Shown here: one piece after another, positions 1 to 64,000 of the stretch
Position numbering within the stretch: the stretch's first letter is position 1
Layout: each line of letters opens with the position of its first letter
DNA from: Pseudomonadaceae bacterium
Lineage (GTDB): Bacteria; Pseudomonadota; Gammaproteobacteria; Pseudomonadales; Azotimanducaceae
Length of the DNA stretch: 64,000 nt
Assembly (NCBI GenBank): GCA_024743175.1
Contig: JANSXA010000005.1
Coordinates: 62,001 to 126,000 of the forward strand
Direction: 5' to 3'
Notes under the pieces: generated by a model
The model's database searches: none
Seen by the model: the letters and a program-made list of their open reading frames with translations, nothing else
Told to the model about the DNA's origin: nothing
Program-made: the position numbers and the translations under genes

Positions 1-354
1 GATTTCAGCATCATTGGGATCGGGTAAACCGCTGGCTACCGCCTCGCGTGGCATAACAAACGCAACCACGTGCTGGTTATCCACCGAGTGTTGCTGCACC
101 GGTGCTGTCATGCTGATCTTTTCATCTGCGTTGTTGTCGCCTGAAAGATAGTCCACCAGCGGTCGGAACGCCTGGTTTCCCGCCTCCCCGAAATCTCCTG
201 CCACCCTGGTCTGGGCAACCCAGTAGCTGTTGTAACGACGAATTTCGACCTTATCGAGGGTTTCGACAACGGTAAACTCTGGCTCTTCTATCGCCATTAC
301 ATTTGCTGAGGAACTGCACAACAGGATCAGGCCAAGGACTCGGATAACATTCAT
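1..354 (-). CDS. SOUL-family heme-binding protein (partial, C-terminus beyond window)
   Basis: The reverse strand reads from an ATG at 354 without a stop to the first base of the window (118 codons), so only the N-terminal part is present. It opens with a signal peptide (MNVIRVLGLILLCSSSANVMA), then EEPEFTVVETLDKVEIRRY and a later KISMTAPVQ. That last motif, with the 'YEIRRY'-like start, is typical of the SOUL/HBP family, which binds heme or tetrapyrroles. In bacteria these proteins are usually periplasmic and of unclear role. It is divergent from the MaoC-type gene, with a 59-base gap holding both promoters. Family assignment is fairly safe; function is not established. Confidence 0.8.
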   Translation of the reverse strand, partial: MNVIRVLGLILLCSSSANVMAIEEPEFTVVETLDKVEIRRYNSYWVAQTRVAGDFGEAGNQAFRPLVDYLSGDNNADEKISMTAPVQQHSVDNQHVVAFVMPREAVASGLPDPNDAEI

Positions 355-413
355 AAAGACAGCTTAAGCCTGGGTGATATTATTAAGAGGTATTCTGCAC
401 AACGGGAAGGTAC

Positions 414-1271
414 ATGCCACTGAGTACAGAGATGGTAGGACAGCAGATTCCAGCATTGGAACATCAGGTTGATGCACGCTGGCTGATGGCGTACGCCGCT
501 GGCTTAAACGATACATCTGACTGTTACATGGACACCACTGCTGGCCCGGTCACGGCACATCCCATGTTTCCTGTCTGTCCGGAATGGCCGGTGATCTTAA
601 AGCTTCGTGAAATGGCCGGCGGACAAACCCTGAGTGCGGCGGAAGCATCCAGGGGTGTTCACGCTGCACACGACCTGCATATTCACCGGCCGATAAAAGC
701 CGGTGACAGGATTCAAACCACAGCAACCATGATCGGCATCAACCAGATCAAACCAGGCGCGGCTTACACGCTACGCCTGGACACCCGTGACGCGAAGGAC
801 GGCACCTTGCTGGCACAAACCTATCAACTGGGCATTTATCGAGGTGTAGAAATATCCGGCGAGGGCACAACACTTGAGCCGCCACCGGCACTGCCGAAAT
901 TGAGCAATCTGGACAACGGACGGGTTGAATCCATCGACATCGGCGCCGGCGCTGCGCATGTCTACACCGAGTGCGCACGCATCTGGAACCCGATTCACAC
1001 CGACCGGAAAGTCGCTATCGAAGCAGGCTTGCCGGACATCATTCTGCATGGCACAGCGACCCTTGCCCTGGCTGTCAGCAGTCTGGTAAAGCAATATGCA
1101 GGCGGCGATCCCAGAGCGGTGACCCGTCTGGGTGGCCGATTTGCCGCCATGGTCCTGTTACCATCACAGATAAAGGTCGTCAGCAGCATCAGCGGTGACA
1201 CAATATCTTTTCAGGTACACAACGCCCAGGGCGAACCTGCTGTCAGTAAAGGCTACATGGTGCTTGGCTAG
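414..1271 (+). CDS. MaoC-like (hot-dog fold) hydratase/dehydratase family protein
   Basis: 285 aa with two hot-dog halves. The C-terminal half (about residues 180-260) has the MaoC signature WNPIHTD at 191-197 and ILHGTA near 210-215. MaoC proteins hydrate enoyl-CoA esters in fatty-acid or steroid breakdown. The usual SGDxNPIH motif is here ARIWNPIH: the catalytic aspartate position is isoleucine, so classical hydratase-2 chemistry is doubtful and a thioesterase-like or structural role is possible. The ATG at 414 is preceded by GGGAAGG. The 3' end overlaps the convergent lipoprotein gene by 4 bases. Family call firm, reaction unknown. Confidence 0.8.
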   Translation: MPLSTEMVGQQIPALEHQVDARWLMAYAAGLNDTSDCYMDTTAGPVTAHPMFPVCPEWPVILKLREMAGGQTLSAAEASRGVHAAHDLHIHRPIKAGDRIQTTATMIGINQIKPGAAYTLRLDTRDAKDGTLLAQTYQLGIYRGVEISGEGTTLEPPPALPKLSNLDNGRVESIDIGAGAAHVYTECARIWNPIHTDRKVAIEAGLPDIILHGTATLALAVSSLVKQYAGGDPRAVTRLGGRFAAMVLLPSQIKVVSSISGDTISFQVHNAQGEPAVSKGYMVLG

Positions 1272-1552
1272 GGAGTTCCAGTGAGTGCAGATGCGGCAAC
1301 GGTGCCCGCAGACTTCGTGAAACGAGCTTGCACACGCTGTTCTGCCCATCTGCGACAGGCTAAAAAAACCTCTGCAGATCCTGCCACTATTCTTTCGCCG
1401 TCGTGGTGCCAGTAACAGGCCATGCTTAACTGCCTGACATTATCCTGTTGTATCTGTGCCAGTGAATTGGCTGGCAGCTGACGCGCACAGCCCGAACCCA
1501 GCGCCAGGACACCTGCAACAACTAAACACACCACCGAGTGAGATCGCGACAT
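1268..1552 (-). CDS. small lipoprotein of unknown function
   Basis: 94 aa. The N-terminus is a lipoprotein signal: positive start, hydrophobic run, and lipobox LGSGC (cysteine about residue 22), predicting export and lipid attachment. The mature part is about 70 residues and includes the motif MACYWHHDGERI, which I do not assign to a family. The start is well supported: AAGGAG lies about 8 bases upstream of the ATG at 1552. It is convergent with the MaoC-type gene. A real gene is likely; its role is unknown. Confidence 0.65.
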   Translation of the reverse strand: MSRSHSVVCLVVAGVLALGSGCARQLPANSLAQIQQDNVRQLSMACYWHHDGERIVAGSAEVFLACRRWAEQRVQARFTKSAGTVAASALTGTP

Positions 1553-1620
1553 AAATATACTCCTTGTCTGTCATCGATCCCTCCGCTCCCTGAGCAATCC
1601 AGCAATTAAGAGCAAGACTC

Positions 1621-1749
1621 GTGCCAGGTAAAAAAGCCGCTATCGAGGTATTTTTGAGAGAATATCGCGACGAATCGGGAAAGACGCACTATTGTGGTGC
1701 GCAGCTGCACGCCCTGAGTAGCACCGCACTGAAAGCACACAGCCTTTGA
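1621..1749 (+). CDS. possible 42-aa peptide gene
   Basis: A short open frame starts with GTG and ends in TGA in the gap between the lipoprotein and the bax-like gene. The product would be basic and soluble (MPGKKAAIEVFLREYRDESG at its start), with one cysteine. The upstream sequence has only a weak ribosome site (AAGAG). The amino-acid composition looks protein-like, but it matches nothing I recognise. It may be chance. Confidence 0.25.
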   Translation: MPGKKAAIEVFLREYRDESGKTHYCGAQLHALSSTALKAHSL

Positions 1750-1797
1750 GTTTAGCCGGCGGGACGTTAAGCTTTGCCAAGCAACTTTGTTAAGTAC

Positions 1798-2535
1798 ATG
1801 AAACAACCACAGAACAAGCTGGTCGCCGGCATCGCAGCCCTGGTTATCCTGGGCACCATAACAGGTGTCTGGATGCAGCGCCCCATGCCCCTGCCTGACT
1901 TTGAGCACCCGGTCGTAGAAGTGAAAAAGCAGGCGTTTTTCGACTATCTGAGCCCGGCCATAGAACATATCAATGAAGAGATCAGAGCCGAACGGACGTG
2001 GCTGCTCGAGCTTGCGCAACCCGAGGAAATTAACAATCTCTCTCTGCTACAGGCTGAGCAACTGCAGACGCTGGCAAGCGACTACGATCTGGACCCGCAG
2101 GCTGTAGATTCAAATCAATCGCTCGTTGAAGAACTGCTGCTGCGCATTGATGTCATCCCCAAATCCCTGGCACTGGTGCAGGCGGCCAAAGAGTCCGGCT
2201 GGGGCAGTTCCAGATTTGCTCGCCACGGCTACAATTTGTTCGGCCAGCAGTGTTTCGATAAGGGCTGCGGCTTCACACCAGCAGAGCGCAAAGCGGGCAG
2301 ATCGCACGAGGTAGCTGAATTTGACAGCGTCGAATCTGCGGTCCGCGCCTACATGCACAATCTGAACACACATTATCGATACCAGGGTTTCCGGGAGTTA
2401 AGAGCCCAACTGCGCCAGCAGGACGAAGCGTTGACCGGCACCAGGCTGGCACACGGACTCAACGCTTACTCCGAACGTGGCAAAGTTTATATCGAAGAAA
2501 TCATCGCTCTGATCAGACACAACGGGTTGGAATGA
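1798..2535 (+). CDS. bax: Bax-like glucosaminidase (peptidoglycan hydrolase)
   Basis: 245 aa from the ATG at 1798; a TTG at 1774 in the same frame would add 8 residues and is a possible alternative. An N-terminal membrane segment (about residues 6-25) anchors or exports it. The catalytic part resembles E. coli Bax: AAKESGWGSSRFA carries the conserved Glu (residue 132), then YNLFGQQCF, SVESAVRAYMHNLNTH and NAYSERGKVYI. Family members cleave between GlcNAc and MurNAc in peptidoglycan, or remain untested. It overlaps the next gene by ATGA, which fits a joint envelope role with the deacetylase. Confidence 0.78.
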   Translation: MKQPQNKLVAGIAALVILGTITGVWMQRPMPLPDFEHPVVEVKKQAFFDYLSPAIEHINEEIRAERTWLLELAQPEEINNLSLLQAEQLQTLASDYDLDPQAVDSNQSLVEELLLRIDVIPKSLALVQAAKESGWGSSRFARHGYNLFGQQCFDKGCGFTPAERKAGRSHEVAEFDSVESAVRAYMHNLNTHYRYQGFRELRAQLRQQDEALTGTRLAHGLNAYSERGKVYIEEIIALIRHNGLE

Positions 2536-3629
2536 AGCGCCTCACAGCGGCAACTTTACTGACGCTTACACTGGGCTGCTATGACAGCACGCCCTCACCT
2601 GCCTTTGCAGGAGAATCGGGCCACGCAGATCACGCGGTGATTTTGTTGTATCACCACGTTGCTGATGACACACCTGTGAGTACCAGCATCTCTGAGGAGG
2701 ATTTCAAAACACAGCTCAATCACCTGGAAAAGAAGGGGTTCCGGGTACTGCCGCTGTCGCGCATCGTAAATGCGCTGCAGAACGACGAGTGGTTACCCGA
2801 CAAAACAATCGCGATCACTTTCGATGATGCATACACCTCGGTTTTTACCAACGCATGGCCGGAGCTTCAACGCAGAAAGCTGCCATTTACAGTTTTTGTC
2901 AACACAGCGTCCATCAGCTCACAACCCACAACTTATATGTCATGGTCGCAACTCGAAAGATTAAAAAACGCCGGCGTATCCATTGGTAATCACAGCCATT
3001 CACATCAGCATATGCTGAATCACCGCGACACACCCAACTGGGCCGAAAACATAAAGCAGGATATTCAGCAGGCGGCTGAACACCTGCAACAGCAACTTGG
3101 CGTAACAACCCAACTGTTTGCCTATCCCTACGGTGAATTTGACCCTGCCCTGCAGGAGATTGTGGCTGAAGCTGGCTTGATCGGATTTGGCCAGCACTCC
3201 GGCGCCATCAGCGCAGAGGTTGATTTCACAGCCCTGCCACGATTCCCTATTGGTGGCGCCTATGCCTCTGTTTCACGTCTGGACACAGCCATCAACAGCA
3301 GGCCACTGCCTGTAAAAGCAGAGCCGGCAAACGGCAGGGTTTTGAGCCCGGACAAGACCGCGTTCGAACTTAACATCACTGTCGGACAGGCTGTTGCAGA
3401 CGGTCCGGATAGTTTATCAGCGCTTGCCTGCTATCCATCTGCAGGTACCGACCTGAAGCTGCAGCCGAGGGGCAACAGGCATTTCCAGATCAAGCTGACA
3501 GACATCACGTCTGCTGGTCGCCACAAGATCAACTGCACGTTGCCGGATCCGAAACATCAGGGCGCATACTTCTGGTGGAGCTATCTGCTGATGAAGCCGC
3601 AAGACGCAGGCGAGTGGTACCAACAGTAG
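2532..3629 (+). CDS. polysaccharide deacetylase (NodB domain) lipoprotein
   Basis: 365 aa. The leader has a lipobox-like LTLGC (Cys16), predicting a lipoprotein. The NodB domain (about residues 35-245) shows TFDDAY at 96-101 with the metal/catalytic aspartates D98 and D99, and the HSHSH histidines at 154-158, as in carbohydrate esterase family 4. Such enzymes remove N-acetyl groups from GlcNAc polymers. A C-terminal domain of about 100 residues, unassigned, follows. The start overlaps the stop of the bax-like gene (ATGA), so the two are translationally coupled and probably act on the same glycan. Confidence 0.85.
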   Translation: MKRLTAATLLTLTLGCYDSTPSPAFAGESGHADHAVILLYHHVADDTPVSTSISEEDFKTQLNHLEKKGFRVLPLSRIVNALQNDEWLPDKTIAITFDDAYTSVFTNAWPELQRRKLPFTVFVNTASISSQPTTYMSWSQLERLKNAGVSIGNHSHSHQHMLNHRDTPNWAENIKQDIQQAAEHLQQQLGVTTQLFAYPYGEFDPALQEIVAEAGLIGFGQHSGAISAEVDFTALPRFPIGGAYASVSRLDTAINSRPLPVKAEPANGRVLSPDKTAFELNITVGQAVADGPDSLSALACYPSAGTDLKLQPRGNRHFQIKLTDITSAGRHKINCTLPDPKHQGAYFWWSYLLMKPQDAGEWYQQ

Positions 3630-3715
3630 TTCGTACGCGCGCCACTTCCGCAAGACCCTCGGTACTGGTTATACTGGCACTGCTTTAGGAGGGGGGCACT
3701 GTCATTCTTAACGAA

Positions 3716-4279
3716 ATGTTACTCAATCTGGCCCGTTGGCTGGATGCACAAGCGTGGAGTATCGGCCTGCACGAGTCGTACTACATGTACGCCTGGGTGG
3801 AGACCACTCACGTCCTGACGTTAATGGTTTTTCTCGGCATGCTGTTTGTCATCGACCTGCGCATGTTGGGCGTTGCATTCCAGAACGTGCCGGCTTCAAC
3901 GGTCGCCGACCGTTTGGACAAACCCATGATGATAGGTTTTGCGGTCATGGTCATTACCGGGCTGGTTCTATATTACGCCATCCCGGTTCGCACCACTCAA
4001 AGTATCTGGTTCAGAATCAAAGTTGTGCTGTTGATCTGCGCCGGCATCAACGCCTTGTTATTCCGTAATCGGATGAAAGCCGCAGATGGCAGCTGGGATA
4101 AAGACGTCAAACCACCCAGGCGCATGCGAATTGGCGCCGCTCTGTCCTTAACCTTCTGGGCAGGCGTTGTGGTCACCGGCCGCGCTATTGCTTACGACTG
4201 GTACGACTGCAACAAAGACATGTCCGTTTTCATGTATTGGGCAGCAGGTTGCGTCGACGAACTGGCGGCATTGGATTAG
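3716..4279 (+). CDS. multi-pass membrane protein (DUF6644-like)
   Basis: 187 aa with about four or five hydrophobic segments. Notable features are a HESYYMYAWVETTHVLTLMVF opening with histidines inside the membrane region, and a late VVTGRAIAYDWYDC. This resembles proteins filed under DUF6644, an uncharacterised membrane family; the call is from memory of its look and is tentative. A strong AGGAGG lies about 24 bases before the ATG, farther than usual. It is first of three membrane-protein genes. The next gene encodes a related protein, with 11 bases between stop and start. Function unknown. Confidence 0.6.
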   Translation: MLLNLARWLDAQAWSIGLHESYYMYAWVETTHVLTLMVFLGMLFVIDLRMLGVAFQNVPASTVADRLDKPMMIGFAVMVITGLVLYYAIPVRTTQSIWFRIKVVLLICAGINALLFRNRMKAADGSWDKDVKPPRRMRIGAALSLTFWAGVVVTGRAIAYDWYDCNKDMSVFMYWAAGCVDELAALD

Positions 4280-4290
4280 GGGTCAAGGCA

Positions 4291-4767
4291 ATGGATGTTT
4301 TGTTTATTTTCGAATGGCTCGACGGTTCTTTTCTCGCCACTATATCGAAAGCTTATGGCGGTGTTTTTGCGGTAGTGCAGATGTTTCACCTGCTCTCCAT
4401 GGCTCTGCTTGGCGGCATGGTTATCGTTGGGGATCTCAGGCTCCTGAACGTTCTGATGACTGATGTGCCGTCAGACACCGTTCTGGAAAACACCAACAAA
4501 TGGTTTACGGTGGGCCTCGTCGGCCTCGTCTTGAGCGGTATTTTCATGAGCTCCGCGGTGGCATTGAAGCTGTATTACAACGAAATGTACTGGGCTAAGA
4601 TGACAGCACTGGCCGTGGGCGTGGTGTTTGTCTACGCCATTCGCCGCCCTCTGTTGCGCTATGGCCACGACACGCTCAACCCACGCGTGCTGAAAGTGAC
4701 GGCAATAACGTCGTTAATCATCTGGTTCACCGTTGCGGCCTCCGGTCGCTGGATCGGCTTTTCCTAA
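4291..4767 (+). CDS. multi-pass membrane protein related to its upstream neighbour (DUF6644-like)
   Basis: 158 aa from the ATG at 4291, supported by AGGGG about 10 bases upstream; the open frame extends further 5' but would run into the previous gene. Four predicted membrane segments. VQMFHLLSMALLGGMVIVGDLRLL parallels VETTHVLTLMVF-MLFVIDLRML of the gene before, and the end VAASGRWIGFS parallels VVTGRAIAYD. The two look like paralogues that could form a heterodimer. The conserved membrane histidine hints at heme or metal binding, which is inference only. Confidence 0.6.
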   Translation: MDVLFIFEWLDGSFLATISKAYGGVFAVVQMFHLLSMALLGGMVIVGDLRLLNVLMTDVPSDTVLENTNKWFTVGLVGLVLSGIFMSSAVALKLYYNEMYWAKMTALAVGVVFVYAIRRPLLRYGHDTLNPRVLKVTAITSLIIWFTVAASGRWIGFS

Positions 4768-4781
4768 GCTCGGAGCTCTCT

Positions 4782-4910
4782 ATGGATAAGAAAAAAATGC
4801 TCGAAACCACCGCCATGGTGTTTGGTGTGGGGGTTTTTATCGGCGCAGTATGGTTCTGGAGCCTGCAGGTTGGCGACGTGCTTGAAATTCTGGAAATGGC
4901 CTACGGTTAG
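4782..4910 (+). CDS. 42-aa single-span membrane protein
   Basis: A short gene, ATG at 4782 to TAG at 4910, 14 bases after the previous stop, with CGGAGCTC upstream as ribosome site. The product starts MDKKKMLETTAMVFGVGVFI and has one membrane span of about 20 residues with basic residues on the N-terminal side and an acidic C-terminal tail. Its size, position and spacing suggest a small subunit of the complex formed by the two preceding membrane proteins. It matches no family I know. Confidence 0.6.
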   Translation: MDKKKMLETTAMVFGVGVFIGAVWFWSLQVGDVLEILEMAYG

Positions 4911-4977
4911 ACAAGGCGAATTGCGTCGTCCTCACCGAGCCGCTAGGGTTGCTAAATAACTATTGCTGAATAAAAAC

Positions 4978-5529
4978 ATGCCAGACAGCCAGAAACTTAT
5001 CGACGCTTACGCCACCATCATCGCCGAAATAGACGATGTCACGCGCCCCGGCGTCGTTGATACCCCCAAGCGCGCCGCCAAAGCCATAGAATTTCTCACC
5101 AGAGGCAATAGTCAGACACTCGAAGAGGTTGTCAACAACGCACTGTTTCCTGCAGAAAACCGCGAGATGATCGTTGTGGAAGACATCGAGCTGTACTCCA
5201 TGTGTGAACATCACATGCTGCCTTTTATTGGCAAAGCCCACGTCGGGTACATCCCAAACGGCAAGGTGCTTGGACTCTCTAAAGTTGCCCGCATCGTCGA
5301 CATGTTTGCACGCCGTCTGCAGATTCAGGAAGAGTTGACCCACCAGATTGCAACGGCCATTCAGGATGTCACAGGCGCCCAGGATGTGGGTGTTGTTATT
5401 GAAGCCAAACACCTGTGCATGATGATGCGCGGTGTAGAAAAACAGAATTCCCGTATGAAAACTTCAGCAATGCTGGGCGCCTTCCGGGACGACCCGTCTA
5501 CCCGTGCAGAGTTTTTGAACCTGCTGTAA
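4978..5529 (+). CDS. folE: GTP cyclohydrolase I
   Basis: 183 aa from ATG 4978; a TTG at 4963 would add five residues. The enzyme converts GTP to 7,8-dihydroneopterin triphosphate, the first step to tetrahydrofolate and pterins. The zinc ligands are present: Cys76 and His79 in [10 protein letters not shown] and Cys147 in KHLCMMMRG. The family stretches [13 protein letters not shown] and RLQIQEELT are also present. Length matches the usual 180-220 residues. It stands alone between the membrane trio and the transporter operon. Confidence 0.97.
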
Positions 5530-5654
5530 AACCAAGGTGTCCCGACCTGCGGAGATACCGAAACAGCAGCGTACAATTATCGCATTGAGGCAGGGCGGCT
5601 TCTGTGCTCCAATGCGTCGCGAATATGACACTCGATAACAACGATAATTAATTT

Positions 5655-6674
5655 ATGCGTGACTATTTCATTCGACGCACGCTGCTTGTCATTCCAACGC
5701 TGATTGGCATCACCATGCTGGTGTTTATGGTCACTCGGTTTGTGCCCGGAGGGCCTCTCGAACGGGCGCTGATGGAAGCCCAGCAGGCCAGCATCAGTGC
5801 CGGCAGTTCACGCTCCGTTGGCCAGGGTATGGCTATCTCAGAAGATCAGCTCAATCAACTGCGTGAGTACTATGGCCTGGATAAACCGTGGTACGAAAGT
5901 TATGTGTTGTGGGTCGGCAAAGTGGTACAGGGGGACCTCGGCACCAGCTACCGCTATAACGAGCCTGTCTGGGACGTGATCAGCCAGCGATTCCCGATTT
6001 CCATTTTTTATGGTCTCACCAGCTTAATCCTCACCTACATCGTCTGTATTCCTTTGGGCATCGTCAAAGCCATCGGCCATCGAACACCCATGGACAACAT
6101 TACGTCTATCATCGTTTTTGCAGGATACGCCGTACCTGGCTATGTATTAGGCGCGTTGCTGCTGCTGTTCTTCGCCGTCGAACAGGACTTCTTCCCCATG
6201 GGGGGATTTACCAGCTATAACTTTGACGAAATGAGCGGCGGGGAAAAAATAATAGACGTGTTACACCACGCCACCCTGCCACTGATCTGCTACATGGTAG
6301 GCAGCTTTGCCGTTACCACAATGCTGATGAAAAATAATCTGATGGACAACCTCGCCGCAGATTATGTGCGTACCGCCGTCGCCAAAGGTGTACCTTTCAA
6401 GAAGGCCGTATCAGGTCATGCGCTGCGCAACTCAATCATTCCCATCGCGACAACCTTTGGTCAGAACATCACTTTACTGGTCACCGGCTCGTTTCTCATC
6501 GAAACCATTTTCGACATCGACGGGTTTGGTTTGTTAGGTCTGACCAGTGTTTTTGACCGTGACTATCCGGTTGTTATGGGTATTATTTTCCTTACCAGCC
6601 TGCTGTTGCTGCTGGGTAACATTCTATCCGACCTGCTGGTGGCCGCGGTCGACCCGAGAGTACGGTTTCAATAG
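5655..6674 (+). CDS. yejB: peptide ABC transporter permease, YejB-like
   Basis: 339 aa, about six membrane segments, BPD_transp_1 type. It starts RDYFIRRTLLVIPTLIGITM and continues with APGGP-like FVPGGPLERA, as in E. coli YejB. The EAA-type loop (AVAKGVPFKKAVSGHALRN, near residues 240-260) contacts the ATPase, and it ends AAVDPRVRFQ. It forms the channel with the next gene for uptake of peptides or peptide-like compounds (microcin C in E. coli). It is first gene of a five-gene operon; the next start follows after 9 bases. Confidence 0.9.
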   Translation: MRDYFIRRTLLVIPTLIGITMLVFMVTRFVPGGPLERALMEAQQASISAGSSRSVGQGMAISEDQLNQLREYYGLDKPWYESYVLWVGKVVQGDLGTSYRYNEPVWDVISQRFPISIFYGLTSLILTYIVCIPLGIVKAIGHRTPMDNITSIIVFAGYAVPGYVLGALLLLFFAVEQDFFPMGGFTSYNFDEMSGGEKIIDVLHHATLPLICYMVGSFAVTTMLMKNNLMDNLAADYVRTAVAKGVPFKKAVSGHALRNSIIPIATTFGQNITLLVTGSFLIETIFDIDGFGLLGLTSVFDRDYPVVMGIIFLTSLLLLLGNILSDLLVAAVDPRVRFQ

Positions 6675-6683
6675 GTCCGGCGT

Positions 6684-7751
6684 ATGCAGTTGAATCCGCT
6701 TACACTCCGCAAACTCAAACGCTTCAAAGACATCAAGCTCGGCTACTATTCAGCCATCACGCTGCTGGTGCTGATTGTTTTCTCCCTGCTCGCCGAACTG
6801 GTCATCAACGACCGTGCATTGTTCATCAGCTACAACGGCGAGTGGCACTTCCCGACCTACACCGACGTGGAACTGGGCGCGAATTATGGATTAACCGGCA
6901 CCGAAGCGGTGATACCGGTGGACTACAGGAATCTTGCTGAGCACTTTGAAGGCACCGAAAACACCGTCATCATGCCGCTGATACCCTGGGGACCCTACTC
7001 CAACGATACTTCAGAGGGGGTATTAAAAGCGCAGGGGCCAGACTTTGAACGCAAACACTACCTCGGCACGGACACCACCGGACGGGATGTGCTGGCACGT
7101 CTGGTTTACGGTTTCCGCACCGCCATATTTTTTGCCATTGCATTCACGGTGCTGACCTATCTCATTGGTGTCAGCATCGGCTGCGCCATGGGGTATTTTG
7201 GTGGCACATTTGATCTTCTGTTTCAGCGGGTCATCGAAATCTGGTCAAACATCCCGTTTCTGTACATGGTCATTATTGTCTTCTCCGTTATCCCCAGTAC
7301 CTTTGCGATTGGTACGCGTATCACTATTCTGTTGTTAATCATGGTGCTGTTCGGCTGGACGGGGCTGACGTATTACATGCGTACAGAAACCTACAAAGAA
7401 AAAGCGCGGGATTATACCGCCGCCGCATTGGTGCTGGGCGCTGGCACCGCGCGGGTTTTGTTCCGCCACATTCTGCCTAACACCATCTCAACAATGATCA
7501 CTTTTGTGCCGTTCACCGTGGTGAGTGCGATTACCGCCATCACGGCGCTGGATTTCCTGGGCTGGGGTCTGCCACCACCCACACCCAGTATTGGTGAGCT
7601 TTTAAAACAGGGCACCGCTAATCTGACCACCGCGCCATGGATTGTGACCTCTGCCTTTGTTGCGCTGGTTTTTGTTCTGGCTGTTGTCACATTTATTGGT
7701 GAAGCTGTACGCGAGGCATTCGACCCGCGCAAATTCACGATTTATCGATGA
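6684..7751 (+). CDS. yejE: peptide ABC transporter permease, YejE-like
   Basis: 355 aa, partner of the preceding permease. Shared with E. coli YejE are the N-terminal LVINDRALFISYNGEWHFP, the periplasmic LGTDTTGRDVLARLVYG, the cytoplasmic loop AALVLGAGTARVLFRHILPN, and ALDFLGWGLP with the end GEAVREAFDP. The periplasmic insert after the first span (about residues 40-130) is longer than in simple DppC proteins, as typical of YejE. The 3' end overlaps the possible upstream ATG of the binding-protein gene. Confidence 0.9.
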   Translation: MQLNPLTLRKLKRFKDIKLGYYSAITLLVLIVFSLLAELVINDRALFISYNGEWHFPTYTDVELGANYGLTGTEAVIPVDYRNLAEHFEGTENTVIMPLIPWGPYSNDTSEGVLKAQGPDFERKHYLGTDTTGRDVLARLVYGFRTAIFFAIAFTVLTYLIGVSIGCAMGYFGGTFDLLFQRVIEIWSNIPFLYMVIIVFSVIPSTFAIGTRITILLLIMVLFGWTGLTYYMRTETYKEKARDYTAAALVLGAGTARVLFRHILPNTISTMITFVPFTVVSAITAITALDFLGWGLPPPTPSIGELLKQGTANLTTAPWIVTSAFVALVFVLAVVTFIGEAVREAFDPRKFTIYR

Positions 7752-7759
7752 GGAGACCG

Positions 7760-9877
7760 ATGTACCGTCTTTATTCCGAGTTATCTCACGGCTGGCACAC
7801 ACTGCTGGCTGTTTCAACGCTGTTTCTGCTGAGTGCATGTGGCGGCGCAGATGCACCTACCGCAGAAGAATCCGCTGCAGCAGATGCAGACTTTGAAAGC
7901 AGAAAAGCTGCAATGCTCGCCCATATGCAGAACCACTTTGACACCGAATATTCACTGCCACCCGCCGTTCAGGAAGCGATGGAACGCGGTGAGATCAGTG
8001 CAGACGAGATAAAGCAGCGTGCCGCCGCCGGGGAATTCCAAAAATTCTTTCAGTTTAAAACACCGGCAGATATCCCCGCGGACCTGACCTGGGAAAACGG
8101 TATGGACCTGCCGGATGTTGGCAGCGATCAAGCCACCAAAGGCGGGACACTGTATCTCAGCCTGAGTGACTTCCCGCGGACCTTACGCCGGCTCGGACCA
8201 GATTCAAACGGATCGTTCCGAACCTGGATACTCGATGACACCAGTATGCGTTTCGCCCAGCGCCACCCGACCGATACAAGCATCGATAGCAATGGTAACT
8301 TCCGCTACCACCCTGGCATCGCAGAGGCGTGGGCAATGTCGGAAGATCGTAAAACGGTGTACGTGCGGATAAACCCCGCAGCTGAATTCAGCGATGGCAT
8401 GCCCATCACCAGCGATGACATGATGTTCACCTTCTATTTCTACCATCAGCCTTTTATCCAGGCACCCTGGTACAACAACAATTTCAAGCGCAATTACACG
8501 GCCATAACAAAATACGACACACATACGTTCAGCCTCACGCTGCCCGAAGCAAAACCCAACGTGATCGGGCGAGCTTTAGAACTCGAACCGATGCCTATGC
8601 ACTTCTTCTATGAGTTCGGTGAAGACTATGTCGAACGTTATCAGTGGGAATTTGTACCTACCAGCGGTCCTTACGTACTCACACCGGACAACCTGAAAAA
8701 AGGCCGGTCTGTTACGTTGCTGCGGAACAAAGACTGGTGGGCAAAGGACCTGAAATACTGGCGCAACCGTTTCAATGTTGATCGCATCAACCTGACGATC
8801 ATCCGGGACGCCGCTAAAACCTTTGAAGCGTTCAAGAAAGGTGAAATAAGTTTCGCCTCCGTTTCGCTGCCGGAATACTTTTACGAAAAACTCCCCGCCA
8901 GTGATCCGCTTGTGGCTAATGGCCTGGTGCATCGCGCCGTTTTCTACAATGACGCCCCTCGGCCGACTTATGGTTTATGGATTAACAGTGGTCGACCGTT
9001 GTTGAACAACCAGGATGTCAGGGTTGGTATCAACTATGCGACAAACTTCCAGAAAGTCATCGACGAGTATTTTCGCGGCGACTACACCCGCATGCGCACC
9101 AGTGCAGATGGTTACGGTGAGTTCACTCACCCGACGTTAACAGCACGCCCATTTGATGTGGAAAAAGCACTTGCCAGTTTTGCCAAAGCAGGCTTTGTAG
9201 AGCGTGGTCCGGACGGTGTTCTGGTAAACGCTAACGGCGAGCGATTGAGTTTTACCCTGACAACAGGCTACGAAGCCTTAAAAGACACGCTGACCATCCT
9301 GCGCGAAGAGGCTTTGAATGCGGGCCTGGAACTGCGTCTGGAAGTACTGGACGGCACTGCATCGTGGAAGAAGATCCAGGAAAAGCAGCATGATATTGCA
9401 TTCAGCGCTTTCAACGTGGGGCCTGAGATGTATCCCCGCTATTGGGAGACCTACCATTCTGTAAATGCCTACGATGTACCGTGGTTGCCCGACGGCAGCG
9501 TCAACCCGGATCGCGAGTTAAAACCACAGACCAACAACCTTCAGTCAATTGCGAATCGAGAACTGGATCAGCGTATTGAAGCTTATCGTGCCAGCGACAG
9601 CGTTGAGGAAATGCAACGACTGGCATTCGAAATGGAAGAGATACTCTACGAGGACGGCTCTTTTGTACCGGGCTTTGTGATTCCATTCATGCGTGTGGCC
9701 TACTGGCGTTGGTTTAAATGGCCAGAGAATTTCCATGTAAAAATTGCCAACAGCGCCACCGATGGGCATCTGTTCTGGATTGACCAGGCCCTTGAAGAAG
9801 AAACGCGAAAGGCACGCAGATCAGGTCAAACCTTCGAGGTGGTCGACAAAGTGTACGACCGCTACAAGACGGATTAG
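7760..9877 (+). CDS. yejA: extracellular solute-binding protein family 5 (YejA-like lipoprotein)
   Basis: 705 aa from ATG 7760, chosen because GAGGAG lies just upstream; an ATG at 7748 overlaps the yejE stop as ATGA and would add four residues. The leader ends in lipobox LLSAC, so the protein is probably a periplasm-facing lipoprotein. It carries the SBP_bac_5 fold: AEAWAMSEDRKTVYVRIN and FSDGMPITSDDMMFTF near residues 190-225, then SGPYVLTPDNLKKG. It captures the peptide-type ligand and hands it to the permeases. A linker of about 100 residues, rich in Ala and Glu, precedes the binding domain. Confidence 0.9.
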   Translation: MYRLYSELSHGWHTLLAVSTLFLLSACGGADAPTAEESAAADADFESRKAAMLAHMQNHFDTEYSLPPAVQEAMERGEISADEIKQRAAAGEFQKFFQFKTPADIPADLTWENGMDLPDVGSDQATKGGTLYLSLSDFPRTLRRLGPDSNGSFRTWILDDTSMRFAQRHPTDTSIDSNGNFRYHPGIAEAWAMSEDRKTVYVRINPAAEFSDGMPITSDDMMFTFYFYHQPFIQAPWYNNNFKRNYTAITKYDTHTFSLTLPEAKPNVIGRALELEPMPMHFFYEFGEDYVERYQWEFVPTSGPYVLTPDNLKKGRSVTLLRNKDWWAKDLKYWRNRFNVDRINLTIIRDAAKTFEAFKKGEISFASVSLPEYFYEKLPASDPLVANGLVHRAVFYNDAPRPTYGLWINSGRPLLNNQDVRVGINYATNFQKVIDEYFRGDYTRMRTSADGYGEFTHPTLTARPFDVEKALASFAKAGFVERGPDGVLVNANGERLSFTLTTGYEALKDTLTILREEALNAGLELRLEVLDGTASWKKIQEKQHDIAFSAFNVGPEMYPRYWETYHSVNAYDVPWLPDGSVNPDRELKPQTNNLQSIANRELDQRIEAYRASDSVEEMQRLAFEMEEILYEDGSFVPGFVIPFMRVAYWRWFKWPENFHVKIANSATDGHLFWIDQALEEETRKARRSGQTFEVVDKVYDRYKTD

Positions 9878-9881
9878 CACC

Positions 9882-10907
9882 TTGGTCGACCAAAGCGAAA
9901 AAACGGCTCCACTGCTTCACGTTAAAGACCTTGTCACAGCGTTTGATACAGAAGGTGGCCAGATTAAAGCAGTGGACGGTGTCAGCTTCAGCCTGCAACC
10001 CGGTCGTACACTCGGTATTGTTGGCGAGTCCGGGTGCGGTAAAACGGTGACTGCGTTAAGCATCATCAACCTGCTGCCTAAACCAACAGCTGATATTCTT
10101 GAGGGAGAAATATGGTTCGAAGGCGAAGATCTCGCCAGCGCACCTATCGAACGTTTGCACGACATCCGCGGCGAACGTATCGGCATGATTTTCCAGGAGC
10201 CGATGACCGCATTGAATCCAGTACATCGCGTCGGCCGGCAGATTATGGAAACACTGAAGCTTCATCGGGATATCAGTGATGCCGACGCGCTCAGAGCCAC
10301 GATCAGCATGCTGGAGAAGGTGGGTATACCCAGCCCTGAAGTACGCGTTAGTGAATACCCCCATCAGCTTTCAGGCGGTATGCGCCAGCGCGTGATGATC
10401 GCCATGGCTTTGATCTGCGATCCGTCGCTCGTCATCGCAGACGAACCTACCACCGCTTTGGACGTCACCATCCAGGCGCAGATCCTTGAACTGCTGCAGG
10501 ACATGCAGAACAAACTGAATACCAGCGTAATCATGATCACCCACGATTTAGGGGTGATTGCCGAAACCTGCGACGATGTCCTTGTCATGTACGCGGGCCG
10601 AGTTGCAGAACAGGGCAGCGTTGACGACGTTTTCAACAATCCCATGCATCCGTATACACAAGGTCTGTTAAGTTCGATTCCCAGACTCAACTCACCACGT
10701 AAAACAAAGCTGCCCACCATAGAGGGCATGGTGCCTTCGCTGACAGATATGCCAACGGGTTGCCGGTTCAACAATCGCTGTCCTTACGCTGATGAACTAT
10801 GTGTTTCCAGCTATCCGCAACTGGATGGTGAAGACGGCTTTCACCAGGCAGCCTGTCATCACTGGCGGAAAATCGACGCTCAACTGCACAGCGGGACCAC
10901 CTCATGA
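9882..10907 (+). CDS. peptide ABC transporter ATP-binding protein (DppD/OppD type)
   Basis: 341 aa starting at a TTG at 9882, four bases after the binding-protein stop; no ATG or GTG fits, since the frame farther upstream lies inside yejA. Walker A is GESGCGKT, the signature LSGGMRQRV, and Walker [12 protein letters not shown]. The C-terminal oligopeptide-transporter tail holds four cysteines ([15 protein letters not shown] and later AACHH), the pattern known to bind an iron-sulfur cluster in DppD-type ATPases. E. coli has one fused YejF; here the two ATPases are separate genes. Confidence 0.9.
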
Positions 10908-11887
10908 CGTCACCGCTACTGAAAATTGAAAACCTCAAAGTTCATTTCCCGGTCAAAGGCGGCATCCTGCTTCGAGCTGCCGCACATAACAAAGCTGTAG
11001 ACGGAATATCAATCGAACTGGAGCAAGGTGAAACGCTTGGTCTGGTCGGCGAATCTGGCTGTGGCAAATCAACTTTTGGCAAAGCCATAGTACGTCTGCT
11101 GAAACCAACAGAAGGAAAAATCACCTTTGAGGGGACTGATGTAACTGATCTGTCCCGTAAGGCGATGAAGCCACTGCGCCGAGACGTACAGATGATATTC
11201 CAGGATCCAGGTGAAAGCCTGAACAGCCGCCTGACCGTTGGCAGCCTGATCAGTGAAGCATTCGATATTCATGGCATCGGTGAACCCGCCTGGCGCCGCA
11301 CCCGCACGTTAGAGCTGTTGGAGCAGGTTGGCTTACCCGCCGCTGCAGCGGATCGGTTCCCCTTCGAATTCTCCGGCGGCCAGCGACAGCGCATTGGTAT
11401 CGCTCGGGCGATAGCACTGGAACCCAAACTCATTGTCTGTGATGAGCCGGTATCCGCGCTGGATGTATCGATCCAGAGTCAGATCCTCAACCTCCTGCTG
11501 GATCTGCAGGCGGACATGCAGTTATCTTATCTGTTTATCGCCCACGATCTTGCTGTGGTAAAACACATCAGCGATCGCATAGCGATCATGTACCTTGGGC
11601 AACTGATGGAAGTTGGTAGCGCCGATGAGATTTATGCTGATCCAAGACACCCCTATACACGCGCACTGATAGCTGCAATTCCTGAACCAGACCCAGCACG
11701 GCGCAACCGTCCAAAAATGATCCTGCAGGGAGACGTACCCAGCCCTATCAACCCCCCCAGTGGCTGCGTATTCCACACCCGCTGTCCCCACGTGCAGGAC
11801 AAATGCAAAGCTGAAAAACCGGTACTACGCGATCTGATTGCTTCAGACGGATCACCACGGCAGCTGGCCTGCCACTTCGATTTATAA
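10904..11887 (+). CDS. peptide ABC transporter ATP-binding protein (DppF/OppF type)
   Basis: 327 aa, overlapping the previous gene by ATGA. Walker A is GESGCGKST, the signature FSGGQRQRIGIARA, Walker B IVCDEPVSALD, followed by IAHDLAVVKHISDRI. A C-terminal cysteine tail (GCVFHTRCPHVQDKC, LACHF) resembles that of its partner. With the DppD-type subunit it makes the heterodimeric motor of the importer encoded at 5655-11887. It is the last gene of the operon and is convergent with the phosphoesterase gene 11 bases away. Confidence 0.9.
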   Translation: MTSPLLKIENLKVHFPVKGGILLRAAAHNKAVDGISIELEQGETLGLVGESGCGKSTFGKAIVRLLKPTEGKITFEGTDVTDLSRKAMKPLRRDVQMIFQDPGESLNSRLTVGSLISEAFDIHGIGEPAWRRTRTLELLEQVGLPAAAADRFPFEFSGGQRQRIGIARAIALEPKLIVCDEPVSALDVSIQSQILNLLLDLQADMQLSYLFIAHDLAVVKHISDRIAIMYLGQLMEVGSADEIYADPRHPYTRALIAAIPEPDPARRNRPKMILQGDVPSPINPPSGCVFHTRCPHVQDKCKAEKPVLRDLIASDGSPRQLACHFDL

Positions 11888-11898
11888 AAGCTCCGCTA

Positions 11899-12495
11899 CT
11901 AGCCCATCTCCGCTCGGCTGATGTCAATGCTGTGCAGCGGCGAGAGGCCGTCGTCAACAATCTGCAAAAGCTCCACTTTCATCGATGAAGGTGTGATCGA
12001 CAGAAAGCCAACCGTGCCATGCCGGGTCGACTGATTGTTCGGCAAGGTGGGTGAGCCGGGATTGATATACACACACCCTTCAACATCGTGGACTTCCGCA
12101 AGGTGCGTGTGTCCGTAAATCACAACGTGTGGAACAGTTTCCCCGAACGCCTGTTGTCTTTTCTTGTGCAGCTTTGCCGGTTGTGCCCGGCTGGGCGTTG
12201 GAAATTTGTGCACCAGACCAACCGTTAGCCCAGCGATCTGGCCACACCACACATCTTTAAGCTTTGCGTGCTGCACATCCAGATCTCCGTTGCCACAACA
12301 GACAAAGGTTGGCGCCAGAGTTTCCAGTTCATCAATAACATCAGCAACGTGCAGATCACCCGCATGCAGAATCAGATCAGTGCCACGAAAGGCGTCATAG
12401 ACCTGAGGCCATAAAGTCGCAATTGTGCCTGGCATATGGGTGTCGGCAATCAAACCCACCCGCAGGGTGTCGGCACTGGCAAACTCACTGTGCAA
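11899..12495 (-). CDS. YfcE/MJ0936-type metallophosphoesterase
   Basis: 198 aa. The start is TTG at 12495, supported by GAGGTG about 8 bases upstream. Calcineurin-like motifs appear in order: ADTHMPG (about 17-23), HAGDLH (44-49), CGNGD (67-71), and GHTHLAE (127-133). They bind two metal ions. YfcE-type enzymes cleave phosphodiesters such as artificial bis-pNPP; the natural substrate is generally unknown. Close to the VOC gene in the same direction (22 bases). Confidence 0.88.
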   Translation of the reverse strand: MHSEFASADTLRVGLIADTHMPGTIATLWPQVYDAFRGTDLILHAGDLHVADVIDELETLAPTFVCCGNGDLDVQHAKLKDVWCGQIAGLTVGLVHKFPTPSRAQPAKLHKKRQQAFGETVPHVVIYGHTHLAEVHDVEGCVYINPGSPTLPNNQSTRHGTVGFLSITPSSMKVELLQIVDDGLSPLHSIDISRAEMG

Positions 12496-12517
12496 AATAG
12501 ATCACCTCATGAACGCC

Positions 12518-12958
12518 TTACTGAGATGTGGAAAAAAGGGAAGCCTGGATATCTTTAAAGGCTTTGAATTCAAGCGCGTTGCCCGACGGATCCTGAAAGA
12601 ACATGGTCTTCTGCTCGCCGGGCAGACCCTCAAATCGGGTATAGGGTTCAATAATAAAATCATCAATCACACCAACTAATCGCTTCATTAACTGATCCCA
12701 TTGCGCAAGCGTTAACACGACACCAAAGTGCGGAACGGGCACCGCTTCACCATCTACACCCTGATTGATATGTGTCACCTGCCCCTCAGGTCCCAGTGCC
12801 GGATCCAGATGCACAACCAGCTGGTGGCCAAAAAGGTTGAAGTCTACCCAGTGAGCATCACTACGGCCTTCGGCACAACCCAGCTTGCCACCATAGAAAT
12901 CGCGCGCTTCAGCAATGTCCCGCACCGGGATGGCAAGATGGAAGGGGGTCAGCGTCAT
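12518..12958 (-). CDS. VOC-superfamily (glyoxalase-like) protein
   Basis: 146 aa, two beta-alpha-beta-beta-beta units. Typical sequence: FHLAIPVRDIAEARDFYGGKLG at the N-terminus, with the first metal-ligand histidine (His7), and FFQDPSGNALEFKAF near the C-terminus with the glutamate ligand. Members include glyoxalase I, dioxygenases and antibiotic-resistance proteins; the sequence does not settle which. It lies upstream of the phosphoesterase in the same direction and may share its transcript. The ribosome site is weak. Confidence 0.85.
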   Translation of the reverse strand: MTLTPFHLAIPVRDIAEARDFYGGKLGCAEGRSDAHWVDFNLFGHQLVVHLDPALGPEGQVTHINQGVDGEAVPVPHFGVVLTLAQWDQLMKRLVGVIDDFIIEPYTRFEGLPGEQKTMFFQDPSGNALEFKAFKDIQASLFSTSQ

Positions 12959-13046
12959 AGATGGAAGAACGGCTATGGTGAGATGCCGAGGTTAGCAGGC
13001 AAACAACCGCTACCACCAGAACAAAACTTCTCAGCGCCGAGTCACA

Positions 13047-13340
13047 TCAGTGCACCTGGTCGCCATCAGCGGTGAATGTTTCCGCAATCTGCTCTGCGTA
13101 GAGCAGCACATCGTCAGTCAGAGCCCAGGAAACATCGTCGAACATGAAACCCTGAAAAGCCGTTGTCGACAGCTCAATAAACAACTCCAGCAACTGCTCT
13201 TCCTCAGTCAACTGCGTCAGAGAGACCAGAATATTGGTGAAAAAGCTTGCTGCCATCACCTCGTTGGTTTCGTTCAGATAACCGACCAGTTTTTCAAGCT
13301 TAGGGCGCAGATCATGCTGCACAGTTTCAATTGCGTTCAT
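13047..13340 (-). CDS. small helical protein of unknown function
   Basis: 97 aa, acidic and predicted mostly alpha-helical (LRPKLEKLVGYLNE, LTQLTEEEQLLELFIELS). No signal peptide or membrane span, so probably cytoplasmic. No family recognised. The amino-acid composition and a clear ATG support a real gene; the ribosome site is weak. Divergent from the flippase-like gene with a 95-base gap. Confidence 0.6.
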   Translation of the reverse strand: MNAIETVQHDLRPKLEKLVGYLNETNEVMAASFFTNILVSLTQLTEEEQLLELFIELSTTAFQGFMFDDVSWALTDDVLLYAEQIAETFTADGDQVH

Positions 13341-13435
13341 GCTCGCAGGCTAAGCAGGCGTTCGTGAACTAGGCGTGAACTGAGCAGCAAAGGTGTTACC
13401 ATCTGATCATTATTTTCTACTGCCGGGAGAGCACT

Positions 13436-14416
13436 TTGAGCGAAACCGAACCCTCTGCAACCAGCGACGACGCGCTGCCGCAAAAACCAAAACCCGGCAT
13501 CATCAAACGCCTGTTACCCTGGCTCATCACCGTCGCGTGTTTTGCCTTTCTGTATAGCCGCATGGCGGGACCCGCAGCAGCCCAGGGATTAACTGTCGTC
13601 GCCTATCTTGGCAATGTATTTGCCAGCGTTAACTGGTTCATGTGGTTGGGTTTGATGATCCCCTACTCTCTGTTCTTCTTTTTAGTTGACTCCCTGATCG
13701 TCTGGCGTGTCATCAACTGGTTCGACGCCGAAGTCTCCTACAAGAATATCCTGCCAGTACGAGCCAGCACCTACATTCTGTCGATTCTGAACGAACAACT
13801 GGGCAAAGGTGCCATGGCCCTCTACCTGAACCGTCGTGAAGGTGTGCCAGGTTGGAAGTTGGGATCGTCCATGTTGTTCATCATGGTGTGCGAACTGTTT
13901 TATCTCGCCACCTGGGCCAATATTGGTCTGGCGCTGCAGTGGGAAAACCTGCCTGAGGTGTTCCGCGGTCTGCCCTGGGTAGGGATGATTATTGTTGCTG
14001 TGTTTGCGGTGGCATTTCTGTATTTCAAAGGCAAGATCCTGCCGAATCTGAAATGGCGCGATAAACATATTCTGCACGCCTTTCGTGAAGCCAAGCTGAG
14101 TCAGTATCTGGTCATCATGTTATTGCGTTCCCCGGCTTTGCTTGCGGCAGTTGTGGTTTACTCCGAAGCCCTGAGCCTGTTTGGTGTCGAGATTTCCTAT
14201 ATGCAGATGCTTGGCATCTTACCGGTGATCTTTTTTGGCGCGTCTATTCCAGGACCGTTTCGGGCCGTGGCAGTTTCTTTGTGGGTCATTCTTTTTCCAG
14301 AGTTTCCCGCAGAAATGTCCGCTTTTGGTCTGGTACAGCACAACTTTTTCATTCTGTTTAACGCCGTCATCGGCCTGGTGTTCTTACGTCGTGCGCAAAA
14401 AGAACTGTTTGAATAG
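13436..14416 (+). CDS. flippase-like integral membrane protein
   Basis: 326 aa. The start is TTG at 13436, chosen because GGGAGA lies about 7 bases upstream. After a hydrophilic N-terminus of about 25 residues come about seven or eight membrane segments. The layout and stretches such as YILSILNEQLGKGAMALYLN resemble the lysylphosphatidylglycerol synthase transmembrane/UPF0104 flippase group, in which a conserved gate region moves lipids. No synthase domain is attached. Function is inferred only from fold resemblance. Confidence 0.55.
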   Translation: MSETEPSATSDDALPQKPKPGIIKRLLPWLITVACFAFLYSRMAGPAAAQGLTVVAYLGNVFASVNWFMWLGLMIPYSLFFFLVDSLIVWRVINWFDAEVSYKNILPVRASTYILSILNEQLGKGAMALYLNRREGVPGWKLGSSMLFIMVCELFYLATWANIGLALQWENLPEVFRGLPWVGMIIVAVFAVAFLYFKGKILPNLKWRDKHILHAFREAKLSQYLVIMLLRSPALLAAVVVYSEALSLFGVEISYMQMLGILPVIFFGASIPGPFRAVAVSLWVILFPEFPAEMSAFGLVQHNFFILFNAVIGLVFLRRAQKELFE

Positions 14417-14441
14417 CTTTTAGCCCGAACGGCTCTTCACG

Positions 14442-15398
14442 GTGCTGAACAAAGCTGTTCTTACCGCATTTGTTTTGTGCGCGGGCTTTTCAACCCTGGC
14501 CCTGGAAGCGCCTGAGCAGGTGCACCTGTTAATCCCTGGCGGCGCAGGTGGCGGCTGGGACCGAACCGCACGCGGTGTGGGCACTGCGCTTGGCAGAGCC
14601 GGGCTGATAGAACAGGTGCGTTACGAAAACATGTCCGGGGGCGGCGGCGCACGCGGCATCGCACACCTGCTGGAACGCAAGTCACCACATATGCTGATGG
14701 TGAACTCCAGCCCGATTGTCATCCGCTCGCTGCAGAAAGCATTTCCACACTCTTTTCGCGACCTGACACCGGTGGCCAGCGTGATTGGTGATTACTCTGT
14801 TATCGCTGTACGTAAAGCCTCTCCTATCCAGGACATCAGAGACCTCGCCGCTGCTCAAAAACAAAACCCCTCACACATTGCCATCGCCGGTGGGTCGATT
14901 GCAGGCAGTACAGACCACATTGTTGCTGCTCTGGTATTTGCCGGGTTTGCAGCAGAACCAAAGAGCGTGAAATACATCCCTTACGATGCCGGTGGGAAAG
15001 CCATGGCTGGCTTGTTATCCGGTGAGGTACAGGCATTGTCCTCCGGGCTGGGCGAAGTCATCGACATGGCGCTACAGGGTTGGGTCAACATTCTGTGTGT
15101 GACCTCTGCAGAGCGTATCAGCCTCCTCCCGGATACGCCTACGTGCCAGGAAAGTGGCGCTGAAGGTGCCGTGTTTGCCAACTGGCGGGGTTTTTTCGCC
15201 AGCCCGGCTATGCCGGCCGCGCAGGTAAAGGCTTATGCTGATGTACTGGCGCAGATGTACGCTACCCGCGCCTGGCGGGAGATTGCTGATAATTACGGCT
15301 GGGTTGACCTGTTTTATGCTCAGGAAGACTTTGCCCGGATGCTTATCCAGCAGGAGAGTGACATCCGCCGCCTTATGCTTGAACTGGGATTGTTATGA
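14442..15398 (+). CDS. tctC: tripartite tricarboxylate transporter substrate-binding protein (TctC/Bug family)
   Basis: 318 aa from GTG 14442. A signal peptide of about 20 residues (AVLTAFVLCAGFSTLALEA) precedes a periplasmic binding fold. The Bug signatures are clear: VHLLIPGGAGGGWDRTARGVG, ENMSGGGGARGIAHL and later PTCQESG. The protein captures a carboxylate-type solute for the TctAB membrane part. It overlaps tctB by ATGA. Ligand cannot be read from the sequence. Confidence 0.92.
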   Translation: MLNKAVLTAFVLCAGFSTLALEAPEQVHLLIPGGAGGGWDRTARGVGTALGRAGLIEQVRYENMSGGGGARGIAHLLERKSPHMLMVNSSPIVIRSLQKAFPHSFRDLTPVASVIGDYSVIAVRKASPIQDIRDLAAAQKQNPSHIAIAGGSIAGSTDHIVAALVFAGFAAEPKSVKYIPYDAGGKAMAGLLSGEVQALSSGLGEVIDMALQGWVNILCVTSAERISLLPDTPTCQESGAEGAVFANWRGFFASPAMPAAQVKAYADVLAQMYATRAWREIADNYGWVDLFYAQEDFARMLIQQESDIRRLMLELGLL

Positions 15399-15859
15399 CG
15401 TTCAATCCCGACCGCGCCGGTGGCTGCATTCTGCTGGTCTTCTGCTGTGCTTACGGCGTGCTGGCGCTGGATATCCCCACCACCACAACGCAGATGGGTT
15501 CTGCGTTCACAGCCCGCACCATGCCCTTTGCCCTGGCCGTAGCTGGCATAGGTCTGTCGTTACTTCTGATTCTGATGCCCGGCAGAACTCCGGCCAAAAG
15601 CAGGATGCCGGTCTATTGGCTTCAAGGGGCTGCATTTATTGTGCTGATGAGCGCTTATGGGTTAACCATTCGACCCTTTGGATTCCTGCTGGCCACCATC
15701 ACCTTTTTGACCATCGGCTTCTGGCTGCTGGGCGAGCGCAAAGTGATTACTCTGATCACAGTGCCTGCAATCATTGCAATGCTGTTCTGGTTCCTGCTCA
15801 GTGAACTTCTGGGCGTTTACATTGCGCCAGGCCCAGCGATCTGGAGCACGCATGTCTAA
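15395..15859 (+). CDS. tctB: tripartite tricarboxylate transporter small subunit TctB
   Basis: 154 aa with four membrane spans, the usual size for TctB. The N-terminal DIPTTTTQMGSAFTARTMP resembles the conserved 'GPRxFP' entry region of the family. It is the small membrane partner of TctA. Its start overlaps tctC (ATGA), and tctA follows after 12 bases. Confidence 0.88.
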   Translation: MTFNPDRAGGCILLVFCCAYGVLALDIPTTTTQMGSAFTARTMPFALAVAGIGLSLLLILMPGRTPAKSRMPVYWLQGAAFIVLMSAYGLTIRPFGFLLATITFLTIGFWLLGERKVITLITVPAIIAMLFWFLLSELLGVYIAPGPAIWSTHV

Positions 15860-15871
15860 CCGGCACCCGAC

Positions 15872-17389
15872 ATGTTAGACGGCATCCTTCTGGGGTTGGA
15901 CACCGCTTTCTCAGCCCAGGCGATTGTATTCCTTGTCGGTGGATGCCTTGCCGGAACGTTGATAGGCATGTTACCCGGCCTTGGGCCGATGACGGCTATC
16001 GCGCTGATGATTCCTATTGCGTCAACGCTGGAACCTGCTACCGGCATCATCATGATGGCTGCCGTGTACTATGGAGCCATCTTTGGTGGCTCTACTTCTT
16101 CAATATTAATCAACGCACCTGGCGTGGCATCCACAGTGGCCTCGAGTTTTGATGGCTATCCTTTATCTCAGCAGGGTCATGCGGGTAAAGCCCTGGCGAT
16201 AGCTGCAGGAGCATCTTTTTGCGGCGGTATTATTGGCGCCATATTACTGATGTTGGGAGCCCCGGTACTGGCGCAAGCCTCTCTGCTGTTTCAGTCCAGC
16301 GATTATTTTGCGCTGATGGTTCTCGGGCTCGTCAGTGTAGCTGCATTTGCAGGCAACGGCGGTCTGATCAAAGCCCTGCTGATGACAACAATTGGTCTGA
16401 TGTTATCCACCGTGGGCACCAGCCAGGCCCAGGGTGTCGAGCGTTTTACCCTGGGCAGTATTGACCTGATCGACGGCATATCTTTTCTGTTGCTGGTGAT
16501 GGCCACCTTTGCGCTGGCAGAAGCCCTGCTTGCAGTACTGCGCACGCCTGCCAGCGGCTTGCAGATAGTGGAACAAAGTAAGCGTAAATCCCTGGGCAGC
16601 ATGCGTATCACCAAACAGGAAGTGCGCGATATCTCTCCCACCGTCGCGCGCTCATCTGTGCTGGGTTTTATCATTGGCCTGCTGCCCGGCGCCGGCGCAA
16701 CCGTAGCCAGCTTCCTCGCCTATGCCTCTGAACAACGTATGGCACCGCGCAAACAATCGCCAGCCTTTGGCGAAGGCGCTCCGCGCGGTCTGGCAGCGCC
16801 GGAAGCCGCCAACAATGCAGCAGCAACAGGTTCGTTTGTACCTTTGTTAACCCTGGGCATACCCGGATCAGGCACAACGGCTATCCTGCTGGGTGCCCTC
16901 ATTGCTTACGGTATACAACCGGGACCGATGCTGTTTATCAACGAGCCTGCGGTGTTCTGGGCGGTTATTGTCTCCATGTGGCTGGGTAACGTGGTGCTGC
17001 TGGTGTTAAACCTGCCGTTGATCCCCTACATTGCCCGGATTCTGATGGTACCCGGCAGACTGCTGCTGCCGCTGATCATGTTCTTCTCCATCATTGGCGT
17101 GTATCTGGTGAGTTTCAATACCTTCGATATTCAGCTGATGGTGTTGTTTGCTGTCGCCGCTGTGGGTTTAAGATTACTGAACTTCCCCATGGCACCCATG
17201 ATTCTTGGTTTTATCCTGGGCGGTTTAATGGAGGAAAATCTGGGACGCGCTCTGTTGATCTACGACAACAACTGGTCGTTCCTGTGGACCCGCCCGCTGA
17301 CTTTTGGCATCTTGCTGCTGGCTGCTGTGGCACTGTTTGTGCCACTACTTCGTACGCTGGTGAACCGGAAAAAAGGATCTGATCAATGA
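15872..17389 (+). CDS. tctA: tripartite tricarboxylate transporter large permease TctA
   Basis: 505 aa, about 11-12 membrane spans, full family length. The two conserved TctA motifs are visible: GTLIGMLPGLGPMTAIALM (about 29-47) and its second-half counterpart FIIGLLPGAGATVASFLAYA (about 267-286), plus FGGSTSSILINAPG and LTLGIPGSGTTAILLGAL. It moves the solute using an ion gradient. It overlaps the next gene by ATGA, so the esterase is translated from the same message. Confidence 0.95.
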   Translation: MLDGILLGLDTAFSAQAIVFLVGGCLAGTLIGMLPGLGPMTAIALMIPIASTLEPATGIIMMAAVYYGAIFGGSTSSILINAPGVASTVASSFDGYPLSQQGHAGKALAIAAGASFCGGIIGAILLMLGAPVLAQASLLFQSSDYFALMVLGLVSVAAFAGNGGLIKALLMTTIGLMLSTVGTSQAQGVERFTLGSIDLIDGISFLLLVMATFALAEALLAVLRTPASGLQIVEQSKRKSLGSMRITKQEVRDISPTVARSSVLGFIIGLLPGAGATVASFLAYASEQRMAPRKQSPAFGEGAPRGLAAPEAANNAAATGSFVPLLTLGIPGSGTTAILLGALIAYGIQPGPMLFINEPAVFWAVIVSMWLGNVVLLVLNLPLIPYIARILMVPGRLLLPLIMFFSIIGVYLVSFNTFDIQLMVLFAVAAVGLRLLNFPMAPMILGFILGGLMEENLGRALLIYDNNWSFLWTRPLTFGILLLAAVALFVPLLRTLVNRKKGSDQ

Positions 17390-18231
17390 GTTTGGAAATT
17401 GTAGGTGATGTGAAGAGTTTTGCTGGGCGCCAGATCCGCTACAGACATCACTCACAACTGCTGAACTGCGACATGCACTTTTCGGTTTACCTGCCCCCAC
17501 AAGCCAATCAGGCTCCCGTGCCGGTATTGTATTGGCTCTCCGGCTTGACGTGCACCGATGAAAACTTTGTGCAGAAAGCCGGTGCGCAACAATGGGCAGC
17601 AGAGTACGGTATTGCTGTCATCGCACCAGATACCAGCCCCCGGGGCGATGACGTACCCGACGATCCAGAGGGCGCCTACGACTTTGGCCTGGGTGCGGGT
17701 TTTTACGTTGATGCCACGCAAGCCCCTTGGTCTGAGCATTACCGCATGTACAGCTACATCACCGAAGAGCTGCCTGCTCTGCTGGCGAGCATCGATCAGT
17801 TAGATGGCAGCCGCCAGAGCATCTCCGGCCATTCCATGGGCGGTCATGGCGCATTGATCATCGGGCTGCGCAACCCGGACAGGTTTCGCAGCATTTCCGC
17901 GTTTGCGCCGATCAGCAACCCGATTAATTGCCCCTGGGGACAAAAAGCCCTGGCGGGATATCTCGGACCGGACCCGGCCAGCTGGCGAGCCTTTGATGCC
18001 TGCGCGCTCCTCGAGGACAACGCGACGGCAAAGCCTATTCGCATTGATCAGGGAGATGCGGATGACTTCCTGGCTGAGCAACTTGCGCCGGATCAGTTCA
18101 TCCACCTGTGCAAACAACACGATGTGCCCCTCACCTATGAGTCGCAGCCGGGCTATGATCACAGCTACTTCTTTATTGCCAGTTTCATGCGGGAACATGT
18201 TCAGTTTCACGCGCACTATCTATATAGCTGA
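17386..18231 (+). CDS. fghA: S-formylglutathione hydrolase
   Basis: 281 aa, esterase-D-type alpha/beta hydrolase. YWLSGLTCTDENF (about 49-61), the nucleophile elbow GHSMGGHGAL with Ser150, DADDFL and GYDHSYFF with His259 complete the triad. The family splits S-formylglutathione to formate and glutathione in formaldehyde detoxification. No glutathione-dependent formaldehyde dehydrogenase (frmA) lies nearby; instead the start overlaps tctA by ATGA. This suggests that here it may act on an ester brought in by the transporter (inference). Confidence 0.9.
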   Translation: MSLEIVGDVKSFAGRQIRYRHHSQLLNCDMHFSVYLPPQANQAPVPVLYWLSGLTCTDENFVQKAGAQQWAAEYGIAVIAPDTSPRGDDVPDDPEGAYDFGLGAGFYVDATQAPWSEHYRMYSYITEELPALLASIDQLDGSRQSISGHSMGGHGALIIGLRNPDRFRSISAFAPISNPINCPWGQKALAGYLGPDPASWRAFDACALLEDNATAKPIRIDQGDADDFLAEQLAPDQFIHLCKQHDVPLTYESQPGYDHSYFFIASFMREHVQFHAHYLYS

Positions 18232-18327
18232 AACGTCTCTCGAGGAGCGACGGAATCTCGCCGCCACTGCGTACAATACAGAAGTATCGTTCACACCTTC
18301 ATCACGGCGGTGATCCAACAATTCCTG

Positions 18328-19707
18328 ATGTCCTTTCGTAGCCTGATCAACATCTGTCTCGTCCTCTGTACATGCAGTGCTTTAAGCGCCTGTGTGGCAC
18401 CGCGTAATGGTGGTCTGCAGGAAGTGTCAGACCTGCCGGAATCGTGGCCGGGGAATACCTCCAGCACAGAACCTGCACCGGCTGCCTGGCTGGCCACTTT
18501 TGAGGCGCCCTTTTTGACTGCAGCGGTCGATCAGGCGGTGAGGGAAAACTACAACCTCAAACAACAGGCCATTGCGGTTGAGCAGGCCCGAATTCAGGAA
18601 AAACTGGCGCGCGCAGATCGCCTGCCCAGCCTCAACCTGAGCCTCAGCGGACAAAGATTCCGACCACTGGGGGAAGTTGCCAGTATTTCCGAACAGGTTG
18701 ATATCAGCGCCACCGCCAGCTTTGAAATTGATCTCTGGGGTAAGCTCAGTGATCGCCAGCGCCAGGCACAGCTTAATCGGGCTGCCACCGAGGTGCGCTA
18801 CATATCAGCAGAACGCACGCTGGCTGCAAACGTGGTACGTGCAAGTTTCAACCTGATCTCTGCAAACCAGCTGCAGCAGGTTTTCAATCAGCGTCTGGAC
18901 AATCTGCAGCAAAGTCTGGACGTCATCGAGAAAGGCTATCGAAGTGGTTTAAACGAGGCCCTGGATGTTTACCTTGCTTTAAATACAGTCGAGCAGGAAC
19001 GGGCGAATGTCGCCAATCAACGCCAAATCAGCCTGGAAGCGCGCACTACGCTCGAGCTGTTATTGGCAGAGTATCCCAGTGCAGAAATAGCCATGAACCA
19101 GGCGCTTCCCGAACTACCCGTTCTGCCAGCTGTTGGACTACCCGCCGATCTGCTGCAACGCCGGCCAGATATTCAAGCTGCCTGGCTCGATTTGCTGGCT
19201 GCAGATGCAGAACTCGCCGTTGCCCATAAAAACCGTTTTCCCACGCTGGATCTCACCGGCAGTGTGCGGGATGCAGACTCTGCGGTCAGCCGTCTGCTCA
19301 ATGGTGGCCCGCTTGCCTTCTCTGCAGCTGCCAGCCTTTTTCAACCCCTGTTTCAGGGCGGCAGGTTAAAAGCGTTAGAAGAGCAAGCCGCACTTGTTGT
19401 GCAACAATTGGAACAGCGGTATCTGGATGTGGTTTTTACCAGCATTGCTGAAGTGACAAACGAGCTGAGCCGTTCTGCTACCCTGAACGATCGCTTCAAC
19501 GCCATTGTTCAGGCTGAGGTCAACGCCAGCACCGCCTTGACCCTCGCTTTTGACCAGTATCAGAAGGGCCTGGTGACATTCACAACCGTGCTGGATGCTC
19601 AGCGCCGGGCTTTCGATGCGCAAACTGCAGTTGTGCAGTTACGCAACCAACGTTTACAAACCCGGGTAGCTTTATTGCTGGCTTTAGGTGGACACTACCA
19701 GTCATGA
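18328..19707 (+). CDS. RND efflux outer-membrane lipoprotein (NodT family)
   Basis: 459 aa from ATG 18328; a GTG at 18310 in frame is an alternative. Lipobox ALSAC, then two repeats of the outer-membrane efflux protein domain. Helical periplasmic parts include LKQQAIAVEQARIQEKLARA and the conserved LLQRRPDIQAAWLDLLAADAEL. It is the TolC-like exit duct of the tripartite pump whose adaptor and pump genes follow. It overlaps the adaptor gene by ATGA. Confidence 0.92.
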   Translation: MSFRSLINICLVLCTCSALSACVAPRNGGLQEVSDLPESWPGNTSSTEPAPAAWLATFEAPFLTAAVDQAVRENYNLKQQAIAVEQARIQEKLARADRLPSLNLSLSGQRFRPLGEVASISEQVDISATASFEIDLWGKLSDRQRQAQLNRAATEVRYISAERTLAANVVRASFNLISANQLQQVFNQRLDNLQQSLDVIEKGYRSGLNEALDVYLALNTVEQERANVANQRQISLEARTTLELLLAEYPSAEIAMNQALPELPVLPAVGLPADLLQRRPDIQAAWLDLLAADAELAVAHKNRFPTLDLTGSVRDADSAVSRLLNGGPLAFSAAASLFQPLFQGGRLKALEEQAALVVQQLEQRYLDVVFTSIAEVTNELSRSATLNDRFNAIVQAEVNASTALTLAFDQYQKGLVTFTTVLDAQRRAFDAQTAVVQLRNQRLQTRVALLLALGGHYQS

Positions 19708-20933
19708 TTAAAAAAGTTTTTGTGCCGCTTGTCATCCTGATTGTACTTGTTGGCGCTGGCAGTCTGATCCTGAGCAACCCTCCCAGCGTACAGCGCGGCG
19801 GACCACCTGCCGGGCCACAAACAGTTGTAGAGGTCATGCCAGTGGCCAGCCGCGATTATCAGATCAATGTCAGCAGTTATGGCACGGTGCAGCCACGCAC
19901 ACGCTCTATTCTGGTCGCTCAGGTTCGCGGTCAGATCGTAGATATTGAGTCGGATTTCCGCGCCGGTGGCTTTTTTGATGCTGGTGATACGCTACTGACC
20001 ATCGACCCACGTGATTATGAGGCAGACGTGCAGATTGCACAGGCGACGCTGATGGATGCATTGCAGGCCCAGGCCCAGGAAGAGGCGCGGGTTGAACAGG
20101 CCCTGCAGGACTGGCAACGTCTTGGCCAGCCGGGAGAAGAACCTTCTGACCTGGTGCTGCGGCGGCCGCAGCTGCAGGCGGCCAGAGCTCGGGTCAGCTC
20201 CGCACAATCAGCGCTGACAAAGTCCAAACTCGACCTTGAACGTACCAGAATTACCGCGCCGTTTTCCGGCAGGGTGCTCAAGCAAATGGTCGACCTGGGT
20301 CAGGTGGTCACCGTTGGCGCACAGCTTGCGGAAGTATTTGCGACGGACTATGTCGAAATCAGGTTGCCTATCCGCAATGCCGATCTTGAGTTTGTGGAAC
20401 TGCCGGAGAACCAGAACAGCGTCACCCCGTTTGTAGAAATCAAATCAAATCTGGGTGGCGAGACGACCTGGCAGGGAGAAGTCATACGCACCGAAGGTGC
20501 CATCGATGCGGTTGCCCGCCAGCTACACGTGGTGGCACAGATCAATGATCCTTTTGGTACGGCTAACCCCGTAGACAAACCCCTCAAAATAGGTGAATAC
20601 GTGACTGCTGAAATTGGCGGCAAACTTCTGCAGGATGTGATTGTTATCCCTGGCAACACCATCTATCAGAACAGCTATGTTTATGTGGTTGAGGACGGAT
20701 TGCTGCAGCGGCGCGATGTCACCATTGCCTGGCAGAACGGTGTTGATGCCGTAATTGAACAGGGTTTGACCGCTGATGAGTTACTGGTCACAACCCCGCT
20801 GGGGCAAATCACTTCCGGCACAGCGGTACGTATAGCTGGTGAGCAGGCAGCGCCGCGCGTTGCACGCACCGGACCCGCACCATCCAATCCCGGACAATCC
20901 AATCCCCCACAAACCAGCGGAGCAGCCAATTGA
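19704..20933 (+). CDS. RND efflux periplasmic adaptor (HlyD/AcrA family)
   Basis: 409 aa. One N-terminal membrane or signal segment, then the biotinyl-lipoyl half motifs (YGTVQPRTRSILVAQVRGQI and RITAPFSGRVLKQ), with a helical hairpin between them (about residues 110-180). The tail is rich in Pro, Gly and Ser. It links the inner-membrane pump with the outer-membrane duct. The stop overlaps the start of the pump gene. Confidence 0.93.
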   Translation: MIKKVFVPLVILIVLVGAGSLILSNPPSVQRGGPPAGPQTVVEVMPVASRDYQINVSSYGTVQPRTRSILVAQVRGQIVDIESDFRAGGFFDAGDTLLTIDPRDYEADVQIAQATLMDALQAQAQEEARVEQALQDWQRLGQPGEEPSDLVLRRPQLQAARARVSSAQSALTKSKLDLERTRITAPFSGRVLKQMVDLGQVVTVGAQLAEVFATDYVEIRLPIRNADLEFVELPENQNSVTPFVEIKSNLGGETTWQGEVIRTEGAIDAVARQLHVVAQINDPFGTANPVDKPLKIGEYVTAEIGGKLLQDVIVIPGNTIYQNSYVYVVEDGLLQRRDVTIAWQNGVDAVIEQGLTADELLVTTPLGQITSGTAVRIAGEQAAPRVARTGPAPSNPGQSNPPQTSGAAN

Positions 20934-23900
20934 TCGCCTGGTTTGCGCGCAACGATGTTGCTGCGAACCTGTTAATGATTACCGTGCTGCTGCTGGGTGG
21001 CTATTCGCTCCTGTACGGCACTGCTGTTGAGATATTTCCCAGCACCGAGCCTGAAACTATCCGCATCCAGGTACCTCTGCGTGGGGCGACACCGGAAGAC
21101 GCCGAACTGGGCCTGGCTGTACGCATTGAAGAAGCGATAGAAGGTCTGGACGGGGTTAAACGACTGACCAGCATCTCCGTTGAAGGTAGTTCAAGCGTAT
21201 GGATAGAAGTCGACGAAGACGCTGACCCCCGCGTTGTTCTGGACGAGGTAAAAACCCGGGTTGATGCGATCAACACCTTCCCCGCGGAGGCAGAAAACCC
21301 CGTTATCAGTCTCGCGCAGCGTAGCTGGGGTGTTATCACGGTGGTTATCGCCGGTGACCTCAGCGAAGCAGAGATACGAACTTATGCTGAACGTGTGCGC
21401 GATGATCTGTTACGCCTGGAGGGCATCAGTCAGGTATCCCTGGATGCGGTACGGCGCTACGAAATCGCGATCGAAGCCTCACAGGACCGCTTGCGTGAAT
21501 ACAACCTGACATTGGCACAGCTTGCGGCAGCCATTCGTGCCAGCTCCATCGATCTGTCAGCCGGTAATGTCAGGACCCAGGGCGGCGACGTGTTAATCCG
21601 TTCCAAAGGCCAGGCTTATCGCCGTTCAGATTTCGAAAACATCGTTGTCAAAACCAACGAAGATGGCAGCATCATACGCATTGGCGATGTTGCGCAAGTC
21701 GAAGACGGCTTTCAGGAAGATGCCATAAAGACCCTGTTCGATGGGGAATATGCCGCCATGGTGGACGTCGAACGGGTCGGCAATGAAAGCGCTCTGCAGG
21801 TGGCAGATGCAGTAAAGAACTACATTGCCACCAAACAGGACAGTCTACCGGTGGGACTTTCCTTGCAATACTGGGACGATGATGCACAGCAACTGAAAAA
21901 CCGCCTGGGGGTGCTGGGCTCAAGTGCCTTGCAGGGTACATTTCTGGTGATAGGCCTGCTCGCTCTGTTCCTGCGACCGAAGATTGCGATATGGGTGTTT
22001 GTTGGTATCCCTATCGCATTTATCGGCGCGTTCTCGTTGATGAACGTTTTTGGCATTACTCTGAATCTGATGAGCGCTTTCGGCTTTATTGTCGTTCTGG
22101 GTATTGTAGTCGACGATGCCATTGTCACCGGTGAGAGTGTTTACCGGCGCCTGAAAATGGGTGAGTCCGGCCTTGAGGCTTCAGTCAACGGCACTAACGA
22201 TGTTGCCGTACCGGTGACTTTTGGCGTCTTTACCACCATGGTTGCTTTTCTGCCGTTAACGTTCATTGAGGGACGCTTTGGCACAATTATGGGTCCAGTA
22301 GCCGCAGTTGTTATCGCGGTGCTGGCATTTTCTCTGATCGAGTCCAAACTTGTGTTGCCCGCACACCTTAAAAATATGGGCGAAGGCTTTGATAACGAAA
22401 AGCCCAACCGCTTTTCAAAGTGGCAGCAGTCGTTTGCTGACGGTTTTGAAGAAAAGATTCTGCTGTACTACCGACCTGCGCTTGCGTTTCTCACCCAACA
22501 TCGTTACGCCACTCTGGCCAGCTTCATCGGGGTTCTATTTGTGGTGCTGACACTTATATTCAGCGGCTGGACACGATTCACTTTTATGCCTTCTATTCAG
22601 GGTGAAACCGCAACTGCCCAGTTGACCATGCCCGTGGGTACGCAATTCTCCGTCACTGACCGGTATGTTGACCGCATGTTTACTGCCGCTAAGAAACTGC
22701 AGGAGCAATACATTGACCCGGACACGGGTGAAAGTGTTGTCAAACATATTCTGTCCAGCACGGGGTCTCAGCGAGGGTCATCCGGCTCTCAATATGGACG
22801 TGTTCAGTTCGAATTGGTTCCGCCGGAAAAAAGGACGATTTCAGTCACTACCAATGAACTGATTGGCCAATGGCGCAAGCTGATTGGACCGGTTCCAGGG
22901 GCAGAATCGTTAACGTTCCGCGCAAACTTTTTCCGCGTTGGTGACCCGATTGATATTCAACTCAGCGGTAACGACCTTGATACGCTGGCCAGCGCGGCAG
23001 ATCAGATCAAAACTCATCTGGACACCTACCCAACCGTATACGAAATTGCAGACACGCTGTCTGATGGCAAAGAAGAGTTACGTATCGAGGTGAAACCACA
23101 GGGTTTTGTGCTGGGCTTGACCCGCAATGAAATTGTCGGCCAGGTCAGTCAGGCGTTCCGGGGCTTTGAGGCACAGCGTATTCAGCGTGGCCGCGATGAT
23201 ATACGCGTGCTGGTGCGACTGCCTGCCGAGGAACGTGCGGACTTTGCAACCCTCGACGAAATGCTGATTAGAGCACCCACGGGGCAGGAAGTGCCGCTCT
23301 CGCACGTTGCCTCATTAGAACCCGGCAAAGGACCGCAGCAGATTAAACGTATCGATCGCTACCGCACCGTCAACATCACCGCGGAAGTGGAAAAAGCAAA
23401 TACCAACATGACTGTGCTGCAGAGCGAAGTGGCCGCGTTTGTGGACCAGCTGCTGCTGCAGTATCCGGGCATCAGCTACCAGATGGAAGGTGAAGCCAGA
23501 GAACAACGTGAATCATTTGGCAGCCTGCAAAGTGCAATCTTCATCGTTCTGTTTGCCATCTACTGCATGTTGGCGCTGCCGCTGAAATCTTACACCCAGC
23601 CACTGGTCGTGATGTCGGTGATTCCTTTTGGTCTCATCGGTTCCGTGGCGGGTCACTGGTTCATGGGCTACACCCTGTCGATGCTCAGTATCATGGGTAT
23701 CCTTGCGTTAAGTGGTGTTGTGGTGAATGACTCGCTGGTGTTAGTAGATGCAGTAAATAAACAGAAGAAACAGGGTGTGCGGTTAAGCGAAGCGGTGTTG
23801 AATGCTGGCGTAATACGCTTTCGGCCCATCATCCTGACGTCTCTCACCACCTTTTTTGGTCTGATGCCACTACTGCTGGAGAAATCGACGACCGCTCAGT

Positions 23901-24061
23901 TCCTTATCCCGATGGGCATCTCTCTCGGCTTCGGCATTCTGTTTGCCACCGCAATCACGCTGATCCTGGTTCCGGTTAACATACTGATTGGCAACGACAT
24001 CCGTAGATTTTTTTCCAGCAAAGCTGCCGAAACTGTTGCGGACGATCCGGTTACGACCTGA
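20930..24061 (+). CDS. RND efflux permease (AcrB/MexB-type family)
   Basis: 1043 aa from a TTG start at 20930 that overlaps the adaptor stop (TTGA); GCGGAG upstream serves as ribosome site. Twelve membrane spans and two large periplasmic loops, full RND length. The proton-relay region is visible in VVLGIVVDDAIVTGESVYRR in the first half. Its second half has ALSGVVVNDSLVLVDAVNKQ. The protein pumps out drugs, lipophilic toxins or metabolites by proton exchange; the sequence does not tell which. No local regulator gene is present. Confidence 0.95.
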   Translation: MIAWFARNDVAANLLMITVLLLGGYSLLYGTAVEIFPSTEPETIRIQVPLRGATPEDAELGLAVRIEEAIEGLDGVKRLTSISVEGSSSVWIEVDEDADPRVVLDEVKTRVDAINTFPAEAENPVISLAQRSWGVITVVIAGDLSEAEIRTYAERVRDDLLRLEGISQVSLDAVRRYEIAIEASQDRLREYNLTLAQLAAAIRASSIDLSAGNVRTQGGDVLIRSKGQAYRRSDFENIVVKTNEDGSIIRIGDVAQVEDGFQEDAIKTLFDGEYAAMVDVERVGNESALQVADAVKNYIATKQDSLPVGLSLQYWDDDAQQLKNRLGVLGSSALQGTFLVIGLLALFLRPKIAIWVFVGIPIAFIGAFSLMNVFGITLNLMSAFGFIVVLGIVVDDAIVTGESVYRRLKMGESGLEASVNGTNDVAVPVTFGVFTTMVAFLPLTFIEGRFGTIMGPVAAVVIAVLAFSLIESKLVLPAHLKNMGEGFDNEKPNRFSKWQQSFADGFEEKILLYYRPALAFLTQHRYATLASFIGVLFVVLTLIFSGWTRFTFMPSIQGETATAQLTMPVGTQFSVTDRYVDRMFTAAKKLQEQYIDPDTGESVVKHILSSTGSQRGSSGSQYGRVQFELVPPEKRTISVTTNELIGQWRKLIGPVPGAESLTFRANFFRVGDPIDIQLSGNDLDTLASAADQIKTHLDTYPTVYEIADTLSDGKEELRIEVKPQGFVLGLTRNEIVGQVSQAFRGFEAQRIQRGRDDIRVLVRLPAEERADFATLDEMLIRAPTGQEVPLSHVASLEPGKGPQQIKRIDRYRTVNITAEVEKANTNMTVLQSEVAAFVDQLLLQYPGISYQMEGEAREQRESFGSLQSAIFIVLFAIYCMLALPLKSYTQPLVVMSVIPFGLIGSVAGHWFMGYTLSMLSIMGILALSGVVVNDSLVLVDAVNKQKKQGVRLSEAVLNAGVIRFRPIILTSLTTFFGLMPLLLEKSTTAQFLIPMGISLGFGILFATAITLILVPVNILIGNDIRRFFSSKAAETVADDPVTT

Positions 24062-25762
24062 TCACACAGAAGCGTTATGCGTCTGCCGCCACGATCGATC
24101 ACACCACAGACAAGCCAGTGTTGCGATGGTCAGCACCACAGCAGTCCAGCCCCAGAAACCCGCCGTTAAGCCACCCACCAGGCCAATGGGAGAAAACAGA
24201 AGATAGGACACCACAATGGCGGCAAACAGTATGATCGCCGTCGGCCGGGCAAATCGCCAGGGCGTCATATCGACAACGCTACGACTGGGATACTGCCAGG
24301 CTTGTGCTGGATAAAGCGCACCGAGTAACAACATGATCGACACTTCTACAACAAACAGAATCGCATAGATGTGGATGAAGCTGATGCTCAGATCAAACAC
24401 AAACTGCAGCAGTCCATAGGCCACAAGGTGGAACACAACCACTACTTTGGCTGCTATTGCCGGCACTCGCCTGGTGAACAACCCAACCAACACCAGCGTG
24501 ATTATGGGGATATTGTAGAAGCCGGTGAACACGCGAATAACCTGCCACAGTCCTTCCGGTGCGTATTGCAAAAGCGGCGCAGCTGCAAACGAGAACAGCG
24601 CAATGACGATACTCGCCACCTTTGCTATACGAATCAGCTGTTCGTCACTGTAATGCTTTTTCCTCAGCGGCTGATAAATATCCAGACAGAACAGAGTGGC
24701 GGCGCTGTTTAACAGAGAGTTAAACGAACTGAAGACCGCACCAAGCAGAACTGCCAGAAAGAACCCACCCAGGTAAACCGGCAGAACATCTGCCACTAAC
24801 GCAGGATACGCCAGATCAATTGTTTTCAGCTCACCCGCATACAGATGATAGGCAATGATGCCCGGCAACATCATGAAGTAAGGTACCAACAGCTTGAAAA
24901 AACCTGAAAAGAGCACGCCTTTCTGGCCCTGGGCCAGGCTTTGCGCTCCCAGTGTGCGCTGAATAACATATTGATTAGTACCCCAGTAGAACAGATTGGC
25001 CAGTATCATGCCGGTAAACAAAGTTCCAAACGGCACAGGGTCTTCACTGCTACCAATGGCATTGAGTTTTTCGGTATCTACCGTCAGCACTGTTTCCAGG
25101 CCCGCCATAGCGCTGCCGTTGCCCAGTGCAATCAGACCAAACACTGGCACCAGCGTGCCGACAATCAGCAAACCAATACCATTAATTGTGTCCGAAACTG
25201 CAACAGCACGCAGACCACCAAATACAGCGTAACAGGCACCCACCACACCAATGACACCAATAGTCAGCAACAATGCAGTTTCAAAGCCAACGTTTAAGAG
25301 TGTTGGCACGTCAAACAGCCGCAGTACAGCCAGCGAGCCTGAATACAGAATCGAAGGGATAGTGATCAAGCCGTATCCGAGCAGAAACAGCAGTGCAGAG
25401 AGTCGCCTGACTCCGGGGTCAAATCGATCTTCCAGAAACTGCGGCAACGTTGTAAACGCACCACTGAGATACCGCGGCAGGAACACCAGGGCCATGACAA
25501 TAATCGCAACACCTGCAGTGATCTCCCAGGCCATTGCTGTCATGTTGAACCCATACGCTGACCCATTTAAGCCAATCAGTTGCTCCGCAGACAGATTGGT
25601 CAGCAGCAGAGAACCAGCAATGAAAGTGCCCGTTAAACCGCGCCCGGCAAGAAAATAGCCATCTCGGGTGGAGACCTCACCCCGGGTTTTCAGATACGAG
25701 ATCCATGCCACCAGCCCCATGAAGGCCAGGCATGTTGACAAAGTAAACAACACACCTTGCAT
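24062..25762 (-). CDS. sodium:solute symporter (SSS/SLC5 family)
   Basis: 566 aa with about 14 membrane spans. Family marks are RDGYFLAGRGLTGTFIAGSLL near the N-terminus and SLLLTNLSAEQLIGLNGSAY, as in vSGLT-like sugar symporters. It starts 35 bases after the stop of the sulfatase in the same direction, with AGGTGGA upstream, so both are probably on one message. Uptake of a sugar or another product released by the sulfatase is a reasonable inference. It abuts the RND permease gene tail to tail with no spare base. Confidence 0.9.
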   Translation of the reverse strand: MQGVLFTLSTCLAFMGLVAWISYLKTRGEVSTRDGYFLAGRGLTGTFIAGSLLLTNLSAEQLIGLNGSAYGFNMTAMAWEITAGVAIIVMALVFLPRYLSGAFTTLPQFLEDRFDPGVRRLSALLFLLGYGLITIPSILYSGSLAVLRLFDVPTLLNVGFETALLLTIGVIGVVGACYAVFGGLRAVAVSDTINGIGLLIVGTLVPVFGLIALGNGSAMAGLETVLTVDTEKLNAIGSSEDPVPFGTLFTGMILANLFYWGTNQYVIQRTLGAQSLAQGQKGVLFSGFFKLLVPYFMMLPGIIAYHLYAGELKTIDLAYPALVADVLPVYLGGFFLAVLLGAVFSSFNSLLNSAATLFCLDIYQPLRKKHYSDEQLIRIAKVASIVIALFSFAAAPLLQYAPEGLWQVIRVFTGFYNIPIITLVLVGLFTRRVPAIAAKVVVVFHLVAYGLLQFVFDLSISFIHIYAILFVVEVSIMLLLGALYPAQAWQYPSRSVVDMTPWRFARPTAIILFAAIVVSYLLFSPIGLVGGLTAGFWGWTAVVLTIATLACLWCDRSWRQTHNASV

Positions 25763-25797
25763 CAGAGTTCCACCTGGCAGCTACACAGAGTGATGAG

Positions 25798-27252
25798 TCA
25801 GCCCCATTTTGCTTCCAACGCTGCCGCTACCGTTTCACGACCCGTTGCTCGCAGGCGGGCAAGATACTCAGGCAGCTTTCCGCGTACATGATAGGGACCG
25901 CCTTCAGCCATGACGTTGTCATGAGGATCACCGCCGCGCGCAGCATCAACCAGATTCACAGACAACCAGTCCGCAAGAATCTGTTGTCCCTGGGCCAGGG
26001 TTACACCGTCCTGTGTCGCCAGATTCTCTAGCTGGTGCGGATCACTGACAACATTAAACAGCTGGTGCTCGGGATACAGATGGTAGGCATCATGCCGGGT
26101 GTGCAAATAAAGCCAGTCATCAAAACGCACCCCTCGCTGGCACGCCCAGGCGGCCTGGGACACAACCAGCGATTCCCGACCTTTGTCATCACCGCCAAGC
26201 AGAGAGGCAGCAAAACTCTCGCCATCCCAGGACTCAGGCACCTTCTGGTCCAGCAGTTCCAACAGAGTAGCCGACACATCAACCTGATAGTGTTTTGCCC
26301 TGTATTGCCCAACCGGAACCTTATCCGGCCAGTGCAGGATCAGCGGAACACGTGTGGTGATCTGATCAGCTGTCTGATGATCCCCATAGACATTAAGTTC
26401 ACCCAGGGTTTCACCATGATCTGAACTGATCATGACAACAGTGTCCTGATCAATATCCAGATCAGCCAGTAAATTCAGCAACCGGCCTACATACTCATCA
26501 GACATCAGCACGCCGGTGTCATAACCGTCAAACATCTGCCGGACAGCTTTCATATCAGGAACATCCTGAGGCTGGCGAGGAAAAATCTCCCGCAACCTGT
26601 CTCTGGGTGCAAAGCCGTTACTTTCCTGGGCGCTGTGCGGGCCGCAGCCGGCCCAGTGTTCCGCGCGCACAGACTCGGTCAGCCATACTGGCAGCGGCGA
26701 TTCTGCAAACGGGTCGCCATAATCTGCCGGTGCACGATAGGGTGTGTGCGGGTCCCACATGTGAACGTGCATGTACCAGTTATCCCCTCGCCCATTTCGC
26801 TGCAACCAGTCACTGGCAATGTCATAAACTTCGTCGGCAGTCTCCAGGCCATATTTGCCGACGTTGAAGGCTTCATCAAGACCCGCATACCAGTGAAAAG
26901 CTGAATGACGCTGTGCAAAAGAACTGACGCTGACCGTACGCAGTCCCGCCCGTTTCAGCTGACTCGGAAAACTGTTGATCTGTAACGCTGACCAGAATTC
27001 GCGTCCGGCGCCTTCCAGAACAGGGTCTGCGTCAGTACCTCCATGATTAACAACACCATTGTGTATACCAAAACGACCGGTTAACAGCGCAGTTCGGCTG
27101 GGCAGGCAGGGCACGTCCGAGGCATGAACGTTATGCATCAACGCACTGTCTTGCGCCAGCTTGTCGATATTCGGACTGGTATTTCGATGATAGCCGTAAC
27201 AGCCCAGATGATCTGGTCGCAATGTATCGATATCGATGTACAAAATACGCAT
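25798..27252 (-). CDS. type I sulfatase
   Basis: 484 aa. The sulfatase signature CLPSRTALLTGR begins at Cys49, the residue turned into formylglycine by a maturation enzyme. Metal ligands come from YIDIDTLRPDHLG at the N-terminus and SSDHGETLGE in the middle. No signal peptide is evident, so a cytoplasmic location is suggested. It is divergent from the GH3 glucosidase and upstream of the symporter. Substrate unknown; a sulfated sugar or glycoside fits its neighbours. No formylglycine-generating enzyme is encoded in the window. Confidence 0.9.
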   Translation of the reverse strand: MRILYIDIDTLRPDHLGCYGYHRNTSPNIDKLAQDSALMHNVHASDVPCLPSRTALLTGRFGIHNGVVNHGGTDADPVLEGAGREFWSALQINSFPSQLKRAGLRTVSVSSFAQRHSAFHWYAGLDEAFNVGKYGLETADEVYDIASDWLQRNGRGDNWYMHVHMWDPHTPYRAPADYGDPFAESPLPVWLTESVRAEHWAGCGPHSAQESNGFAPRDRLREIFPRQPQDVPDMKAVRQMFDGYDTGVLMSDEYVGRLLNLLADLDIDQDTVVMISSDHGETLGELNVYGDHQTADQITTRVPLILHWPDKVPVGQYRAKHYQVDVSATLLELLDQKVPESWDGESFAASLLGGDDKGRESLVVSQAAWACQRGVRFDDWLYLHTRHDAYHLYPEHQLFNVVSDPHQLENLATQDGVTLAQGQQILADWLSVNLVDAARGGDPHDNVMAEGGPYHVRGKLPEYLARLRATGRETVAAALEAKWG

Positions 27253-27347
27253 GGCCTGCCCTTCTCCCTATGCAATCCCTCTATCCCAGGGGCATTCTAC
27301 TATCGCTTTTGCCATACTGCGCGCCTGGTGTTTGAAGGAAACAGAAC

Positions 27348-29798
27348 ATGGCGTCAACTACAGCCGGCATTAAGAGCAAACATAATCAGGCCCGGGCACT
27401 GGTTGCGCAAATGACCCTGCAGGAAAAAGCGAGCTTATGCTCGGGGAAAAACTTCTGGTTCCTGAAAGGTGTAGAGCGACTGGACCTGCCGTCTGTCATG
27501 GTCACCGATGGCCCGCATGGTTTACGCAAACAGAATCGCCAGGCTGATCACGTCGGTCTAAACAAGAGTGTCCCCGCAACCTGCTTCCCAACCGCATCTG
27601 CACTGGCGTCGTCCTGGGATCTGGACCTACTGGAGCGAGTTGGCGTAGCTCTGGGCGAGCAGTGTGTTGCTGAAGATGTTGCTGTGCTGCTCGGACCAGG
27701 GTTGAACATCAAGCGCCACCCGTTATGTGGTCGCAACTTCGAATATTTTTCTGAGGATCCCCTGCTCAGCGGCAGGCTTGCAGCAGCTATGGTGAACGGT
27801 GTGCAGTCTCAGGGTGTGGGCACCAGCATCAAACATTTTGCCGTTAACAATCAGGAACACGCGCGCATGTTCATCGACGCCATTGTTGATGAGCGTACAC
27901 TGAGGGAGATCTATCTGCGCGGCTTCGAAATTGCCGTGCGTGAGTCTCAACCCTGGACGGTGATGTGCGCCTACAACCGATTGAATGGCGAATACTGCAG
28001 CGAACACAACTGGCTATTGAACAAGGTACTCCGCGACGACTGGGGATTCGAAGGTCTTGTTGTCACTGATTGGGGTGCAACCAACGATCGTGTTAAAGGT
28101 GTAGGTTCGGGGCTGGATCTTGAGATGCCAGGCAGCGGCGGCGTTAACGACACGTTAGTACTCGAGGCTGTAAACAACGGCTATTTAACCGAGGCTGCAC
28201 TTGATCGCGCGGTGGAAAGAAACGTTGCGTTATCCTTGTTGGGGCAGGATGTGCAAAACAGCAATTTAGCCGCTGACCATACCACCCACCATCAACTTGC
28301 TCAGCAGGCCGCAGAACAGAGCGCTGTGTTATTGAAGAACGAAGACAAACTCCTGCCGCTAAGCTCATCGACAAGCGCGGCCATTATCGGTGCGTTTGCC
28401 AAGCGTCCGCGCTATCAGGGTACCGGCAGTTCCCAGGTGAACCCCACTCAGCTCGAAAACGCCTGGGATGCAATCAGTGCCATTATCCCTGCCGAACAGC
28501 TGCACTATGCCCCCGGCTACGATCCGAAAACGAGCGTCGACGATTATCGTCTTATAGACGATGCCGTGGCCTGCGCGCGTGAAGCCGACACCGTGATTGT
28601 TTTTGCGGGATTGCCAACCATATTCGAATCTGAAGGGTTCGATCGGTCGCATATGGATCTGCCCGGGCAGCACAATAAACTGATATCAGCTGTCTGCGCG
28701 GCTAACCCCAATACCGTCGTGGTGCTGTCAAACGGCTCACCTGTCAGAATACCCTGGATCAGAGAGCCTAAAGCCATTCTGGAAGCGTATCTGACCGGTC
28801 AGGCAGGTGGCAATGCGGTGGCCAACCTGCTGTTTGGTATCGCCAACCCCAGCGGTAAGCTGGCAGAAACTTTTGCACTTGCACAGTCGGATTTACCCGC
28901 TGACAAAAACTTCCCAGGAAAAAATCGTCAGGTGCAGTACCGCGAAGGTCCTTACATCGGCTATCGATATTTCGACAGTGCCGATAAACCGGTGCTGTTT
29001 CCTTTTGGGCATGGACTGAGCTACACCCAGTTCAGTTACGCGGAACCTCAGTCTTCCAGCGCAGTGTTTACCCAAGGTGAAACACTCTCTATCAGCGTAG
29101 ACATTACCAATACTGGCGAACACGCTGGCGCTGAAGTAGTGCAGCTTTACGTTAAAGCGCTGCGTTCAGCAGTCTACCGACCCAGCCATGAACTGAAAGT
29201 CTTTGCAAAAATCCATCTGGCAGCGGGAGCAACTGGCACCGTGACCTTGAGCCTGGATGATACAAGTTTCAGGTTCTTTGATCAGGGACATCGCAACTGG
29301 GTGGTCGAAGCCGGCGAATACGAACTGCAGATTGGCGCTTCCAGCCGCGACATACGACAGGTGCTCAGCCTTCAAGTGAACTCTGAACAACAGCCAAGCC
29401 AGATTGCAAAAGACATAGGCGACCCGTTAGCAGACAACGTTTTTAATGTCAGTGACTACACGTTTGCAAAGATGTTGAACAAACCTGTCCCCGACCCTGA
29501 ATCAAGCCGACCGTTTCACGACAACTCGTCACTTCAGGAAATAGGGGAAACCTGGCTGGGTGCCAGATTTAAAGAAAAAGTTGCCGCTGGCTTCAGAGCT
29601 AACATGGGTGGCAACAGCAAAGACGAGACCCTCAACAAAATGTTTGAGGAAATGGCCAACAACATGCCCATGCGTGGGCTTGTACTGTTCAGTGGCGGCA
29701 AGACAAGCATGGATGACATCAGACTGATGCTGGCACTGCTCAATCACCGCTACTTCGAAGCCTTTAAGCGCTGGTGGAAAATCCGCAAGGCAAACTAG
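27348..29798 (+). CDS. GH3 beta-glucosidase
   Basis: 816 aa. The N-terminal barrel has VTDGPHGLR (about 52-60), IKHFAVNNQEHARM and the nucleophile motif VVTDWGATND, with Asp241. A second alpha/beta domain (about 330-560) and a C-terminal fibronectin-III-like domain (GAEVVQLYVK) follow. The last about 130 residues, after the FnIII-like domain, are additional and unassigned. No signal peptide is visible, so a cytoplasmic enzyme acting on imported glycosides is likely. AAGGAA precedes the ATG. The stop overlaps that of rdgC by a few bases. Confidence 0.92.
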   Translation: MASTTAGIKSKHNQARALVAQMTLQEKASLCSGKNFWFLKGVERLDLPSVMVTDGPHGLRKQNRQADHVGLNKSVPATCFPTASALASSWDLDLLERVGVALGEQCVAEDVAVLLGPGLNIKRHPLCGRNFEYFSEDPLLSGRLAAAMVNGVQSQGVGTSIKHFAVNNQEHARMFIDAIVDERTLREIYLRGFEIAVRESQPWTVMCAYNRLNGEYCSEHNWLLNKVLRDDWGFEGLVVTDWGATNDRVKGVGSGLDLEMPGSGGVNDTLVLEAVNNGYLTEAALDRAVERNVALSLLGQDVQNSNLAADHTTHHQLAQQAAEQSAVLLKNEDKLLPLSSSTSAAIIGAFAKRPRYQGTGSSQVNPTQLENAWDAISAIIPAEQLHYAPGYDPKTSVDDYRLIDDAVACAREADTVIVFAGLPTIFESEGFDRSHMDLPGQHNKLISAVCAANPNTVVVLSNGSPVRIPWIREPKAILEAYLTGQAGGNAVANLLFGIANPSGKLAETFALAQSDLPADKNFPGKNRQVQYREGPYIGYRYFDSADKPVLFPFGHGLSYTQFSYAEPQSSSAVFTQGETLSISVDITNTGEHAGAEVVQLYVKALRSAVYRPSHELKVFAKIHLAAGATGTVTLSLDDTSFRFFDQGHRNWVVEAGEYELQIGASSRDIRQVLSLQVNSEQQPSQIAKDIGDPLADNVFNVSDYTFAKMLNKPVPDPESSRPFHDNSSLQEIGETWLGARFKEKVAAGFRANMGGNSKDETLNKMFEEMANNMPMRGLVLFSGGKTSMDDIRLMLALLNHRYFEAFKRWWKIRKAN

Positions 29799-30688
29799 TG
29801 CGCGTAGCCGCCTAAGTTTTTCTTCAGCGCACCGAGGAGCCGTGTGGTCAGCCCACAGAACAGCGTGAATTCCGCATCGTGGCGAGCCAGCGGATCTTCG
29901 TCATCAAGATCATCCAGCTCTTCAATACCTTCAAGGCGGATTTTTCTGACCACCAGCTCCTGATCCAACGTGCAGCGCAACAGACTGTCAAAAGCGATCC
30001 CCAGGCGGTCGATAGACAGGCCTGCTTTGACATGCGCACGGATGCTGCTGTCAGCCAGATCCATATCCAACCAGTTCACCGTAGACTTTGTATCACTTAA
30101 ATCTTTCATACGGCACTCGCGTCCAAGTGCAAACTGATCCGGGCCTGAGCCGAGAAAAATGTTGGTCATCAGCGTATGGCCAGGCTGTTTGTACTCCAGC
30201 GGCACCGCCTGCAGGCTACCCAGCGCACTGCGCAGGGAGTCCAACATGCGTTCTGCATTGGTCGCTGAGGGTGTGGCAACGGCAAGCATTTTATCGCTGC
30301 GAATATAAAACGCGGCAATTCGATCAGATTTCAACAACGCTTTCGGCAGCAGCTCGCCATAAACTTCCTCTTTCAGTTCCCGCTTTTCTTTGCGCGAGGG
30401 CTCTCGACCCGTACGACCGGTGAAACTGGCAACACGCTCAACCAACGCCTCCTTCACCGCTGCCTGAGGCAGCACCCTGCTCTGCAGTCGCAGCTGTAAA
30501 AGGTCTGCACCCGCGAGGCGACGTGCCAGCAGATCACCAGCATTCTCAACCGGTGGCTCAAACCCCATGCTGCGCTCGCTGAAGGCTGAGCAGGGTTTAA
30601 AGGCAGCGTTTTCTAACTGCGCAGACAATTCGTCTTCCGTTTCCGGCCAGTCGCTGTGTATTCGGTAAAAGCGCAGATTTTTGATCAT
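29795..30688 (-). CDS. rdgC: RdgC, recombination-associated nucleoid protein
   Basis: 297 aa from the ATG at 30688, which gives the canonical MIKNLRFYRI N-terminus; the open frame extends upstream without family resemblance. RdgC forms a ring around DNA and moderates RecA. Family stretches include PCSAFSERSMGFEPP, LLQLRLQSRVLP, and AVTLGRECRMKDLS-like FALGRECRMKDLS. Size matches E. coli RdgC (303 aa). The gene ends tail to tail with the GH3 gene and is divergent from a small membrane-protein gene. Confidence 0.96.
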   Translation of the reverse strand: MIKNLRFYRIHSDWPETEDELSAQLENAAFKPCSAFSERSMGFEPPVENAGDLLARRLAGADLLQLRLQSRVLPQAAVKEALVERVASFTGRTGREPSRKEKRELKEEVYGELLPKALLKSDRIAAFYIRSDKMLAVATPSATNAERMLDSLRSALGSLQAVPLEYKQPGHTLMTNIFLGSGPDQFALGRECRMKDLSDTKSTVNWLDMDLADSSIRAHVKAGLSIDRLGIAFDSLLRCTLDQELVVRKIRLEGIEELDDLDDEDPLARHDAEFTLFCGLTTRLLGALKKNLGGYAH

Positions 30689-30752
30689 AACGTCCTTGTT
30701 TTGGTGGCGTGCGGGGGGCGCGGATTGTAACGTTAGGCTCGGAGGTATCTCA

Positions 30753-31139
30753 ATGACCAAGAACATAATCGCAGTAATCGCAGCGCCGTTAATCTGGGGA
30801 CTGATCATGCTGCCGGGCAATCAGATTATTTTTCAGTTTTTTCCAGAGGCACTGGAAGGCCAACTGTCCAGCGCCTACCTGTTCAGCGCACTGATTGCAT
30901 CGTTTTTCTACAGCGCCATCGCGGGTGCAGGCGCCGCAGCAATTGCCAGAACTGACTTTGAGCAGATAGGCATCGCCGCTGGTATTGCCGTACTGGCAGT
31001 CGGCGCTCTGGTGCAATGGTCCTACTGGGACCTGTTCCCCCAGTGGTACCACCTGGCCTTCCTGTTCTGGCTGATACCGCTGTGTATGGTCGGCGCAAAC
31101 GTGGTGCGAAGCCGCCGGTTGGCCAAATTGAGCGAGTAA
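30753..31139 (+). CDS. small four-span membrane protein
   Basis: 128 aa from the ATG at 30753, fixed by GGAGG 7 bases upstream. Four hydrophobic segments with short loops, ending in a basic tail RSRRLAKLSE. No family recognised. Divergent from rdgC across about 64 bases. It looks like a real gene of unknown function. Confidence 0.65.
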   Translation: MTKNIIAVIAAPLIWGLIMLPGNQIIFQFFPEALEGQLSSAYLFSALIASFFYSAIAGAGAAAIARTDFEQIGIAAGIAVLAVGALVQWSYWDLFPQWYHLAFLFWLIPLCMVGANVVRSRRLAKLSE

Positions 31140-31156
31140 CGCGCGTTTATTACTTC

Positions 31157-31180
31157 TATTTGCCCTTTTTCGGGTAAATA
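31157..31180. terminator. possible hairpin terminator
   Basis: A 9-bp stem TATTTGCCC / GGGTAAATA (one G-T pair) with a 6-base T-rich loop lies 17 bases after the stop of the small membrane-protein gene. It is not followed by a clear T-run, so it may instead be a weak terminator or an RNA-stabilising hairpin. Confidence 0.3.
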
Positions 31181-31217
31181 ATTCGTATTAATTCGACTCT
31201 ATGGCTATATTTTGGCC

Positions 31218-31490
31218 ATGGAGCCCGAACTCGACAAAACCTTTCTCGAATACCTGTGCAGTACTACGGGTTTGCCGAGGCCAGTGTGCGCGCGTCTGGC
31301 ACTGGACGTATTAAATGAATACAGCGAGACCCTTGATGGCTTTGTCAAAAGGCGACATACAGACCTGAAAGCCACCACCGACCTCAAAAACGAACAGATC
31401 TACGAGCAGATAGCTGCCGATATCCCAACGCGTCGTTTTGCAGTCAACAAACTGAGCACGCGGCAGATACGCCGCCTTATTTACGGCTAA
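31218..31490 (+). CDS. 90-aa basic helical protein upstream of glmS
   Basis: 90 aa from ATG 31218; a TTG six bases earlier is also in frame. It is helical, contains LCSTTGLPRPVCARLALDVL and a very basic C-terminus (STRQIRRLIYG). No membrane span or signal. It ends 21 bases before glmS and is likely co-transcribed. The basic tail could bind nucleic acid, but that is speculation; I do not recognise the family. Confidence 0.6.
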   Translation: MEPELDKTFLEYLCSTTGLPRPVCARLALDVLNEYSETLDGFVKRRHTDLKATTDLKNEQIYEQIAADIPTRRFAVNKLSTRQIRRLIYG

Positions 31491-31511
31491 CCCCGAACCG
31501 GAGAGATCACT

Positions 31512-33335
31512 ATGTGCGGCATTGTTGGATATGTTGGCAGCAGACACGCCATGCCTGTGTTACTTGAAGGACTTGGCCGGCTTGAATATCGGGGCTACGA
31601 CTCAGCCGGCATTGCCCTGCAACGAAAGGGCAAGTTCGACCTGTTTAAAAAAGCCGGGCGCCTTGATGTCTTGCGCGGCACCCTGCCCAAACGCAACGCG
31701 GCCACCTGTGGCATAGGCCACACGCGTTGGGCTACCCACGGCGAACCCAGTGATCTGAACGCTCACCCCCACGTCGAGAGCTCTGGTGCGATAACCATCG
31801 TGCACAATGGCATCGTTGAAAATGCCGGTGCATTGCGCGACTTCCTGCGCGAGCGCGGACATACATTTGCCTCAGAAACAGACACCGAAGTTCTGGCCGC
31901 CCTCATCGCAGAAGAGTTTCTACTGGATACAGATCTAACCGCCTCTATCCGTCGCGCAGTGAGCCGTGTTGCGGGCACTTATGGCATTGTTGTGATGCAC
32001 AAAGATGTGCCTGGCCTGATGGTCGCTGCACGCAACGGCAGCCCGGTTGTTGTTGGCATAGGTGAAAATGAAATGTTTGTCGCGTCTGATATTGCCGCAA
32101 TTGCACCTTTTACCCGCCAGATTATCTATCTGGAAGACGGGGAAATTGCCACGCTATCAGCGAAACATCACGAAATTCAGGACTTCCAGGCCACTATAAC
32201 AAATCGCCCGACGTCCACCATCGATGTTGACACAACCCTTGCATCAAAAGGTGATCACGAGCACTTCACGCTGAAGGAAATTATCGAACAGCCCGATGCA
32301 ATCCGGCGCACTCTGAGCGGACGTCTTGATGAACGGTTCAAAACAGCGCATTTCGGCGGCCTCAATCTGGATGCTAAAGACCTGATGGCGTTCAAGCGGA
32401 TTAAAATTCTCGGCTGTGGTAGCGCCTACATTTCCGGCTCTATCGGGGCCAGCATGATCGAACGGCTCGCACGCATCCCTACCGATGCAGAATCTGCGGC
32501 AGAATTCCGCTATCGCAACCCGATCATCGACCCTCAGACCCTATACCTGGCCGTTAGTCAGTCCGGAGAAACCTACGATACCCTCACAGCTGTCCAGGAG
32601 ATCCAGCGCAAAGGTGGCACCGTCCTTGGCATTGTTAACGTTGTCGGCTCCAGTATTGCCCGCCAGTGCGGTGCGGGTATGTACCTGCATGCGGGGCCGG
32701 AAATAGCTGTTGTGTCGACCAAAACGTTTGCCTGCACACTGTGCGCATTTGCGCTATTAGCGTTGTACATTGGCCGCATGCGCGATGTTTCACCTGCCGA
32801 AGGTGCAGAAGTTATCCGCGCGCTTAACGAATTACCCCAGCAGATTCAGAACCTTGTCGAGCGCAGTGACGAGTTCAAACAGATTGCGGAAAAATACGCC
32901 CAATACCAACGCGCCTACTTCATCGGCCGGTGTGAAGGGTTTGGTCTTGCCAGAGAGGGCGCACTGAAACTTAAAGAAGTTTCTTATATTCACGCAGAAG
33001 CTTATCCGGCTTCTGAGCTGAAACACGGACCTCTGGCATTGATCGATGAACAAACCCCAACGTTTGCCATCGTCCCGGATGACGACCTGCTGGCGAAAAA
33101 TTTATCGACGCTGGCCGAGATTAAAACCCGAAAGGGGCCGGTTGTGGCTATGGGACAATCCGAAGTGCTGGCAACACAGGTTGATGACTACATCCAGGTG
33201 CCGGGCAGCCACCCGTTAACAGACCCTATCCTGTTGCTGATACCCCTTCAGTTCATTGCCTACTACACGGCGCTGGCACGGGGCTGTGATGTGGATCAGC
33301 CAAGAAATCTGGCGAAAAGCGTGACGGTAGAGTAA
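31512..33335 (+). CDS. glmS: glutamine-fructose-6-phosphate aminotransferase (isomerizing)
   Basis: 607 aa. It makes glucosamine-6-phosphate from fructose-6-phosphate and glutamine, the entry to UDP-GlcNAc, peptidoglycan and LPS. The N-terminal glutaminase begins MCGIVGYVG with the catalytic Cys2; THGEPSDLNAHPH and RGYDSAGIAL follow. Two SIS domains (about 285-600) hold LGCGSAYISG and SQSGETYDTL; the C-terminus ends LAKSVTVE as usual. GGAGAG precedes the ATG. No ribozyme-like leader is apparent in the 21-base gap. Confidence 0.98.
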   Translation: MCGIVGYVGSRHAMPVLLEGLGRLEYRGYDSAGIALQRKGKFDLFKKAGRLDVLRGTLPKRNAATCGIGHTRWATHGEPSDLNAHPHVESSGAITIVHNGIVENAGALRDFLRERGHTFASETDTEVLAALIAEEFLLDTDLTASIRRAVSRVAGTYGIVVMHKDVPGLMVAARNGSPVVVGIGENEMFVASDIAAIAPFTRQIIYLEDGEIATLSAKHHEIQDFQATITNRPTSTIDVDTTLASKGDHEHFTLKEIIEQPDAIRRTLSGRLDERFKTAHFGGLNLDAKDLMAFKRIKILGCGSAYISGSIGASMIERLARIPTDAESAAEFRYRNPIIDPQTLYLAVSQSGETYDTLTAVQEIQRKGGTVLGIVNVVGSSIARQCGAGMYLHAGPEIAVVSTKTFACTLCAFALLALYIGRMRDVSPAEGAEVIRALNELPQQIQNLVERSDEFKQIAEKYAQYQRAYFIGRCEGFGLAREGALKLKEVSYIHAEAYPASELKHGPLALIDEQTPTFAIVPDDDLLAKNLSTLAEIKTRKGPVVAMGQSEVLATQVDDYIQVPGSHPLTDPILLLIPLQFIAYYTALARGCDVDQPRNLAKSVTVE

Positions 33336-33588
33336 ATCGGACCGACTGAGCACTTGTTGTACTGTGTTAAAACTTGTCCCAATAGATCCCTGTCTCGTAG
33401 AACGTCGATGAAGCAGTGCAGACTTACAAAAAGTCAGAATTCGCCGGCTTAGGGGTTATTTGGAAGCATTGGCTAATCGAAGAAAGCGGACCTAGTAGTC
33501 ACTGATTCATGTGGTCGAAAAGCGGAAGTTTCGGCCAAAAAGAGTCGATCGTTGATTCCCGTTTTAGGCTGACAAGTTAAAGAGTTCG
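33336..33588. other. 253-base gap after glmS without a gene
   Basis: No open frame of substance, no strong hairpin and no T-run. The sequence includes AAAGCGGAAGTTTCGGCC and AAGAAAGCGGACC, fragments of a kind I associate with decayed intergenic stretches in proteobacterial genomes. It begins a low-density stretch extending to about 35,450. Confidence 0.4.
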
Positions 33589-34215
33589 ATGATTGGGGTT
33601 GCTACAATGCCAAGCACTACTTCAAACGTGAAAATCCAAAGTTTGTCCAAATTCGAATTCATTATGTCCATCGTCTCGGTTGTGCTCGCCGTAGCCGCAA
33701 CTGAGTTTCTTTCGGGATGGGGAAAGTACATTCGATCTCAGCAACGTGTACAAATCTATCCGCTTTATCTTGGATGGTCTGTGGCGCTTTTGGGTTCTGC
33801 CCTGATTCACTGGTCGGGCATGTGGGCATACGCGAACTTGGAATTCAACAGCCTCCGCCAATTGATCGCCATTGTTACGCCCGGACTGGTATTGGCCTTT
33901 TCAGTTCATCTAATCGTTCCGGAGCAGAACTCACAACTTTCGTTACGAGAGCAATACGCCCGTAACGCGCCGAGAGCATTTCCTGTTTTTGGTCTGTTTT
34001 TGGCTATGAGCCCTCTTTCAGACCTGTATCTGGTAGGCTCGAACAACTCCTTCATAAGCTATGGTATGGCCACCTTTGCAATCTTGTCAGCTATTGTGGC
34101 AGCTAAGGTCAAGTCCCCTAAGTTGGACGCAATACTACTGGGTCTCTTGAGCTGCTACATCGTTTGGGCGCTCGGGTTCGATGCTTCTGGAGATGCCTGG
34201 TTTACGAAGCCATGA
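33589..34215 (+). CDS. multi-pass membrane protein, possibly horizontally acquired
   Basis: 208 aa from ATG 33589; an ATG at 33607 is an alternative start. Five or six membrane segments, beginning FIMSIVSVVLAVAATEFLSG, and ending soluble. Base composition is visibly more AT-rich and codon choice looser than in neighbouring genes, suggesting recent arrival. No family recognised. It stands alone, flanked by remnants and gaps. Confidence 0.6.
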   Translation: MIGVATMPSTTSNVKIQSLSKFEFIMSIVSVVLAVAATEFLSGWGKYIRSQQRVQIYPLYLGWSVALLGSALIHWSGMWAYANLEFNSLRQLIAIVTPGLVLAFSVHLIVPEQNSQLSLREQYARNAPRAFPVFGLFLAMSPLSDLYLVGSNNSFISYGMATFAILSAIVAAKVKSPKLDAILLGLLSCYIVWALGFDASGDAWFTKP

Positions 34216-34436
34216 AGAAATACTCGCTGTTCAGGAGCATAACAGCCGTAAGTGAGGTGTCTGCATACGTAACTTTTTAGAATAGTAGGCCAAATCCAAC
34301 GTCAGCAATGGCTCGTTCGCGTAGATTTTACCTGCCTACTGCATAACAACCGCTTGCTCATGATGGTGCTGTCATTCGAAACAGCATTTACAGCGGGCTG
34401 ACCACGCATGCTGTCGGCCAGGAAGAGCGGCTCAGA
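34216..34436. other. 221-base gap without a gene
   Basis: No coding frame with sensible composition. TCGGCCAGGAAGAGCGG near 34,415 resembles the repeat-like debris also seen after glmS. GCATAACAACCGC near 34,342 recalls an integron site half but has no matching partner. Confidence 0.35.
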
Positions 34437-34682
34437 TTAGGAAGCCAGCGATTTGTCTGTTCCCAGTTGTCCGAGTGAAGGGCATCGAAAGAGGATTGCC
34501 CCGACAAGAGTTATGAGGCTGCCACTCAACAGGCCGAAAACAAACATCTTGAAAACTATACCAGTCAGCAATGCGGGGCTTTGGAACGCAATGACGATCA
34601 TCGACACGAACAGAAAAATACCGATCGACATGATTGCTAACGCCAACATTCGAATGTGCGCGAGTTTCATTGGTGCAAACAT
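34437..34682 (-). CDS. small two-span membrane protein
   Basis: 81 aa if started at the ATG at 34682 (another ATG at 34670). Two hydrophobic segments (MLALAIMSIGIFLFVSMIVI and FGLLSGSLITLVGAILF). The open frame runs back to 34886, but that extra part is basic, low in structure and looks non-coding, so I chose the inner start. No family recognised. Confidence 0.45.
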   Translation of the reverse strand: MFAPMKLAHIRMLALAIMSIGIFLFVSMIVIAFQSPALLTGIVFKMFVFGLLSGSLITLVGAILFRCPSLGQLGTDKSLAS

Positions 34683-34952
34683 ACGCGGCTCGTTGTTGCT
34701 TTCAGGAGCTTCAATATGCACTGTTTTAGCAAAATTTCCAACGCCCCTAAGTGAACGCAACGAATCGTTAGCAACGCTTTTGTTCACTCCCGCCCGACTG
34801 ACTGCTCTACCATGGCGAAGCTGTCGCTCGGCTGGCTCAAATCGGGGCGACGAAACTGAGTGCTTCCGGCCAGAAGCGAAAGCCAACCGATTTGCACAAT
34901 TGGGGTATCAAGATTGTTCTCAAACGTCCAGAGTCGTTTAATAGCGCTCGTA

Positions 34953-35135
34953 TCACTGGCCTTCGCTCGTAAGGTCTTGAGCCAACATCATCGCATTCCT
35001 GTCCGGGTCGTAGAACGTAGCGGTGCTGACCATACCCTCAATCACCTCGGTATCACCGTCAAACTCAACACCAGCCGATTCAAGGTCCTTCCGAGCGACG
35101 GTGATGTCCTGGACACCAAACACCGGGATGAGGAG
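34953..35135 (-). pseudogene. C-terminal remnant of a VOC (glyoxalase-like) protein
   Basis: Only the last about 60 residues of a VOC domain remain: FGVQDITVARKDLESAGVEF, ending TATFYDPDRNAMMLAQDL, which matches the second half of such proteins (complete examples are about 120-130 aa). The frame continues upstream to 35225, but those residues show no VOC character. The N-terminal half with the first metal ligand is missing, so the gene is broken. Confidence 0.55.
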
Positions 35136-35169
35136 GCCACGGCAATCCTGGCCACGGTTCGTCTTCGTT

Positions 35170-35439
35170 CTATAGCATCTCCGATAATATTCGTGTTCGT
35201 ACCTTGCGGCATGGAGCAATGGCAAGAACTTCTTTAACGCTGAAAAGATTGGTTAATAGATCAGCGTTAAATGCGATTTCTGCACTCTTCAGGTCCGCCC
35301 GCTGCTGACCATCACGCATCCACTGCTCAGCCATCAGCGCCAACAGGACACCGACAACTACGATCACGAAATCCAGCGAGACTGCGAGCCAGTTTTGTTC
35401 TTTGACGTGCTTTGTAATGCGTCGCAGCAGCATCCTCAT
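35170..35439 (-). pseudogene. N-terminal remnant of a DUF6090-like membrane protein
   Basis: 89 aa: a basic start (RMLLRRITKHVKEQNWLAV), one membrane span (LDFVIVVVGVLLALMAEQW) and the start of a soluble domain, then a stop. Relatives I recall with this start are about 200-260 aa, so most of the protein is missing. It ends where the VOC remnant region begins, as if two genes had been joined by a deletion. The upstream sequence AAAGGG gives a plausible ribosome site, so a short product may still be made. Confidence 0.5.
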
Positions 35440-35451
35440 CCCTTTGTGATC

Positions 35452-35829
35452 TCAGCGACGAGCATCCCTGGTGCTCCACCAGATCAGGAAAAGCAGAATG
35501 ACCTGCACCACCAGTCTGATGGACAGAAACGCAGGTTCAACCTCTGGAAACAATTGTGGGTTCAGCCACATATGTATATTTGCTGGTGTCACTGCCAGTG
35601 TCAGCGCTATAAGCAGATTACCGGCCAGCTGCCTGGTGGCTGGCAACAGTAACATCGCTGCAAACAGAACTTCCAACGCACCACTGAGATAGACCATACC
35701 CAGATGCCACGGCACGTAGGGTGGCATGATGGCGACAAAAAAATCCGGATTTGTAAAGTGGCTGATGCCACCAAACATGAACCAGACAAAAACGATGGCC
35801 AGGGCTGCATAGCTTGCAAATTTTTTCAT
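35452..35829 (-). CDS. DoxX-like membrane protein
   Basis: 125 aa from the ATG at 35829, with AGGATC upstream; the longer frame to 35952 would swallow the promoter and operator. Four membrane spans; GGISHFTNPDFFVAIMPPYVP and YLSGALEVLFAAMLLLP are typical of the DoxX/DoxD group. Function in this group is mostly unclear. It is divergent from the GST-like gene, and the shared gap carries the TAATG-N5-CATTA palindrome, so both may be controlled together. Confidence 0.7.
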   Translation of the reverse strand: MKKFASYAALAIVFVWFMFGGISHFTNPDFFVAIMPPYVPWHLGMVYLSGALEVLFAAMLLLPATRQLAGNLLIALTLAVTPANIHMWLNPQLFPEVEPAFLSIRLVVQVILLFLIWWSTRDARR

Positions 35830-35937
35830 AGCTGATCCTAGCGGTCGCGGTGATGCACGATCGAGCCGAATTTGGAGCGGGAAGCTTACCAGAACGATCA
35901 CTGGCATTCTCTGATTTACAACCAACAACGCACGTAT

Positions 35938-35956
35938 AATAATGTTTTTCATTATT
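35938..35956. promoter_or_regulatory. inverted-repeat operator, copy 1 (AATAATG-N5-CATTATT)
   Basis: A perfect 7-bp inverted repeat around TTTTT in the gap between the DoxX-like and GST-like genes. A -10-like TATAAT (35935-35940) overlaps its left edge on the + strand, with a weak -35 (CTGATT) about 18 bases upstream. The core TAATG-N5-CATTA recurs at 41744 and 46970. Size and symmetry fit a dimeric TetR-type repressor; the regulator is inferred. Confidence 0.6.
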
Positions 35957-35983
35957 TAAATGGTCGCCTATCGGAACAGAACT

Positions 35984-37024
35984 ATGCCGCAGAACAAGCC
36001 TCTCAGATTCAAAGGTGTGCCGGGCTCTCCCTACACCCGGAAAATGCTCGCCTACCTGCGTTTCCGTCATATCCCCTACGAACTGTTGATCGGTGATCAG
36101 GACGCTGCGCTTGGTCTTCCCGAAGCTAAAGTAGGCCTGCTGCCCACCTTTTTCCTGCCTGACGCTGACGGAAAATTAGAAGCAGTTGTTGATTCAACAC
36201 CCCTGATCCGGCGTTTTGAGGCAGAGTTCAGCGGGCGCGCCGCGCTGCCGGCCAATCCGGTATTGAATTTTCTCACCTACCTGATTGAGGACTACGCCGA
36301 CGAGTGGGTAACCAAGGCGATGTTCCACTATCGCTGGTACTATGAGGCTGACATCGATCTGGCGGGCACGATACTGCCACACTGGAGCAACATCCAGGCA
36401 CCTGCTGAAAAGCTGCAGAAACTCAAAACTCAGTTTTCCGAACGACAGATCTCACGCCTTTATGTGGTGGGCTCTAACGACACTACTGCACCGGTGATTG
36501 AAGCCAGCTATAAACGCTTTCTCAGCATTATGGATGCGTTGATAGAACAGCAGAAGTTTGTGCTTGGTACTCGACCCTCTTCAGCAGATTTCGGTTTGTA
36601 TGCGCAACTGACCCAGTTGGCCAAATTCGATCCCACACCCGCTGCGGTATGTCTCGCCGATGCTCCCAGAGTATCAGCGTGGACTGACCTGGTAGATGAC
36701 CTGAGCGGTCAGCCCGCCGCAGACGACGGTTGGATGTCTGTCGAAGATGTACCCGAGGTATTAGGTGATCTGCTGGCTGAAATCGGCCGCACTTACGCAC
36801 CTGCATTGCTCGCCAACGCCACAGCGCTGCAGGCGGGACAACAGCAGATGGAAACAACTATCGACGGGCAGCCGTGGACACAACCGACTTTCCCCTACCA
36901 GGCGAAATGCCTGCAATGGATCAATGCTGAATATCAGCAACTGACCAGCGAAGAACAATCTCAGGTTGATGACATTCTGGCCGGCACCGACTGCGACACC
37001 ATTATTTTTAAGGACGCAACATGA
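35984..37024 (+). CDS. glutathione S-transferase-like protein, long form
   Basis: 346 aa from ATG 35984 (an ATG at 35960 is in frame but lies at the operator edge). N-terminal thioredoxin-like GST domain: FKGVPGSPYTRKMLAYLRF, with a possible catalytic Ser/Tyr, and VDSTPLIRRFE in the place of the 'ESxAI' glutathione-binding motif. A helical C-terminal domain follows (GTRPSSADFGLYAQL) and then an extra about 100 residues. Ordinary GSTs have 200-240 residues. First gene of an operon: it overlaps the next by ATGA. Conjugation or reductive cleavage of an electrophile is likely, the substrate unknown. Confidence 0.8.
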   Translation: MPQNKPLRFKGVPGSPYTRKMLAYLRFRHIPYELLIGDQDAALGLPEAKVGLLPTFFLPDADGKLEAVVDSTPLIRRFEAEFSGRAALPANPVLNFLTYLIEDYADEWVTKAMFHYRWYYEADIDLAGTILPHWSNIQAPAEKLQKLKTQFSERQISRLYVVGSNDTTAPVIEASYKRFLSIMDALIEQQKFVLGTRPSSADFGLYAQLTQLAKFDPTPAAVCLADAPRVSAWTDLVDDLSGQPAADDGWMSVEDVPEVLGDLLAEIGRTYAPALLANATALQAGQQQMETTIDGQPWTQPTFPYQAKCLQWINAEYQQLTSEEQSQVDDILAGTDCDTIIFKDAT

Positions 37025-38064
37025 AAAAGATACTGTTTGCATTGCTTGTTATTGCACTGCTGATCGGCGCCGTCGCAGCTTATGTCTTAAACACGGCCTC
37101 AGGTCAGGATGCATTGTTCAAGCGTGCGGCTACCGCAGTTATGAGCCAGACGGCTGACGAGTTCGACGGCATGCGGGTTGTCGTGTGTGGCAGCGCCTCT
37201 CCGCTGGGCAATGACATCAACCGGGCGCAGGCCTGTATTGCTGTTGTCACTCCAGAGCACTTGTTTCTGTTTGACGTAGGTGCACGGTCACCCACGCGCA
37301 TCGCACAAGCCGCTCTGCCTTTAGGCAGAATAAACGGCGTCTTTCTCACCCACTATCATTCGGATCACATCGCGGCGCTACCGGACGTCAATCTGGCATC
37401 GTGGGTGCAGGGACGATCCGGACCATTACAGGTCTATGGACCAACCGGTGTCGAAAGTGTAGTTGCCGGCTTTAACACAGCTTACAAACTGGACCGCAGC
37501 TACCGCACCGCACACCACGGCAGCGACCTGCTGCCACCAGAGCGCGGGCTTATGCAGGCAAATTCAGTTAGTACAGACGGTGTAGTGTGGCAGGATGACA
37601 AGCTGACCATCACCTCATTTACTGTCGAACACCCACCCATTGAGCCAGCCGTTGGCTATCGTGTGGACTATCGTGGTCGGTCCGCAGTGATTTCCGGCGA
37701 TACCAACGCGGCCGATACTCTTTTTGCAGCAGCCAAAGATGCTGACCTGCTGTTCCACGATGCGCTGTCACGCACCTTGCTGGACCCAATGATTGAGACC
37801 GCTGATGAATTGGGCGTTCCACGCATGCCCACCATCATGCGCGACGTTATCGATTATCACGCGGACGCCACCACCCTGCCAGCACAATCATCCGCAGCTG
37901 GCATCAAACAACTGGTGTTCTACCACATGGTACCGGTGCCTATGAACGCTCTGGCTGCCAACATGTTCCTGCGTGATCTGCCTGATAGCATTATTCTCGC
38001 TGACGATTTACATACGTTTGATCTGCCGCCGAATTCCACAGACATCATCATTCATGAACCTTAA
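37021..38064 (+). CDS. exported metallo-beta-lactamase-fold hydrolase
   Basis: 347 aa. N-terminal membrane or signal segment (about 3-22), then an MBL domain with the zinc motif THYHSDHIAAL (His111, His113, Asp115, His116), later TVEHPPIEPAVGYR and ISGDTNAADTL. This layout is closest to the RNase Z/arylsulfatase-like branch, whose exported members cleave sulfate or phosphate esters. Coupled to the GST-like gene by ATGA and overlapping the next gene by 11 bases, so a shared pathway is likely. Confidence 0.85.
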   Translation: MKKILFALLVIALLIGAVAAYVLNTASGQDALFKRAATAVMSQTADEFDGMRVVVCGSASPLGNDINRAQACIAVVTPEHLFLFDVGARSPTRIAQAALPLGRINGVFLTHYHSDHIAALPDVNLASWVQGRSGPLQVYGPTGVESVVAGFNTAYKLDRSYRTAHHGSDLLPPERGLMQANSVSTDGVVWQDDKLTITSFTVEHPPIEPAVGYRVDYRGRSAVISGDTNAADTLFAAAKDADLLFHDALSRTLLDPMIETADELGVPRMPTIMRDVIDYHADATTLPAQSSAAGIKQLVFYHMVPVPMNALAANMFLRDLPDSIILADDLHTFDLPPNSTDIIIHEP

Positions 38065-39355
38065 AACCAGAATCCGTTCTATTTTTGCGACACACTTTGC
38101 ACAAGCAGAGCAACTGGAAAAACAGCGCACTAAAGCGCGCAAACGCCGCGAAAAAAAGGGTGATCCGCCAACAGTCTACTATTTCCACCAGGTTGACGAT
38201 CCGTACAGTCATCTGGCGGTGCAGAAACTGGATCAGCTCAAAGCGCGTTATAAACTTAAGTTTCAACCTTACCTGGTATCAAAGCCAGATGCGGCTTACC
38301 AGGGCAGCACCGCGCACTTCGAACAATGGGCGCTGCGTGATGCACTGAGTGTTGCCGCAGACTACGGCACGGTTTTTTCGCCCGCAATCGACACACCATC
38401 CGTGGATGCTGTCGCGAAAGCCAACCAGGTACTCGCTGCACAGATCACGCAAGACGACTTTGCGCAAGTTGCTACAACCGTGGGCAGCACGTTGTGGGAC
38501 GCAGTGCCCATCGACACATCTGGCATTTCAAACCTGGCTTCCGATGGGGGTGAAAGGGCCATCCGCGAAGGGAATGAAAAACGCAGGACGCTGGGCCACT
38601 ACCAGGGCGCAATGTTCTACTTTGACGGCGAGTGGTTCTGGGGTATTGATCGCATTCGCTCGTTAGAGCAACGACTTATGCGCGAAGGCTTCGACCAGCA
38701 ATCCGGTCAACCGTGCGTACCGGAACCTGCCTCAGAGGAGGTCCAGGGCAAAAATTTCGATGGCATTCTGCTCGAATACTTCCCTTCCCTGCGCAGCCCT
38801 TATACGGCTATCGGCCACCAGCGCGTGCTGGACCTTGTTAAAAACAGTGGCGTGAGCGTGCAGGTCCGCCCGGTAATGCCTATGTTGATGCGCGGTATAC
38901 CCGCGCCGCGCGCCAAGCAGCGTTACATCATCACCGATGCCGCGCGTGAAGGTCGCGAACATGGCGCCCCTCTCGGACGTATTGTCGACCCTTTTGGAGA
39001 ACCGGTTAAGCGCGCTTTCGCTCTGTTCCCAGCAGCTGACGCCAAAGGCCTGGGGATGGAGTTTGTTACTGCTTATCTCAACGCGGCGTGGTTCGAAGGC
39101 ATCGACATCGCTAAAGAAGAGGGCCTCAAACAGGTCGCCAGAAATGCCGGTTTAGACTGGCATGAATTGAATCAGCACTCCCAAACAGACACCTGGCAGG
39201 ATATATTGCAAGACAACTTACAGGTGTTAAATCAGGAGAACCTCTGGGGTGTACCCAGTTTCAGGGTTTCAGGTGGCTCAATCGCTGAGCCCTACGCCTG
39301 CTGGGGACAGGACCGCATCTGGCGTGTCAACAATGAAATAGTCAAGAGAGCATAG
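38054..39355 (+). CDS. tandem DsbA/HCCA-isomerase-like protein
   Basis: 433 aa from ATG 38054. Two thioredoxin-fold units of the DsbA/2-hydroxychromene-2-carboxylate isomerase type: the first starts TVYYFHQVDDPYSHLAVQKL (about 37-56) and the second LLEYFPSLRSPYTAIGHQRV (about 237-256); GVPSFRVSGG near the C-terminus is the cis-proline region. Neither has CxxC; both have an S/P-Y pair as in kappa-class GST relatives. Such proteins use glutathione for isomerisation or conjugation. It overlaps both neighbours, and is thus firmly part of the GST operon. Confidence 0.8.
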   Translation: MNLKTRIRSIFATHFAQAEQLEKQRTKARKRREKKGDPPTVYYFHQVDDPYSHLAVQKLDQLKARYKLKFQPYLVSKPDAAYQGSTAHFEQWALRDALSVAADYGTVFSPAIDTPSVDAVAKANQVLAAQITQDDFAQVATTVGSTLWDAVPIDTSGISNLASDGGERAIREGNEKRRTLGHYQGAMFYFDGEWFWGIDRIRSLEQRLMREGFDQQSGQPCVPEPASEEVQGKNFDGILLEYFPSLRSPYTAIGHQRVLDLVKNSGVSVQVRPVMPMLMRGIPAPRAKQRYIITDAAREGREHGAPLGRIVDPFGEPVKRAFALFPAADAKGLGMEFVTAYLNAAWFEGIDIAKEEGLKQVARNAGLDWHELNQHSQTDTWQDILQDNLQVLNQENLWGVPSFRVSGGSIAEPYACWGQDRIWRVNNEIVKRA

Positions 39356-40035
39356 TGCAGAAAAGGTCAGATAACCGCCGTGCGCGGGGTGAAACAACCA
39401 AGCTTGCTCTGATGCGTGCAGCGGAAAAACTGATCGCACAGCGCGGCGTTGAGAACGTTTCGATCAGAGAAATTGTCGAGGCAGCTGGACAGAAAAACGA
39501 GTCCGCCCTGCAATATCACTTCAGGAATCTGCGCGGTCTGCTGCACGCGATCCGTACCGAGCGATCTGCAATGGTTCAGGTGAAGCGTGCAGAATTACTG
39601 CAGGTGCTGCTCACAGAAACAGGCAAACCTTCATTACAGCAACTCTGCAGCGTTATGGTAGAGCCCACATTCCAGCTGGCACGCAGCGACGTGGAATTTC
39701 GCCGCTACATCAAAGCGTTTGGTCACGAACTGGCGCTTATTGAAACTTCTCCGTTGAAGGCAGTCTCGAACACCGGCGGTGGCGGGCAAAGTGGTCAACA
39801 GATGGGCCGATTGCTGCGAGAGGCGCTTCCACATCTTGACGAAGACGATTACCGACGTCGAATGGAAGCTGCCATCATGCTCTGCGCGGCCTCCATGTAT
39901 CACCACGCCAGACAGAAAAATGCCTTCCGGGGTCATCAGTCCGAGCTGTTTCTGCACAGCCTGCTGGACGCGTTGTTTGGTTTGTTAGGCGCACCTGTGT
40001 CGCCAGAGACGCTGGCCCTCAAGCAAGGTGCTTGA
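39355..40035 (+). CDS. TetR-family transcriptional regulator
   Basis: 226 aa from a GTG that overlaps the upstream stop (TAGTG). The N-terminal helix-turn-helix is clear: LALMRAAEKLIAQRGVENVS and IREIVEAAGQKNESALQYHF (about 17-60). The C-terminal ligand and dimer domain is helical, with residues 140-150 rich in glycine. As last gene of the GST-MBL-DsbA operon it probably senses a substrate of that pathway. It is my candidate for binding the three TAATG-N5-CATTA sites, which is inference. Confidence 0.9.
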   Translation: MQKRSDNRRARGETTKLALMRAAEKLIAQRGVENVSIREIVEAAGQKNESALQYHFRNLRGLLHAIRTERSAMVQVKRAELLQVLLTETGKPSLQQLCSVMVEPTFQLARSDVEFRRYIKAFGHELALIETSPLKAVSNTGGGGQSGQQMGRLLREALPHLDEDDYRRRMEAAIMLCAASMYHHARQKNAFRGHQSELFLHSLLDALFGLLGAPVSPETLALKQGA

Positions 40036-40040
40036 ACCCC

Positions 40041-41684
40041 TCAGTTGCTCCAGTAAATGTAAGTATCCGTTTCTGGATCCCTTTCCTGTCGCAAATGTTT
40101 ATCGACGTTGATTGGCATTGCCGCAACAGAATCCCACAAGGGTGGCACCATTTCGGCATTATGCTGGGCAAGCAACGCCATCATTTCCTCGACCTGACCA
40201 GGATGCTGCTCAGCGACATTGGTGGTTTCCCCCGGATCACGCGCCAGATCAAATAACCAGGTTTTGCCCATCAGCGGGTCGACAGCCAGCTTCCAGTCAT
40301 GATGCCGCACGGTTCGATAACTGCCGGCGCGCCAGAACAGAGTCTCGTGCGGTTTAGCCAAACTGTTTTCGCCGCTGGCATACGGCAGCAGGCTGACGCC
40401 ATCAATGTCATGATCGACCTGCGCACCCGCAGCATCAGCGACGGTGGCATATATATCAAAATGGTGGACCGGTGCCTGATAGGTTTGTCCCGCAGGAATG
40501 TTAGCCGGCCATTTAACAAAGAAGGGGACGCGGATACCGCCTTCAAAATTAGTGATTTTCCAACCCCTGAAAGGTTTGTTCAGGTCCGCAATGCCGACAT
40601 AACCCGCGCCGCCGTTATCCGAGGTGAAAATAACAATGGTGTTTTCATCCAGGCCATTGTCCTGCAAAGCCTGCAAAACCCGCCCGACGCCACGATCCAG
40701 ACCCCGGATCATGCCTGCATAAACCCGTTCAGTGTGATCTTCGATGTGGGAAAGTGCGTCGTAATCCTGTTTAGCAGCCTGCAGTGGTGTATGTGGTGCC
40801 CAATGAGCAAGGTAAAGAAAAAATGGTCGGTGGCGGTTCTTTTCAATCACCTTAACTGCTTCGTCAGTATAATAGTCTGTTAAATACCCACCGGGCTCAA
40901 ACGCCGCACTGCCGTTGTAACTTGCCGCGTATTTCATGCCTGACCATAAAAACCGGTCAATCGGATCATAGGGGAGCCTGGAGTTGATCACATCGGGATC
41001 GTCTTCTTCTGCATACAAACCGGAGTGCATCAGCAGACTCTGATCAAATCCCTGGTCGTGAGCTGCACTACCGTTTTCGCGACCGAGATGCCATTTGCCG
41101 ATGTGCGCGGTGTAGTAGCCCTGTTCTTTTAATAATTCGGCTATCGTGATTTCACTGGCGGGTAGACCCATCTGATCGTAGGGGATAGTACGCGGCTCCG
41201 GGGTACGCACAGGCTGTAGTCCAGTGTTGCTGCTCATCATACCCAGCGCGGTTGACATGCCTGGTGGTGTTGGTGTGAATTCAAAACCAAAGCGAGAGCC
41301 GTATCGGCCGGTCATCATCATTGCACGGGACGGCGCACAGGTTCCCTGACCTGCATAACCGCTTTCAAAGTTGATACCCGCCTGGGCGATAGCATCAATA
41401 CTCGGCGTTGGGACTGTACCCCCGGCCACGCCACCGCCATTAAAGGTCAGATCGTTCCAGCCGAGATCATCAGCAACAATAAGAACAATGTTAGGTTTGC
41501 TTTTTTCATTTTGTGGTGCGGCAGGTCCGCTCTCCCAATCTATTGCCTGATGGGGTCCAACCGGTGTGCGTTGATCCGCCATGATGGAGAGACCCGCAAG
41601 CATGATTTCAACCCGGAAAATGTACGCCGCAAGAATCAGCGATGCAAAACACAGCGCAGTGATAAGTATTCGTTTACCGCTCAT
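40041..41684 (-). CDS. arylsulfatase-type sulfatase, membrane-anchored or exported
   Basis: 547 aa. An N-terminal membrane segment (about 5-25) suggests export. NIVLIVADDLGWND gives metal-binding Asp72 and Asp73; the formylglycine motif CAPSRAMMMTGR starts at Cys116; TSDNGGAGYVG and KWHLGREN are further family marks. It is divergent from the haloalkane dehalogenase, and their gap holds a copy of the palindromic operator, so both may be co-regulated. Substrate unknown. Confidence 0.9.
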   Translation of the reverse strand: MSGKRILITALCFASLILAAYIFRVEIMLAGLSIMADQRTPVGPHQAIDWESGPAAPQNEKSKPNIVLIVADDLGWNDLTFNGGGVAGGTVPTPSIDAIAQAGINFESGYAGQGTCAPSRAMMMTGRYGSRFGFEFTPTPPGMSTALGMMSSNTGLQPVRTPEPRTIPYDQMGLPASEITIAELLKEQGYYTAHIGKWHLGRENGSAAHDQGFDQSLLMHSGLYAEEDDPDVINSRLPYDPIDRFLWSGMKYAASYNGSAAFEPGGYLTDYYTDEAVKVIEKNRHRPFFLYLAHWAPHTPLQAAKQDYDALSHIEDHTERVYAGMIRGLDRGVGRVLQALQDNGLDENTIVIFTSDNGGAGYVGIADLNKPFRGWKITNFEGGIRVPFFVKWPANIPAGQTYQAPVHHFDIYATVADAAGAQVDHDIDGVSLLPYASGENSLAKPHETLFWRAGSYRTVRHHDWKLAVDPLMGKTWLFDLARDPGETTNVAEQHPGQVEEMMALLAQHNAEMVPPLWDSVAAMPINVDKHLRQERDPETDTYIYWSN

Positions 41685-41719
41685 GATTTAGTGAGCCCCC
41701 AGCTCCCCAGCCGACTGTA

Positions 41720-41747
41720 TTGATTTGCAGCCAGCTTAACATATAAT
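41720..41747 (+). promoter_or_regulatory. promoter of the haloalkane dehalogenase gene
   Basis: TTGATT (41720-41725), a 16-base spacer, and a perfect TATAAT (41742-41747). This would start transcription near 41754, about 26 bases before the ATG. The palindrome at 41744-41758 overlaps the -10 box and the start point, the position expected for repression. Confidence 0.6.
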
Positions 41748-41758
41748 GCCTTACATTA
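41744..41758. promoter_or_regulatory. inverted-repeat operator, copy 2 (TAATG-CCTTA-CATTA)
   Basis: A perfect 5-bp inverted repeat with a 5-base spacer, the same core as at 35940 and 46970. It overlaps the -10 box of the + strand promoter and lies 60 bases upstream of the divergent sulfatase start. Confidence 0.6.
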
Positions 41759-41779
41759 AATAGCCTGGCCCTTAGCTCC

Positions 41780-42850
41780 ATGGAAATTCTACGCACACCC
41801 GATGAACGTTTTGCAGGCCTGGCAGATTACCCGTTTGCACCCCACTACACGACGATAAAAACCCACGATGGCAGCGACCTGCGTATTCACCACCTCGACG
41901 AAGGTCCAGCTGACGGCCCTGTTGTGTTGTGTATGCACGGACAACCGGTCTGGAGCTATCTGTATCGGTACGTCATCCCCCATCTGACCGCCGCCGGCCT
42001 GCGGGTCATCGCTCCGGACCTGGTCGGATATGGTAAGTCTGACAAGCCTGCGGCACGGGAAGATTACAGCTATGAACGCCAGGTTGAGTGGATGGGCAAA
42101 TGGCTGGAGATGAACAACTTTTCCGGCATTACCTTCTTTGGGCAGGACTGGGGTGGTCTTGTCGGGCTGCGTCTGGTGGTTAACCACCCCGAGCGCTTCG
42201 ACCGTGTCGTGATCTCCAATACCGGTCTGCCTTACAATCCCGACGTACCCGCTGAGGTAGTCCAGGAAATAGAAGACTTTCGGGCCAATCAACCCACGCC
42301 GAGCCTGCTTGAAATGCAGAAAGCATTGAGCAGCATGGACAGCGGTGAACATCCGGCGCGCAAATTTGCCTACTGGCAGAAATGGTGTTGGGAAACCGAA
42401 GACTTACCGGTTGGCTTCATGATGTCCATGATGCTGCAACCCCAAGCCAAACCCCTGCAGGCGCTCAAGTTCCTGTTGAACAAAATGGGTGTGACCTCAC
42501 CCCTGCCCACTCCGCTTGCCAAGGCGTACGAAGCGCCCTTCCCGGACCCCGGTTACAAAATGGGACCCAGAGCCATGCCAAGCCAGGTGCCAACACTGCC
42601 CACCTCCCCCTCGCTGGAAGAACAGCGCAAGGCATGGGCATTTTTTGAGACGTTTGATAAACCGTTCCTCTGCGCATTTGCCGACAATGACCCGGTTACC
42701 CGGGGTGGGGATGCTCAATTCAAGGAAAAAGTGCCCGGGACCAGAGGCTTACCGCATACAACCATTAAAGGCGGGGGGCACTTCGTCCAGGAGGGTGCAC
42801 CGGAGCAGGTTGCTCAGGTAATTGTCGACCTTATTCGTTCCACGTCTTAA
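41780..42850 (+). CDS. haloalkane dehalogenase
   Basis: 356 aa alpha/beta hydrolase. HGQPVWSYLYRY (about 53-64) forms the oxyanion region; the nucleophile elbow is FGQDWGG with Asp123 and the halide-binding Trp124 next to it; the acid is probably Asp304 in ADNDPVTRG, after the seventh strand, as in subfamily HLD-I; the base is His334 in GGGHFVQEG. These enzymes split carbon-halogen bonds to an alcohol and halide without cofactors. At 356 residues it is longer than the usual 295-310. The start carries the palindromic operator. Confidence 0.88.
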   Translation: MEILRTPDERFAGLADYPFAPHYTTIKTHDGSDLRIHHLDEGPADGPVVLCMHGQPVWSYLYRYVIPHLTAAGLRVIAPDLVGYGKSDKPAAREDYSYERQVEWMGKWLEMNNFSGITFFGQDWGGLVGLRLVVNHPERFDRVVISNTGLPYNPDVPAEVVQEIEDFRANQPTPSLLEMQKALSSMDSGEHPARKFAYWQKWCWETEDLPVGFMMSMMLQPQAKPLQALKFLLNKMGVTSPLPTPLAKAYEAPFPDPGYKMGPRAMPSQVPTLPTSPSLEEQRKAWAFFETFDKPFLCAFADNDPVTRGGDAQFKEKVPGTRGLPHTTIKGGGHFVQEGAPEQVAQVIVDLIRSTS

Positions 42851-42885
42851 CAGTTTGATTTGTCATCAGCTCGAGGGTATCTGCG

Positions 42886-43539
42886 ATGAGTAGAGTTATG
42901 TGGATCTGGGTTGTTTGTAGTGCTGTTTATCTTTTGTTCTTCAGTTGGTACACCTCTTTCAAAGGGCCGCTGACCGAAGCCGAAATCGAGCAGTACATGA
43001 CTTTTTTCCAGGATGAAGCTGCGGACGCGACGCCGGAACGCCTGGCTAATCTGCGCCGATTCATGCAGGAAGATACCGGTGACGATTTTGTCATGGTTAA
43101 CGTGATCGATATGTACGATCAACCATTAGCAGTTCCGGGCGTTGAAGCCAGCGATTCCAGTGACGATGTGTTGAACAAATACATGCAGTACATGTATCCC
43201 GCAATGTTCGCCCGCGCCTCACATCCCGTGCTGTTCGGAGAAGCTGCCAGCAGCGCATTAGATCTTATGAATGCACCCGACATGCACAAATGGACCCGTG
43301 GTGCTGGCATGCGCTACCGCAGCAGACGAGACATGTTGGAAATATCGACCAATCCGGAATTTTCCGGTGCGCATGAATTCAAGGTTGCCGCCATGGCCAA
43401 GACCATCGCCTTTCCCATCGATCCCTGGTTGCAACTGGGTGATCCGCGCCTGATACTCGGTCTGTTCCTGGCTTTCATTGCCAGCTCGCTCAGCTGGTGG
43501 TCAACGCTGAGTCGTCAACGCTCAAACAGCACCGGGTGA
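42886..43539 (+). CDS. membrane protein with DUF1330-like domain
   Basis: 217 aa, one membrane span at each end (about 4-20 and 190-205) and a soluble part between. The middle (DDFVMVNVIDMYDQP, YMQYMYPAMFARASHPVLFGE) resembles the DUF1330/Dabb-type ferredoxin-like fold, where small proteins pair to bind or oxidise aromatics. This assignment is loose. It follows the dehalogenase by 35 bases in the same direction and is probably in its transcript. Confidence 0.6.
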   Translation: MSRVMWIWVVCSAVYLLFFSWYTSFKGPLTEAEIEQYMTFFQDEAADATPERLANLRRFMQEDTGDDFVMVNVIDMYDQPLAVPGVEASDSSDDVLNKYMQYMYPAMFARASHPVLFGEAASSALDLMNAPDMHKWTRGAGMRYRSRRDMLEISTNPEFSGAHEFKVAAMAKTIAFPIDPWLQLGDPRLILGLFLAFIASSLSWWSTLSRQRSNSTG

Positions 43540-43561
43540 AGCCCCGGAAAAAGATCGCCGC

Positions 43562-45358
43562 TCAGTTTTTCAATCGATACGCTACCAGAAATGGCAGCAG
43601 AACCAGTAACGTCAACAGCAACACGACGACACCAGTACCAAAACGCTCCGCCAGAAAGTTAGACATCAGCTGGCCCGTCTGGGAATAGTTCTCTGGCAGC
43701 GGCATCACGCCGTTGTCTCTGGTGAATTGCTCATAACCCGACAACATGCGCTGAAACCGATCGGGCTCGGCCTGTTTGAGGTCGATCACTTCTCCGGGAT
43801 CCAACATGATGTTGTACAGGTACCACTCTGAATTACCCAGCGGTGGACCGTTGCGCACCAGCTTATAGTCGCCCTGAAAAAACGCGGCATGGCCGGTCAG
43901 TTCGTAACCCACTGTATCCTCTTCCCCGTAGACGCGATCCGTTTCACCGCGCAGTAGCGGAGACAGGTCGCGGCCACTCATGGGTAACACCGGCCTGCCG
44001 CCGTACCTTTCGCCTGGTTGGGCTACACCGGCAACCGATAGAAGCGTTGGTGTGATATCGGTCGCCCAGGCAAACGCATGTGTGAGCGTGTTTGTCTTAA
44101 ACAGCGAATCGCCGGCTATGATCAACGGTACCCGCAAACCTCCTTCACCCGTGTAAAATTTGTAATACGCAAGCGGACTCGCGGCCGCGCTGGCAAAACT
44201 CGGGCTGATGGTGTTGTAGCTGCCTTTCAATCCAAGCCGCTCATAATCCGTGTGATATCCCAGACTTGCAGCCATTCTCCTGCTCGCAAAGGCATCAGGA
44301 TCATCCACCCCGCTGGCTTCTGCGCCATTGTCCGAGGTAAATACGAACACGGTATTTTCATAGACACCTTGTGCTTTGAGGTAATCGATCAAACGGCCGA
44401 TGTGAAAATCCATCGCTTCAATCATGCCCGCGTAAACTGCCATGCGCTTGGCCTCGTAGCGTTTGCGCTCCGCGCTGAGCGCATCCCAGTCTTGCGTACT
44501 CGCCATACGCGCCATATTGGTGTCGGCAGGAACCAGACCCAGCTCAACCGCTTTCTGCCGCCGCTGCTCGCGCAGCGCATCCCAACCCTGATCGTAAACG
44601 CCCATATAGCGGTCAATGAATTCCTGGGGCGCCTGCACGGGTATGTGCACAGCTTGAAACGGTATATAAGCAAAGAACGGTTTACCGTCCCGCAGGTTGC
44701 CGTCAATAAATTCAATGGTTTTGTCAATTAAAAAACGGGAAGAATAGAAATCTTCAGGCAGCTCAAAACGTTCCCCGTCCGCAAACCAGTTAGCCTTCGC
44801 ATAGATCGGCAGATAAGGTTTCTGCTCCCAGTTGTCCGCGCCAGAGTCCATCAAAGCCACCGTCCGAGCAAAACCCCGTCGGCTGGGAAGCTTGTCGGGC
44901 GCAGCGCCCAGGTGCCACTTTCCAGCCATGTAGGTATGGTAGCCCGCGTCTTCCAGCAACGTCGCTACGGTCACCACATTGCTGCCCAGTATCCCCTGAT
45001 AGTTTTCGTGAACGCGCTGCTCCGGCGCCAGCATTTCTGGAATATTGGGTACACCGGCCAGATGATTGTTAACCCCCGTCAGTAACATCGCCCGGGCAGG
45101 CGCGCAGTTTGCTGCGGTATGGTAGTTCGCAAACCTCATGCCTTGATCCGCCAGAGCTGACAGCGTTGGCGTATTCACCTCACCGCCATAAGGGGCTATA
45201 TCCGTGTATCCCAGGTCGTCAGCAAGAATGAAAACGATATTGGGACGCGCCTCATCGGGAGCGGATGAACTCGCTGCAAATACCAATCCACCAGCACCGG
45301 ATAAAAGCGCAGCCACCACCAGTTGCGCAAACCTGAGCCTGAAGCAGAAATTATCCAC
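43562..45358 (-). CDS. arylsulfatase-type sulfatase with C-terminal membrane anchor
   Basis: 598 aa from GTG 45358, with GGGAG about 7 bases upstream. A signal peptide (about 8-29, ending VFAAS) precedes NIVFILADDLGYTD (Asp47, Asp48). The active-site motif is CAPARAMLLTG starting at Cys85: CxPAR, where the common form is CxPSR. TSDNGAEASGV supplies further metal ligands. A hydrophobic segment at the C-terminus (VVLLLTLLVLLPFLVAY) would hold it in the membrane, facing the periplasm. The gene lies four bases after the small membrane protein gene. Confidence 0.88.
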   Translation of the reverse strand: MDNFCFRLRFAQLVVAALLSGAGGLVFAASSSAPDEARPNIVFILADDLGYTDIAPYGGEVNTPTLSALADQGMRFANYHTAANCAPARAMLLTGVNNHLAGVPNIPEMLAPEQRVHENYQGILGSNVVTVATLLEDAGYHTYMAGKWHLGAAPDKLPSRRGFARTVALMDSGADNWEQKPYLPIYAKANWFADGERFELPEDFYSSRFLIDKTIEFIDGNLRDGKPFFAYIPFQAVHIPVQAPQEFIDRYMGVYDQGWDALREQRRQKAVELGLVPADTNMARMASTQDWDALSAERKRYEAKRMAVYAGMIEAMDFHIGRLIDYLKAQGVYENTVFVFTSDNGAEASGVDDPDAFASRRMAASLGYHTDYERLGLKGSYNTISPSFASAAASPLAYYKFYTGEGGLRVPLIIAGDSLFKTNTLTHAFAWATDITPTLLSVAGVAQPGERYGGRPVLPMSGRDLSPLLRGETDRVYGEEDTVGYELTGHAAFFQGDYKLVRNGPPLGNSEWYLYNIMLDPGEVIDLKQAEPDRFQRMLSGYEQFTRDNGVMPLPENYSQTGQLMSNFLAERFGTGVVVLLLTLLVLLPFLVAYRLKN

Positions 45359-45362
45359 GCCT

Positions 45363-45740
45363 TTACTCCCGTTCCGGCAGCCAGCGCGACGCTGCCAACA
45401 GCAACGCAGCTACCAAAACCTCAAACGCAATCATGCCACCCGCAAAGGTCGCATCGTGCAAAGTCCAGGCAAGGATTCTGCCAATTGCGGCGAGCAACAG
45501 GAGCATCGCTGGCGGGTAGTACCAGAGTCGCCGTCCACTGACGAGCCCCATCAGAATACATATCCCGAGGGTCAGGAAAAACGCAGCAAAATCTCCGACC
45601 TGGGAACTGCGCCCCAGACCATCGCCCAATACAAAGCCAAACTCCGGCGCAATGTCAGCCGGGGCAACCAGCCAACGCAGACCCATAACGACAAACAGCA
45701 CAGCTGGCAGTCCAACAACAATTTTCAAAACCGTTTTCAT
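45363..45740 (-). CDS. four-span membrane protein (DUF4345-like)
   Basis: 125 aa with four hydrophobic segments; MGLRWLVAPADIAPEFGF after the first span recalls the DUF4345 group, but the match is not certain. It directly precedes the membrane-anchored sulfatase (4 bases between stop and start), so the two are co-expressed. Role unknown. Confidence 0.6.
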   Translation of the reverse strand: MKTVLKIVVGLPAVLFVVMGLRWLVAPADIAPEFGFVLGDGLGRSSQVGDFAAFFLTLGICILMGLVSGRRLWYYPPAMLLLLAAIGRILAWTLHDATFAGGMIAFEVLVAALLLAASRWLPERE

Positions 45741-45792
45741 TCAGACGATTCCTATTCGGGATATAGAGCTGGACACTATGGGTCCGCCTGTT

Positions 45793-46938
45793 TCATAAAC
45801 TTCCAATAGTCAGACGATTGTTGACCCGTTCCACGGGATATTGCAACGGCACGTCGAGCAAGGCACCGGATAGGCTGCCACCAAAACAATTCTGAATGCC
45901 ACTTTTTGTCATATCGGATTGCGCCTGGTAGTACCGTTGGGCGCGTTGCGATAACCAGACAGCGTGCAGGTTTGTCGCGTGATCGTATTCAGTATCGTTG
46001 AACACGATGCGTTCCGTCGGCAGAGAGGGTTGATCATGCTCTGAGGATAATTCGTAACCGGCAGAAACATCCAGCCGCGTCATCGCCTGGTTAAACGCTA
46101 ATGCGCTCAGTACAAAGGGTTCGCCGTATTCTGCTGCGACCCAGTTGAGAATATCGAGCGCGGTCTGCGGTACTTTATCATCCGCGAGATACTCAATAGG
46201 TCTTGCATAAAACTCCGGTGACGCAACCTCCGGCACCATCATATGTTCTACCCAGCGAAATGTTCTCGGCGCATGATTCTGCATCACACGCAACCCAGCC
46301 GGATCTCTGCCAAGGTGGGCATGCATAGCGCCCATAACGGCGTAGTCTGCCGCAGAGGGGTGACCACCCAGAAAGTAGGGCTGCTCAATAAGATGCGCTT
46401 CGAACAGGCTTAACAGCTGCCGATATTTTTCATCCAATGACTGGCGCATCTTGTCAGTCGATTCAGGTAGACCATAGCTGCGCATGCGGTCAGCAATCAG
46501 ATTGCCATACTTCAACAGGTCTTCATCACTGCCCTGGGGTTTAAACGAACGGCCAAAGTCCATTTTCACAAATTGATCATTCTCATCAAACATCCATCGA
46601 TGCAGCCACGCAAGTCGGACCAGACCTTCACTGCCCATTACCTCCATGAGGTGCACAAAAGTGCGTTGTCGAGGGGTGTCAGGAAATGCGGGCAGGTCTG
46701 GAAAACGCGCCTCAAGGTAATCGACAATCGCCACACTGTCCTGGATAACTTCCCCCTCGGGCGTCAGCAACTGCGGGATGCGATGGCTACCCGAGGCGGG
46801 ACGGACTTTGTTACGGAACATGGGATCACTGGGCAGGCGCTCAACAAAAGGAATACCCTTTTTTCGGAGATAAGTTCGAACCTTTGCAGTGTAGTAAGAC
46901 GCGTAAGATCCGTACAAGGTATACGTGGCAGACACCAT
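45793..46938 (-). CDS. glutathione S-transferase-like protein, long form
   Basis: 381 aa from the ATG at 46938; the frame reaches 47037 but would cover the operator. The N-terminal GST domain reads TLYGSYASYYTAKVRTYLRK, then RIPQLLTPEGEVIQDSVAIV, with the classic cis-proline (IPQL) and a 'DSxAI' glutathione contact. The helical domain has FLGGHPSAADYAVMGAM. About 130 further residues follow, as in the other long GST at 35984, but the tails are not obviously alike. Divergent from the next gene across a third operator copy. Confidence 0.82.
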   Translation of the reverse strand: MVSATYTLYGSYASYYTAKVRTYLRKKGIPFVERLPSDPMFRNKVRPASGSHRIPQLLTPEGEVIQDSVAIVDYLEARFPDLPAFPDTPRQRTFVHLMEVMGSEGLVRLAWLHRWMFDENDQFVKMDFGRSFKPQGSDEDLLKYGNLIADRMRSYGLPESTDKMRQSLDEKYRQLLSLFEAHLIEQPYFLGGHPSAADYAVMGAMHAHLGRDPAGLRVMQNHAPRTFRWVEHMMVPEVASPEFYARPIEYLADDKVPQTALDILNWVAAEYGEPFVLSALAFNQAMTRLDVSAGYELSSEHDQPSLPTERIVFNDTEYDHATNLHAVWLSQRAQRYYQAQSDMTKSGIQNCFGGSLSGALLDVPLQYPVERVNNRLTIGSL

Positions 46939-46969
46939 TATCTTCCCGTTGAGCTGGAACGTCCTAACG

Positions 46970-46984
46970 TAATGTTTTACATTA
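46970..46984. promoter_or_regulatory. inverted-repeat operator, copy 3 (TAATGT-TTT-ACATTA)
   Basis: A perfect 6-bp inverted repeat with a 3-base centre; seen as TAATG-N5-CATTA it equals the copies at 35940 and 41744, with even the spacer (yyTTw) conserved. It lies 32 bases upstream of the GST-like start and 42 bases upstream of the divergent gene. Confidence 0.6.
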
Positions 46985-47025
46985 AAGTAAGCAAGCCCGT
47001 GCAATGACGACCTGGACGTGGAACC

Positions 47026-47721
47026 GTGATCAGACAACTGAAAAGAATTATTCTGGGCTCGCTCACGGTACTCATCGTGATCGTACTGGGTGCATTCTGG
47101 TTTACCTTCTTTTCATCGCGACCGCCCCTCACCATCGACCCGGCAACACTGGCCGGTGACGGCAGCACGCTCAATTATTGTGAGCTGGCGGCCCTCGACG
47201 GCACCGGCAAGATGGCGGCTGACATACCCAAAGGCAACACGCCGGGTTGCAGCTACACGCACTTTCCGCTGCCGGTGTTACGCGAGTGTACTGAACCGCT
47301 GCCTGAAGATGCAGATGACATTCGCGGCCTCTGGCGCGGAGTTTCAGGCAAAGTGGGTCACGTTGAGAGGATAGAACAGTGCGGCGCACGCGTTGTTGTC
47401 ACCGCCAGCGGCATCATTCACGATTCCGGGCCAAACAGCACCGGTGGTTACAACTCAAACGACACAGAAGGCACTGTGCTGTTTACTCTGGGTGATCGCG
47501 AATACTGTCCTCGCAGTTCCGCCGGTATGTTCTGGAACCAGGGAATACTGGAATTCAAGGTGTTCGGCTGGGGACCTGTGGTCGTGCGACGTTTCATGGA
47601 TGATGAGCAACTGATGTGGGAATATGCGGATGGCAGCGTCACCCGTATGGAGCGCCTGTGTACACTCCCGGAAGCGCACAGAAAACCCCAGGCCCGTGGA
47701 CCGCGCTACTCATTTTTTTAG
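47026..47721 (+). CDS. membrane-anchored periplasmic protein of unknown function
   Basis: 231 aa from GTG 47026. An N-terminal membrane span (about 8-28) is followed by a soluble, cysteine-containing domain (LNYCELAALDG, GCSYTHFPLP, RECTEPLP, EYCPRSSAG). The even number of cysteines suggests disulfides and a periplasmic location. No family recognised. It is divergent from the long GST, sharing the operator region. Confidence 0.65.
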   Translation: MIRQLKRIILGSLTVLIVIVLGAFWFTFFSSRPPLTIDPATLAGDGSTLNYCELAALDGTGKMAADIPKGNTPGCSYTHFPLPVLRECTEPLPEDADDIRGLWRGVSGKVGHVERIEQCGARVVVTASGIIHDSGPNSTGGYNSNDTEGTVLFTLGDREYCPRSSAGMFWNQGILEFKVFGWGPVVVRRFMDDEQLMWEYADGSVTRMERLCTLPEAHRKPQARGPRYSFF

Positions 47722-47732
47722 TCTAATTGGAG

Positions 47733-48185
47733 TTACCCGATACCGGTGTCACCCAGCCAGATACCAGCCGCATTTGTTGTCTCAATATTCAACTGACCAG
47801 CCAGTCCTGCATCCCGGTGATGATGAATCGCCTGATATTCTTCCGATTGCATCATCTTGATCATGGCCTGCCGATTTGGATACATGGCGATGGCAACCGA
47901 ATCCCAGAGTTCTTCAACTTCGCCCAGCACTAACCGTTCAACTTTGGCATTGAACATGCCGCCACCACCAAGGTTTACCAGTATTTTTGATACCGCCGCG
48001 CCATAAAGTGCATAAGCTTCAACCCCGGATAAGTCCGTTTCGCGCCCATCTGCGTATTCGGCTTTCTCTCTGAACTTGAGCAGATTGACCATATAGATTG
48101 GCCCTTCCGCGCCAGGTGCAAAGAAACCTTTGATCTGTTCTTCGCTTGGGCTGAGTTTGTTTTCGACTTGCATTGGCGTCCTCAT
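47733..48185 (-). CDS. DUF1330-like protein
   Basis: 150 aa (an ATG at 48173 would make 146). GPIYMVNLLKFREKAEY and YALYGAAVSKILVNLGG are characteristic of DUF1330, a dimeric ferredoxin-like fold. SVAIAMYPNRQAMIKMMQSEEYQ is the conserved second half. No enzyme activity is established for the family. It is next to the ADP-ribosylglycohydrolase-like gene in the same direction. Confidence 0.85.
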   Translation of the reverse strand: MRTPMQVENKLSPSEEQIKGFFAPGAEGPIYMVNLLKFREKAEYADGRETDLSGVEAYALYGAAVSKILVNLGGGGMFNAKVERLVLGEVEELWDSVAIAMYPNRQAMIKMMQSEEYQAIHHHRDAGLAGQLNIETTNAAGIWLGDTGIG

Positions 48186-48221
48186 TTACGGATCAGATAC
48201 ATCGCGAGTGTAGCGTCTTGT

Positions 48222-49892
48222 CTAATGCATGTCATTATTATCGATCTGTCGGTGCAGTGGCGCAGGGTCAAGTGGAATAATCGACAACATATCAATGTTC
48301 TTAGGCGTCGCCTCGCCGTCACAGGTGATTTGCAGTTGGTGATCTCCTGGGGACAAGTCGAGTCTTTCGAAGACTTTCACGTAGTACTGTCCATGTTCAC
48401 TGGCGTTGTTAGACAGGTCCACGAGACTCTGCTCTCCATCCAGAGCTACACTTACTCTCCCAGCTTCAGCGTTTCTGAACGCGTAGTACTGCACCGCTGT
48501 ACCGCTGAAAGTTATTTCCGCAAGACAATCAGCCTGGCCCAAGGTCAAAGTCGCCCCGGAGGCGTTCCATTGCTGATCAGCAGTGGTGAAACCGTTGTAA
48601 TGCCAGCGCGGGTCTGTGTCTTCAATGGTCTCCCAGGGAACAATCGTCTCTGCAACTGCTGCTCTAACAATGTCGCTGTGCATGGCCGGAATCAGCCATT
48701 TGCCATCAACAACCTTGCCTCCCATGCCCTGCACCACTACGCCGTCGATGATATCCAGGCTGCGCGACGCCATGTCATTGAAGTTATCGGGTGCTGCAGG
48801 AAAGTTGTAACGTGTGCGAGTAATCAGATAGTCATCCGAGAAATCGGTTTTATCGAAGTGTTCCTGGAGCCCCTCATAACCGTAGAGCAATCCCAGCAAT
48901 CCTCCCCAGGTCGCCGTCGGATTGTCCGAATCCCAACCCGCCAGGGTGCCAATACGAATGGTCTTTTTATAGTCACCTTCACCATACAACAGGCTGACGA
49001 TCGAAGCGGCGAAGTTGATGCCTGAGTCCCAGGGATATTTGTATTCATAACCCGCCGCGCCCTGAACCTGATAGCGTTCATAAACCCTGTTGCGGGTTTC
49101 CTCCCAATTGTCCTTGTCGGTGTTGCGCTCATATTGTGCTTTGACAAAGTCATACATGTCCGCGATGTACGACCAGTCCGGTACGCGCTTGCGGGCTTCC
49201 TGCGCCATCCAGATCACCTGCTCTTTGCGTGATAAGCCGGGATCGGCCAGAGCAACCAGGGAATGCATGATCACGTAGAACTCGGCAGCCCATTCAGAGT
49301 GCAGATAAGCTGTAGTACGGATCGGCAGATGCGACATCCGCAGCGCCACATCGGGGCGTGCCGGGGCCATGGCACCAAAAATCTCGGTGGTCAGCTGCGC
49401 ATCAATCATGTCCCACATTGGATTGTTTTCAGGCAGGGACGTCGCCGGCGGCAGCATACCGTTCTGCATCTGCCCAAGGGCCGCAAGGTTCGAAACCCAC
49501 AACAACGGAAGCCCTATGTGTGTCTGCCATGCAGCGGCTATCTGTTCAGCGGAGAGCAGGTAGCTATCGTTCTGCGCCATCGCCTTTTGATAAACATATT
49601 CAATATCCGTGTCATCGTCCGCACCCCATGGGGCATTGGACAATACGTAATCAACAAACTGCCCTTCCCGACCGATCTGCTTTTGCCAATCATCGTCATT
49701 AAAAAAGGGTGGCGCAGCGCGTACATTTTCAGTTGGCAAACCAGTCCAGTTTGCAATAGAACTGCCGAGCCAGAATCCACGCAATTTGTCATGGTATTCG
49801 CTGCGGTCGATTTCAATGTTGGCACTGTCCCCGCAGGCGGCCATCTGAACCAGCAGAATTGCATATAGCAAAAACTGTATTGCCAACTTCAT
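48222..49892 (-). CDS. exported ADP-ribosylglycohydrolase-family lipoprotein
   Basis: 556 aa. Lipobox LVQMAAC (Cys20) predicts a lipoprotein. The ARH fold follows: KLRGFWLGSSIANWTG (about 36-51), the metal-binding ADDDTDIEYV (Asp92-94, Asp96) and AGWDSDNPTATWGG (about 325-338). ARH enzymes usually cleave ADP-ribose from proteins in the cytoplasm; an exported version more likely acts on another N- or O-glycoside. The last about 130 residues (QWNASGATLTLG onwards) look like a beta-sandwich of the carbohydrate-binding sort. It lies upstream of the DUF1330 gene. Confidence 0.8.
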   Translation of the reverse strand: MKLAIQFLLYAILLVQMAACGDSANIEIDRSEYHDKLRGFWLGSSIANWTGLPTENVRAAPPFFNDDDWQKQIGREGQFVDYVLSNAPWGADDDTDIEYVYQKAMAQNDSYLLSAEQIAAAWQTHIGLPLLWVSNLAALGQMQNGMLPPATSLPENNPMWDMIDAQLTTEIFGAMAPARPDVALRMSHLPIRTTAYLHSEWAAEFYVIMHSLVALADPGLSRKEQVIWMAQEARKRVPDWSYIADMYDFVKAQYERNTDKDNWEETRNRVYERYQVQGAAGYEYKYPWDSGINFAASIVSLLYGEGDYKKTIRIGTLAGWDSDNPTATWGGLLGLLYGYEGLQEHFDKTDFSDDYLITRTRYNFPAAPDNFNDMASRSLDIIDGVVVQGMGGKVVDGKWLIPAMHSDIVRAAVAETIVPWETIEDTDPRWHYNGFTTADQQWNASGATLTLGQADCLAEITFSGTAVQYYAFRNAEAGRVSVALDGEQSLVDLSNNASEHGQYYVKVFERLDLSPGDHQLQITCDGEATPKNIDMLSIIPLDPAPLHRQIDNNDMH

Positions 49893-50016
49893 GGGTTAAC
49901 CCTTACTCTCATTTTTCCATCTTAGCAGGAGGTTGCTATTCCGTGTTTTTGAGTGGCCTGCGAAAAATCGAAAGAACCCGGAAAGCTGCCACAATCCAGG
50001 GCTGTAAATCTGAACC

Positions 50017-51198
50017 ATGGTAAGACTCACTGATCTACCCGAATACGAACGCGAACATCTGCTCTCTAAAAATCAGCCACCGCTGGGGCCACCTGTCTGG
50101 ACACCACCCGGCAAAGCAATATCTGAGCTACGTATTGCACTCATCACCACCGCGGGGCTGCATTTTCGTGATAACCCGAGCTTTGAATTCGCCGATTCCA
50201 CGTTCAGGCCGATTTCAGATGATGAAGACGCCAACAATCTTGTTATGTCACACAGCTCGGTCAATTTTGACAAAACCGGATTCACCCAGGACGTCAACCT
50301 CGTCTTCCCTATAGACCGGTTCAGAGAGCTTGAAGCGCAGCAGAAGATTGGATCGCTGGCGGCAGTGCACTACAGTTTTATGGGTGCCGGCCTGGATCCA
50401 CACGCCTATGAGAAAAGTGCATCTCAAGTGGCCAGTCTTCTGAAACAGGACAAAGTTGATGCGGTTTTCCTGACTCCGGTCTGACCCAACTGCACGCGTG
50501 CAGTCTGCGCGCTCAGCTACTTCCTTGAACGCGAAGGTATCATGACCACCGGTATCAGTATGGTGCGGGAGAACACCGAGAGCATGCAGCCTCCCCGAGC
50601 GTTGTGGGTCAGCTTTCCGCTCGGCCGCCCGCTGGGTAAGCCCGGTGATGCGGCCTTCCAACATCATGTTATAGAAGCCGCTCTCAACCTGTTGACCGAG
50701 GAAAGCGGCCCGGTACTGGTTGATTACCTGGAAGATGCGCCGGACGTGGTGATCAATGACTCGCCCGCTTGCCCGGTGTCATTTGCAAAACCCGCTGAAG
50801 ATACGGATACCTGGGAAGCCATACTGTTAAATGAACTGCAGGCGCTTACGCCATGGCACGATCTGGGCAGACGCCGCCGTAACGGCCGCACGCTTGTGGG
50901 TGTATCCGAGTTTTCCATGACAGATAATCTGCTGAAACTAGGGCAATTACTCGACACCAACACCTTACCAACAGCAGAACTCAAATGGTTTAAAGCTGCT
51001 ATTGAGGATGCCAAGGTGTTCTATATTGAAGCGCTCACTGCGCAACCTGGCGACTACGATCACAATCAGATTGAGCAGATCTTCTGGCACGAGACGCGCA
51101 TGGGTGCTGCGATTAGAAGGTTTGCGGAACTGTTTCTCGAACATCCCGAGCTATCAGCCTTTGCCAGAATCATCGCACCAAGAAACGTTTCAAAATAA
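50017..51198 (+). CDS. selenoprotein of the GrdB/PrdB-like reductase family (Sec encoded by TGA)
   Basis: 393 aa if TGA at 50482-50484 is read as selenocysteine (Sec156). The frame is continuous on both sides: 155 codons before, 237 after, with protein-like sequence throughout. The context FLTPV-U-PNCTRAVCALSY is the redox motif (UxxC) of the glycine/betaine/sarcosine/D-proline reductase selenoprotein B family. The N-terminal VRLTDLPEYERE and VMSHSSVNFDKTGF are typical of its proteobacterial branch. These are reductases of unknown substrate here. Selenocysteine needs SelA, SelB, SelC and SelD, none of which lies in the window. A dioxygenase gene follows after 22 bases. Confidence 0.88.
50481..50516 (+). 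promoter_or_regulatory. candidate SECIS stem-loop
   Basis: Just after the Sec codon, ACTGCA (50489-50494) pairs with TGCAGT (50499-50504) around a CGCG loop. CTGA containing the UGA can pair with TCAG at 50513-50516 as an outer stem. Bacterial SECIS elements sit directly downstream of the UGA and are bound by SelB. The upper loop is small, so the exact fold is uncertain. Confidence 0.45.
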
Positions 51199-51220
51199 AC
51201 AGCACAAGCGAGGGTCAGCC

Positions 51221-52066
51221 ATGAACATCAACCCCATCACCCCAAGTTTTGTTGCCGACATTTCCGATATCGACATCAGGTCAATATCGAATGATGAATT
51301 TGAAGTGCTTTACCAGGCCTGGCTCACCTACGGCGTACTACGCATACGCGGGCAGCAACTTAACGAGAACGAACTCCAGACCTTCAGCGCCAGATTCGGA
51401 CCGTTAGAAGAAATCCCGATGGGACGATTACCTGAATCTGAGCGCGCCAAAATCAAAAACCACTACGTCACCCAGCTGTCAAACATCATCGAAGATGGCA
51501 AACCAATAGGCGGGCTTGGTAACGCGGAAGCCAATTGGCACTCCGACATGACCTACGTTGAAAACCCGCCTCCCGCCAGCGTTCTTCTGGGTGTTGAGAT
51601 ACCAGACGAGGGCGGTGATACCTATTTTTCCGACCAGAACGCAGCGTTGGCCGCGATACCACAGGCACTCGTTGGTCGCTTAGGTAAACTGTCGATCAAA
51701 CATGACGCTGCGCACACCAGCATTGGCAAACTGCGGCCAGGCTTCGAGCCTTTTGATGACCCTCGGGATGCGCCCGGTGCAAGTCATCCGACTATCATCA
51801 CCCACCCGGAAACCGGCAAGCACGCGCTGTATCTGGGCCGCCGTGAGTGGGCCTACATAGAAAATCTGTCACTTGAAGACAGTGAAACTCTGCTGGATGA
51901 GATCTGGTCTTACGCTGCTCGCACGGAGAATGTTTGGCGGCAACAATGGCGACCTTATGACCTGATTATCTGGGACAACCGCCGGGTGCTGCATCGTCGC
52001 GATGACTTTGATTCGAATTCGCGACGATTGATGAAGCGTTGTCAGGTGCTGAACAGAATCGCCTGA
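51221..52066 (+). CDS. TauD/TfdA-family Fe(II)/2-oxoglutarate dioxygenase
   Basis: 281 aa from ATG 51221, with GAGGG upstream; the open frame to 51002 lies inside the selenoprotein gene. Iron ligands are His107 and Asp109 in NWHSDMTY and the distal His258 in VLHRRDDF; an Arg in RRLMKR binds 2-oxoglutarate. The family hydroxylates taurine, 2,4-D, carnitine precursors and similar small acids or amines. With the selenoprotein 22 bases upstream, a shared substrate such as a methylated amine is possible but not shown. Confidence 0.9.
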   Translation: MNINPITPSFVADISDIDIRSISNDEFEVLYQAWLTYGVLRIRGQQLNENELQTFSARFGPLEEIPMGRLPESERAKIKNHYVTQLSNIIEDGKPIGGLGNAEANWHSDMTYVENPPPASVLLGVEIPDEGGDTYFSDQNAALAAIPQALVGRLGKLSIKHDAAHTSIGKLRPGFEPFDDPRDAPGASHPTIITHPETGKHALYLGRREWAYIENLSLEDSETLLDEIWSYAARTENVWRQQWRPYDLIIWDNRRVLHRRDDFDSNSRRLMKRCQVLNRIA

Positions 52067-52116
52067 CTTTCTTCCTGCGCAGCGCCGCTGTGTCTCATAC
52101 TATCCTGTTTGCCGCA

Positions 52117-52563
52117 TTAATCTGGGCCACCCGGCTCGACCTGATTCAAAGTGCTTTCTCCGGGAGTAACAAATAACATACGAGTTGGCGCGTGAGGCCT
52201 TGCGGTGTGCCAGGTGTTTCTGGGTACAAGCACATAAGATCCAGGCTCATTCACCCGCACCGTCTTATCACCATCAGCGGTACGCAGGATAAAGTCAGTA
52301 TCACCTTCCAGAAGATATACAAACTCATCTCCGTGTGGGTGTATCTCCCAGGTTGGCCACGCTTCGTCAAAAGAGAACGTCATCACCAGCACGTGCTGTT
52401 TGAAGCTGTGGAAATCTCGATCCAACTCAGCGTAGAAATTTTCAGATAAAGGCTTAACAATGCCACTACCCTCTGGCGTCATGATCAACGGCGCCGCAGC
52501 CAGTTCGTGTGGGCCTGGGTCTTTTTCCATAATTAATCCGTTAGATATTGAGCCACTCGACAT
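52117..52563 (-). CDS. cupin-domain protein
   Basis: 148 aa; an ATG at 52527 (MEKDPG) is another possible start. One cupin barrel with IHPHGDEFVYLLEGDTDFIL (metal-ligand histidines and glutamate) and PRNTWHTARPH (final histidine). Such small cupins may be dioxygenases, isomerases or sensors. It is convergent with the dioxygenase gene. Confidence 0.85.
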   Translation of the reverse strand: MSSGSISNGLIMEKDPGPHELAAAPLIMTPEGSGIVKPLSENFYAELDRDFHSFKQHVLVMTFSFDEAWPTWEIHPHGDEFVYLLEGDTDFILRTADGDKTVRVNEPGSYVLVPRNTWHTARPHAPTRMLFVTPGESTLNQVEPGGPD

Positions 52564-52678
52564 TGGTTTTACAAGAAACTCGAACGTCAGGCAATACTCC
52601 AGTAACCGTCTTGGTTAGTAGAGATCAAACCTGATTCTGCACTATCATCGTCATTCAATTCGCTGACGAACTATTCGC

Positions 52679-53809
52679 ATGTTAAGACTGGTAGTACTTA
52701 CACTTCTCACTCTTCTTTCGCAAATCAAAATATCTGCTGAGGAAGCTTTCAAAGGTTGGCCGGAAGATAAGGCAACTGTCTATTGCGGCGCTATGGCGAT
52801 GTTCAATCAGTACCTTAATGCTGACAGCGATGGAAATCTGCCACCATATACAGAAGACCAGCAATACTGGTGGGACCAAACATTGGCCCTCTATCCGGAT
52901 AAAGATGAGCTGCAACAGGAACTGACGCTGGCCGGACAGAGCTTTGAGGCCTATTTTCTCAGAGCAAGCGCAAACGAGACAAACCCTGACGTCACACGCA
53001 ATGCACTGGCAGCTACCCAGGACACAACGTGCAGCAAATACCGTATAGAAAGAAGGATTCGCGAACTCAAAACTCTGCGTGCCAAACAACAGCTGACGCT
53101 TGATGCACACAAAGAAATCGCGCGCCGCGAAAAAGCCGAGCAATCCATCACTTTTGATGAGCCCCCATTCGTAAATCTGCGAAATAACGAAAGCGCCGCC
53201 ACATTAGACATCTACTTTTCACTGGGCTGTAACCATTGTCTGCTTTTCCTGGATGAACATCTCACCGGGTTGTTGAAGCTCAACCGGGAAGGTCGCCTCA
53301 ACCTCCGGTTCCTGGAAGTGCCTGGACTCACGCCTTACATGATAGGGAATGGAACAATCGATCGTCCCACCGTTGCTGCTCGCCAACGAGCTCAACTGGC
53401 TTCGCGTTACGCTGCCTGCGCAGCTAAGCAGAGCCCTGCATCTTTCACGGATTTTGTTACACAGCTCATGGCATCTGCACAAGCTTATGTTCCCACGATT
53501 GAGACACAGGACTGGGAATACTATACACATGCCGTTGCCGCTGATTTCCAGCAGAACAGCCCGGTCAGATCGGTACAGGACATGCTTGCAAATACAGCAA
53601 AACAACTGAATATATCTGTTAGCTCCTGTGATGAGACTTTTGCGAAAACCTATACTGAGCAGGCATTTTCCATTCTGAAAACTCTGCGCGGAGAAATTAA
53701 CGTCCCGTTCTATCGATTTAATGGCGCGTACTATCTTGATGGCGACGCGCATGAAAAGCTGTTAACGGATCTCAAAACGTATACCAGCCGCTTGCCTGTC
53801 GTCCGGTAA
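52679..53809 (+). CDS. secreted thioredoxin-fold protein with CNHC motif
   Basis: 376 aa. Signal peptide (about 1-20, LTLLTLLSQIKISA). A helical N-terminal part (about 21-160) precedes a thioredoxin-like domain: LDIYFSLGCNHCLLFL (Cys184, Cys187) and a cis-proline at INVPFYRF near the end, as in DsbA/DsbG-like proteins. It probably forms or reduces disulfides in the periplasm. First gene of a five-gene operon; its stop overlaps the next ATG (TAATG). The following exported proteins are rich in cysteines and could be clients. Confidence 0.75.
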   Translation: MLRLVVLTLLTLLSQIKISAEEAFKGWPEDKATVYCGAMAMFNQYLNADSDGNLPPYTEDQQYWWDQTLALYPDKDELQQELTLAGQSFEAYFLRASANETNPDVTRNALAATQDTTCSKYRIERRIRELKTLRAKQQLTLDAHKEIARREKAEQSITFDEPPFVNLRNNESAATLDIYFSLGCNHCLLFLDEHLTGLLKLNREGRLNLRFLEVPGLTPYMIGNGTIDRPTVAARQRAQLASRYAACAAKQSPASFTDFVTQLMASAQAYVPTIETQDWEYYTHAVAADFQQNSPVRSVQDMLANTAKQLNISVSSCDETFAKTYTEQAFSILKTLRGEINVPFYRFNGAYYLDGDAHEKLLTDLKTYTSRLPVVR

Positions 53810-54282
53810 TGAAGAGGACATTTTTCCTTCTCGCATTTGCACTCGGCATGCCGGTTGTACACGCCTGTGAAAACGGCGAGGTTATCGTCGATCTCGAGAA
53901 GTCCTTGAGTCGATTCTGGATAGAGCTCGAAAAACCATGGCCTGTATCACAACCAACCCTGTTGAAAATTGTCCATTTCCCGGTTGCATACTCCAGCCCG
54001 GCAAAGCTGGAAATTGTTCTCGAATTGCCACCAGGGCTGCCCCCCAGTGATATGACTTTTCGCTTCAACGGTGGCGAAAAATACTGGCCTATCGAGGATT
54101 ATTCCTATCATTCAGGAAATCACTTCGACATTTTTTTGCCACAACTGAAAACTAACCAGAAAACAGAATTCTCTTTCGGTTGGCCAGGCGCTCAATTCGA
54201 TCAGGCCAGAATGCACGCTTTGCTGACAACCGATAGTGGCCAGTTTTTTCAACAGTGGACCGGTGAGAATTTTGATTCATGA
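53809..54282 (+). CDS. small secreted protein of unknown function
   Basis: 157 aa. Signal peptide (RTFFLLAFALGMPVVHA), then a beta-rich soluble domain with LELPPGLPPSDMTFRFNGG. No family recognised. Coupled to both neighbours: TAATG with the thioredoxin-fold gene and ATGA with the next gene. Base composition matches the rest of the operon. Confidence 0.7.
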   Translation: MKRTFFLLAFALGMPVVHACENGEVIVDLEKSLSRFWIELEKPWPVSQPTLLKIVHFPVAYSSPAKLEIVLELPPGLPPSDMTFRFNGGEKYWPIEDYSYHSGNHFDIFLPQLKTNQKTEFSFGWPGAQFDQARMHALLTTDSGQFFQQWTGENFDS

Positions 54283-55934
54283 AAGTCTTTCTGGACGGGG
54301 ATCTGATGGCCGTTCGACTTGACGAAACATGGCGCAACGCTGCACTTTGGCCTGCGGACGCCGAGAGCTACCTTGCACATCTCAAAGAAACCGGCAAAGC
54401 TGTTACCAGCGATGCCATCGACCATATCGCCAACGTTAATCTTTACACCTCTTCAGCGCGGGACAACTTGAGTGACCTGCGATCCCGGCGAGCAGACGCG
54501 TTTGCAGCTTTATGTGAGAACCCGTGTAAAGAGACTGCGGTATCCGTATATCAGCTACTGGTAGCGCATAGGGACTGCGGGCCCGACGTGCTGAAACAGA
54601 TCGAAGCCGAACGCGGGCTGCAGCAAACAGTAGAGTCGTTCCTTCTATATGTCATTCTTCACACACCCCACAAGGTTGCTTTACGCAACGCCATCATTCT
54701 CTTTGCAGAGATTGGTACCTCTATAGATGCTGAAGTGTTGCACACGCTCTACCTGGACGAATTTCTGGCACCCCACCTCTTTCCCCTGCAGAAGAAAACA
54801 GACCTGACAGTAGCGGAGCAAATAGACTTGATTCGCTCTCTGGCGAGCGAAGAATGTTTCGATGCCCAGGCTTTTCTGTTTGAGCATCTCAACGATTCGT
54901 CACCCGATGAATTGCGAAGTTATCTGCTGCGCTGTGCACAGTTTGCAATAGAACCTTCTTTTGAAACGTATACGTCATTCGATGTGGCTTACAATCCAGA
55001 ATATCACGAGGCTATTCTGGAGTTTGCTAAACGTACAAGAATGGCGCAGGAGCTTGGCGCGACGTCTGTTGACGATGAGTTGACTACTGCCGCGCTGTCT
55101 TTGTTTGCCGACCTGAGTGCCTGTTGGCTGGAAGATGTGCCTTGGTCGGCGTTCGAAAAAATCATTCCTGCCACCGAGATGCTCTGTAATTTACTCAGAC
55201 ATCTACAGAGCCGCCCCCTTAGGCTCGATGACCTTGAGCACCTGGCGTTTATCTTCGATGCACTCTTTTCTGACCCTCTATTATGGATCGAAGAAGACCA
55301 GGACAAGGAGATATCATCGGATCTGCTGATCGCAACCCAGGACGAACACGTCGAAATTGCAAAAACGATCTCGGACCTGCTCAGCAATCAGCCACATCAA
55401 CGGCTACTTGGACAGGCTTTGTCTTCAATGGCAAACCCTGATTTTGATCAAGCATTGCGGATTACACTGCTGATCAGTAACAGAGAGCCGTTTGATGTTG
55501 TCTTTCCCTACCTGCGCAGGGCGCTGCCGCATCAAGCCAACGTCAGAATCAGCTATAGCGCACTTACGGTATGTTTCAAAGAGGCTGCACATAACACCGC
55601 GAAAGCCCAGGTATTAGCTGACTGGTGTGCAGACTACTGCGGCTTTGAGAACAGTGGCGCTTACTACGCAGGCGTGGGTTATGAGTTCATTTTAAGCAAC
55701 GCGCTTCGCATGGTGAAGTTGCACCCGGGAGTCGGCAGGCGCCTCGTGCAGATTGGGCTTGACCCAAACTCTCCAGCAAGAAAATTAGCCGCAGAAGTGT
55801 TGAATGCCTGGCCCGTCAGGTGCTGGCCAACCAATAGTCTATGGCGCATTGATAGCGCTATAGAAGAGGAAAAGAAAGTGCTGGCGCTTCTGGGCGCGGC
55901 CAGGCAGAAATTACAAGGTAACAATTCAGAATGA
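54279..55934 (+). CDS. large helical protein of unknown function
   Basis: 551 aa, without signal peptide or membrane span. The sequence is almost wholly alpha-helical with repeated Leu/Ala-rich helices, as in HEAT-like repeat proteins (for example around 130-260 and 380-520). I see no catalytic motif. Overlapping its neighbours by ATGA on both sides, it is the only evidently cytoplasmic member of an operon of exported proteins, and may be an assembly or scaffold factor. That is inference. Confidence 0.7.
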   Translation: MKVFLDGDLMAVRLDETWRNAALWPADAESYLAHLKETGKAVTSDAIDHIANVNLYTSSARDNLSDLRSRRADAFAALCENPCKETAVSVYQLLVAHRDCGPDVLKQIEAERGLQQTVESFLLYVILHTPHKVALRNAIILFAEIGTSIDAEVLHTLYLDEFLAPHLFPLQKKTDLTVAEQIDLIRSLASEECFDAQAFLFEHLNDSSPDELRSYLLRCAQFAIEPSFETYTSFDVAYNPEYHEAILEFAKRTRMAQELGATSVDDELTTAALSLFADLSACWLEDVPWSAFEKIIPATEMLCNLLRHLQSRPLRLDDLEHLAFIFDALFSDPLLWIEEDQDKEISSDLLIATQDEHVEIAKTISDLLSNQPHQRLLGQALSSMANPDFDQALRITLLISNREPFDVVFPYLRRALPHQANVRISYSALTVCFKEAAHNTAKAQVLADWCADYCGFENSGAYYAGVGYEFILSNALRMVKLHPGVGRRLVQIGLDPNSPARKLAAEVLNAWPVRCWPTNSLWRIDSAIEEEKKVLALLGAARQKLQGNNSE

Positions 55935-57250
55935 GTAACAGCAAAGCGTCCTTCATTTACTTCATATACCTGAGCACGTTCTGTGTAATATTTTGGCCGC
56001 TACAGACTGCATACGCAAACAGCGATGCCTCCACTCTTTGCAATCAGGGTAGCACCTCACTTTATTTTGCCACCGTTGCAGAACACACAGGGATGTTTCA
56101 GGCTGGCGCTATGGTGCAGGGTCTGGTGGAAGTTGGGCCTGGACGCTGCGCAGATCTCGTGCCCGTTGGTATGAACAAGGTCATGCTGACGTTCTTTCAG
56201 AAAGATAGCCGCGGCATTCTAACGAACGTGAGCATTGTACCCAGGAACGCAACCCGTGTAACAAACGAAGTAAAACATGTCTGTGTCAACATGAACGCGC
56301 CTTATCGCTTGTTTGGATCCCGCGAGTCCATTTTCACAACATACGTTAACGTTTCCTGCCCGCCGGATTTTTCTCCTGCAATTCCGGCCTGGATTCATCA
56401 GCCTGGAGGCATCACGGAATATCAGATTGCTGTGCATGCTGATAAAGCAGCGGCGCCATGGCGTGATCGTTATGGCCAACAACATGATTCAGTACCGGTT
56501 CTCAGGGTTGGTGCACTGCAAAGCGCGGGCGCGCTTATTCAGGCAAACCCCGCTGCGGTTCGCGACAATCAGGCGGCTCGAGCGTTACTTGAGGCAGGCA
56601 AAGATTATTGGGAAAAGGCGCAATCCGAAGCGCAAAGGAACAGAGCGCAGCAATGGGAACGTCAACAGCGACAGCGGGCACAGTATCAGACCCGTGTTGA
56701 AAAAGCCGAACAGGCTCTGGTCCGCCCTGCAGATGAGATTTGTGCACAATATACGGCACAAACAATTTTTAAACGTGCTCAGGATGTTGCTGTATCCGGG
56801 GTAAAACTCGGCATGGACTTAACCAGCGCCCACGAGGCACTTCTGTGTCATGGGTTCAGCATAGATGCGTCGCGTGTGGCCCGTGCCGGTGGCGTGCAAG
56901 GTTTCTGGGCTAACAGTCGGGAGAAAACATTTCAAAAAACACTCGCTGATGGCACCACGGTGTTCACAGACGTCGAAACACGCCCTCCGCGCGGCGCGCC
57001 GCCAGGAGCTGATTTTGTAGTGCTGAGTGTGCGTGTCCGCTATCAACATCAGAGCCCTTTAAGTGATGCACAATGGCAGCGTATTAAGAGCGAGTTCAAA
57101 GCAACTTATCCAGCAGGTCGGCAGAGATCAGAAAACCCCATCGGAGTCCGCGCACGGTTCAAGCTGAACGGCATCCCTCATACACTGGAACTGATGGCAA
57201 CAGACTATCGTGCAGGACAACTGTCCCGATACAGCATTACTATCATCTGA
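55931..57250 (+). CDS. exported protein with DUF1036-like N-terminal domain
   Basis: 439 aa. Signal peptide ending near residue 30 (LQTAYANS). The first domain starts STLCNQGSTSLYFATVAE and runs to LVEVGPGRCADL, the pattern of DUF1036 (CN-polar-turn, then 'I/V-x-PG-x-C'). A charged helical coil rich in Gln and Arg (about 230-260) leads to a C-terminal domain that I cannot assign. It shares the CN-[QE]-G-[SN] opening with the protein at 57643-58545. Confidence 0.7.
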   Translation: MSNSKASFIYFIYLSTFCVIFWPLQTAYANSDASTLCNQGSTSLYFATVAEHTGMFQAGAMVQGLVEVGPGRCADLVPVGMNKVMLTFFQKDSRGILTNVSIVPRNATRVTNEVKHVCVNMNAPYRLFGSRESIFTTYVNVSCPPDFSPAIPAWIHQPGGITEYQIAVHADKAAAPWRDRYGQQHDSVPVLRVGALQSAGALIQANPAAVRDNQAARALLEAGKDYWEKAQSEAQRNRAQQWERQQRQRAQYQTRVEKAEQALVRPADEICAQYTAQTIFKRAQDVAVSGVKLGMDLTSAHEALLCHGFSIDASRVARAGGVQGFWANSREKTFQKTLADGTTVFTDVETRPPRGAPPGADFVVLSVRVRYQHQSPLSDAQWQRIKSEFKATYPAGRQRSENPIGVRARFKLNGIPHTLELMATDYRAGQLSRYSITII

Positions 57251-57260
57251 GGTTTTGCAG

Positions 57261-57698
57261 GTGTCCCTATTCAGCTTGCCAAAATTGACACAACAGTTAG
57301 CCGTGATTGCTCTGTGCACTCTTCTTTTACCGAACATATCCGCCGCACAAACCCAGCAGGATGGATCGAGGTGGTCAACTGACCGTGCAGTACATGATGC
57401 ATTACGGGCCGTTAATGAAGGACGCGCCTTTCTCTACAGCTCCGGCGGGTTTATCTGCTCGCCCAAATATCAATCGCAATACAGGGAAGTTGCAAGGAAA
57501 TTGCCCGTGAAGTCCTTAGCCTGCGGTTGCGCAATGAGCGGCGCCAGCCTGAGCCAGACCCGCTACGCGCTTCGCTTTAACAACGAAGTGCTGGCAATGC
57601 TGGTACAACGCAGCTCTCCTCAATCCACTCTGGACACAAGTCCTAACGCACAGGCGTCAGGCAACTTTCCATATAAGCCTCTAGATTCGCTTCCGTGA
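57261..57698 (+). CDS. small exported cysteine-motif protein
   Basis: 145 aa from GTG 57261, chosen because GAGG lies 8 bases upstream and a signal peptide follows at once (LAVIALCTLLLPNISAAQ). A cysteine motif C-x21-CxC (FICSPKY ... LACGCAMSGA) resembles motifs in two other exported proteins of this region. Ten bases after the preceding stop, thus likely the last gene of the operon. Its 3' end overlaps the convergent gene by 56 bases. Confidence 0.6.
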   Translation: MSLFSLPKLTQQLAVIALCTLLLPNISAAQTQQDGSRWSTDRAVHDALRAVNEGRAFLYSSGGFICSPKYQSQYREVARKLPVKSLACGCAMSGASLSQTRYALRFNNEVLAMLVQRSSPQSTLDTSPNAQASGNFPYKPLDSLP

Positions 57699-58545
57699 TA
57701 TGCCCGTAAACGGTGTCAAAATCTTTGCCGGCATCAACATCAGCAAGCATCCGCTCGACTGTGTTGTCAGGCTGGCGACGCACTATATTGCCGGCAATGC
57801 ACTCACAGGCGACAGCCGGACCTTCTTTGGAAAAAGCAAACGCGAAGGTCAGCACGCTTTTTTCGCAAACACCGGCAAGTTTGCGAATCTTCCCTTTCTG
57901 AAGTCCATCCGCAGCGCCAGCGATTACCCTCGCCAGTATTTCAAGATCACTCATGCCCTTGTCTGGTTTCTGCGCCGGTGCCGCTGTTTTTACCGGCCAG
58001 GATACAAGCTGGTCTGACGCTTTGGGCGTCAGGTTGATCGTGGGGGCACTGCCACCGGGCTTGACACCAAACGACATCCACAGTTCAGCAAAGCCGGCCT
58101 TACACGGCGGAGAAAAGCGCTCCAGGATGATTCCGATACCGCTGCTTTCCTGCAGTCTGTCGTTCACTGGTGCGCACAATACTTCAGGCATCCACTTAGC
58201 ATTACCAGAGCGAGTAGCATCTTCAACTACATACACCGGGTTGCCGCGCACGCCGCTCGCATTAATCTGCAGGAAGCCCAGAGCGATTGTCTCATAACCT
58301 GACTGACTGACATCTTCGCAATCATCTGCTTCTATGGAGCCCCAACCCCATATCTTTGCGTTATAGCCAGTAAACAACGAATCGTTCGTTGCAAACGCCA
58401 GATAGTGCAGGTCGACATTACCCTCATTACACACCCAGACCTGATTAAGATAGGAGCTGGCGTATGCGGATGACAGGAATCCAAAGCTAATCACTACCGT
58501 TAGCAGAGAAATCGCCAAATTCCTTTTATAGCAGGCTATTTCCAA
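57643..58545 (-). CDS. exported protein with DUF1036-like N-terminus and cysteine motif
   Basis: 300 aa from TTG 58545, with AAGGA about 9 bases upstream. Signal peptide (about 10-30, FGFLSSAYAS). The N-terminal NQVWVCNEGNVDLHYLAFAT matches the opening of the protein at 55931; GWGSIEADDCEDV fits the later DUF1036-like turn. The C-terminal part contains C-x19-CxC (GVCEKS ... AVACECIAGN) and a last MESC. It is convergent with the operon gene before it and 20 bases downstream of the histidine kinase gene in the same direction. Confidence 0.7.
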   Translation of the reverse strand: MEIACYKRNLAISLLTVVISFGFLSSAYASSYLNQVWVCNEGNVDLHYLAFATNDSLFTGYNAKIWGWGSIEADDCEDVSQSGYETIALGFLQINASGVRGNPVYVVEDATRSGNAKWMPEVLCAPVNDRLQESSGIGIILERFSPPCKAGFAELWMSFGVKPGGSAPTINLTPKASDQLVSWPVKTAAPAQKPDKGMSDLEILARVIAGAADGLQKGKIRKLAGVCEKSVLTFAFAFSKEGPAVACECIAGNIVRRQPDNTVERMLADVDAGKDFDTVYGHITEANLEAYMESCLTPVR

Positions 58546-58565
58546 AATACATTTTCCTTATTAGA

Positions 58566-59915
58566 TTAAGACGATTTTCCAGCAACTGTTTCATTGTTGA
58601 ATACTGGAAATGTCAGCAGTACCTGGAACCCTGGCTCCAGATTTGCCAAGCGCAGCTTCGCACCATGACGTAAGGCTACCGCCTGAACAAATCTCAAACC
58701 AAAGCCATATCCTGCTACATTCCCTTTACGGGCCTGGTTCAGAACCTCACGCAGATCATCAGACGTTGTCCCCGAGCCTTGATCGGTCACACTGACCGTT
58801 GCACTCGTACCATCACTGCTGACATCTACCACAACTCGACTGCCTGCAGGCGCATGCCTCAGCGCATTGCTCAAAAGGTTGCTGACGGCATTTATCAGCA
58901 GATGGGACTGACCTAATACCATGACTGGCTCACCAATGACTTCAAGGCTGACTTGCGCTTCTTCGAAAGCGTCGTGGTACAACTCGACTGCCGACCTTAC
59001 AACCTCTGCCAGATTCACGCTTTTCATAAACGCATCGGTACTGGATTCAATTTTCGATAACTCGAGAATTTCACGCAGCAACTTAATCAGTTCGTCGGCA
59101 GAAGCCGCCAGTTCAGACTGATTGCACTGCTCAGCAGCATCGCGCAGGTAGCTGAGCTCCTTATTGATCTCATGAGCCGCGGTCTGGCTGACAGTCTCAA
59201 GGCCAACAATAAGACGGGCATTTTCTTCGAGTGTTTCGTTCACCTGGCGGGCAAGGTAGGAGATTTCATCATCATGCTCCGCCGCCGAAACAGGCAAGCG
59301 CGCATCCAGGTTGCCGTTCCCCGCTTCTACCAGCACCGCGTTAATGTCCACAATGCGACGCTGGAAAAAACGATTCGAAACAATCACAACAACCAGCATA
59401 ATTATCGCCAGCAAGGCAAGGCTGCCCAGTACAAACGGCAAAAATTCGTTGCGCAGACTGCGGTACACTGAGAGCCTGCGAGCAACAAGAACCGGAAACT
59501 CACCTTCAATCAGCTCAACCTTCGCCAGCAACTCGGCACCACCAGCCTGATCAATTGTGAATCGATACCAACCGGGCTGTGGTGGCACCGCGACCGGCCA
59601 TTGATCAAGATTACCGACAACGACGCTTGCATCCGCTCGCACCAGCATATAAATCATGGGATGCGAGTCGCCTAACGAAATGCGGTAATCAATACCATCC
59701 GCAATGCCTACAATCCTGTACTGAGACTGATAGCGCACCAGCTCATGATATTCGGCTTCAATATCCGCACGCGCGACCTGCTCGACAGCCCGATCCACAA
59801 CCTGCAGAGCACCGAACGTGACAATACCGGCTACAACAACCATCAACCCGACTAACAATAAGTTCATACGGTAGAAAGGTGACCGTAAATTTTTCTCAGT
59901 TCCTGAGATACGCAC
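58566..59915 (-). CDS. sensor histidine kinase
   Basis: 449 aa from GTG 59915, five bases after the regulator stop. Two membrane spans (about 17-38 and 168-190) bracket a periplasmic sensor domain of about 130 residues. HAMP-like linker, then the H-box QTAAHEINKELSYL with His248; the proline of the usual HExxxPL is absent. The ATPase domain has NLLSNALRHAP (N-box), VTDQGSG (G1) and GYGFGLRFVQ (G2). Signal unknown. It pairs with the regulator just upstream. Confidence 0.9.
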   Translation of the reverse strand: MRISGTEKNLRSPFYRMNLLLVGLMVVVAGIVTFGALQVVDRAVEQVARADIEAEYHELVRYQSQYRIVGIADGIDYRISLGDSHPMIYMLVRADASVVVGNLDQWPVAVPPQPGWYRFTIDQAGGAELLAKVELIEGEFPVLVARRLSVYRSLRNEFLPFVLGSLALLAIIMLVVVIVSNRFFQRRIVDINAVLVEAGNGNLDARLPVSAAEHDDEISYLARQVNETLEENARLIVGLETVSQTAAHEINKELSYLRDAAEQCNQSELAASADELIKLLREILELSKIESSTDAFMKSVNLAEVVRSAVELYHDAFEEAQVSLEVIGEPVMVLGQSHLLINAVSNLLSNALRHAPAGSRVVVDVSSDGTSATVSVTDQGSGTTSDDLREVLNQARKGNVAGYGFGLRFVQAVALRHGAKLRLANLEPGFQVLLTFPVFNNETVAGKSS

Positions 59916-59920
59916 AGACT

Positions 59921-60646
59921 CTATCTACCCTGATTGTCGCTGAGCACCAATCGATAACCCAACCGGTCACTCTCGACCCGCGGCGCTCCAGGGATGCCGT
60001 CAAAGGCCCGACGCAGACGGCTGATTGCGGTATTGAGGACAGTGTCCTGTGGCGGCAGGTTTCTGTAGCTCGTCCAGACCTGGTGCCACATTGTTTCTCG
60101 ACTGACATACTCACCTTTGGAAGCAACCAGCACAGCCAGCACGTCAAACGACTGAGGACGCAGTGTGAGCTGTTGCCCACACCATAAAGCACTTCTGTTC
60201 ATACGGCGAAGTTCGAGATGCTCCCAGACATCCACGGATTCCGGCACTCGCCGTCCGGAAAGACGACGTGCAAGGGCACGCAAGCGGGCGTGCAGAACCG
60301 CGCCGTCGTAAGGTTTGTTAATGTAATCGTCTGCGCCGAGATCCAGCGCTTTGATATGGTCAGACGGACTGCCTAATCGACTGGCCACCAGTACGCCAGG
60401 CGCGTTCGATTCCAGCGTTTTGAACCACCCCAGCAGTGCCAGGCCTTCTTCGGCATCATCTAACATGCGGTCAAGTACAACCAGGTCATAAGCTGTTTTA
60501 GAAAACGCAGCGCGCGCTGCCTGTACCGTTTTGACAACAGAGTATTGCCAACCCAGCTTTTCAATTTGGCTAATGACCACGGCTACATCAGCAGATTCGT
60601 CTTCCACAATCAGAAGGTTTAAGGCTCCAATAGCATTCCTGGTCAT
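59921..60646 (-). CDS. OmpR/PhoB-type response regulator
   Basis: 241 aa from the ATG at 60646; a TTG at 60658 would add four residues. The receiver domain has LLIVEDES (acidic pair), the phosphorylated Asp59 in DLVVLDRML, and INKPYD (Lys). The C-terminal winged helix includes LTLRPQSFDVLAVL and VLNTAISRLRRAF. It is the first gene of the two-component pair and is divergent from a lipoprotein gene, a plausible target. Confidence 0.92.
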   Translation of the reverse strand: MTRNAIGALNLLIVEDESADVAVVISQIEKLGWQYSVVKTVQAARAAFSKTAYDLVVLDRMLDDAEEGLALLGWFKTLESNAPGVLVASRLGSPSDHIKALDLGADDYINKPYDGAVLHARLRALARRLSGRRVPESVDVWEHLELRRMNRSALWCGQQLTLRPQSFDVLAVLVASKGEYVSRETMWHQVWTSYRNLPPQDTVLNTAISRLRRAFDGIPGAPRVESDRLGYRLVLSDNQGR

Positions 60647-60733
60647 AATGTTTTTCAATACTCTGCTGCATGAGGCTACATGTTAACGTAAGCACTGGTA
60701 GGCTTAGAAAAACTATTGCGGTTAGGACAACTT

Positions 60734-61465
60734 TTGACGCTATTTTTTTCCTGTATCCGATTACTGCCTTCAAGTTTGATAGTGCTTGGCACAGCGCTGG
60801 TTTTGAATGCCTGCGCAACAAGCCCATCAGACCACGCAGAAGCTAAGCTCGCGTCCGGGCCCGCAAGAACAGCCAACCAAACTGCAAACACCTTGCTACA
60901 GACACAGAAGGCGTTCCATGCGGCATTGGAAAAACAAGACGCCCAGGCCATGTTTGACGCCGTTTCAGCCCGAGAAACGGTGTTCGATTCTGTTACTCGC
61001 GACCCACACACCAGCGACGCCGTCTTCAACACTTCAATCAGGATGCTGCAACAGGCGCTCCGCTACGCTGGTGACGATGCGCAACTGCAGGAACGCATAG
61101 AGAAACAGATCGCTAGACTAGGAAGAAAGGCCACATCTTCTATAGTCGGCAACCTGACAGACTTGAAAAAAATGATTCGAGTAAATGATTTTGTGCGCGT
61201 TCTGGATCTGCAGGCTCATGCAATCTTCAGCGTCGAGTTGGGGTCTGATTCTGAGGTAGGCACTATCGTCTACGTTGAACACGAGATGTACGAACCCGTT
61301 GTGCTGTCACTGGAGAATCAACAGGGAATAACCTTGTGTAAACAGAAGAATCCACGAGGTTACCTCATCTGTCGGCACAAATCCAAATCAACTGAAGAAC
61401 TTCGTGTGAAGGTGTCCAATCTCGGCGCAACGCCGACACGCGTTCTACTGATTCGAAATCAGTAG
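60734..61465 (+). CDS. lipoprotein of unknown function
   Basis: 243 aa from TTG 60734, preferred because AGGA lies 6 bases upstream; a TTG at 60716 is the other candidate, and no ATG is available. The signal segment ends in lipobox LVLNAC. The mature protein has a helical first half (TANTLLQTQKAFHAALEKQD) and a beta-rich end with two cysteines (ITLCKQK, YLICRHK) that could pair. Unknown family. Divergent from the two-component genes with an 87-base gap. Confidence 0.65.
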   Translation: MTLFFSCIRLLPSSLIVLGTALVLNACATSPSDHAEAKLASGPARTANQTANTLLQTQKAFHAALEKQDAQAMFDAVSARETVFDSVTRDPHTSDAVFNTSIRMLQQALRYAGDDAQLQERIEKQIARLGRKATSSIVGNLTDLKKMIRVNDFVRVLDLQAHAIFSVELGSDSEVGTIVYVEHEMYEPVVLSLENQQGITLCKQKNPRGYLICRHKSKSTEELRVKVSNLGATPTRVLLIRNQ

Positions 61466-61534
61466 CTTCGGCATGCCATCAAATAACCGTCATGGTTTGT
61501 CGTGCGACAGAAAATCACTCGATAAGATGAGCGC

Positions 61535-62455
61535 ATGAGCCCCAGTAACCGTTACAACAGAGGTCCCTTCAGTTTCTCATGGACATCGGAGGCGGCCGTC
61601 GAATACCTCAACCCCAGTGGTCAGACAATTGTGCTGAAAGACAGCGGGCATTTATCAGATCTGATTAATCTGAACGATGGATGGGCGCTTGGATACGACC
61701 GCACCTGGCAGAGTTACCAGCCGGATTTTCAGCGGGCTGGTTGGCTGAAAAAGCACAGTGGCACCCAAATGGGACTGTGGAATCTGCAAACAGGAGAGCG
61801 ACAATGGTCGTTCAGCAGCGGACATTTTGGCGATGTTGTCGGTGCTGAACGCTTCAATAATGAGCAATTATTGACATGGGGTAGAGATTATCTTGCCCGT
61901 ATCTGGAATATCCGAACAGGCAAACTGGATCAGGTGCTGCCGCTGCCATTGCAGCGCAGTGAGCAAGGTAGTGCCATTATCTCGTCCCACGCATTCAGCC
62001 ACCTCAGCAATGCCGAACGCACAGCGTATATCAGCCAGCAGCATCTGCCAGCGCCTGATGTGCAGATCTACGCCATGGCCAGTCCGGGTCACGCACAGCG
62101 CAATTATGGTTTGTATCCAGGCAATCACACTAATTTCGACGGCGCGCCCGCATTACATCCCCCCTTCAGCGAGCTGCTTGCGCCCAACTGGATTGAGGAT
62201 ATGCAAAACGCTGAAGCAGGTTATTCCACCACGCGGATCATGAAAGACGGCCGACGCATCACAGGAGGCACAACCTATGGCGCTTCGGGCATAGTCTACG
62301 TCTGGGATGGGCTTTTTGATCTCACCCTTCTGTTGCCTGGAAAAGCCCGGGAGTGCTTTGAGATTATCGGCGAAGTAGCACCTGACACCTTAGAAATGGG
62401 TGAGTGGGTGGAACATTATGATAATAATGGCCCGCTGTATCGATGGTTGCTCTGA
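61535..62455 (+). CDS. WD40-like beta-propeller protein
   Basis: 306 aa without signal peptide. At least two WD-type blades are visible: MGLWNLQTGERQWSFSSGH followed by LLTWGRDYLARIWNIRTGKL, and a later SGIVYVWDG. The rest is diverged. It could be a scaffold or a repressor-like adaptor in the cytoplasm. 69 bases after the lipoprotein gene, with a GATAAGAT stretch between that may be a -10 box. A complete propeller would need about 280 residues, which the length allows. Confidence 0.65.
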   Translation: MSPSNRYNRGPFSFSWTSEAAVEYLNPSGQTIVLKDSGHLSDLINLNDGWALGYDRTWQSYQPDFQRAGWLKKHSGTQMGLWNLQTGERQWSFSSGHFGDVVGAERFNNEQLLTWGRDYLARIWNIRTGKLDQVLPLPLQRSEQGSAIISSHAFSHLSNAERTAYISQQHLPAPDVQIYAMASPGHAQRNYGLYPGNHTNFDGAPALHPPFSELLAPNWIEDMQNAEAGYSTTRIMKDGRRITGGTTYGASGIVYVWDGLFDLTLLLPGKARECFEIIGEVAPDTLEMGEWVEHYDNNGPLYRWLL

Positions 62456-62484
62456 ATCAGATCTCTAACGAGCAATTTGCGCCG

Positions 62485-64000
62485 CTAATCCACAACATTC
62501 AGCAACCTGGCATACGCTTCCCGCACGGGCTTGGCTTGACAACCCTGCTGCAGATGCGCGCTGATAGCTGTTCGATTGGTACGCTCCGTCTCCAGCATTG
62601 CCTGCGCATCTCTGATCCCGCGCCGAATACCCTGTTCAGTTGCACCCGCTGCCGCATTGCTTAGCGCCTGACCGATATTGACTGAACCGGACGGAGCGTT
62701 GATTTCGTCATAGAAGCGGCCATATTTCTCCGCATAGCGTCGCTCAACCAGGGTCTCGTCACGTTGAATCACATTGACGTTGCCGTGATCCCAGCCGCCG
62801 ACCGTGGTTTCCGTGACCGTATATACAAACGGCACAGGGTCCTGGATGTGATCAGCACAAAAGGTTGAATAACCCTGCAGATATGTTCGATAAAAGACTT
62901 TCTTGTAATAGTCTGTGGCTTCTATTTTTGGTGCATTCCTTTCCAGCAGACGGATGAACTTTTCATAGTCTGTTGCGGCGTAGAGCAGCGTATCCGGTCC
63001 ACTGCAATAGGGCTCCAACTCATAACGCTCATCACTGCAGTGACGACAGGATTCACCTATCCGGTAGTAAAATTTATTCTCCTGGTTACTCCGGCCATGT
63101 AGACGAGCGACCAGACTGGCAAAGTCGTTAGCAAACCTTTGAACCGGAACACCGGTGATCTGCTGGCCGATACCCACCTTTTCGGCCACACACTGACAAT
63201 ATGGCTCACGTTGAATAACCGCAAAAATATCCGGCTCGTGAGACATACACGCCTCATACAATGGTTTGATGGTTGCGTAATCTGCACTGGCTTGAAAAAC
63301 CTCACTCTTCTTCTGCTTCAGATCGTTTGCAGCCACTTGTTTTAAACCTTCAACAGTGTCTCGAGCCTGCAGCGCAAACTGTGGAATCACGCGCAGTTGT
63401 ACCGGACTATCTTTCGGTGGGCCCATGAGGCCGGACGAAATCAGCTGGCTGTCTCGATACAGCACAAGGCTTAAGGTCGCATCAACGTTGTCTTTATAAC
63501 TCAGGGGGTAAAGATAAGCGTGAGTGACACGTGGATTACAGCTTCGGCCCGCCCGCGGTTCAACTTCAAAATGGATAATGTAACCCTGCACTGACCGGCC
63601 TGTTTCGCGCAGATCGCCAACGCAGACATCTGAATACTCACTGTCGTACTCAAGCTGTAACAACAACGGCTTCTCAGCTCCCGCTGCGCCCGATTTCCTG
63701 GTCAGTTTGCCCTGAGCTCGGGCCGTCATGTAATCCACATGATGCCAATCCCAGTGAAAGCGCCCCTGCCAGGGCACATCAAAAAACCCCGGAACATAGG
63801 GTGAGGCAACGGTTGTTTCCGCGGCGCTTTCAATTGGTAGACAGACCGTGCAACCGGTTTTTGTCAGTGACTGCGTTGCTGGTTCAGGCACCTTGCGGAC
63901 GTCGGCTGTTGTCAGCAGCTGATTATTGCTTGCGGCTGGTGCTGCATTTAGCGAGGGGGTTACGACCTTCTCCTGTGGCTCTGAAGACACCTCTGGCACG
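62485..64000 (-). CDS. large cysteine-containing protein, probably exported (partial, N-terminus beyond window)
   Basis: At least 504 codons; the frame is open to the right edge, so the start and any signal peptide are outside. Visible parts: a Pro/Ala/Ser-rich region, then a beta-rich domain (RFHWDWHHVDYMTA; SVQGYIIHFEVEP), then a helical part with C-x16-CxC (EACMSHEP ... PYCQCVAEK) and CRHC. These cysteines and CxC resemble those at 57261 and 57643, arguing for a periplasmic or surface location. No family recognised. Convergent with the WD40-like gene. Confidence 0.65.
   Translation of the reverse strand, partial: VPEVSSEPQEKVVTPSLNAAPAASNNQLLTTADVRKVPEPATQSLTKTGCTVCLPIESAAETTVASPYVPGFFDVPWQGRFHWDWHHVDYMTARAQGKLTRKSGAAGAEKPLLLQLEYDSEYSDVCVGDLRETGRSVQGYIIHFEVEPRAGRSCNPRVTHAYLYPLSYKDNVDATLSLVLYRDSQLISSGLMGPPKDSPVQLRVIPQFALQARDTVEGLKQVAANDLKQKKSEVFQASADYATIKPLYEACMSHEPDIFAVIQREPYCQCVAEKVGIGQQITGVPVQRFANDFASLVARLHGRSNQENKFYYRIGESCRHCSDERYELEPYCSGPDTLLYAATDYEKFIRLLERNAPKIEATDYYKKVFYRTYLQGYSTFCADHIQDPVPFVYTVTETTVGGWDHGNVNVIQRDETLVERRYAEKYGRFYDEINAPSGSVNIGQALSNAAAGATEQGIRRGIRDAQAMLETERTNRTAISAHLQQGCQAKPVREAYARLLNVVD

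Follow-up and report, generated by a model that had tools for sequence, protein, structure and literature searches.

A predicted long-form GrdB/PrdB-like selenoprotein and its TauD-type neighbour in proteobacteria

Does a reading frame that is interrupted by one TGA and continues behind it in the same phase encode two proteins or one, and what would such a protein do next to an Fe(II)/2-oxoglutarate dioxygenase? Both questions are raised by a locus in the window, the stretch of 64,000 nucleotides of an Azotimanducaceae genome analyzed here (host assembly of 4.7 Mb in 18 contigs, 98.17% complete). The first-pass annotation had reported two frames in one phase with the TGA at 50482 as their sole separator, and reading the frames bears this out: the gene opens with an ATG at 50017, the frame resumes in the same phase after the TGA at 50482-50484 and stays open up to the TAA at 51196-51198. 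Gene callers without selenocysteine (Sec) decoding would split 50017-51198. The features discussed below are as follows:

50017..51198, plus strand: predicted selenoprotein gene, 393 codons plus TAA, with one UGA read through (frame analysis and relatives)
50104..50724, plus strand: GrdB/PrdB-like alpha/beta domain, residues about 30-236 (PF07355, TIGR04483, AlphaFold2)
50482..50484, plus strand: TGA, predicted codon of selenocysteine 156 (codons of relatives, genomic Sec machinery)
50491..50493, plus strand: codon of Cys159, second half of the UxxC motif (Cys in 58/58 aligned sequences, window included)
50496..50512, plus strand: SECIS-like hairpin with a 7-bp stem and a GUN loop, 11-nt spacer behind the UGA (covariation)
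50770..50772, plus strand: codon of Cys252, a possible resolving cysteine that is followed by Pro in a flexible linker (Cys in 56/58 aligned sequences)
50812..51192, plus strand: C-terminal domain peculiar to the long form, predicted to be all-helical, residues 266-392 (AlphaFold2; E338 and W357 invariant)
51221..52066, plus strand: TauD/TfdA Fe(II)/2-oxoglutarate dioxygenase, 281 aa, 22 nt past the selenoprotein stop (PF02668)

The 393-residue read-through product has U156 within FLTPV-U-PNCTRAVC, that is, in a UPNC motif, and its aligned start, MVRL, is common to many relatives. These relatives were gathered with two peptide patterns, which gave 294 stretches and 248 relatives, of which the best 80 were kept. 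Because residue 156 is absent from both patterns, the scan was blind to codon 156, yet the aligned codon is TGA in 79 of these best 80 of 248 relatives and TGT (Cys) in the remaining one (L041), which argues that the TGA is not there by chance; two more relatives beyond the 80 loci also have TGA. The in-frame UGA is thus conserved, with Cys as its sole alternative in this set. The pattern that the first-pass annotation had set against a selenoprotein, namely sense codons other than those for Cys or Sec at this position together with downstream decay, is not seen: only Sec and Cys codons occur in the best 80 of 248, and the downstream half of the gene is conserved among relatives. Since the scan retained the best 80 of 248, further Cys forms may exist among the other relatives. 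Additional internal stops in three loci (L026 at codon 28, L039 at codon 119, and L028 at codon 381) are probably errors or decay. An ungapped comparison with L019 gave, for codon positions 1/2/3, identities of 0.88/0.91/0.50 over residues 1-155, 0.90/0.90/0.51 over residues 157-245, and 0.70/0.86/0.42 over residues 260-380, a pattern indicating that both halves evolve as protein; the same kind of comparison broke down for L024 in the last stretch.

All four components of the Sec machinery that the first-pass annotation had proposed to look for, selA, selB, selC, and selD, are present in the own genome. Profile searches recovered selA (518 bits against a cut-off of 267.9), selB (424.7 against 242.25), and selD (270.9 against 125), and the tRNA-Sec at C7:279356 was found both by ARAGORN (anticodon TCA) and by the Rfam model. 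The selA and selB genes lie directly upstream of tRNA-Sec, and selD lies about 11 kb off. The latter is part of a 725-aa open frame (L012:1408-3585, minus strand, on G000:C7), in which it stands behind a pyridine nucleotide-disulphide oxidoreductase domain (PF07992, residues 18-303). Together with the codons of the relatives and the conserved downstream half, the machinery bears out the selenoprotein proposed earlier, and the gene almost certainly reads its internal TGA as selenocysteine.

Among the relatives, the genomes of 40 of the 80 loci were tested for SelA and SelB, and tRNA-Sec was sought in 10 of those genomes. SelA scored above cut-off in 35 of the 40, SelB likewise in 35, and tRNA-Sec in 6 of 10; at least one component was present in 38 of the 39 tested genomes with TGA. 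Some systems appear partial. The L019 genome has SelA and SelB and a tRNA-Sec match of 43.2, below the cut-off of 47, and in the L038 genome SelA is accompanied by a SelB fragment of 135 positions that scores below cut-off. SelA matches are lacking in the genomes of L032 (tRNA-Sec above cut-off), L020 (tRNA-Sec by ARAGORN, below the Rfam cut-off), and L081 (SelB and tRNA-Sec above cut-offs). The last of these is the complete genome of Desulfosediminicola flagellatus, which carries a long-form gene with TGA and on which the SelA model is silent; its SelA may be divergent or missing. No Sec component was found in the 2.0-Mb assembly of L028, a TGA locus. The genome of L041, which encodes the Cys form, gave no SelA match and nothing above cut-off for SelB or tRNA-Sec; its best tRNA-Sec candidate (46.9 against 47) is a tRNA-Ser according to ARAGORN. 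G763 (the genome of L035) has two SelB-type places and three tRNA-Sec matches, all above cut-off, and G764 (the genome of L036) has two SelB-like places, one of them above cut-off; perhaps the Sec system is duplicated in these two genomes.

Behind the UGA, the relatives share a hairpin, which we assessed in 70 distinct TGA-bearing rows, with L041 excluded. The first two bases of the loop are GU in all 70 rows and 88.4% of stem cells are paired, as against 63.5% at most when the helix is slid by 1-3 columns and up to 67% with wider slides. Two-sided changes that still pair account for 23 cells, compared with a mean of 5.4 in shuffles that disregard relatedness. In L041, 3 of the 7 stem positions pair, versus 4-7 in 75 distinct TGA rows, as expected once Sec is lost. 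A bacterial SECIS hairpin is expected after the UGA, and what is found there is a covarying 7-bp helix, of which RNAalifold alone retains 3 of 7 pairs and which reappears in the single-sequence fold with an ordinary energy (z -0.81). The Rfam SECIS_1 model was silent in the own genome and equally so in control genomes, and an Rfam scan of 49800-52700 gave no match up to E 5. The SECIS of Escherichia coli has a similar spacing and GU in its loop. From these alignment patterns, the hairpin downstream of the UGA is likely a SECIS. A promoter scan of 49850-52200 returned 0 sites.

To which family does the read-through product belong? The PrdB model TIGR04483 matches residues 22-228 with 126.6 bits, below its cut-off of 300, and the selenoprotein B model TIGR01918 is a near miss (61.5 against 65.45), whereas Pfam GRDB (PF07355) is passed with 49.3 against a gathering threshold of 22, profile positions 218-345 of 347 being matched; all 58 aligned members match PF07355 at E 0.001 or better. 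Having passed Pfam and failed both TIGR models, the protein belongs to the broad GRDB family and is, by these models, not a functional PrdB or GrdB. The GrdB/PrdB-like reductase of the first-pass annotation therefore stands as a Pfam GRDB member and falls short at the cut-offs of the PrdB and selenoprotein-B models. The annotation had also matched both halves to the family; this holds for residues 22-228, the best family match, and not for residues about 240-393, a separate domain for which Pfam and NCBIfam gave nothing above cut-off (best 15.3 bits, E 0.0086, cut-off 502). Searches of the PDB with the selenoprotein found nothing better than E 0.13 by sequence and nothing convincing by fold (Foldseek; best E 4.6e-3, TM 0.21). 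Judged from these searches, the C-terminal 40% of the protein is outside the known family.

The AlphaFold2 model, built from 58 of 83 sequences (window included), has a pLDDT of 88.9 and a pTM of 0.85. It comprises an alpha/beta part up to about residue 236, a linker with pLDDT below 50 at 247-258, and a helical part at 266-392. Across the 58 sequences, U or C occupies position 156 throughout, and C159, H118, R184, E338, and W357 are invariant. The C252-P253 pair of the loose linker is present in 56 of 58, the two most divergent sequences lacking Cys252; in the model, this arrangement suggests that Cys252 may be a mobile resolving cysteine. Taken together, the profile matches and the predicted structure indicate that the protein is a long, two-domain branch of the GrdB/PrdB superfamily. 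Elsewhere in the host genome, outside the window, a single TGA likewise interrupts the frame of each of two further GrdB/PrdB-like genes (G000:C7:411044-411763, covered by L018 and L120, and G000:C4:207887-208492, covered by L118 and L119). Both match over the GRDB domain only, and the host genome total is three predicted PrdB-like selenoproteins.

Both GrdB and PrdB work with a pyruvoyl partner, and we searched for the corresponding proprotein (PF09338, PrdA/GrdE), whose partner role in the reductases is described in the available text of PMC10298544. It was found in 0 of 20 genomes (the own genome and 19 relatives), and the positive-control plasmid record was matched three times.

The first-pass annotation had named two downstream neighbours, a TauD-type dioxygenase and a cupin, of which TauD is conserved in the nearest clade and the cupin (52117-52563) has a counterpart in 0 of 82 loci (tblastn, E 1e-6), so that it was rejected as a part of the system. 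So was the ADP-ribosylglycohydrolase at 48222-49892, for which the same search again gave 0 of 82 loci. This protein (PF03747, minus strand, upstream of the selenoprotein) has an N-terminus that looks lipoprotein-like by eye. The conserved partner is a TauD/TfdA protein by profile (PF02668, E 1e-55, 190 bits against a cut-off of 27) and by H107, D109, and H258, which are invariant in 13 sequences, window included, and which we take, by alignment to TauD, to be the Fe-ligand positions. It does not pass the NCBIfam taurine dioxygenase model NF007104 (139.2 against 313), and Ile replaces the residue that corresponds to H70 of E. coli TauD, which has a role in taurine binding. For these two reasons, taurine is an unlikely substrate of the partner.

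In 18 of the best 80 of 248 loci, TauD lies directly downstream in the same orientation, with 63-81% identity to the window's TauD in the main aligned piece; in L020 the gene runs off the contig, and in L026 and L028 it is broken or partial. In a tree of 78 rows, a 19-row group with support 100/99, spanning gammaproteobacteria and alphaproteobacteria, is nearly all TauD-linked: 15 rows have TauD (window included), 3 are short of downstream sequence, and 1 (L037) is without it. Because of internal stops or undetermined bases, five loci are absent from the tree, namely L039 and the TauD-bearing L026, L028, L029, and L031. The Cys ortholog (L041:8001-9242) is located inside this clade and has retained TauD. 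In L030 (4325-6412), the selenoprotein and TauD form one open frame of 696 codons on a single MAG contig; either a true fusion or the loss of a stop codon could account for this. Selenoprotein and oxygenase need not occur together: within 1.5 kb, 55 of the best 80 of 248 loci lack both oxygenase types (TauD and the second subfamily described below), 7 of these 55 having less than 0.9 kb of downstream sequence. Neither type was found in flanks of up to 1.5 kb of 20 GRDB-domain-only loci, the host's two paralogs included, or in the 16-kb stretch around each of these paralogs, and no oxygenase was found in six other stretches, including the long-form loci L016 and L121.

Other neighbours are less regular. 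A TetR-type regulator stands beside 8 loci of the TauD-linked group (4 divergent upstream, 3 after TauD, and 1 at 1.4 kb), as detected with a profile of 8 sequences built from the same neighbourhoods, 3 of the 8 regulators being covered by a Pfam check; it is absent beside the window gene, where the nearest weak match is about 10 kb away (E 2e-4). Of 165 candidate neighbouring ORFs, 80 went through the Pfam scan. Weak matches place a second TauD-type subfamily, detected with a profile of 10 sequences built from the same neighbourhoods, nearest to FrbJ, TmpA, and gamma-butyrobetaine dioxygenase; this subfamily occurs within 1.5 kb of L027, L045, L049, L052, L054, L066, and L075 among the best 80 of 248, and L027 sits inside the TauD-linked group. 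Three of these genomes are rich in TauD-family matches, with at least 89 in G777 (L049), at least 89 in G779 (L052), and 75 in G788 (L066). With such numbers, chance neighbours are likely, and the link of the second subfamily to long forms is only a hint.

We consider it fairly probable that the gene encodes a Sec-decoded, long-form, stand-alone reductase without a pyruvoyl subunit that, in the nearest clade, acts in the same pathway as the adjacent TauD. On the sequence evidence, UGA 156 is decoded by the cell's own SelA, SelB, tRNA-Sec, and SelD; the U156 selenolate would attack an electrophilic small molecule held between the alpha/beta and the helical C-terminal domains; C159, and possibly C252 on the mobile linker, would resolve the adduct, and a thioredoxin-type donor would reset the enzyme. 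The pyruvoyl subunit, with which GrdB and PrdB work, would be dispensed with; the lack of such a partner argues against Schiff-base chemistry on amino acids, and the selenolate probably attacks the electrophile directly. In the nearest clade, one enzyme would oxygenate a small substrate and the other would reduce the substrate or product, in a pathway that, in some relatives, would have the TetR regulator nearby. That reductase and oxygenase serve one small-molecule pathway is suggested by the conservation of the pair, by the single open frame in L030, and by the regulator, and the evidence speaks against taurine and D-proline as the substrate. Tentatively, the pairing of selenoprotein and oxygenase, which hints at a two-enzyme pathway not yet described, could be taken further: a pyruvoyl-free Sec reductase (GrdB-like with a new helical domain) and an Fe(II)/2-oxoglutarate oxygenase might constitute an undescribed proteobacterial small-molecule redox pathway, and related long forms might have acquired the second, different TauD-type subfamily as a neighbour independently.

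An ordinary marine PrdB-type selenoprotein, with TauD as mere operon company and unrelated functions for the two, is in our view unlikely. It would agree with the frequency of marine PrdB selenoproteins (PMC1088965 and PMC2398784, in the parts available), with the absence of either oxygenase type beside the host's two GRDB-only TGA paralogs, and with the many long-form loci without TauD. Mere company would, however, leave unexplained a TauD that keeps its place, strand, and short spacing across gamma- and alphaproteobacteria at 63-81% identity, as well as the one shared open frame in L030, whereas no equivalent of the cupin or of the ADP-ribosylglycohydrolase was seen in the 82 loci. Distinctly improbable is a selenoprotein whose target, instead of a metabolite, is the dioxygenase (or another enzyme), which it would shield from oxidation or restore to activity: thiol repair would be compatible with the UxxC motif and a third cysteine on a flexible linker, and 2-oxoglutarate dioxygenases are prone to oxidative inactivation. 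A repair role, however, fits poorly with the 55 of 80 long-form loci (best 80 of 248) that have neither oxygenase type within 1.5 kb, and the studied members of the superfamily act on small molecules according to the available text of PMC10298544. Reduction of D-proline or glycine in the clostridial manner, for which the sequence family speaks, is very improbable given that PF09338 was not found in the own genome and 19 relatives with a working positive control and that the PrdB and selenoprotein-B scores are below cut-offs. A pseudogene or sequencing error with the TGA as a plain stop, where table 11 translation indeed ends, is practically eliminated by TGA in 79 and Cys in the other of the best 80 of 248 relatives, by the protein-like codon-position pattern on either side, and by the Sec machinery of the genome.

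The favoured reading, a pyruvoyl-free Sec reductase sharing a pathway with TauD, addresses a wider question, as we know of no role for PrdB-type proteins outside clostridial amino acid fermentation. This question is testable owing to the conserved two-gene unit, the shared open frame, the natural Cys ortholog, and two cultured species that carry the long form, Enhydrobacter aerosaccus and Desulfosediminicola flagellatus, neither with an adjacent TauD.

Reports of PrdB selenoproteins from marine samples date from 2005 and 2008 (PMC1088965, PMC2398784), and in the marine GOS data few selenoprotein families are as abundant as the PrdB type (PMC2398784), as stated in the available parts of these papers. 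Later surveys list GrdB and PrdB or proline reductase, and the long form is unmentioned in their accessible portions (PMC13188914, PMC9312934, PMC5029168). In the titles and abstract openings found, in a coverage outside which most subscription journals lie, neither the long form nor the TauD partner is described. The marine PrdB selenoproteins themselves are already known; the long two-domain form and its TauD pairing, for which we found no description, appear to be new.

Compared with known systems, the partner belongs to the same family as E. coli TauD (PDB 1gqw, E 2.4e-30) and keeps its Fe-ligand positions, but fails the taurine dioxygenase model and has Ile in place of H70. The selenoprotein resembles GrdB, GrdF, and GrdH of glycine, sarcosine, and betaine reductase in passing Pfam GRDB and in its homology around Sec, whereas its match is confined to the C-terminal part of the GRDB profile and TIGR01918 is just missed. 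With PrdB (TIGR04483), it shares homology over residues 22-228, the UxxC motif, and Sec from UGA; it differs in the extra helical domain, in scoring 126.6 bits against 300, and in that no PrdA-type pyruvoyl partner was found. As to the marine PrdB selenoproteins (PMC1088965, PMC2398784), the available parts of these papers are silent on any long form, C-terminal domain, or TauD partner. The selenoprotein has in common with them the UxxC motif, PF07355, and marine abundance, and the window protein may be among those that the Sargasso Sea and GOS surveys counted.
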